From Acetobacteraceae bacterium (GTDB lineage: Bacteria > Pseudomonadota > Alphaproteobacteria > Acetobacterales > Acetobacteraceae), in NCBI GenBank assembly GCA_009693795.1, contig SHWN01000009.1, forward strand, positions 1-34,792: DNA of 34,792 nucleotides, read 5' to 3'. The notes under the pieces were generated by a model. That model did not search any database and was not told where the DNA came from. It saw nothing but the letters and a program-made list of their open reading frames with translations. Position numbers and translations under genes: made by a program. Of this stretch, positions 1 through 34,792 are shown one piece after another. The stretch's first letter is position 1; each line of letters begins with the position of its first letter.

Positions 1-1392
1 CATTTCGATGTCGTAAACCCCGCCACCGGCGAGAAAGTCGCCGAGGCTGCGGACGGCAATGCCGACGATGTCGCCGCCGCGGTCGCCAACGCCAAGACCG
101 CACAAAAATCCTGGGCCCGCATGAACGCCCGCAAACGCGGCGCCCTAGTCAGCCAATGTGCCGCCATCCTCACCGATCATACTGAGGAACTCGCCCGCCT
201 TATCGCGCTCGAAACCGGCAAGGCCCTGCGCACCGAAAGCCGCGTCGAAGCCGGCGTCGTCGCCGATATTTTTTCCTTCTACGGCGGCCTCGGTGGCGAA
301 TTGAAGGGTGAAAGCGTGCCCTTCGCCCCGGATGTTCTCTCCGTCACCGTGCGCCAACCGCTCGGCGTCATCGGTGCCATCATCCCCTGGAACGTGCCCA
401 TGTTGCTGATGGCGCTGAAAGTGGCGCCGGCCTTGGTCGCGGGGAATACCGTGGTGGTGAAATCGGCGGAAGAAGCCCCGCTCGCCGTGTTACGAATCTG
501 CGAATTGCTAAACCGTATTCTGCCCCCAGGCTGCTTCAACATGGTCTCCGGCTTCGGCCCCGAATGCGGTGCGCCCTTGGTGCTGCACCCAGACGTCCGC
601 AAAGTCACCTTCACCGGCAGCGTGGAAGTCGGAAAAATCGTCGCCCAGGCAGCGGCGCAAAAACTCATCCCCGTCACGCTCGAACTCGGTGGAAAGTCGC
701 CGATGATCGTCTTTGCCGATTGCGATTTCGAAAAAACCGTACTGGGTGCGATCACCTCCATGCGCTTCACCCGCCAGGGCCAAAGCTGCACCGCCGCCAG
801 CCGCATTTACGTCGAACGCCCCATCTATGACCGCTTCGTCGCCGCGCTCGCCGAAAAAGTGGACGCGATGGTGATGGGCGATCCGCTGGACGAAAAGACT
901 GATATCGGCACCATCATTTCTAAAGGCCAATTCGAAAAAATTGACGCCTTCATCAAGGAAGGCATCGCCACCGCCGGCGCCACCGGCCGCGCCTGTTCCG
1001 CCATGCCCATCGACCCGGCCTTAAAAAAAGGCCTCTTCATCCAGCCACACATCTTCACCGGCCTGCCCAATTCCTCCCGCCTCGTCCAAGAAGAAATCTT
1101 TGGCCCCGTCACTGTCGTGTTCCCGTTCGACGACGTAGACGCGGTGATGGAAGCCGCCAACGGCACCGATTACGGCCTCGCCGCCTCCGTCTGGACCAAT
1201 GATCTGAAAGCTGGGCTGAAACTCGCGCACGGTCTGGAATCCGGTCTGGTGCAGATCAACCAGAACCTCGTCGTGCAGGCAAATCTTTCCTATGGCGGCG
1301 TTAAAAACTCCGGCCTCGGTAAGGAAGCCTCGCTGGAGGCGATGCTGGAGCATTTCATGCACAAAAAGACCATCATGGTAAATTACGGCTGA
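1..1392 (+). CDS. Aldehyde dehydrogenase family protein, 5' end outside the window
   Basis: Frame is open from base 1 (HFDVVNPATGEKVAEAADGNADDVAAAVANAKTAQKSWARMNARKRG...). ALDH motifs: VTLELGGKSPMIVFADCD, FTRQGQSCTAASRIYV (catalytic Cys region), QEEIFGPV, SYGGVKNSGLGKEA. Confidence 0.95.
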   Translation, partial: HFDVVNPATGEKVAEAADGNADDVAAAVANAKTAQKSWARMNARKRGALVSQCAAILTDHTEELARLIALETGKALRTESRVEAGVVADIFSFYGGLGGELKGESVPFAPDVLSVTVRQPLGVIGAIIPWNVPMLLMALKVAPALVAGNTVVVKSAEEAPLAVLRICELLNRILPPGCFNMVSGFGPECGAPLVLHPDVRKVTFTGSVEVGKIVAQAAAQKLIPVTLELGGKSPMIVFADCDFEKTVLGAITSMRFTRQGQSCTAASRIYVERPIYDRFVAALAEKVDAMVMGDPLDEKTDIGTIISKGQFEKIDAFIKEGIATAGATGRACSAMPIDPALKKGLFIQPHIFTGLPNSSRLVQEEIFGPVTVVFPFDDVDAVMEAANGTDYGLAASVWTNDLKAGLKLAHGLESGLVQINQNLVVQANLSYGGVKNSGLGKEASLEAMLEHFMHKKTIMVNYG

Positions 1393-1452
1393 GCCGGGGA
1401 ATAGGTTTCCACGCGTGGACGTCTTCCCGGCACGATTTACTTAAGGGACCGC

Positions 1453-1950
1453 ATGCTCCGATCCGTGGTGATGGTGGCTCTGCCCTTTCGGCTGCTCATG
1501 TTTAAATTCTTACTTTACCAGGCCCATAAGACGATCGGCCTGATCGTGCTGGCGCTCGGTATCCTGCGCCTCATCCAGCGTGCGATGTGCGGACGCCCGG
1601 CATGGGACGCAGCTTTGTCCTCCCGACAGCGCTTCCTGGCGCGCGGCGGACATGCCCTGCTGTATGCGCTGCTGTTAATTGTGCCGCTACTCGGCTACAT
1701 CACCGCCGCCCGGGCGCCGATTCAGATCCCGACATTCTTCTTCGGCGTTTGGCCCGTCCCGCATGTGGTCGGCCCGGATGCCGCCGCCTATGCGGTGCTG
1801 CGCCCGCTGCATCTGGGGTTAGCGGTGCTGCTCATGCTTGTCGCCGCCGGGCATGCCGCCATGGCCATCCACCATCATCGCACCGGCAGCAACATACCCC
1901 GCCAGATGTGGCGAGGCTTACTCCGGCCAACGGGGCGCGCCTCTTGCCTC
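1453..1950 (+). pseudogene. Cytochrome b561-like protein, apparently N-terminally truncated with a run-on C-terminus
   Basis: Frame +1 has b561-like helices (YQAHKTIGLIVLALGILRLIQR, GHALLYALLLIVPLLGYI, RPLHLGLAVLLMLVAAGHAAMAIHHH). The usual first TM helix is absent. After HHHRTG the frame loses b561 similarity and runs out of phase into the next gene (ORF to 2613). Confidence 0.5.
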
Positions 1951-2050
1951 CCCCTTATGGCTATTCAGCCCATGGCCGGGGCAGGGCAGAAGTTGGCTTG
2001 CGTCGCAAGTAAAGTCCCGGCATGCCACCAGCGCAGACAGACGAGGCCGC

Positions 2051-3103
2051 ATGACCCAGGCTCCGCAACCACCCGACGCCATCACCTCCCGCCGGTTATG
2101 GCTGACATTGATCGGCGCCAATCTCCTCGCCTGGGTCTGGGCCTGGATGGTTTTCGGCGACACGCCGGCCTTACTCGGCACCGCGCTCCTGGCCTGGATG
2201 TTGGGCCTACGCCACGCCGTGGACGCCGACCATATCGCGGCCATCGACAATGTCACGCGCGGCCTATTGCATCGTGCCGCGCATCAACAGGTGGGGCATG
2301 TCGGGCTATATTTTTCCCTGGGTCATTCCACGGTAGTGTTCCTCGCGGCCTTTCTGATCGCGGGCTCCGCCAGCGAGTGGCAGGACCGCCTGCACGGCAT
2401 CAAAGACCTGACGGCTTCCATCGGCACCGGAATATCCGTGATGTTTTTACTCCTGATCGCAGTAGCCAATTTGGCGATTCTGCGCGGCATATGGCGCGAT
2501 TATCGGCACCTGCGCGCCAGCGGGGCAGAAATGCCGCGGAACGCACAAACGCCGCAGACCCGCACCGGGCCAATGGCACGAGGCTCCGGCACGCTCCTGC
2601 GCAAAGTGGGTAAAAGCTGGCACATGTATCCGCTGGGTTTGGTGTTCGGCCTTGGCTTCGACACCGCGACTGAAATCGGCCTACTGAGCCTTGCCGCCAG
2701 CCAAACTGCGCCCGGATTGTCGCCCTGGCAGATACTGGCGCATATCCTGGTTTTCCCCGCTCTGTTCACCGCCGCCATGGCCCTGGTGGACACCGCCGAC
2801 ACCCTGCTAATGGTGCGAGCCTATGGCTGGGCCTTCACCCATCCTCTGCGCAAGCTTTGGTATAACCTGGCCGTCACCGCCGCGTCCGTCATCGTCGCGC
2901 TCCTCATCGCCACCATCACAACGCTCGATCGGTTGGGCGAGATTTTCGCTCTCGACAGCTGGATCTGGCGCGGCATCGCCGGGCTGAATGAAAATATGGC
3001 CGGTTTCGGCATTCTAATCGTCGGCATCTTCGTCCTGTTCTGGGCAGTCTCGGCGACGGTCTATCGCCGGAAAGCGTATGCCGTGCTGGTCGAGCGGATA
3101 TAG
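2051..3103 (+). CDS. NiCoT-family nickel/cobalt transporter
   Basis: Signature RHAVDADHIAAIDN (HX4DH), LGHSTVVF, LGFDTATEIGLL, multiple TM helices. Start taken at MTQAPQPPDA rather than the longer ORF start at 1838, which overlaps the b561 region. Confidence 0.9.
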   Translation: MTQAPQPPDAITSRRLWLTLIGANLLAWVWAWMVFGDTPALLGTALLAWMLGLRHAVDADHIAAIDNVTRGLLHRAAHQQVGHVGLYFSLGHSTVVFLAAFLIAGSASEWQDRLHGIKDLTASIGTGISVMFLLLIAVANLAILRGIWRDYRHLRASGAEMPRNAQTPQTRTGPMARGSGTLLRKVGKSWHMYPLGLVFGLGFDTATEIGLLSLAASQTAPGLSPWQILAHILVFPALFTAAMALVDTADTLLMVRAYGWAFTHPLRKLWYNLAVTAASVIVALLIATITTLDRLGEIFALDSWIWRGIAGLNENMAGFGILIVGIFVLFWAVSATVYRRKAYAVLVERI

Positions 3104-3129
3104 GTCGTGCTGAGGCGGCTGCGAAGTTC

Positions 3130-3480
3130 ACATATTCCACACGCTGCGATCACCGGCCGATCCCGGTACTTTTTGATGATTTCGGTCCAACGCGTTTGTT
3201 CTTCCGCCATGAGGGTCCGTAGCTCATTGGCGGTTGACCCGACGACATCAGCACCGAATTATCGCATGCCGCGCGACCGAAACCTCAAACCCTGAGGCGA
3301 CGGAGAGCGCACGTGCCAGAGGCAGCGCCAGATTGTACGCCGCAAATCCAATCGGAAACGGGGTGATCAGGTGGACAGCACCCGCGGCTGGCTAGATCTG
3401 CGCCTGTGCCCGGATCGCTGCGAGCGGAGCCAGAGTTATTAATACTAATATATGGAGAACATACCGACGCGAGTGTATAA
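3130..3480 (-). pseudogene. Remnant of a tripartite tricarboxylate transporter substrate-binding protein (TctC/Bug family)
   Basis: Minus strand reads RRYVLHILVLITLAPLAAIRAQAQI-stop-PAAGAVHLITPFPIGFAAYNLALPLARALSVASGFEVSVARHAIIRC-stop. After a frame change it continues ADVVGSTANELRTLMAEEQTRWTEIIKKY. This joins a Bug N-terminus to a Bug C-terminus with the middle missing. Confidence 0.65.
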
Positions 3481-3775
3481 AGTGATCTCGGTTCTTTTTG
3501 GGATCCTCGCGCTGAACCAATAACGTACTATTACACTCGGTTGTATGTCCCTCGGGTGGAGCGAGCGATATTGAGCGGCTCATAGGCGCAAGCGGACAGC
3601 TAAACTCCAGTAAACCGCGCGTCAGATTAATGAAGAACTTTGGACCAAAACGCGGTCTTTAAGAACGCACCCTCTCTACGATGCGTCAATCCGGCGCAAA
3701 GCTCCCCCCCTTACAGGAAGCCCCTGCAGCAGGCCTGACGAATACACGCGCCGCTTCCCGCAACAACCGCCCCAC

Positions 3776-4594
3776 TCACGCTGCCGGTTCCGCCAACCGC
3801 ATCCAGCCCGGTCGCTCCGCTGTTAACCGCGCGTCCCCACACGCCAATTCCCAGCCCATCGCCTCCACCCGTAACGTCGCTAACGCCCGCCCATCGCGGC
3901 CAGACCGCAAAATCCCTACCTCCACGCCCGCCCGCGTCACTGGCGTGCCCGGCGCCGGCAAATCCCCCTCCACAAGCACTGGCACCAGCCGTCGTTTGAT
4001 CAGGCCACGATATTTCGTCCGCGCCGTCAGCTCCTGCCCCATGTAACAACCCTTGGTCCAGGAAACCCCGGCCAGTTCATCGAACCCCGCCTCCAGCAGC
4101 AGGGTTTTGTCCGTCTCTAGATCGCGCGACCCATCCGGCAGCCCAAGGAACAACCGATGCCGGTCCCAATCCTCCGCGCTGGCGTTCCCCGGCAGAGGCA
4201 CGGCCGCCAGCACCCGCCAGCCCGCCTCCGGCAAGCGCGGATCGGCGGCGATCAATCCGCCCTGGGTCGGCGCGCCGCCCCAGGCCGCATGCACGGCCCA
4301 ACCGGAAGAGACATCCGCCACCGTCACCTGCGCACGCAGCCGGTAGCGGGACAAACGCGACACTAGCATCGCGATCTGCGCGCGCTCGCACTCGAGCAAC
4401 AGCTGCTCGCCATCGGCAAGAATAAAAAAATCCGCCAGCCACTTGCCCTTCGGCGACAGCAGCGCCGCCCAAATCGCGCGCCCCGGCGCCACCAACTCGA
4501 TGTCGTTGGAAACTAGGCCCTGCAGAAACACCACCCGGTCCGGACCAGACACCACGATCACGCCACGATCTGGCAAATATGCGAGACAGGTCAT
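3776..4594 (-). CDS. ygfZ: YgfZ/GcvT-like folate-binding protein (CAF17-type Fe-S cluster maintenance)
   Basis: 272 aa with VVFLQGLVSNDIE, LLSPKGKWLADFFI and the hallmark KGCYMGQELTAR motif. Confidence 0.9.
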   Translation of the reverse strand: MTCLAYLPDRGVIVVSGPDRVVFLQGLVSNDIELVAPGRAIWAALLSPKGKWLADFFILADGEQLLLECERAQIAMLVSRLSRYRLRAQVTVADVSSGWAVHAAWGGAPTQGGLIAADPRLPEAGWRVLAAVPLPGNASAEDWDRHRLFLGLPDGSRDLETDKTLLLEAGFDELAGVSWTKGCYMGQELTARTKYRGLIKRRLVPVLVEGDLPAPGTPVTRAGVEVGILRSGRDGRALATLRVEAMGWELACGDARLTAERPGWMRLAEPAA

Positions 4595-5047
4595 GGCAGA
4601 GAGTTTGGCCCACGCACGCCGGAACGCAAGAGACAGAATGCCAGATCGTCGTCGCCAATCCCTTTGGCCCCATCCCTTGCCCTTATCCCGTTAGGGCGAC
4701 ACATCGGGCGCGTAACCCTGCACGGAACGGGCTGAACTACGGCGGATGCCGTCCTGGTAGCAGATGATGCTGGCTATATTGGGAAGTGCTGCGGTGGGAT
4801 AAAACGCCTGCCACCGCGTCCTCCGGGGCTGCTTCCTGGGTCAACTCCCAGACAACCTCCGGCGGCCTTCCGTGCGGGATCTACCCAGACTTACCGTTCC
4901 TCATCGCGGGCTTCCCTCTTGCCCGGACGCTCCCATAGGAAGCGTTACCTCCTTGATCTTGATGTCTTCACCTCTTGAGGGAGGGGTCCAGGGAGGGATA
5001 CTTGCCGCCTCGGCCGCCGGAGAACAGCGGAAGCACCAAGAAATGTG

Positions 5048-5632
5048 TCATTTCGGCTTACCAGTAGAAGCAGCGTCCTCACGTTGCCGTAATGGGCGTG
5101 ATACCTCTGCCCTCTTGTTGAAGCTCGCCGTGTAGGCGCTCGCCAGGACCGCATCATCAGCCACCACCAGCACGTTCTCTGCGTTGCTCGACTGAGCCGC
5201 TCTGGTGAAGTTGAAGCTGCCGGTGATCACGTGCTTGTCGTCGATGACCATGACCTTGTTGTGGGCAATGGCGACCCGGTGGTCCACCAGAACCTGGATG
5301 CCATGGTTGGTCAGGTAGGTGGCGCCTGTGTAGCGGGGCTGCTCGTTGCTCTTGTCCAGGATCACCCTGACATTGACCCCACGATCCTTTGCCTGGGCCA
5401 TCGCCTGCATGATGGGTGGGCTGGTGAACGAATATGCCTGGACGAGCAGCGTGGACTTCGCCTGCTCGATCTGGCGCACAATCAAGCCCGTGCAGTCCCC
5501 ACCGGGGGTAAAGCAGGGCGTCAGCGTGCCGGCATGGGAGGGCTGAGAAGCCAGGACGCTGCCAATCAGAAGCAAGACCAAGCTGATCTGACGGAAGCGC
5601 ATCGGGGTCAGGAACATAGAGTGCATCATCAT
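5048..5632 (-). CDS. Phospholipase D-like / Nuc-type endonuclease, secreted
   Basis: Single HKD motif HNKVMVIDDKHVITGSFNFTRAAQSSNAEN; N-terminal signal-like helix RFRQISLVLLLIGSVLASQPSHAG. Start assigned at the MMMHSMF cluster. Confidence 0.85.
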   Translation of the reverse strand: MMMHSMFLTPMRFRQISLVLLLIGSVLASQPSHAGTLTPCFTPGGDCTGLIVRQIEQAKSTLLVQAYSFTSPPIMQAMAQAKDRGVNVRVILDKSNEQPRYTGATYLTNHGIQVLVDHRVAIAHNKVMVIDDKHVITGSFNFTRAAQSSNAENVLVVADDAVLASAYTASFNKRAEVSRPLRQREDAASTGKPK

Positions 5633-6099
5633 AATCCAGTCAGTGGGGGGGGGGCGGGTCTGCTCGACCCGGGACACAAGGCATACGGCTGTATAGGATC
5701 GCATCCTAGCGTCAGAGAGATCCACAGTGGGCATGGCTACTTCCCCAGATGGATGGGCGCAGAGTAGGCTGCCGCCGTGCGAGAAGAGCTAGGAAAATCT
5801 TGGGCTAATTGCTTCGGCACCCTCACGAATGGTCCGTCATCCCAATGGGCTGGCAACACATACGTCGGTGGGTTCAGGAGCGGCAACCCCGACGCAGAGG
5901 CCTTCATCGGCGATTAGCTACCAAGCCATCTGACCTGAATGTGAGCAGGGCAGGCAACAAGGTCACGCGTAACCGCAATTGCATGGACTGATACCGCGAA
6001 TCAACAGACGACGATTTTGCCCTATCCCTGATCCGGCGGACGGTTGATACCTTGCGGCAGCCCTCCGCAACCGGAACGGGTCGCACGCGATGAACGCTA

Positions 6100-7335
6100 A
6101 TGGACGTCAAACGGAGTAAAATGATGCCGAGAGGACATGTCTGGCGCGTCAACGCCTTGATCGGCACCGCGCATTTCCTGTCGCATTTCTATGTCCTGTG
6201 CCTGCCGCCCTTATTTCTGGCCTGGAAGACCGCCTTCGACGTGTCCTACTCCCAGCTCGGGCTCACAGTGGCCTTGATGTCGGCCACCACGGCGATCCTG
6301 CAAACCCCGGTGGGGTTCCTGGTGGACCGCTACGGCGCGCGCTATTTCCTGATCAGCGGCACCTTGCTGATGTCGCTGTCGATCACCGCGATGGGATACG
6401 CCACCGATTACTGGCAGATCGTCCTGTGTTCGATCCTGTCCGGCGTCGGCAATTCGGTCATTCACCCGTCTGATTACGCCATTCTCTCGGGCTCCATTCC
6501 CAAGGAACGGATGGGCAAGGCCTTCGCCTTCCACACGTTCAACGGCAATGTCGGCTTCGCACTGGCCCCGCCGGTGATGGCGCTGCTCATGACCGGTTTT
6601 GGCTGGCGCAGCGCGGCGATCACGGTCGGTCTTCTAGGCGTGCCCACCGTCGCCGCCATCATCTTGCAAAGCCGCATCCTAGTCGATCAGGCAAAGCCGC
6701 CGCCGCAACCGGCCAACGAGATCCTGTCCGGGCGCCAATTACTGACATCGCGCGTCATGCTGGGCTTCTTTGCCTTTTTCATGTTCAGCGCGATGGCCGG
6801 CGCCGGCATCCAATCCTGGCTGATCACCGTGCTGCATGCGGTGCACGGCATCGATATCGCCGTCGCCTCCTCGGCGCTGACCGGCTACATGGTGGGCGGC
6901 ACCGCAGGCGTGCTGGTGGGCGGGTATTTTGTCGATCGGCCAAATATCCGCCTGCTGCCCTTTATCGCCGTGCTGGCTTTCTCCGCCGCCAGCTTGCTGG
7001 TGCTAGCCGATCTGTTGCGCATGCCCGACTTTTTTCTCATCGCCACCCTGTTCACCGCCGGAATCTGCATGGGGGCCAGCCGCACACCGCGCGACATGAT
7101 GGTCCGTGATGCCGCGCCGGCTGGACAAATCGGCAAGGTCTTTGGCTTCGTGTCCGCCGGCTTGCCCTTCGGCCAGGCGCTGACCCCAGTGCCATTCGGC
7201 TTCCTGATCGACCATGGAAGGCCTGAATGGGTGCTCTTACTGGCCGCGGGCCTCGTGGTAATCAGCGTGTTTTGCGCCGGCGCGGCCCGTAGCGTCGCGG
7301 CCCAACAGGCCGCTGCCCCCGCCGCGGCGCAATAG
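6100..7335 (+). CDS. MFS transporter
   Basis: About 411 aa, roughly 12 hydrophobic segments, MFS loop-like GFLVDRYGARYFLISG. Start may instead be ATG 6121. Confidence 0.85.
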   Translation: MDVKRSKMMPRGHVWRVNALIGTAHFLSHFYVLCLPPLFLAWKTAFDVSYSQLGLTVALMSATTAILQTPVGFLVDRYGARYFLISGTLLMSLSITAMGYATDYWQIVLCSILSGVGNSVIHPSDYAILSGSIPKERMGKAFAFHTFNGNVGFALAPPVMALLMTGFGWRSAAITVGLLGVPTVAAIILQSRILVDQAKPPPQPANEILSGRQLLTSRVMLGFFAFFMFSAMAGAGIQSWLITVLHAVHGIDIAVASSALTGYMVGGTAGVLVGGYFVDRPNIRLLPFIAVLAFSAASLLVLADLLRMPDFFLIATLFTAGICMGASRTPRDMMVRDAAPAGQIGKVFGFVSAGLPFGQALTPVPFGFLIDHGRPEWVLLLAAGLVVISVFCAGAARSVAAQQAAAPAAAQ

Positions 7336-7397
7336 CGCCGCGCCGGTGCTGATAATCGTCACTTCCAAAAACGGCCGGAATCGCCGGTTTTAGATCT

Positions 7398-7772
7398 TTA
7401 ATCAAAATGGCGTATTTCCCGCTGTAGCGCGGGCGCCCGTCCGGTCGGCAGGGACAAAGCGGTGGGTTTGTGCGGGATGGCGAAATTATTGACATAGACC
7501 CAATCAGCCGGCGCCGGCCGTTCACGCGCGGCATCGTCCAATAACGCGTGCACGGCTCGCCGGATGCGCGCGGTGGACGCGCCAATGGCAAAAATATTAA
7601 AGCCGCGAACGTTCATCTCCGTGCCGAAGCGCATCCTTCGCGCCGCCTAGCCGGTCAACCCGACAACCGGTGGCAAATCCGTCGTCGTCGTAAAGGCCGG
7701 GGTACTCAGATCCGCCACGCGATAGAGCTGTGCAGGGGTCAGTGCGGTGGGTGGCGAGATGTCACCTGGCAT
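7398..7772 (-). pseudogene. N-terminal remnant of a Lon/LonB-type AAA protease
   Basis: Minus strand: MPGDISPPTALTPAQLYRVADLSTPAFTTTTDLPPVVGLTG-stop(TAG)-AARRMRFGTEMNVRGFNIFAIGASTARIRRAVHALLDDAARERPAPADWVYVNNFAIPHKPTALSLPTGRAPALQREIRHFD-stop. This resembles the LonB-like N-terminus (LTPxQLYRxxDLS...TTxDLPP..GLxGQ...FG...GFN.F..G......DWVYVNNF..PHKP..L.LP.G). The catalytic remainder is absent. Confidence 0.65.
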
Positions 7773-7902
7773 CGCATTCTCCTGCCAAGTTTCGAAGACC
7801 GCACCATCCCGCGCCCTATTCATGGGATAATTAATGCAAGTCACACACCGAATTCACGAAGTGCATCAGGCCAGATCGGGCCATCTTACAATAAGCATGC
7901 TC

Positions 7903-9129
7903 TTACGAGCGGTAAATATCGTGCGCCTGATGCCGTCCATAGGCCAGGAGCAATGGCAGCAATGGTAACGTCGATCCCAGTGTCACCAGCAACCAGTAGC
8001 CAGCCAGGCTCAACACGCCGTTCGCGTGCAATCCAGCGGACAGCAAACCCAACGCATAGCCACAATCCCAGAGTGGAATGGCCAGGCTGAAGAAGACCGC
8101 CTGCTGGCGGGGATTGATCCGTTGTTGCATCGCAGTGAACCATGTCGCGGTGGAGAGAATTTCCGGAACGCTGGCCAGCGCCAACACCACCATCGCCTGC
8201 GTCATCGTCGCGGTCAGCAGCAAGGCCAACAAAAGCGCACCCTCCAAGATGCCGGTCAGCAAGGTCAGCCCATAGGCCGGCATCCACCGCTGCAGGGGCC
8301 GTCCGAACAGGCCCGAGACAAGCGCCCCGATCAGCGCGCCCACGCCCTGTGCCGCCAGCAGGCCGGTCCAGGCGGCGTCAGATCCGCCAAACCAGTCGCG
8401 GTTGGCCCAGAACAGAAAGGGACGCAGGCCACCCAGCATGATCATGTAGCTGGCCGCCGCGATAAGCAGGCCCAGCATAACGGGATCGGCCCGCATCATC
8501 GCCACGACCTCCGCCGGCACCGTCCAGAACGCCCGGAGGCCGAATGGTCGCGGATCAGAACTCGCAGCCGGTGCCGCGAGGCGCGTTGTTGTCAAAGCGG
8601 CCCCAAAAATCACCAGCGCAAAGCCGAGAAATGCCAGCTTGAAACCCGCAAGCACCATCAGTCCCCCCAGCGCCGGGCCGATGAATTTTGCCAACCGATC
8701 GGCGACGGAACACAGCGTATTGCCTGCTATTTCCAGGCCAGCCGGCGTCGCGGGGCCCCGCAATGAAAGCAATGATGGGGTGATGAAGACATCAAGCATG
8801 CCGATGATGGCGATCATGATTTGGAACAGAACGAAGTCATCACACCAAGGCAGCATGGCCGTCAGCATCGCCCCGCCCCCCAGCGCGAAGCCAGCCACAA
8901 GCCGCACCTCAAACCGATGCAACAAGCCACCGGAGACCGGCGCCAAAAGAATTTTTGGCAATAGGCGCAGACCGAGACTAAGGACCAGCTCATTGCCCAC
9001 GCCATACCGATCCGCAACCAGGATCGGTATGGCGGCGATCACGCACCAGCTGCCCAGATTATTGCAGACCAAGGTAACCCAAAGGGCGCGAAAGGGCGCT
9101 GTGGCGAGCAGGGTTTTCCAGTCTTGCAT
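7903..9129 (-). CDS. MFS transporter (EntS/MFS_3-like)
   Basis: 408 aa polytopic protein; N-terminus FRALWVTLVCNNLGSWCVIAAIPILVADRYG is typical of this exporter subgroup. Confidence 0.85.
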   Translation of the reverse strand: MQDWKTLLATAPFRALWVTLVCNNLGSWCVIAAIPILVADRYGVGNELVLSLGLRLLPKILLAPVSGGLLHRFEVRLVAGFALGGGAMLTAMLPWCDDFVLFQIMIAIIGMLDVFITPSLLSLRGPATPAGLEIAGNTLCSVADRLAKFIGPALGGLMVLAGFKLAFLGFALVIFGAALTTTRLAAPAASSDPRPFGLRAFWTVPAEVVAMMRADPVMLGLLIAAASYMIMLGGLRPFLFWANRDWFGGSDAAWTGLLAAQGVGALIGALVSGLFGRPLQRWMPAYGLTLLTGILEGALLLALLLTATMTQAMVVLALASVPEILSTATWFTAMQQRINPRQQAVFFSLAIPLWDCGYALGLLSAGLHANGVLSLAGYWLLVTLGSTLPLLPLLLAYGRHQAHDIYRS

Positions 9130-9258
9130 ACGGCCATGATGCTACACTGATCCACTGGCGCGGGCGATGACCTCTCCGCGGCGCGAGGAACACGCGACAA
9201 CCGGCTTGACGAGACTGGCCGCTGCGCGTCCCCTGCCCGCGCAGCGGGAGGAAATGGC

Positions 9259-10395
9259 ATGACATCACACTGGGTGGGCACCTGGGCCGCGACACCGGCG
9301 CCAGCAGACGGCGTCGCGTTGAGTAGCCCGACAATTCGTATGTTTCCCCGCATTAGCATCGGTGGCGAGATGATTCGCATCCGCCTGTCGAATGCCGCCG
9401 GCAAGGGGGATCTCGTGATTGCGGCAACCCAAGTCGCCCTGCGTGCGCCGGGGGCCGCTATCCAGCCCGGGTCAGACCGGGCGGTGACCTTCAACGGCTC
9501 AGGCGCCGTGAAAATTTCCGGCGGAGCTTTTGTCATCAGCGACCCGGTGGCGCTACGCGTAGCGCCACTCGATGATCTGGCGGTCAGTATCCATATCCCC
9601 AACGATATTCCCGCCAGCTTCGGCGTGACCGGCCGCTATTCCCGCCAACTTAATTATCTGTCGCCGCCCGGCGATTTCACCTCCCATGAGGTGATGCACA
9701 CCAGCCGCATGGTGGATGACTGGTTTTTCCTGTGTGGCATCGATGTCGAGGCTAGCCCAGATGTGGGCGGCATCGTCGCCCTGGGTGATTCGATTACCGA
9801 TGGAAATATCTCCACCTACGACGCATTCGCGCGCTGGCCCGATCAACTGGCGCGCCGGCTGGTGGCGCGCGGCGGAAAAAAATTTGGGGTGATGAACCAG
9901 GGCCTGGGCGGGAACCGGATCCTGCACGACATTCGCGGCGATTCAGGTGTAAAGCGCTTCGATCGCGATGTCCTGGCACAACCCGGCGTGACCCATGCAA
10001 TCGTCGTACTCGGCATTAATGATATCCGGAACCGCCGTGGCCTAGCGGAAGAAGTCGTCACCGCGCCAGAAATGATTGCGGGGCTAAGGCAAATGGCGCT
10101 GCGCGCGCACGATCACGGCATCAAGATCTTCGGTGGCACACTAACCCCCTTTGAGAATGAAACTTTTATGCTGGGCGCCTACACGCTGGAAGGCGAGGCG
10201 AAGCGGCTCGCCGTCAATGAATGGATTCGGAGTTCCGGCGCATTTGACGCGGCGATAGATTTTGATGCCGGACTGCGCGATCCCGATCATCATGCACGGA
10301 TGCTGCCGATCTACGACAATGGCGATCATCTGCATCCTGGCGATGTGGGGTATAACCGGATGGGCGATCTGATCGATTTATCGCTATTTGATTAA
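9259..10395 (+). CDS. SGNH/GDSL hydrolase family protein
   Basis: Block I IVALGDSITDG; GLGGNRIL; VVLGINDIRN; C-terminal DHLHPGDVGYNRMGD (Asp-His). Confidence 0.92.
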   Translation: MTSHWVGTWAATPAPADGVALSSPTIRMFPRISIGGEMIRIRLSNAAGKGDLVIAATQVALRAPGAAIQPGSDRAVTFNGSGAVKISGGAFVISDPVALRVAPLDDLAVSIHIPNDIPASFGVTGRYSRQLNYLSPPGDFTSHEVMHTSRMVDDWFFLCGIDVEASPDVGGIVALGDSITDGNISTYDAFARWPDQLARRLVARGGKKFGVMNQGLGGNRILHDIRGDSGVKRFDRDVLAQPGVTHAIVVLGINDIRNRRGLAEEVVTAPEMIAGLRQMALRAHDHGIKIFGGTLTPFENETFMLGAYTLEGEAKRLAVNEWIRSSGAFDAAIDFDAGLRDPDHHARMLPIYDNGDHLHPGDVGYNRMGDLIDLSLFD

Positions 10396-10422
10396 CGCGT
10401 GCGTGTTCACGAGAGATCACCG

Positions 10423-12387
10423 ATGACGGCCAGTGCCTTGCGGATCGAGATCACCGAGCGTCTGTCCCCCGTCTTCGCGGGCACCGAATTTGACGCGGTG
10501 GGTCCATATGAATGCCTCAGCGGAACCGTTTATGGCGCGCTGGACCCGGCACATCGGCTGAATGCCGGGATTATCAATCTGGATAAGGCGCCACGCAATC
10601 CGCAAGGTTGGGTGGACTACGCGTCCGATTTTTCACTGCTGAAACCGATCGATCTGGCACGTGGCAATGGCATGTTGATCTACGACGTGCCCAATCGCGG
10701 CAACAAGGTGATCCTGACGCGGGTCAATCGCGGCGCGGAGGGCAACCGCCCGATCAACGCCGCGCATGCCGGCGATGGATTGTTGATGCGGCATGGGTTT
10801 TCCATCGTCTGGAGCGCCTGGCAGACCGAGGTACCGGCGGGCAATGACCGGCTGAACGCACAATTTCCCATCGCCACCGACCATGGCACGCCAATCACCA
10901 AAATCATCCGCGACGAGTTCATTGCCGAAGGCGCTGGCGGGCCCGGTGATCTGTTTATTCAAGAAATTTCCGACAATGTATTTATAGCCACCCTTTCCTA
11001 CGCCACCGCGGATCTCGATCCAGCCAAAGCCAGCCTGACGATCCGTGAACGCGAGCGCGATGCGCGCGCCATGCCGGCCGGGATGTCCTGGCGCTATGTC
11101 GATGCGCGGCATATTAAGATTACCCGTCCCGGTGGCGCTTATGACTGTGGCGCGATCTATGAATTTATTTATCGCGCGCGCGATCCTGCGGTGATGGGCA
11201 TCGGCTTCGCGGCCATTCGCGATCTCACAGCGTTTCTGCGCCACGGCGTCGTCGATAGCGCTGGCACGCCAAACCCGTTGGCTGTGACTGGGCGGGCAAC
11301 CATTCGTCACGCGCTGGGCTTCGGGATTTCGCAAAGCGGGCGCGTTCTGCGCGATTTCGTACATCTTGGATTTAACGAGGACACGGCGGAGCGCCAGGTA
11401 TTCGATGGCATTTTTACCATCGTCTCTGGTTCCCGGCGAACATTCATCAATCAGGCATTCGCGCAGCCGGGGCGGTATTCCCGCCAGCACGAAGATCACT
11501 CATTTTTGGATGACCAATTCCCGTTTACTTATCCAACACTGACGGATCCAATCAGCCGGCAAACCGGTGGCATCTTGCAACGAGCAACGGACAAAAATAT
11601 CTGCCCAAAACTGCTGCATCTGGATGCCGACTCAGATCTCTGGGCGGCGCGCGCCTCGCTCGTGGTTACCGATCCCAGTGGCAACGATATCGTATTACCA
11701 GACAATGTGCGGGCCTATTTGGCCGCCAGCGTGCAGCACGGCGTGCATCGCCCACCGGTGAAGCCCGCGACGCAACTGCCGAGTAATCCGCTCAGCTACG
11801 CGTGGAACATGCGCGCCTTACTATTGGCCTTGGCACAATGGGTGGCGGACGGGACATTACCGCCGCCCAGCCGGTTTCCATCGCGCGCCGCCGGCACATT
11901 GGTCACCTTGGCGGAGGCGACCGCACAATTCCCGAAAATACCCGGCATGGAATTTCCCGATGTGCTGAACGCCTTGCATTTACGCGATCACAGCGTAGAG
12001 CCGCCGCGGGATGCGCAAGAGTATCCGGTTTTTGTCTGTGCGACGGATGCGGATGGCAACAGCCTGGATGGCATTCGCCATCCGCTACTCAGCGCGCCCA
12101 TCGCGACCCATACCGGGTGGTCCTTACGCGCGCCGGGCTTCGCGGCTGGGGATTTATTTTCCGTTCAGGGTTCAATTCTCCCCTTCCCCGCAACAGCAGG
12201 GGACGCGGCGCGCAGCGGTGATCCCCGTCCATCACTGGCAGAACGCTACCCGACCCATGATCACTGGCTCGCCTTGCTTCGCCAGGCCGCCGCGATATTG
12301 ATCGCGGAACGGCATTTGCTACGAGAAGATGCTGATCGATTGCTCGCGGCGGCGCAAACATCCCGAGATGTGCTGGACATTCTGTAA
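10423..12387 (+). CDS. Alpha/beta hydrolase domain-containing protein (large uncharacterised family)
   Basis: About 654 aa; GFGISQSGRVLRDFVHLGFNED (nucleophile elbow-like GxSxxG); YDVPNRGNK. ATG at 10423 preferred over the ORF start at 10399. Confidence 0.75.
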   Translation: MTASALRIEITERLSPVFAGTEFDAVGPYECLSGTVYGALDPAHRLNAGIINLDKAPRNPQGWVDYASDFSLLKPIDLARGNGMLIYDVPNRGNKVILTRVNRGAEGNRPINAAHAGDGLLMRHGFSIVWSAWQTEVPAGNDRLNAQFPIATDHGTPITKIIRDEFIAEGAGGPGDLFIQEISDNVFIATLSYATADLDPAKASLTIRERERDARAMPAGMSWRYVDARHIKITRPGGAYDCGAIYEFIYRARDPAVMGIGFAAIRDLTAFLRHGVVDSAGTPNPLAVTGRATIRHALGFGISQSGRVLRDFVHLGFNEDTAERQVFDGIFTIVSGSRRTFINQAFAQPGRYSRQHEDHSFLDDQFPFTYPTLTDPISRQTGGILQRATDKNICPKLLHLDADSDLWAARASLVVTDPSGNDIVLPDNVRAYLAASVQHGVHRPPVKPATQLPSNPLSYAWNMRALLLALAQWVADGTLPPPSRFPSRAAGTLVTLAEATAQFPKIPGMEFPDVLNALHLRDHSVEPPRDAQEYPVFVCATDADGNSLDGIRHPLLSAPIATHTGWSLRAPGFAAGDLFSVQGSILPFPATAGDAARSGDPRPSLAERYPTHDHWLALLRQAAAILIAERHLLREDADRLLAAAQTSRDVLDIL

Positions 12388-12407
12388 CCGCCGCGACCGA
12401 TCTTACG

Positions 12408-12737
12408 TTACAGCAAACCACGCTCTTCCATGATTTCCTTGGCTATCCGCGCGGCGGTCATCGATGCCGGCCAGCCTGAATAAAATGCCAGATGGGTAAT
12501 CACTTCCGCGATCTCATCCTTCGTCACGCCATTATCGAGCGCGCGGTTGAGATGCCCGCGCAGCTGTTCCGGCCGATAGGTGGCGATCAACGAGGCAATC
12601 ACGATCAGGCTGCGATCGCGCTTGGAAAGGCCAGGGCGTTCCCAAATATCGCCATAGATGACCTCCTCGGACAGTTCGATCATTTTGGGGACCATCGGGC
12701 GTACGGCGTCGCGCGGGCTGACGGATGGTGTGGCCAT
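12408..12737 (-). CDS. Carboxymuconolactone decarboxylase family protein
   Basis: GDIWERPGLSKRDRSLIVIASLIAT...RGHLNRALDNGVTKDEIAEVITHLAFYSGWPASMTAARIAKE, the canonical CMD fold signature. Confidence 0.92.
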   Translation of the reverse strand: MATPSVSPRDAVRPMVPKMIELSEEVIYGDIWERPGLSKRDRSLIVIASLIATYRPEQLRGHLNRALDNGVTKDEIAEVITHLAFYSGWPASMTAARIAKEIMEERGLL

Positions 12738-12841
12738 GCTATCCTCCTGTTTATCTACCGCGCCGACCCTAACGTAGGATGCGTGGCGATAGAAGCGTCC
12801 ATGGTGCAACAGGAGACCATAGAAATGGCGTCCCGCGCGGC

Positions 12842-14755
12842 ATGATCATCGGCACCGCCGGCCATGTTGATCACGGCAAAACCAGCCTGGTGCGCGCGCT
12901 TACCGGGGTCGAAACAGATCGTCTCCCGGAAGAAAAGGCGCGCGGTATCACCATCGATCTCGGCTTCGCCTATGTGCAGCTGGATCATGGCGGCGTGATG
13001 GGTTTTGTCGACGTGCCGGGGCATGAACGTCTGGTCCACACCATGATTGCTGGGGCGTCCAGCATTGGCATGGCGCTTCTGGTGGTCGCCGCCGATGACG
13101 GCGTGATGCCGCAGACGCGCGAACATGTGCAGATCCTTGCGTCACTCGGCATTGCGCGCGCCGTGGTGGCGCTGACCAAGACCGATCTGGTGGATGCCGA
13201 TCGCGTGGCGGAGCTGGAGCTGGAAATCTCCCTGTTGCTGGAAGGCACGCCGCTCGCGGGCGCCGCGATATTTCCCGTCTCCGCCACGACAGGTGCAGGC
13301 GTGGGTCCATTGCGCGCCAGTTTGCTGGCCGAAGCCGCGCGGGATGTATCCGCCCACACCGCCGATGGCCGCGCCTTTCGTCTTGCGGTGGATCGCTGTT
13401 TTAGCCTCGCCGGCACGGGAACCGTGGTGACCGGTTCGGTCGTGGCCGGGCTGGTGCGCGTGGGGGAGAACGTGCTGGTGCAACCGCCCGGTTTACGCGC
13501 GCGCGTGCGTGGCATCCATGTCGCCAACCGCGCGGTGGAGCAAGCCCGCGCGGGGGAGCGCTGCGCGCTGAACCTGACCGGCCCCGGCATCAGCAAAGAC
13601 GCAATCGGGCGTGGCGACTGGGTGCTAGATCCGGCGCGCGCCACCAGCACGCGGCGCTGCGATATCGCGCTGCGACTACTGGAGAGTGAGCGCGCGGCGA
13701 TGAAGCAAATGACACAGGTGCTACTGCATCACGGCGCCGGGCAAATGGCGGCGCGGGTAATCTTGCTAGAACCAACAACACTGCGCCCCGGGCAGGCCGG
13801 TTTCGCACATCTGGTGCTGGATCGGCCCTTGCCGATGCGCCATGGCGACCGGCTGGTGCTTCGCGATATCAGTGCCACCCGCACCATCGCCGGCGGCCAG
13901 GCGCTGGACCCACGGCCACCGGAACGCCTACGCCGCGCACCCGCAAGAATCGCCGTGTTAAAAGCGCTGTCGGCACCCGATACCAACGCGGCGCTGCGTG
14001 GCTGGCTCGCACAACCGCCCTTCCTGATCGCCCACACCGCGCTGCTGGATGATTGGGGATTGATCGAGACAACACGACCGCCCGACATCGTTACATACGG
14101 CACGCATATCGCGACCGAAGCGGCGGTCGGGCAATTAACGGCGGAGACGGCGCGCGAACTATTAAAATTCCATACGGCGCAGCCCGGCCAGCCGGGCATG
14201 ACGCCGGAGGCGTTGCGCATCGCGATGACAACACGGCTGCCGCGCGATGCTTTTACCGCGCTGCTGGCGCATCTCCTGGCCTCGGGCGCAGTGGCTGCGG
14301 ATGGCGCCATACTACGCGCTCCCACCCATCGCCGCGGTTTGGCTGAGGAGGAGGCCCGGCTTTGGGACGCGCTGCGCCCGTTACTAAACGAAATGCCGTA
14401 TCGTCCACCCTTGCTGCGCGAGGCCGCCGCGACACTCGGGGCACCAGAGGTCACATTGCGCCGCACCTGCAAGGCCTTCGCGCGCCAGGGTTTGATCCTC
14501 GAACTGGCGCCGGACCGCTTCTTCCTACGCGATGCGGTGATCGCCATGGCGCAAGCGGCGCATACGCTGGCTGCTGAAATCCGGGACGGTTTCACCGCCG
14601 CGCAATTCCGCGACCTTTTGGGCAATGGGCGGCAATTGGCGATCCAGGTGCTGGACGATTTCGACCGGCGCGGTATCACCGTCCGACGCAGCGATCTGCG
14701 CCGTGCGGGCAAGGACCCGGCCAAAATCTTTGGTCCAGGAACCTTAGGACAATAA
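12842..14755 (+). CDS. selB: Selenocysteine-specific translation elongation factor SelB
   Basis: [44 protein letters not shown] (P-loop, G2), [16 protein letters not shown] (G3), TKTDLVD (G4), plus a long C-terminal region ending [27 protein letters not shown] (winged-helix, SelB-specific). Confidence 0.96.
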
Positions 14756-14766
14756 GGACAAAGCGC

Positions 14767-15666
14767 ATGGCAGCGTGGGATGTGGTGGTGATCGGCGGCG
14801 GCGCGGCCGGGCTGAGCGCAGCGGCTACGGCGGCAAGCGCGGGCCTATCCTGCCTGGTGCTGGACCGCATGGGCGGCGGCGGCGAATTGATGAATCTCGG
14901 CAAACTGGAGGAGGTGGATGGCGCGCCCACCGGCCCCGACATGGTGGCCCAATTACTGGAAGCAGCCATGACGACCGGCGCGGAACTGGCGGTCGCGGAA
15001 GTCACCGGCCTGGTCGTCGACGCAACCGGTTGGCAAATCACCACCGACGACGGAGCGCATGCGGCGCGCGCCGTCATCCTGGCTGTGGGCCTGGCACCGG
15101 GCCGCCTGGGCATCGCAGGAGAGGACACGTTCGAGGGTCGGGGCCTGTCCTATTGCGCCGCCTGCGATGGCCCGCTTTATCGCGGCCAGCCTATGTTGGT
15201 CGCTGGTACGGATCGTTGGGCAATCGCGGAGGCGCATGAGTTATCGACGATTGCCTCCCATGTCACCTTGGTCACGCAGGGCGGAATGCCGCCCGCCACC
15301 GCTGCGGGCTTCGCGGTGCTGCCCGGACGCATCACGGCGCTGCAGGGCGAATCCGGCCTCAAATCCGTCCTGGTGCAGCCCGAGGACGGTGGCGCGGAAC
15401 AACGCCTGCACGGCCCCGTTCTATTCGTGCAAACCGGCCGGCGCCCAGCGCTCGATTTTGCCCCGACCACTCTCATTCGCGATCCAGACGGCAAGTTGGT
15501 GACGGATGCGACCGGGCAATGTCACCCGCCGGGCCTGTTCGCGGCCGGTGATGCCCGAGCTGGCACATCCCGGACCATTGCCGCCGCGATCGCCGATGGG
15601 AACCGCGCCGCGATCGCCGCACAGGGTATGTTCTCCCCCCTTGGCAAGCCCACCGGTTCGGAGTGA
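14767..15666 (+). CDS. Thioredoxin-reductase-like FAD-dependent oxidoreductase
   Basis: FAD motif VVVIGGGAAGLSAAATAASAG; redox-active GLSYCAACDGPLY; C-terminal GLFAAGDARAGTSRTIAAAIADG. The NADPH-binding segment is atypical (MLVAGTDRWAIAEAHEL). Confidence 0.9.
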   Translation: MAAWDVVVIGGGAAGLSAAATAASAGLSCLVLDRMGGGGELMNLGKLEEVDGAPTGPDMVAQLLEAAMTTGAELAVAEVTGLVVDATGWQITTDDGAHAARAVILAVGLAPGRLGIAGEDTFEGRGLSYCAACDGPLYRGQPMLVAGTDRWAIAEAHELSTIASHVTLVTQGGMPPATAAGFAVLPGRITALQGESGLKSVLVQPEDGGAEQRLHGPVLFVQTGRRPALDFAPTTLIRDPDGKLVTDATGQCHPPGLFAAGDARAGTSRTIAAAIADGNRAAIAAQGMFSPLGKPTGSE

Positions 15667-15697
15667 GATAAGCAAGGTTCGGAGGGGAAGCCACGCT

Positions 15698-16216
15698 ATG
15701 CGCATTGTGAATCCCAGTTTCGGCATTGCGCCGCAGGGCGAGGGCACCGCCACGGCGGAGCCCGTCGATTGGATCAATGATCCGATCATTCTGTTTTCCA
15801 ACAACAAGCCCAACGCCAAGGAATTGCTGCAGGGGCTGCGTGATCGCCTCTCCGCCGTCCGCCGCGTGGACAATATCGACTACATCGCCAAGGCCAGCGC
15901 CAGCCAGCCGGCGCCGCCCGAGATGATCAACGAAATCGCACGCAAGTATCGCATCGCGCTGCTTGCGCTGGGTGACTGAGGCTCCTGCTCATCGTGGAGT
16001 TTCCACGACAGCATCGAATTAAGGAAACGCGGCCTGGTCGGGGTGGTGATCGCCACGGAAACGTTTCGGCCATTGGTCCTGGCACAGGCGAAAGCCCGCA
16101 AGCTCGACCCACACCTGCTCGTGGTAAAGCACCCGGTCGGTGGGCTGAACGGGTCCGAGCTTGAGGAGCGGATCACCGCCGCAGTTGAGGGCCTGAAGCT
16201 GGAGATGCAGAGGTAG
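15698..16216 (+). CDS. UGSC-type selenoprotein, 172 aa with Sec at codon 94 (TGA 15977-15979)
   Basis: MRIVNPSFGIAPQGEGTATAEPVDWINDPIILFSNNKPNAKELLQGLRDRLSAVRRVDNIDYIAKASASQPAPPEMINEIARKYRIALLALGD-U-GSCSSWSFHDSIELRKRGLVGVVIATETFRPLVLAQAKARKLDPHLLVVKHPVGGLNGSELEERITAAVEGLKLEMQR-TAG. The frame is continuous and protein-like on both sides of a single TGA, a SECIS-like hairpin follows, and the gene lies two genes downstream of selB. Confidence 0.92.
15980..16013 (+). promoter_or_regulatory. Bacterial SECIS element of the UGSC selenoprotein
   Basis: Immediately 3' of the TGA. Perfect 7-bp stem TCGTGGA (15992-15998)/TCCACGA (16002-16008) with GTT apical loop, extended by TGCT (15986-15989)/AGCA (16010-16013) across a CA/C internal loop. 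The apical loop begins 19 nt after the TGA with G as its first base, matching the known bacterial SECIS layout. Confidence 0.85.
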
Positions 16217-16254
16217 CTCTGCCCCCGCTGATCAAAAGCGGGCGATCAAGATCG

Positions 16255-16282
16255 GGGCCGCGGGCGACGTCCGCGGCCCTTT
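16255..16282 (+). terminator. Terminator- or attenuator-like hairpin between the selenoprotein gene and the downstream paralog pair
   Basis: GGGCCGCGG (16255-16263)/CCGCGGCCC (16271-16279), 9-bp perfect stem, 7-nt loop, followed only by TTT. Confidence 0.5.
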
Positions 16283-16300
16283 GCGTCAGAGGAGGGCTGC

Positions 16301-17350
16301 ATGTCCGATACCGCCGAGGCCGAATTTCTCGACATTCCGGAAATGGATGAAGATGCCTGGGCCGACTATGTGGAGGCTCAGGGCTGGACCGATGGCCTGC
16401 CTTTGGTGGTGCCATCGGAGCCTGCGGTGGCACGCATGATGGACGGCGCGCGCGGCGATAACGAGCCGTTCGCGGCGATCACACCCCGCCAGATGGTCCC
16501 AACCCTCCGCGGCCTGGCCGCCAATGCGGTGATGGCCGGTTGTCGGCCGAGCTATTTTCCGGCGGTTCTGGCCGCACTGCGCGGCGTGCTGGTGGCCGAT
16601 TACAATCTACACGGTTCCCTGGCGACGACGCATTCCTGCACGCCAATGGTGATGGTGAACGGACCGCTACGACAGGCCCTGAACATCAATTGCGGCACCA
16701 ACTGCTTCGGCCAGGGCTGGCGAGCCAATGCCGCCATCGGCCGCGCGCTGCAACTGATCCTACTCAATATCGGCGGCGCGAAACCGGCGGTGATGGACCG
16801 TTCCACTTTCGGATCTTCCGCCAAATACACATTCTGCTTTGGCGAAAATGAGGAGGAGAATCCCTTCGCGCCTTATCATGTCCGCCAGGGTTTTAGCGCC
16901 GATGAAAGCGTGGTGACGGTGATGTCGGCGGAACCCAACCATAACCTGAATGACCATGGCAGCACGACAGGCGAAGGCCTACTAACCACCTTTGCCGGCG
17001 CCATCGCCTCCCCGGCTGCGAACACGGCCTCCGCCAAAGGGCCGTATTTCATCATCTTCGGGCCGGAGCACGCGGCCACCCTGGCGCGCGATAACTGGAC
17101 GGTAGAAAAAATCCAGCAATTCCTGTTCGAAACCGCGCGGATCCCCGTGGCGCAGGTGTCGCGGGAAAATCAGGCGATCTATGCCACTGCCGGCCATGTT
17201 CCGGAAAACAACGCCTTCAAGACAGCCCCAACGGCCGAAGATATCCATGTTGCGGTCGCCGGCGGAGCGGGCAAGCATTCGGCCTGGATCCCGTCCTTCG
17301 GCGGCACGGCGGCGATTTCCATCCGCGTGAAGCCGCCAGCTGCCGGATGA
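16301..17350 (+). CDS. Uncharacterised protein, paralog A of the selenoprotein-linked pair
   Basis: 349 aa, good SD (agaggagg). Motifs shared with the next gene: DGLPLVVP, AGCRPxxF, NxGTNCxGxGxRANAxIGRALxLxLxNIGGAxP, PTAEDIHVAVAGGAGKHSAW. Confidence 0.85.
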   Translation: MSDTAEAEFLDIPEMDEDAWADYVEAQGWTDGLPLVVPSEPAVARMMDGARGDNEPFAAITPRQMVPTLRGLAANAVMAGCRPSYFPAVLAALRGVLVADYNLHGSLATTHSCTPMVMVNGPLRQALNINCGTNCFGQGWRANAAIGRALQLILLNIGGAKPAVMDRSTFGSSAKYTFCFGENEEENPFAPYHVRQGFSADESVVTVMSAEPNHNLNDHGSTTGEGLLTTFAGAIASPAANTASAKGPYFIIFGPEHAATLARDNWTVEKIQQFLFETARIPVAQVSRENQAIYATAGHVPENNAFKTAPTAEDIHVAVAGGAGKHSAWIPSFGGTAAISIRVKPPAAG

Positions 17351-18351
17351 GTATTCGCACCATCCAGGTCGGCGATCGCGAGGCGCCATTGTTTAGCGCC
17401 GATGCCGATTGGGATACCGCCCAGGCAAAGCTGCTCGACGCAGCGTTGGCGGACGGGCTACCAGTCGTGGTGCCGACCGAGGCGCGCCTGAGCACCATGC
17501 TGGCCGGGCGCGACCCGGATCTCGGGTACGGCTTCATGCCGCCCTTATTTGGGGAAATCACGGCAGCTTCCATCGCCTATTGCTGCGTCATCGCGGGCTG
17601 TCGTCCGAAAGAGTTTTCCGTGGTGCTGGAAGCCGCCATCGCCACGTTGGAGCCGGAATTCAATCTGCTGGGCATTCAAACCACCACCGGCACGCCCACC
17701 GCCGCCGTGCTGGTGCATGGCCCCGCCGTGGTCGCGCTGGGAATGAATGCGGGCACCAACTGCCTCGGCCCCGGCAATCGCGCCAATGCGTGCATTGGCC
17801 GCGCGCTGCGCCTGGTCCTCACCAATATCGGCGGCGCGCGGCCGCTGATCGGCGACATGGCGACGATGGGTCAGCCGGCCAAATACGGTCTCGCCTTTGC
17901 CGAGGGTGAGCATGCCCTCGTCCGCCCACTGCACGCACGGCGCGGCCTGGATGCAGGTGAAAGTGCCGTCACCGTCATCGGTCTCTCCGGCACGATCGAG
18001 GTGCTGCCCGAAGCCGGCGCCAGCACACCGGAAGCCGTGCTGCGCCCTGCGCTGGCCGCCATGCAAGGAGCGCGCGAAGCCGCATTCGGCGGTCGCCACC
18101 GCGACCTCGGCGAACAATTCCTGCTGCTGCCACCGGAAATGGCCGATATTTTCGTCGCAGCGGGCTGGACGTTGGAACAAGCGCAGGCATTTCTGCAACG
18201 TCAGTCCGGTACCGAACGACCAATCGCGCGCGCACCGGAAGATATTCATATTATCCTCACCGGCGGAGCTGGCGTAAAAATGACCTGCCTGGTTCCCTGG
18301 GGCGGTGGCACGATGTGCGCAACACGACGCCTACCGGGGATATCCGCCTAA
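17347..18351 (+). CDS. Uncharacterised protein, paralog B of the selenoprotein-linked pair
   Basis: 334 aa; starts within ATGA overlapping the stop of the previous gene. DGLPVVVP, AGCRPKEF, NAGTNCLGPGNRANACIGRALRLVLTNIGGARP, APEDIHIILTGGAGVKMTCLVPWGGG. Confidence 0.85.
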   Translation: MSIRTIQVGDREAPLFSADADWDTAQAKLLDAALADGLPVVVPTEARLSTMLAGRDPDLGYGFMPPLFGEITAASIAYCCVIAGCRPKEFSVVLEAAIATLEPEFNLLGIQTTTGTPTAAVLVHGPAVVALGMNAGTNCLGPGNRANACIGRALRLVLTNIGGARPLIGDMATMGQPAKYGLAFAEGEHALVRPLHARRGLDAGESAVTVIGLSGTIEVLPEAGASTPEAVLRPALAAMQGAREAAFGGRHRDLGEQFLLLPPEMADIFVAAGWTLEQAQAFLQRQSGTERPIARAPEDIHIILTGGAGVKMTCLVPWGGGTMCATRRLPGISA

Positions 18352-18395
18352 GCCGCCATCGATTATCGCGCTGAGGCCCATCGCGACCCTAGTCC

Positions 18396-19027
18396 GTGCC
18401 GTTGGCACAGGTGGATGTTAGCCATCCTTGCCTCTACCAGGACGACACCTGGGGCGGCTTCTTCGCGCGGCTGCGCGCCGAGGATCCGGTGCATTTCGCG
18501 AACAACTCCATGTATGGCCCGTACTGGTCCGTGACGAAATATCACGACATTCTGCAGGTCGGTAATCGCACCAAATTTATTCCTCGGACGCATCTCTGGG
18601 GGGTATCGCGATCAAGGATGTGCCGCTCGCGTTCCGTAAGGAAAGTTTCATCGCCATGGTCCCTTCGGTGCATGACGAACGAAGAAAAACAGTCAACCCC
18701 ATCGTCGCCCCACCCAATCTAATGAAACTTTCGGGCACGATCCGCAAACGTGCCTGCCGCATCCCCAATGACTTTCCGCACGGTAAAATATACGACTAGA
18801 TCGATCGCGTGTTCGTGGAGCTCACCACGCGGATGCAGTCCACATTGTTTGATTTTCCGTTCGAGAAACGGCGCATCCTGACCCATTGGTCGAACGTCGC
18901 GACGGTGAATACCCGCGCCGAGACCGAGATCGACTCCGAAGCCAAGCGCGAGGCCGTGCTGCGACAGATAGTGGCCTATTTCATCGATATCTGGCGCATT
19001 CGTGCCGCCCCCCCGCACCGGATTTGA
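18396..19027 (+). pseudogene. Cytochrome P450 remnant (frameshift, in-frame stop, truncated)
   Basis: DPVHFANNSMYGPYWSVTKYHDILQV, then frameshift near 18598, GIAIKDVPLAFRKESFIAMVPSVHDERRKTVNPIVAPPNL...KIYD-stop (TAG 18797-18799)-IDRVFVELTTRMQSTLFDFPFEKRRILTHWSNVAT. Ends before the I-helix and heme-Cys region. Confidence 0.85.
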
Positions 19028-19057
19028 TTTCCATGCGAGAGCGTGATCGTCGCAATT

Positions 19058-19237
19058 TGAACCGTATCCGGCATGACAAACGTAGTTTGCGTACTCGGTC
19101 TGGCTAAATTGGTTAAGCAGTTTACCAGTACGGTGCCAAACGGCAGCGATGGATCGTTCATCGGCTTTTCGGAACAGGGTTTTTAGTCAGGCGAAGACTT
19201 GCTCGATCGGGTTTAGGTTCGGGCTATAAGGCGGCAG
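19058..19237 (-). mobile_element. IS630-family transposase C-terminal remnant
   Basis: Minus strand: LPPYSPNLNPIEQVFA-stop-LKTLFRKADERSIAAVWHRTGKLLNQFSQTEYANYVCHAGYG; typical IS630 PPYSPxLNPIE with the catalytic Glu. Interrupted by TGA. Confidence 0.85.
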
Positions 19238-19355
19238 GAACAGCCGTCAGTGCAATAAAAGCGGCTCAGCGAGCACTGCTCCCTGGTGGGGGGGGGTAAA
19301 GCCCCCAATCTTACTTTCGTTAACTCGCCCCCGGTCTGGAGATTCTGCCGCATGA

Positions 19356-20762
19356 TCAATGCCCGGCGTGGCTGCCGGAGAAATCCGGAGCCGACAGGCC
19401 CGAGGCCGCCAGTTGAGCAATCAGCGCCGCCTTCAACCGCTCCAGCCCGGCTGCGTCCTGCGCTTCAGCGCGGGAGACCAGAACGGCCTGGGTGTTGGAG
19501 GCGCGCAGCAGCCACCAGCCATCCGTGGTATTCACCCGTACGCCGTCAATATCGGACACATCGGCGCCGGCTGATCGCAGCCGCGCTGCCACTTCCGTGA
19601 TGACCTGAAATTTTCGGACGTCATCGCAATCGAAGCGTACTTCGGGCGTATTAACGACCTGTGGCAATGCCTTGCGTACAGCCGAAAGTTTACCCTCCAT
19701 ACGTGCGATGATGCCGAGCAGGCGGATGCCGGCATAGAGCGCGTCATCGAATCCGTACCATTTATCGGCAAAAAACACATGGCCAGACATTTCACCCGCG
19801 AGTGGGGATCCCGAGGCCGCCATTTCCGATTTGATCAGGCTGTGGCCGGTCTTCCACATTTTCGGTGTGCCACCGGCACGGGTGATTTCGTCGAACAGGA
19901 TCTGGCTGGCTTTCACATCCGCGATGATGGTGGCGCCTGGATGAGTTTTCAAAACGTCACGGGCCAGGATAATAAGAATCTGATCGCCAAACAGAATTTC
20001 TCCGGTGTCGTCCACCACGCCAATGCGGTCCGCATCGCCATCGAAGGCAATACCGAGATCCGCACCTTCCGCACGCACACGGGCGATCAGTTGTTCGAGG
20101 TTTTTCGGCACGGTTGGATCGGGATGATGCGCCGGAAATGTGCCGTCAATCGTGCCATTCAGGATGTAATGCGTGCCCGGCAAGCCAGCCACCATCGGAC
20201 CTAACACATCACCCGCGGAACCATTGCCATTGTCCCACACCACTTTCAGCGCACGCGTTCCGCCATCCCAATCTTGCAACAGGCGCGCGATGTAAGCAGC
20301 GGAAACATCGGCGCTACGTTGCGACCCCACGCCATCCACAACATCGCCTTCGCGTGCCATGGTGCCGATGGCCAAAATATCGGCGCCGAAAAAGGGTTTG
20401 CGGCCCAGCATCATCTTAAAGCCGTTATAGTCTGGCGGATTATGGCTACCGGTGACCATAATCGCACCATCGGTGGGCAAGGTGGTGGCAGCGTAATAGA
20501 GCATCGGTGTCGGGCCGCAGCCGATCCGCGTCACCGCCATGCCGCCTGCGATCAATCCATCCACCAGCGCCGCTTCCATCGCGGGCGAGGACAACCGGCC
20601 ATCATAACCGGTCGCGACCGTCTTGCCGCCAGCGTGCGCCACGACGCTGGCAAAGCAGCGGCCGATGGCGAACGCATCTTCCACATGCAAGGTTTTACCG
20701 ACGATGCCGCGAATATCGTATTCGCGCAGCACGGTGGGATCGAAATTATGTTGGAATGCCAT
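19356..20762 (-). CDS. algC: Phosphomannomutase/phosphoglucomutase
   Basis: [37 protein letters not shown] (phosphoserine loop), [15 protein letters not shown] (metal loop), GEMSGHVFF (sugar loop). Start at MAFQHN (20762). Confidence 0.93.
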
Positions 20763-20766
20763 CGGA

Positions 20767-21642
20767 TCAACAATCTTTGAGATAAGTGGACAGGAAAGCA
20801 CGCACCGCGTCACGCAAATCGGGGCGTTGCAGGGCGAAGGCGATCTGGGCTTCCAGGAAACCTTCTTTACTGCCGCAATCGAAACGGCGGCCTTCGCAGC
20901 GCAATCCGTGGAACGGCTGCGTGCCGATCAACTTCGCCATGCCATCGGTCAGCTGCACTTCACCACCCGCGCCGCGTTCCATTTTTGCCAGATGCGCAAT
21001 CACTTCAGGCATCAGGATATAGCGGCCAATGATGGAAAGATTGGACGGCGCCTCGTCAGGCTTCGGCTTTTCAACCAGTCCAAGAACCTCGGCGATACGC
21101 CCGTCGTCCACGCCAACGCGCAGAATACCATAGCGATTGGTGTGCTCACGCGGCACTTCCTCCACCGCCACGACATTACCACCGGTCTGTTCATAGACAT
21201 CGGCCAGTTGCTTCACCCAGGAGACATCCGCCAGCACCAGATCGTCCGGCAGCATGATGGCGAAGGGATCGTCGCCGACGAACGCACGCGCACACCAGAT
21301 GGCATGGCCAAGGCCCATCGGTACTTGCTGGCGCATCGTCACCATCGATCCCGGTTCGACGGTGCTGCCCCGCAACTGCGCCAGCGCATCGTCCTTGCCG
21401 CGTGCCCGCAACATGGCTTCCAACTCATAGGCGATGTCGAAATGCTCCACCAAAGCGGTCTTGCCGCGTCCGGTGACCATGCAGAATTGCTCGATCCCGG
21501 CGGCACGAGCTTCCTCGATGGCGTATTGAATGAGGGGCTTATCGACGATGGGCAGCATTTCCTTCGCCATCGCCTTGGTGGCGGGCAGAAAGCGGGTGCC
21601 TAGACCGGCGACCGGCAGCACAACCTTACGCAGTTTTTTCAT
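20767..21642 (-). CDS. galU: UTP-glucose-1-phosphate uridylyltransferase
   Basis: [70 protein letters not shown]. Confidence 0.95.
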
Positions 21643-21720
21643 TTTTCCGCAGATGTCCATGGGTGACGGCGTGACGCCGGGGGGGGATTCGCAGCTCGGG
21701 GCGGCGGAAATATGGCAGGT

Positions 21721-22179
21721 TTATCCCAGCAAGACGTCCCGCGCCTGATTCAGCCGCGCCGCGATCCAGTCGGAACCACCACGGTCTGGGTGTGCCGCGA
21801 CCATCAGGCGACGGTGCGCGGCCTTGATGTCGGCTTCGGTCACGCCTTGCTTGAGACCGAGGATCTGCAGCGCCTCCTCGCGGCTCATGCTGCCGGGGCG
21901 AGCGGGGGGCGCCTCTCTCAGACTATCCACATTCGGGCGGGAGCCGAAAACGCGATTGCCCCAGCGATTCCAAAGAATCGGTAACATCAGGCTAAGGGCA
22001 AAGATGGCGAAGCCGCCGCGCCCGGTGAGTATAAGCAGCAAGGCGAGCGAAACACCCGCCAGGGCCCCCACCCAGTGCAGCAAGGTCTTCACATCCTGCA
22101 CCGAGGCCCGCGCGAACCCGCGCATCAGCCCCAGCATCAGCAGTAAAGTTGCGCCGCCCAGCAGCAGCCAGATCATCAT
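21721..22179 (-). CDS. Membrane-anchored DnaJ (J-domain) protein, TIM14-like
   Basis: N-terminal TM segments; C-terminal J domain EEALQILGLKQGVTEADIKAAHRRLMVAAHPDRGGSDWIAARLNQARDVLL with HPD motif. Confidence 0.85.
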   Translation of the reverse strand: MMIWLLLGGATLLLMLGLMRGFARASVQDVKTLLHWVGALAGVSLALLLILTGRGGFAIFALSLMLPILWNRWGNRVFGSRPNVDSLREAPPARPGSMSREEALQILGLKQGVTEADIKAAHRRLMVAAHPDRGGSDWIAARLNQARDVLLG

Positions 22180-22210
22180 CGCTCCCCGGCGGAGGACTGG
22201 TTTTAGAAAC

Positions 22211-22311
22211 CGTTTGTTCAGTCCGGCACCCTCCCCCCCGGCCACCCAACGAGCTTACACAGCTGTGGGTGGCCGGGAGGGGAAGTGGGAAGGTGCCGGA
22301 CTGAACAAACG
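22211..22311. repeat. Large intergenic hairpin, copy 1 of a two-member family
   Basis: Perfect 20-bp arms CGTTTGTTCAGTCCGGCACC (22211-22230) and GGTGCCGGACTGAACAAACG (22292-22311) around the core CCCGGCCACCCAACGAGCTTACACAGCTGTGGGTGGCCGGG (22237-22277). Confidence 0.9.
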
Positions 22312-22316
22312 CCCCC

Positions 22317-23162
22317 TTAGCCCTCCGGCATACGCAGGCGATAGAAGATTCGTGCCGCCATATCCAGGAAAAACCCTAACGCGCCGATCAGCAGCACCAT
22401 CGCCATCAGATCCGAATAGGCCAACCGGTCCCGGGTATCGAGGATCACATAGCCGAGGCCCGCCGAGACACCGAGCATCTCGCATGGCACCAGCACAATC
22501 CACAAAATGCCAATGGCCAGCCGCACCCCTGTCAGCACATGGCTGAGCACGCCGGGCAGCACAACATGGCGCATGGTTTCCCAGCGCGTCGCCGCCAGGC
22601 TGCGCGCCAATTGCAGCGTGCTGGCATCGAGCGCACGCACTCCGGATGCCGTGCTGAGCAGAATCGGCCAGACCGCCGCGAAGGTCAGCAGAAAATAGAT
22701 CGGATGATCACCTACCCCGAACAGCATCACCGCAATCGGCATCCAGGACAGCGGCGAAATCATACGCAGGAACTGAAAGGCGGGCGAGGTGGCGGCCTCC
22801 AGCGTGCCAAAACTGCCCACCGCGAGCCCCAGCGGCACGCCGATGGCCAGCGCGCAGGCAAGCCCCACAACGATCCGCCGCAGGCTGACCGCGATATGCA
22901 GCAGCAGATCAGAATCCGTGAGCAGCGCTCCAAGGCTAACCAAGGTCTGGATGGGCGAGAAGCGACGGGCAAAGCTGCCCGGGACGGTGAGCAGGTCTGT
23001 CCCGATCCACCACAGGGCAAAGACGATCACAAGACCGGCAAAGCCCAAGGCGGCGCGTCGCCAGGGCAAACGTCGCAGAACCACGCGCAGAAGCGGGCGC
23101 AGTTCGCGCCGGGGCATGGCAATTTTCGGAGTGTTACGAGACGTTAGATATTCTTTCGTCAT
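22317..23162 (-). CDS. ABC transporter permease (NitT/TauT/SsuC type)
   Basis: LGFAGLVIVFALWWIGTDLL; RIVVGLACALAIGVPLGLAVGSFGTLE; EAA-loop-like region; WIVLVPCEMLGVSAGLGYVILDTRD. Confidence 0.9.
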   Translation of the reverse strand: MTKEYLTSRNTPKIAMPRRELRPLLRVVLRRLPWRRAALGFAGLVIVFALWWIGTDLLTVPGSFARRFSPIQTLVSLGALLTDSDLLLHIAVSLRRIVVGLACALAIGVPLGLAVGSFGTLEAATSPAFQFLRMISPLSWMPIAVMLFGVGDHPIYFLLTFAAVWPILLSTASGVRALDASTLQLARSLAATRWETMRHVVLPGVLSHVLTGVRLAIGILWIVLVPCEMLGVSAGLGYVILDTRDRLAYSDLMAMVLLIGALGFFLDMAARIFYRLRMPEG

Positions 23163-24337
23163 GGCTGGATGGTTTCTCTGCGCGTGAAACTTTCCGGCGC
23201 GCCAAATGCAGAGAATCCACCGTTGGCGGCAATGGCATGGCGCACGAACCGGTCATCAGTCAGGTCGCGCGCGGCGCTGACGGGGTCGAGATCAGTGAGG
23301 AAATCGCGACTGCCTTGAAGCACCGTGGTTTTCAGCCGGCGGATGAGTTCTTCCGTATAGCTAGGATAGGGGAAGGGTTGGAAATCTATTCTTCTATCGT
23401 TCCAGCCGCCGTTCTGGATGGCACCGGATGTGATATAGCTGGCACGGTCCGTCTCGGCCGGAGACAGGACTTTGCCAAGCGTGGCCGGGGCATGCGGCGT
23501 ATAGCGATTGGCGCCATCCTTGGACAGCAATAGCACCGAATCCGCGCGGTTGGCGCGCGCCCAGAGTTGCGCCTTGACGACTGCATTGACCACTTTCTGC
23601 GACCAGTCTGGGCGCTGTTGCAAATCGGCCTCGTTCATCAGCATCACGCAGCAGGCATGGTTGCGCCAGACATCGCCGGTAAAACGCAGAATTTTACCGA
23701 TCCCCAGCAATTCGGCCGCCGCGTTGAACGGATCCGCGACGATAAAGCCAGCGATCTGCTTGGCCGCCAGCGCGGGCGGCATGTCGGACGGCGCCATGAC
23801 GATGAGATTGACATCGCGCGCCCCAATGGTGCCACCCTGTTGCGCCACCGGGTTCAGGCTCTGCGCGCGCAGCATCGCTTGCAACACCACGTTATGGATG
23901 GAATACCAAAACGGTATTGCCACCGTCTTACCGCCGAGATCGCCGAGGCTGTTAATTTCTGGCGCCACAGTAAGGCCGGACCCGCCAACATGGTTCCAGG
24001 CCACCATCTTCACCGGCGCCTTACTGGCAAACCGCGCCCAGACCGCCATCGGGGAAAGCAAATGAATGACATTCACCTGCCCTGACAGAAATGCCTCGAT
24101 CACCTGCGCCCAGCTTCGGAGCAGAACGGGTTTTTCCACAGCAATACCCTCGGCCTCGAAATAACCATTGGCATGCGCGAGCAGCAGCGGTGCCGCATCG
24201 GTGATGGGTAGATAGCCAATACGCACCGGCGCATTGCTGGCCTGCGCATGCAGGCGGCGTGGCGCCACCATGACCCCGGCTGAGAGTAGACCCGCGAGTT
24301 TAAAAACGTCGCGGCGCGAAAAGCAATTCAGACACAT
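23159..24337 (-). CDS. ABC transporter substrate-binding protein (NrtA/SsuA-like), Tat-signal candidate
   Basis: N-terminus FSRRDVFKLAGLLSAGVMVAP (twin Arg); VRIGYLPITDAAPLLLAHANGYFEAEGIAVE; typical NMT1/NrtA fold segments. Confidence 0.9.
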   Translation of the reverse strand: MCLNCFSRRDVFKLAGLLSAGVMVAPRRLHAQASNAPVRIGYLPITDAAPLLLAHANGYFEAEGIAVEKPVLLRSWAQVIEAFLSGQVNVIHLLSPMAVWARFASKAPVKMVAWNHVGGSGLTVAPEINSLGDLGGKTVAIPFWYSIHNVVLQAMLRAQSLNPVAQQGGTIGARDVNLIVMAPSDMPPALAAKQIAGFIVADPFNAAAELLGIGKILRFTGDVWRNHACCVMLMNEADLQQRPDWSQKVVNAVVKAQLWARANRADSVLLLSKDGANRYTPHAPATLGKVLSPAETDRASYITSGAIQNGGWNDRRIDFQPFPYPSYTEELIRRLKTTVLQGSRDFLTDLDPVSAARDLTDDRFVRHAIAANGGFSAFGAPESFTRRETIQP

Positions 24338-24369
24338 GAATTTATTCCGCCACGGTGGGTTCGGCCACT

Positions 24370-25152
24370 TTATTCTGCCGTTGGGCTGCGCATCGCCGCG
24401 CGCAGCGTTTTCAGAATGGCGATGCGGAGCAGGCCGAGATCCTCGACAAAATCCTCGCGCGGCTTGGGTAAATCAACACACCATTCGCCAATGATATGCG
24501 CGGGAGCACCGCCAAGGAGGAGAATGCGATCGGAAATCAGCAAGGCCTCGTCGATGTCATGCGTGATCAGCAAAGTCGCAGGGCGCAATTCAGCGACCAC
24601 GCGCAGCAACAGGCGTTGCATATTGCCGCGGGTGATTTCATCCAGCGCTCCGAACGGTTCATCCAGCAGCAACGCTTCTGGATTGCGCGCCAGGCAACGG
24701 GCCAAGGCGGTGCGCTGCGCCATTCCGCCGGAAAGCTGCGCCGGGTAATAATGGCGGGCCTGCGTCAGGCCGACGGCTTCGATGGACGCGTCGATACGGG
24801 ATTTTTTCTCGCGCGGATGGAGCTTCGGCTGATGTTTAAAATCGAGGCCGAAGGCGACGTTTTTTTCTAAATCCAGCCAGGGCAGCAGGCTGGGGTCCTG
24901 GAAGGCGATGGCGACGCGCGGATGCACCGCAGTTAATGTCTCGCCGGACATGCTGACTTCCCCGGCGCTCGGCGTCTCCAGCCCGGCGAGGATGCGCAAC
25001 AGGCTGGATTTACCAACGCCGCTGGGGCCGAGAATACTGACGATCTCGCCAAGCTGCACGGCCAGAGAGACGCCTTCGAGCACGGGATGCGCCGCGCCGG
25101 GGTATTGCAACGTAATGCCCTGCGCCGCCAGGGCTTGCGTGCGCGCCAGCAT
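24370..25152 (-). CDS. ABC transporter ATP-binding protein (SsuB/TauB-like)
   Basis: Walker A LGPSGVGKSSLL, signature QLSGGMAQRTALARCLARNPEALLLDEPFGALD (Walker B), H-loop LLITHDIDEALL. Confidence 0.95.
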   Translation of the reverse strand: MLARTQALAAQGITLQYPGAAHPVLEGVSLAVQLGEIVSILGPSGVGKSSLLRILAGLETPSAGEVSMSGETLTAVHPRVAIAFQDPSLLPWLDLEKNVAFGLDFKHQPKLHPREKKSRIDASIEAVGLTQARHYYPAQLSGGMAQRTALARCLARNPEALLLDEPFGALDEITRGNMQRLLLRVVAELRPATLLITHDIDEALLISDRILLLGGAPAHIIGEWCVDLPKPREDFVEDLGLLRIAILKTLRAAMRSPTAE

Positions 25153-26186
25153 CAGGCGGCAGCCTGTTTGATCTGTGCCGCCAGGGCAGATTTTAACTGC
25201 ACGAGGCTCGGGGTGATCACCGGCACGAACGCTGCTTCGCGCCAGCGCCGGGCAAAACCGTCTCCTGCCGGCATCAGATAGGCGCGCCCACCGCTAGCTT
25301 GCAATTCCAGTGCCACGGCCTGCGAGGCGGTCTCGGCCAAGTCGATGCGAATTTCGAATAATTTTGCCGGTGCGCTATGAAAGCGCTGGGCACGCAATCC
25401 GTCTAGCAAGGCACGTTCCTGCGCGATCAGCGTCTCGTCGAGATCGTCGATCGGGGCGCGCAGCACATGCCGCGCCGCTCCCGCACAAAGCCGCGCCTCC
25501 GCCAACGCACGGCGGGCTAGGCCGATGGACATACCGCATTGCATCCCCAGAAACGCTGGGCGTACCTGCGGCAGGAATTGCGTGGCCTGCGGATGCAAAA
25601 TGTCTTCGCTGCTCAACTTTGTGTCCGTCAGGCGGATCGCGGCGGTGTTGGTTGCACGCATGGCCATCAAATCAAGGTCCAGCGAACGCTCCAGACCCGG
25701 CGCGTCATGCGGCAGGGCCGCCACGAAGGCGCCGTCCGCATGGGCGATGGCGGCGGCGACATGAAAACCTTGTGGGCGCAGATTGGTCACCCAGGGCATG
25801 CCGCCGTTCAGGATAAAATTTTTACCCACTGGCTGAGCGGAGATCTGCAACCCCTCCAGCCCGGACAGAAATTTCATTGCGTTGGACAGCCCAGTAGCAC
25901 CAGCGACGCGCCCCGCGCGTAGATCGGGCAGCAGGCGTTCACACAACGCCACGTTCGGGCTTTGGATCAGATATTCCATGAACACGCGATGGCCCCACAG
26001 CACGAATCCGGCCGCCATCGAATGTTCTGAAATGCGCGATATCGCCGCCACCGCCGCGAGCACGTCGCCTTCCGCCGCGCCGGCCGCGATCAGGCCAGGC
26101 AGCAGCATGGAGGCGTCTGCCGTACCGTTATCCAGCGCGGCAGCGTTCGCATCCAGCCATGTCAGAAAATCGGCGGGCAGCGACAT
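25152..26186 (-). CDS. Acyl-CoA dehydrogenase-fold protein
   Basis: VAGATGLSNAMKFLSGLEGLQISAQPVGKNFILNGGMPWVTNL with a C-terminal helical domain. Stop/start overlap (ATGA-type) with neighbours in the operon. Confidence 0.75.
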   Translation of the reverse strand: MSLPADFLTWLDANAAALDNGTADASMLLPGLIAAGAAEGDVLAAVAAISRISEHSMAAGFVLWGHRVFMEYLIQSPNVALCERLLPDLRAGRVAGATGLSNAMKFLSGLEGLQISAQPVGKNFILNGGMPWVTNLRPQGFHVAAAIAHADGAFVAALPHDAPGLERSLDLDLMAMRATNTAAIRLTDTKLSSEDILHPQATQFLPQVRPAFLGMQCGMSIGLARRALAEARLCAGAARHVLRAPIDDLDETLIAQERALLDGLRAQRFHSAPAKLFEIRIDLAETASQAVALELQASGGRAYLMPAGDGFARRWREAAFVPVITPSLVQLKSALAAQIKQAAA

Positions 26187-26755
26187 TATTCAGCGGCGGC
26201 TGGCAGGCCGTCCCACCGAAACGCTTCCAGCTGTGGGTTCAGCGGCGGCTGGCCGAGATTATTTGCGAAATTGCACAAAGTGGCGAGGCTGACGCCGAGC
26301 ACCACTTCCAGCGCATTGGCATCGGTGAAACCGGCGGCGCGGAAGGCGTCCAGCACGGCGTCTTCCACCCGGCCGCGCGTTTCAATTACCGCCGTGGCAA
26401 AGGTGGCGATGGCGGCCAGGCGCGCATCGGCGACCGGGCGCAGGCCGCGCAGCTGGTCCACCGTGGCACCATCGAGGCCGGCTTTCTTGGTAGCGATAGC
26501 GGTGTGGCCTGCAACACAAAAACCACAGCCATGCGTGGCGGCGGCGGTGATCTGCACCACCTCGCGCTCCGCTAGGGTCAGCCCCGAACGGGCATTGATG
26601 CCGGAGACGGTCAGATAGGTCTCCAGCGCCACCGGGGCATTGGCGAGCACGCGCAGCAGATTAGGCAGGAAGCCATTGGCCTTTTCGGCCGCGGCTAGTG
26701 ACGCCTGGGCTGCTGGAGGGGCATCTTCGATGGTGCGCAAAGGCAAACGGGACAT
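26186..26755 (-). CDS. AhpD-like/CMD family peroxidase-related protein with CxxC
   Basis: LTLAEREVVQITAAATHGCGFCVAGHTAIATKKAGLD, the redox CxxC...H motif of AhpD-like proteins. Confidence 0.88.
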   Translation of the reverse strand: MSRLPLRTIEDAPPAAQASLAAAEKANGFLPNLLRVLANAPVALETYLTVSGINARSGLTLAEREVVQITAAATHGCGFCVAGHTAIATKKAGLDGATVDQLRGLRPVADARLAAIATFATAVIETRGRVEDAVLDAFRAAGFTDANALEVVLGVSLATLCNFANNLGQPPLNPQLEAFRWDGLPAAAE

Positions 26756-26771
26756 GGGAAAACCTCTTCAG

Positions 26772-26882
26772 GCGATAAGATCTAATCATAAAGAGATAAT
26801 TATTTTACAAAATACAATATATTCGAAAAAATAAGTTTATTTTATCTTATTATCATTCATAATGGGGTATTTATTCTAAAAA
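26772..26882. promoter_or_regulatory. AT-rich divergent regulatory region between the AhpD/ABC operon and thrS
   Basis: Strongly AT-rich stretch in an otherwise GC-rich window, containing the perfect inverted repeat AAAATAA-GT-TTATTTT (26828-26843). Confidence 0.45.
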
Positions 26883-27049
26883 CCCATATTTTTCGGTGTG
26901 TTTGTGCCGCCCCTCGACCTGACGCCACGTCCGGGGGCGTCTTGTCCCGCCAGCATCGTGCACGAGCATGCCGCCACGGCAGGGTTGCCGCGAAGCTGCC
27001 ATTGACCGCATAGACAGGCCCTCTCGCCAACCAACCGGAGCGTTCGCCC

Positions 27050-28987
27050 ATGCCCGCCATCACCCTGCCCGACGGTTCCGTGCGTATGTTCGACGCGCCG
27101 GTCACGGGCACGGAGATCGCCGCCGCCATCGGCCCCGGCCTCGCCCGCGCGGCGCTGGTGATGAAGCTTGATGGCCGGTTGGTCGATATGGCCACAACCG
27201 TGGCCGGGGACGCGTCCATCGCCTTCGTCACTCGCCGCGACGAGGACGCGCTGGAAATGATCCGCCACGACGCGGCGCATGTGATGGCGGAAGCCGTGCA
27301 GGCGCTGTTTCCCGGCACGCAGGTAACCATCGGGCCGTCGATCGAGCACGGCTTCTATTACGATTTCGCGCGGAACGAACCGTTCACGCCCGAGGATTTT
27401 CCAAAGATCGAGGCGAAGATGCGCGAGATCGTGGCGCGCAATACCCCCTTCCTGCGTCAGGTGATGGATCGCGATGCGGCGATTTCCTTCTTTCAGGCTA
27501 AGGGAGAGAAATATAAAGCAGAGCTGATCCAGGATCTGCCGCGAGCCGACGAAATATCGCTTTATACGCAGGGCGAATGGGTGGATCTGTGCCGAGGGCC
27601 GCATCTGCGTAGCACGGGCGATGTGGGTACGGCATTTAAGTTAATGAAGGTGGCTGGCGCCTATTGGCGTGGCGATCATCGCAACACGATGCTGTCGCGC
27701 ATCTATGGCACCGCCTGGCGCGATCAAAAGGCACTCGACGCTTATTTGCACATGCTGGAAGAAGCTGAGCGGCGCGATCATCGGCGCATCGGCAAGGATA
27801 TGGGATTGTTTCATATCCAGGAAGAAGCCGTGGGATCGGTCTTTTGGCATCCGAAGGGCTGGAAGCTGTATCGCACGGCGGAAGCCTATATGCGGCGGCG
27901 ACTGGAAGCCTCCGGCTATGTCGAAGTCAAAACCCCGCAACTGGTGGACCGGGCCTTATGGGAGGCCTCCGGCCATTGGGAAAAATTCCGCGAGCATATG
28001 TTCATCGCGCAGGTGGAAGACGAAGATAAAACGCTGGCCCTGAAGCCGATGAACTGTCCCTGCCATGTGCAGATTTTCCGCCAAGGTTTGCGCAGCTACC
28101 GCGAACTGCCCCTCCGCATGGCAGAATTCGGTGCCTGCCATCGCTATGAACCCTCTGGCGCGCTACATGGTATCATGAGGGTGCGGGCGTTCACGCAAGA
28201 CGATGCGCATATTTTCTGCACCGAGGCACAAATCGCGGACGAAACAGTCAAATTCGTCGAGCTGCTTTCCGCCACTTACCGCGATTTTGGTTTTGCCGAA
28301 TTCCGCGTCAAATTTTCTGATCGTCCGGCCATGCGTGCAGGCGACGATGTCACCTGGGACCGGGCCGAGGGCGCGCTGAAAGAGGCCTGCGCTACCGCCG
28401 GTGTCGATTACGTAATTAACCCTGGCGAGGGCGCATTCTACGGCCCGAAACTGGAGTTCGTGTTGCGCGATGCCATTGGCCGCGATTGGCAATGCGGCAC
28501 CTTGCAGGTGGATTTCGTGCTGCCCGAACGGCTGGACGCCGAATATGTCGGCGAGGATGGCGCGCGCCATCGTCCCGTCATGCTGCACCGCGCGATCCTC
28601 GGCAGTTTCGAACGCTTCCTGGGCATTCTGATCGAGCAGTATGCCGGCCGCTTCCCGCTCTGGCTCGCTCCGGTGCAGATGGTGGTGGCCTCCATCGTGT
28701 CGGACGCTAACGACTACGCCGAACATGTCGCCCGCACCTTCCGCGCGGCGGGGCTGGAAGTGCGGGTCGATGGCACCAACCAGAAGATCAACGCCAAGGT
28801 GCGAGAGCATTCCCTGGCTCATGTGCCGCTGATCGCCGTGGTCGGACGCAAGGAGGCCGAGCAGAACACGATCGCGCTGCGCCGCCTCGGCGGCGATGCA
28901 CAGGAACTCCTTCCGCTCGCCGCTGCCGTGACGATGCTGATACGGGAGGCGACACCGCCCGATCTGCGCGCCGCTGCCGGTGGGTGA
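27050..28987 (+). CDS. thrS: Threonine-tRNA ligase
   Basis: TGS domain [47 protein letters not shown]; class II motifs; [57 protein letters not shown]. Confidence 0.98.
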
Positions 28988-28999
28988 CCGCGGGCGCTG

Positions 29000-29746
29000 A
29001 TGGAGCTCTTCGTGGAGACAGATTTTTTACTGGCCGGCTGCATGCTGCTCGCCGCCGCACTCTACAGCTCCGTCGGGCATGCCGGCGCGTCGTCCTATAT
29101 CGCCCTGATGGCCCTGTTCAGCGTGGCGCCAGCAGTGATGCGCCCGACGGCACTGAGCCTAAATATCCTGGTCGCAGGGCTGACCTCCTATCGCTACGTC
29201 CGGGCCGGGGCGTTTTCCTGGGAGGTGCTGTGGCCGTTTTTGCTAGGCGCCATGCCGATGGCGTTTGTCGGCGGCACCGTCGTTCTGCCGCCCCATCTCT
29301 ATCGGCCGCTGGTTGGGGCGGTGCTGGTGCTCTCCGGCATTCGTATGCTCTGGCCACGGGAATTGTGCGCGGCGCACCAGACCGCAGCGCCACCGGCGCT
29401 GGTCGCGGTGGGCGCCGGGGCGGGGCTGGGGTTGCTGGCCGGGCTAACTGGGACGGGCGGGGGCATCTTCCTGTCCCCATTGCTAATTTTCCTCGCCTGG
29501 GCGGCGCCGCGCAGCGTTTCCGGCATTTCCGCCGTGTTCATCCTGTGCAACTCCACCACCGGATTGTTGGGCAATCTGACCAGCTTACGGTCGCTGCCAA
29601 CCGAATTGCCCCTGTATGCCGGGGCCGTGCTGGTCGGCGCCTTGATCGGCACCAGCTTTGGTATTCGCCTGGCCGTGCCAGGGATCATCAAGGCCTTGGG
29701 CGTGGTGCTGCTGATCGCCGGCGTGAAGCTGATCGGGATTTATTAA
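29000..29746 (+). CDS. Sulfite exporter TauE/SafE family protein
   Basis: Polytopic; SSVGHAGASSYIALMALF, LTGTGGGIFLSPLLIFLAWA repeat motifs typical of TauE/SafE. Confidence 0.9.
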   Translation: MELFVETDFLLAGCMLLAAALYSSVGHAGASSYIALMALFSVAPAVMRPTALSLNILVAGLTSYRYVRAGAFSWEVLWPFLLGAMPMAFVGGTVVLPPHLYRPLVGAVLVLSGIRMLWPRELCAAHQTAAPPALVAVGAGAGLGLLAGLTGTGGGIFLSPLLIFLAWAAPRSVSGISAVFILCNSTTGLLGNLTSLRSLPTELPLYAGAVLVGALIGTSFGIRLAVPGIIKALGVVLLIAGVKLIGIY

Positions 29747-29863
29747 TTGCCGGTTCCACTAGCAATCGCGGGTTCCGCTTGATCCGCCAGCCCCGACACT
29801 GCAAGATCATTCCCTACCCGGCCTTTGCGCTAGGTATTTCCGTAACCATGACAGGAGCGACCC

Positions 29864-30400
29864 ATAGCCCGACCCCCCTTGCCCGCGCCGCCAACCCGTG
29901 ACGGGCCCCGCGTCAATGAAGAAATCCGCGCCGCGCAGGTGCGCCTGATCGATCAGGAAGGCGAAATGCAGGGCGTGATGAGTGCCCGTGACGCGCTGAA
30001 CCGCGCATTCTCCGTCGGCCTCGATTTGCTGGAAATTAGCCCGAACGCGGATCCGCCAGTGGTGAAAATCCTCGATTTCGGCAAATTCAAATATGAACAG
30101 CAGAAAAAGAAGAATGAAGCGCGCAAGCGCCAGAAGGTGATCGAGATCAAGGAGATCAAGGTCCGCCCGAACATCGATGAAAACGATTATCAGGTGAAAA
30201 TGCGCGCCATGAAGTCCTTCATTGACGAGGGCGACAAGGTGAAAGTCACCCTGCGTTTCCGTGGCCGTGAAATGGCGCATCAGGAAATCGGTGTGCGCGT
30301 GCTGGAACGCATCCGTACCGAGATGGAGGAATCCAGCAAGGTCGAGCAAATGCCCAGGCTGGAAAACCGCCAGATGGTAATGGTGCTGGCACCACGTTAA
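29864..30400 (+). CDS. infC: Translation initiation factor IF-3, probable AUA start
   Basis: [103 protein letters not shown] (29853-29857) sits 6 nt before ATA (29864-29866), which is in frame and gives [M][20 protein letters not shown]. The alternative is TTG 29879. Confidence 0.93.
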
Positions 30401-30431
30401 GCGCTGCCTCGCGCGCCCACTGGTTGCTTGA

Positions 30432-30552
30432 TCGTGGATCAGTTTAAGTCCGACACCGGCCTGCATCCTAACCCGGCCACCCAACGAGTGTACACTTCCG
30501 TGGATGGCCGGGTGGGGATGCAGGCCGGTGTCGGACTTAAACTGATCCACGA
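30432..30552. repeat. Large intergenic hairpin, copy 2 of a two-member family
   Basis: Perfect 37-bp arms TCGTGGATCAGTTTAAGTCCGACACCGGCCTGCATCC (30432-30468)/GGATGCAGGCCGGTGTCGGACTTAAACTGATCCACGA (30516-30552) around the core CCCGGCCACCCAACGAGTGTACACTTCCGTGGATGGCCGGG (30472-30512). Confidence 0.92.
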
Positions 30553-30652
30553 CCGATTGCCGCCAATACTTGACAGTCGCCAGGGGTGGGCGGAATTTTC
30601 CCCGTGACAGTTGGCCCCGTTTCGGCAGGCCCTGCCGGATAAGGAAAAATCG

Positions 30653-31852
30653 ATGAATGTGATTGGGCAGGTGACCCAGAATGCGGCCCAACGCGGCGCC
30701 GCCGCCATTGCGCGTGCCCGCGCTCTCACGCCCATCCTCAGCAATGCCGCGCCGCGCATCGATGCCGCCAATCAATTGCCCGACGATGTGCTCGCCGCGA
30801 TGTATGACGCCAACATCTTTCGCCTGCTGGTGCCGCGTGATTTTGGCGGCGATGAACTGGAACCTGCCGATTACGTGCAATGCGTCGAAGCCGTCGCCAT
30901 AGGCAATGGCTCCGCTGCCTGGTGCATGAATCAGGGATCCGGTTGTTCCATGTCGGCGGCCTATCTGGAAGCGCCGGTGGCGGCAAAGGTGCTGGGCGTG
31001 CGCGAGGGCGTGATCGCCTGGGGCCAGTTGCGCGGCTCAAAGGCCGTTGTCGTCGATGGCGGTTATCGGGTCACGGGTCGCTGGCAATTCTGTTCCGGTG
31101 GGCGGCATGCAACCTGGATCGGTGGCCACTGCCATGTTGTGGAACGCGACGGATCACTGCGCAAGGATCCGGATGGCAGCGTGATCGAACGCACCATGCT
31201 GCTGCCAAAAGCGGTGGTGGGCATGGAGGATGACTGGCAGGTGTTCGGCCTGCGCGGCACCGGCTCCAACACCTTTTATGTGAACGACGTGTTCGTGCCC
31301 GACGATCATTCCCTGCGGCGCGATACCGACGTGGAGCGCCGCCAGGCCGGCAACTTATACCGGTTCACCACCAACAATATGTACTCGTCCGGGTTTTCCT
31401 TTGTAGCCATGGGCATCGCGCGTGCCATGCTGGATGATTTTATTGCCGTAGCACGGGAAAAATCCCCCGCCATGGCTGGCATTCCCTTGCGCGATAACAA
31501 CCGTGTGCAGTTCGAAGTGGCGCATGCCGATGTGCAGCTGCGCGCCGCGCGCAATCATCTGATCCAGACCCTGCGCGAAATCTGGGACGTGGTGCGAGGA
31601 ACCCATCCAATGCCGATTGAGCAGCGAGTTAAAATCCGTACCGCCGCCACCTATGGCATCCATGTCGCGCGCAGTGTCGCCGAGACCGTATGGAACGAAT
31701 CTGGCGCCACCGCGATCTTCGATGCCAACCCATTCGAACGCCGCTACCGCGATATCCATACCGTCACCCAGCAAGCGCAAGGCCGTTCCGCGCATTTCGA
31801 GAATGTTGGAAACTGGATGCTCGGCGGCAACGTCAATCTGCGCTTTATTTAA
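30653..31852 (+). CDS. Acyl-CoA dehydrogenase family / flavin-dependent monooxygenase-like protein (HsaA/pigment hydroxylase type)
   Basis: FRLLVPRDFGGDELEPADYVQCVEAVAIGNGSAAWCMNQGSG; YRVTGRWQFCSGGRHATWIGGHCHV; WQVFGLRGTGSNTFYVNDVFVPDDHS; C-terminal ACAD helices. Confidence 0.88.
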   Translation: MNVIGQVTQNAAQRGAAAIARARALTPILSNAAPRIDAANQLPDDVLAAMYDANIFRLLVPRDFGGDELEPADYVQCVEAVAIGNGSAAWCMNQGSGCSMSAAYLEAPVAAKVLGVREGVIAWGQLRGSKAVVVDGGYRVTGRWQFCSGGRHATWIGGHCHVVERDGSLRKDPDGSVIERTMLLPKAVVGMEDDWQVFGLRGTGSNTFYVNDVFVPDDHSLRRDTDVERRQAGNLYRFTTNNMYSSGFSFVAMGIARAMLDDFIAVAREKSPAMAGIPLRDNNRVQFEVAHADVQLRAARNHLIQTLREIWDVVRGTHPMPIEQRVKIRTAATYGIHVARSVAETVWNESGATAIFDANPFERRYRDIHTVTQQAQGRSAHFENVGNWMLGGNVNLRFI

Positions 31853-31868
31853 CGAAAGGACCGCGACA

Positions 31869-32276
31869 ATGCCGCTACACGCCCTCAATCATTTCACCAT
31901 TTGCCCGGCCGATCTGGACGCAACCAAGAGTTTCTACGCCGACGTGCTCGGCCTCGAAGTCGGCTATCGCCCGCCGTTAAATTTCCCTGGCTACTGGCTC
32001 TACTCGGCCGGCACCGCTACCGTACATCTGATCGGCTTCCGCCAAGGCGAAAATGCCGCCCAGCGCAAACAAACTAAAACTGTCCGCCTCGATCACATCG
32101 CCTTCGCCTGCTCTGGCCTCAGACAAATGCGCACGAAACTTAAGAAGCACAACGTCACTTTCGAAGAACGCGTGTTGCCACGCGACCGGCAAACCCAAAT
32201 CTTCCTCCACGACCCTGACGGCATCGCCGTGGAACTAAACTTCCCTGCACATGAGACGACAGCGCAGGCCGCTTGA
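31869..32276 (+). CDS. VOC family (glyoxalase/dioxygenase-fold) protein
   Basis: MPLHALNHFTICPADLDATKSFYADVLGLEVGYRPP...IFLHDPDGIAVELNFP. Confidence 0.93.
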   Translation: MPLHALNHFTICPADLDATKSFYADVLGLEVGYRPPLNFPGYWLYSAGTATVHLIGFRQGENAAQRKQTKTVRLDHIAFACSGLRQMRTKLKKHNVTFEERVLPRDRQTQIFLHDPDGIAVELNFPAHETTAQAA

Positions 32277-32386
32277 AGGCAAGGAAGGCCCAGGCTCCGC
32301 CCCTAGACCCTGCTATGGGATGACGCTCCTTAGAGCCGGTCCGTTGGGTAGAATGGGTTCCAAGGGTATGCCCTTAGTGGGGGGTC

Positions 32387-32405
32387 CAGGGGGCAAAGCC
32401 CCCTG
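32387..32405. terminator. Bidirectional terminator-like hairpin between convergent genes
   Basis: CAGGGGGC-AAA-GCCCCCTG perfect 8-bp stem between the VOC gene (+) and GST gene (-). A similar GGGGGG-TAAA-GCCCCC motif occurs near 19291-19306, beside the algC 3' end. Confidence 0.5.
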
Positions 32406-32417
32406 ACTTTCCCTCCC

Positions 32418-33029
32418 TCACGCCGCCGCGCTGGGGCGTGCCTTCATGTGGGCATGCCAGGCCGTGATGTTTTTCAAGGCGGGGTCTATCGGTTGGCCGA
32501 CGCCAGCGAAGAAGTCGACAAAGCAGAACAGCAAGATGTCAGCAATTGTCATGCGATTGCCGCAGATATGGGTTTTGCCTTCCATCAGCCCGTCGAGCCA
32601 AGCGAGGCGGTCCTGGGCGGTTTTCTTTAAATCGTCGGAGGCCTGTGGGATGCAGCGGATGCGGTCCTGGAACATTTTCAGGCCCTCGCCGAAGCGAAAG
32701 CCATTGGCCATCGGTTCCATGATTTGGAGATCGACGCGGCGCATCCACATTCTTGCCTCGGCGCGTTCCTCTGCGGTGCTGCCAACCAGCGAGGCACCGG
32801 GGGTGATTTCGTCGAGATACTCGCAAATGGCGCTGATCTCGGCGAGGACGCTGCCGTCATCCAGTTGCAGAGCGGGGGTTTGGCCGGACGGGTTCTTCGC
32901 CAGAAAGGCGGGCTGCCGGTTTTCACCGCCGCGCAGATCAATCCTTTCCTTGGGCAGGGTGATGTTGCGTTCGGCCATGAACATGCGCACGGCGCGAGGA
33001 TTAGGACCGACTGAGTCAAAGAATATCAT
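32418..33029 (-). CDS. Glutathione S-transferase family protein
   Basis: MIFFDSVGPNPRAVRMFMAERNITLPKERIDLRGGENRQPAFLAKNPSGQTPALQLDDGSVLAEISAICEYLDE (GST N-domain); MTIADILLFCFVDF. Confidence 0.93.
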   Translation of the reverse strand: MIFFDSVGPNPRAVRMFMAERNITLPKERIDLRGGENRQPAFLAKNPSGQTPALQLDDGSVLAEISAICEYLDEITPGASLVGSTAEERAEARMWMRRVDLQIMEPMANGFRFGEGLKMFQDRIRCIPQASDDLKKTAQDRLAWLDGLMEGKTHICGNRMTIADILLFCFVDFFAGVGQPIDPALKNITAWHAHMKARPSAAA

Positions 33030-33133
33030 CTCTCTACTCCGGTTGTTTGCGGATTAAATTAGCGCTTTCCTGATGGCTTGGCCATGCGGCAGAGATTCAC
33101 GTTGCGGCAACGGATGGCCGTTAAGGTGTCGCC

Positions 33134-33390
33134 ATGCGGTTGAAACTCTTTCGGGTCCCTGACATGGCCGGGGCAATGTCTTGCGTACGTGCCGAACTGG
33201 GGACGAAGGCGCTAATCCTGGCAACACGGCGCACGCGGAAGGCGGTAGAAATCACCGCCGCGCTGGAACTTGCGGGCGAAGCCTCGCCCTTGCTGCTGAT
33301 CGGCCCGCCCGGCCCGGCGCAGGCAAGACCCTGACCATCGCGCGCCTGGCGACACGGCTGGTGCTGGACGGCGTGCGGCCGGTCAGGCTC
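33134..33390 (+). pseudogene. flhF (flagellar SRP-like GTPase) remnant
   Basis: MRLKLFRVPDMAGAMSCVRAELGTKALILATRRTRKAVEITAALE (FlhF N-terminus) joined almost directly to LLLIGPPG. A frameshift at about 33313 separates it from GAGKTLTIARLATRLVLDGVRPVRL (P-loop). The linker and remaining GTPase domain are missing. Confidence 0.8.
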
Positions 33391-33579
33391 CGGCATGTTT
33401 CGCTGGTGATGCTGGCCGCGATCCGCCACCATGAGAACGCCACGACACCCAAAAAAACAAAGCTTAGGGCTCCGGGCACCCTGCGTGGCTGATCTGCTGG
33501 TCAATCCAGGAAATCCGCCGCATCGCCATTAGGCTGCCGCACAAATCGCGCACACTACACCCAAATTGTAACTGTAATG

Positions 33580-34790
33580 CTAACACCCGGTCTCGGTGCG
33601 TGTGACCTTTCGCACCAGTTCAACCCGCAGCGCCGATACGTCACGGATCGGCAGAGAACAGGTGCCCGCGCGACAGATATAGGCCGCTGGCCCGCCGGTC
33701 TTGCCGTGCGCGGGGTGAAGATGCGAAATTGCCGCCGGGTCTGGGGCGTGCAGCAGCAGGAATGTTGGATCGGGTGCGCGCAGTACTGCACGGATCATGT
33801 GTTGAACGTTGGGGGCTTCGGTAGGCCCTGTGACAACAACCGTCGTTGCCTCGGCCAGCAGATCGGCCGCGCAGAGCAGACTCGGCATGCCGCTCAACGC
33901 ACGCGCCTCCCCGGTAAAACCGCGCAGGATCGCTTCCGTGCGGGTACACCACAGCGGCTCACCGGTCAGGTGGAACAGCACGGCAAAAACCTCCGCCAAC
34001 ATGGCATTGCCGGACGGCGTGACGTTATCGGCGGCTGATCGCGGCCGCACCTCGGGGCCGATGGGAAAATCCGTGGCATCGGCAGCGGTGGTGGTGCAGA
34101 CGCCATCGGGGCCGCCGAAGTTTTTCAAAGCGGCTTCGGCGATATGAACGGCCTGGGCCAAGCGTTCGGCGGCACCAGTGGCCATGTACAGCGCGAGTGC
34201 GGCACGCGCCATCGCCGCCTGATCGTCCAGCAGGCCAGAAGCGGTGATGCGCCCGAGGCGCCAGGCATGTTGGATGCGCCCGTCATGCGCGCCCATTTGC
34301 GCGAGGATGAAATCAAATGCTTGCGCGGCGCGTTCCAACCAGGCGGGCTGGTCGAACACCGATGCCGCGCGCACCAGCGCGGTAATCGTCAGGCCATTCC
34401 AATCCGCCAGCACCTTATCATCACGACCAGGGCGAGGCCGGGCAGCACGAGCGGTAAATAATTTCAGCCGCGCCTGATCGAGTGCCGCTTCTGCCACCGC
34501 CGTGCCCGGCGCCGTGATGCGGCGCAGGATATTTTTGCCATCCCAGTTTCCTTCCTGGGTCACATCGTAAGCGGCCATGAACGCGGCGGAATCGGCGCCG
34601 AGAATACTTTCGACTTCCGCATTGTTCCATAAGTAGAATTTACCTTCCTCACCCTCGCTGTCGGCATCTTCCGACGCGGCGAAGGCGGCATTACGGCGGG
34701 ATCGGTAGCGGCGGTCATGTCACGGTCCAGCCAGCCGGCGATTTCGGCGGCCCGGATGGCATATAATGCATTTGGGCGATCGGCATGCGC
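33580..34790 (-). CDS. YyaL/DUF255-type (thioredoxin domain-containing) protein, C-terminal part; N-terminus off-window, probable frameshift near 34690
   Basis: FYLWNNAEVESILGADSAAFMAAYDVTQEGNWDGKNILRR, RPGRDDKVLADWNGLTITALVRAA, GLLDDQAAMARAAL, SGNAMLAEV. Upstream AHADRPNALYAIRAAEIAGWLDRDMTAATDPA lies in a different frame from RNAAFAASEDADSEGEEGKFYLW. Confidence 0.8.
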
Positions 34791-34792
34791 CA

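Follow-up and report, generated by a model that had tools for sequence, protein, structure and literature searches.

What do two overlapping genes of no recognizable family do beside a selenoprotein that has itself lacked an assigned role? The window analyzed here, a stretch of 34,792 nucleotides from an Acetobacteraceae bacterium, carries such a pair, which we call A and B, downstream of a gene of the UGSC selenoprotein family. UGSC was recognized in marine metagenomes by 2008 at the latest and ranks among the commonest selenoprotein families there (PMC2398784); a 2026 review, which groups it with Sec redox proteins, still lists it without a function (PMC13188914), and neither source describes a partner. 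UGSC itself is thus familiar, and what is new is a partner family for it, one without any representative in Pfam, NCBIfam or the PDB.

A (349 aa) and B (334 aa) lie on the forward strand at 16301-17350 and 17347-18351 and overlap by 4 nt, ATGA, with the B start codon inside the A stop. Their products are 35% identical across the whole length (pairwise alignment, E 3e-50, far above chance), which bears out the original prediction of two tandem paralogs. Most of the shared motifs listed in that prediction also hold: the GTNCxGxGxRANAxIGRALxLxLxNIGGAxP block, AGCRPxxF and EDIH...GGAG occur in both proteins. The exceptions are DGLPLVVP, said to be common to the two and reading DGLPVVVP in B, and the Trp said to close the EDIH element, whose position differs in B (GGAGVKMTCLVPW). 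Relatives of A were found in at least 574 stretches of GTDB genomes, and in the best 80, from which our counts of A-B pairs and of their TrxR-like neighbors are drawn, the gene order TrxR-UGSC-A-B recurs, TrxR denoting a thioredoxin reductase-like gene. B is present at 61 of the 66 A loci with room downstream, a few loci having A alone or two A-type copies. The expected translational coupling is general, with 34/64 A-B pairs overlapping and 61/64 lying within 50 bp. An ancient duplication is likewise upheld by the tree, where A and B form separate clades, A as a single clade (SH-aLRT 100) and B likewise only when one diverged copy (L074) is included; because both clades span Alphaproteobacteria and Actinomycetota, the split must be old. 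Other paralogs fall between A and B and the root is uncertain, so the two need not be each other's closest relatives.

Conservation across an alignment of 124 sequences, drawn from A, B and more remote members of the family, refines the picture of the cysteines, of which the original prediction had singled out those in GCRP and GTNC. The GCRP Cys is a family-wide feature (94%), whereas the GTNC Cys belongs to the A type, being present in 100% of A, 60% of B and 22% of the other members; the second family-wide Cys is instead C179 (FCFGENEE, 88%), absent from the earlier list. Invariant or near-invariant positions comprise D31-G32-x-P34, P38, A79-G80-C81, G121-P122, R148, E182 and G321, and the polar residues among the conserved positions are the invariant D31, R148 and E182 and the near-invariant C81, C179 and K175. 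In A the conserved features are DGLP, AGC81, C113, NC131..NC135FGQG, R148, C179FGE182 and GGxGKHSA, and three of its cysteines, C113, C131 and C135, are A-specific, standing beside C81 and C179; a metal site there was considered as a possibility.

No enzyme family could be assigned to A and B at the outset, and this remains so: searches of Pfam, NCBIfam and the PDB found no relative with either the proteins or their profiles. In Pfam there was no hit for A or B with the threshold relaxed to E 1, PDB sequence searches with both (phmmer and profile) gave a best E no lower than 0.08, and members of the family are annotated, where annotated at all, solely as "hypothetical protein". The AlphaFold2 model of A is confident (pLDDT 93.1, pTM 0.92), and Foldseek returned no convincing neighbor for it in the PDB (best E 1.4e-3, TM-score 0.18-0.25, rmsd 12-16 Å). 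The top matches, cyclic amide hydrolases of the Toblerone fold (cyanuric acid hydrolase, barbiturase) and class I fumarase, have no sequence relation to A and a structural similarity that is not significant; being weak and of high rmsd, the matches were not taken as evidence of homology. No characterized non-redox enzyme thus emerged as a strong match from the Pfam, NCBIfam, PDB and Foldseek searches.

The gene just upstream (15698-16216, forward strand, 172 aa) is a plain member of the UGSC family (PF24696/NF041046). The portion before its in-frame TGA matches PF24696 at E 4.5e-10, with 40.3 bits against a curated cut-off of 25, and reading through the TGA at 15977-15979 yields the motif D-U-G-S-C. 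A putative bacterial SECIS hairpin (15977-16030, forward strand, stem CGUGGA-GUU-UCCACG) follows the Sec codon; its predicted folding energy of -14.6 kcal/mol (z -1.5) is modestly better than that of shuffles, and its DNA is identical in 6/6 species, synonymous sites included. The Sec-specific elongation factor SelB is encoded nearby on the same strand (12779-14755, true start likely near 12842) and is likewise a neighbor of the cluster at roughly ten related loci, while SelA and tRNA-Sec lie side by side elsewhere in the genome (G000:C109:18788-20045), apart from the window's SelB. Because the Sec-site TGA, the conserved hairpin, SelA and tRNA-Sec all occur in one genome, we take the window's UGSC to be a real selenoprotein. 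A stop codon occupies the Sec site in 74/74 UGSC genes found beside A, and in three loci of Geodermatophilaceae (L077, L078 and L080; Blastococcus and Geodermatophilus) TAG replaces TGA, in keeping with a lineage known to use UAG for Sec, a codon switch already published (as cited in PMC5330540). AlphaFold2 predicts for UGSC a flavodoxin-like alpha/beta domain (pLDDT 83) in which Sec sits where a central strand ends and leads into a helix; Foldseek was uninformative here, since this Rossmann-like fold is common to many unrelated proteins.

The original prediction tied A and B to the selenoprotein, and this link turned out to be tight. UGSC (PF24696) occurs in 38 of 385 alphaproteobacterial genomes, in up to eight copies per genome, and a profile built from A, B and distant members (A4), run on the same 385 genomes, found the A/B family in exactly the same 38, leaving 347 with neither; the corresponding Fisher P of 2e-53 overstates independence, as a single class was sampled and its genomes are related. 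A family member lies on the same strand within 1.5 kb of 91/96 UGSC genes, and within 200 bp of 89/96; reciprocally, UGSC lies within 2.5 kb of 112/120 family members, and the exceptions, five UGSC genes and eight family members, are on contigs that carry no partner. Most of the wider family occurs singly beside UGSC: one partner accompanies 69 of the 96 UGSC genes and two accompany 22. In some genes UGSC reads through into a family member as a single polypeptide, in several cases followed by a second member, and Pfam confirms the UGSC part of two such fusions (L138, L148). Plasmid-borne relatives widen the range to haloarchaea, Beta- and Gammaproteobacteria, Actinomycetota and Sporomusa. That UGSC has A and B, paralogs of ancient origin, as its partners is therefore well supported, and the fusions lend indirect support to a physical complex that A, B and UGSC would form.

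Sec/Cys exchange in UGSC tracks the presence of SelA. SelA is missing from 5 of 39 genomes tested (G599, G632, G143, G277 and G309); the first four genomes are close to complete, and no stop interrupts the frame of their UGSC genes, the motif in G143 and G277 having been read directly as CGSC. The fifth, G309, carries a TGA-UGSC in a genome that is only 77% complete. The A/B-family partner is retained with either residue.

How, then, might such a unit be supplied with electrons? The original prediction had read the selenoprotein and the conserved cysteines as a hint of thiol or selenenyl chemistry, and thiol electron donors do recur around the family. In the window, a flavoprotein with a CAAC redox motif is encoded at 14767-15666 on the forward strand (Pyr_redox_2, E 3e-20). 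Its CxxC motif and its match to TIGR01292 (E 2.8e-52) resemble thioredoxin reductase TrxB, but its score of 177 bits falls below the cut-off of 343, so we regard it as a diverged, cluster-dedicated relative and not the housekeeping enzyme. It has no typical GGGxxA NADPH motif, which makes NADPH as the donor an assumption. A TrxR-like gene is found near A at 52 of 70 loci with room upstream (44 before and 8 after) and is missing nearby at the other 18, about a quarter of these A-B loci. Elsewhere the order is trxB-trxA-A-UGSC (Arthrobacter) or A-UGSC-trxB (Roseovarius), in Variovorax trxB lies three genes upstream of an A-like gene, and one clade of the family has a fused N-terminal domain with CPTC and "VPTL" that looks thioredoxin-like, though its Pfam matches are weak. 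We propose that the TrxR-like gene, the trxB-trxA pair and the fused CPTC domain are alternative thiol electron supplies to the same pair of partners.

On balance, we consider it probable that A, B, UGSC and a thiol donor together make up a selenocysteine-dependent reductase, in which A and B are paralogs of an unnamed family and UGSC is the constant partner. A and B would bind the substrate, and the Sec of UGSC, located where a beta-strand of its flavodoxin-like domain ends, would act on it as a selenolate nucleophile or reductant. The neighboring Cys of the UGSC motif would then resolve the intermediate as a Se-S bond, which the upstream TrxR-like protein or, in relatives, a separate or fused thioredoxin would re-reduce. 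The direction of electron flow, the reductase chemistry and the role of Sec as nucleophile are features that we infer by analogy.

The family's genomic neighbors, which we identified by cross-locus clustering, codon-position GC and RefSeq-annotated plasmids because longest-ORF lists of this GC-rich DNA are full of shadow ORFs, bear on the substrate. Recurrent at independent loci are luciferase-like monooxygenases, amidohydrolases, amidases, type III CoA-transferases, enoyl-CoA hydratases, isocitrate lyase/PEP mutase-like and phosphosulfolactate synthase-like proteins, and transporters of the TRAP, Tct and branched-chain types. They suggest that small carboxylic acids or amides are catabolized, the substrate varying between loci. 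In the window, the nearest candidates for a link to the substrate are two ORFs that, from their translations, appear to encode an SGNH hydrolase-like protein (9259-10395) and a 662-aa hydrolase-like protein (10399-12387). The family of the latter recurs near UGSC-A-B in six other loci (L045, L052, L053, L065, L073 and L125), and a large dimethylformamidase-like protein is also seen at five of those six. A short, apparently truncated ORF resembling a cytochrome P450 N-terminus lies directly downstream of B (18396-18722). A haloarchaeon and an Arthrobacter (L194, L199) each have a phosphosulfolactate synthase-like gene close to UGSC/A, which may hint at organosulfur substrates.

Must the chemistry be redox at all? 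Cysteine serves as an acid-base catalyst or covalent nucleophile in Asp/Glu racemases and maleate isomerases, and the Sec or Cys of UGSC could do likewise if A and B were hydrolases, lyases or isomerases of small acids or cyclic amides, the thiol donors merely keeping Sec reduced in air. Two fusions of UGSC to A speak for such an enzyme: those of Vibrio europaeus (ALADMGTS; L197:7380-9065, plasmid pVEu) and Sporomusa termitida (ALGDMGTS; L198:7308-9032, plasmid pSPTER) carry Met where Sec or Cys would stand and are encoded next to aconitase X, close to DUF126 genes. At least some relatives thus perform a function that requires neither residue: either the redox step has been lost in them or the core reaction is independent of Sec/Cys. 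The neighbors, largely hydrolases, CoA-ester enzymes and acid transporters, would suit this chemistry, as would the resemblance of the A model to class I fumarases and barbiturase (Foldseek probability 0.1-0.6, TM 0.2-0.25), although with TM about 0.25 and rmsd above 12 Å those matches fall short of significance. Against it, a UxxC pair with a dedicated TrxR, Trx or fused Trx domain would be a costly investment for mere protection. We judge a non-redox enzyme unlikely overall, and it is because of the two Met-bearing fusions that we leave it a real, if minor, chance.

The same donors, together with the classing of UGSC among Sec redox proteins (PMC13188914), could also fit detoxification or repair, in which UGSC would be a Sec-dependent peroxidase or disulfide reductase, its protein or small-molecule acceptors being A/B; however, the neighborhoods are catabolic, have dedicated transporters and differ between loci, and up to eight paralogous copies per genome suggest varied substrates instead of a single, general repair role, which together make this improbable. 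That A and B are non-catalytic, chaperone-like or cofactor-binding maturation factors for UGSC, as their obligate pairing with it and their lack of a recognizable catalytic motif might suggest, is the least likely possibility, given the invariant D31, R148 and E182 and near-invariant C81, C179 and K175, and given that fusion and divergence into A and B forms better fit substrate-specific catalytic subunits.

A selenocysteine-dependent reductase, the interpretation we prefer, has well-studied precedents. In D-proline reductase, the Sec of PrdB is thought to be the nucleophile acting on a substrate held by PrdA, a Cys of PrdB resolves the selenoether and PrdC reduces the resulting Se-S bond, and glycine reductase draws its electrons via thioredoxin reductase and thioredoxin (PMC3091704). 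The A-B-UGSC cluster would share with these systems (PrdA/PrdB/PrdC; GrdB/GrdE) a layout of a small UxxC Sec protein, a substrate-binding partner and a dedicated thiol/selenol chain. The likeness is one of layout and not of membership: A and B match no model of the GrdE/PrdA family in Pfam, and across the A/B family there is no conserved N-C or T-C site at which a pyruvoyl group could form. Self-cleavage of the GrdE/PrdA kind was considered for N134-C135, which is conserved in A, and rejected, as the Cys falls to the frequencies given above for GTNC in B and in the other members. On the selenoprotein side, alignment of UGSC with a PrdB-like profile (hhalign) places Sec and Cys in register, a weak match with a probability of 7% and a single-comparison E of 0.005, and the scanned part of UGSC has no match to PF07355 (GrdB/PrdB). 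Within Alphaproteobacteria, PF07355 marks separate PrdB-like selenoproteins, and in the short loci examined no A-like gene adjoins any of them; three with a UPxC motif (L161, L162 and L163) are encoded apart from UGSC clusters.

An obligate partner, fusions, electron donors and a two-paralog form turn an orphan selenoprotein into a defined, expressible and testable candidate complex. More tentatively, A and B may found an enzyme superfamily of their own, whose fold would be new in the sense of not being recognized in the PDB, the database compared. Together with UGSC they might then represent a widespread, multi-copy class of Sec- (or Cys-) dependent enzymes of bacteria and haloarchaea acting on many substrates, one that would parallel the clostridial Sec-dependent reductases while being built on unrelated substrate-binding subunits.
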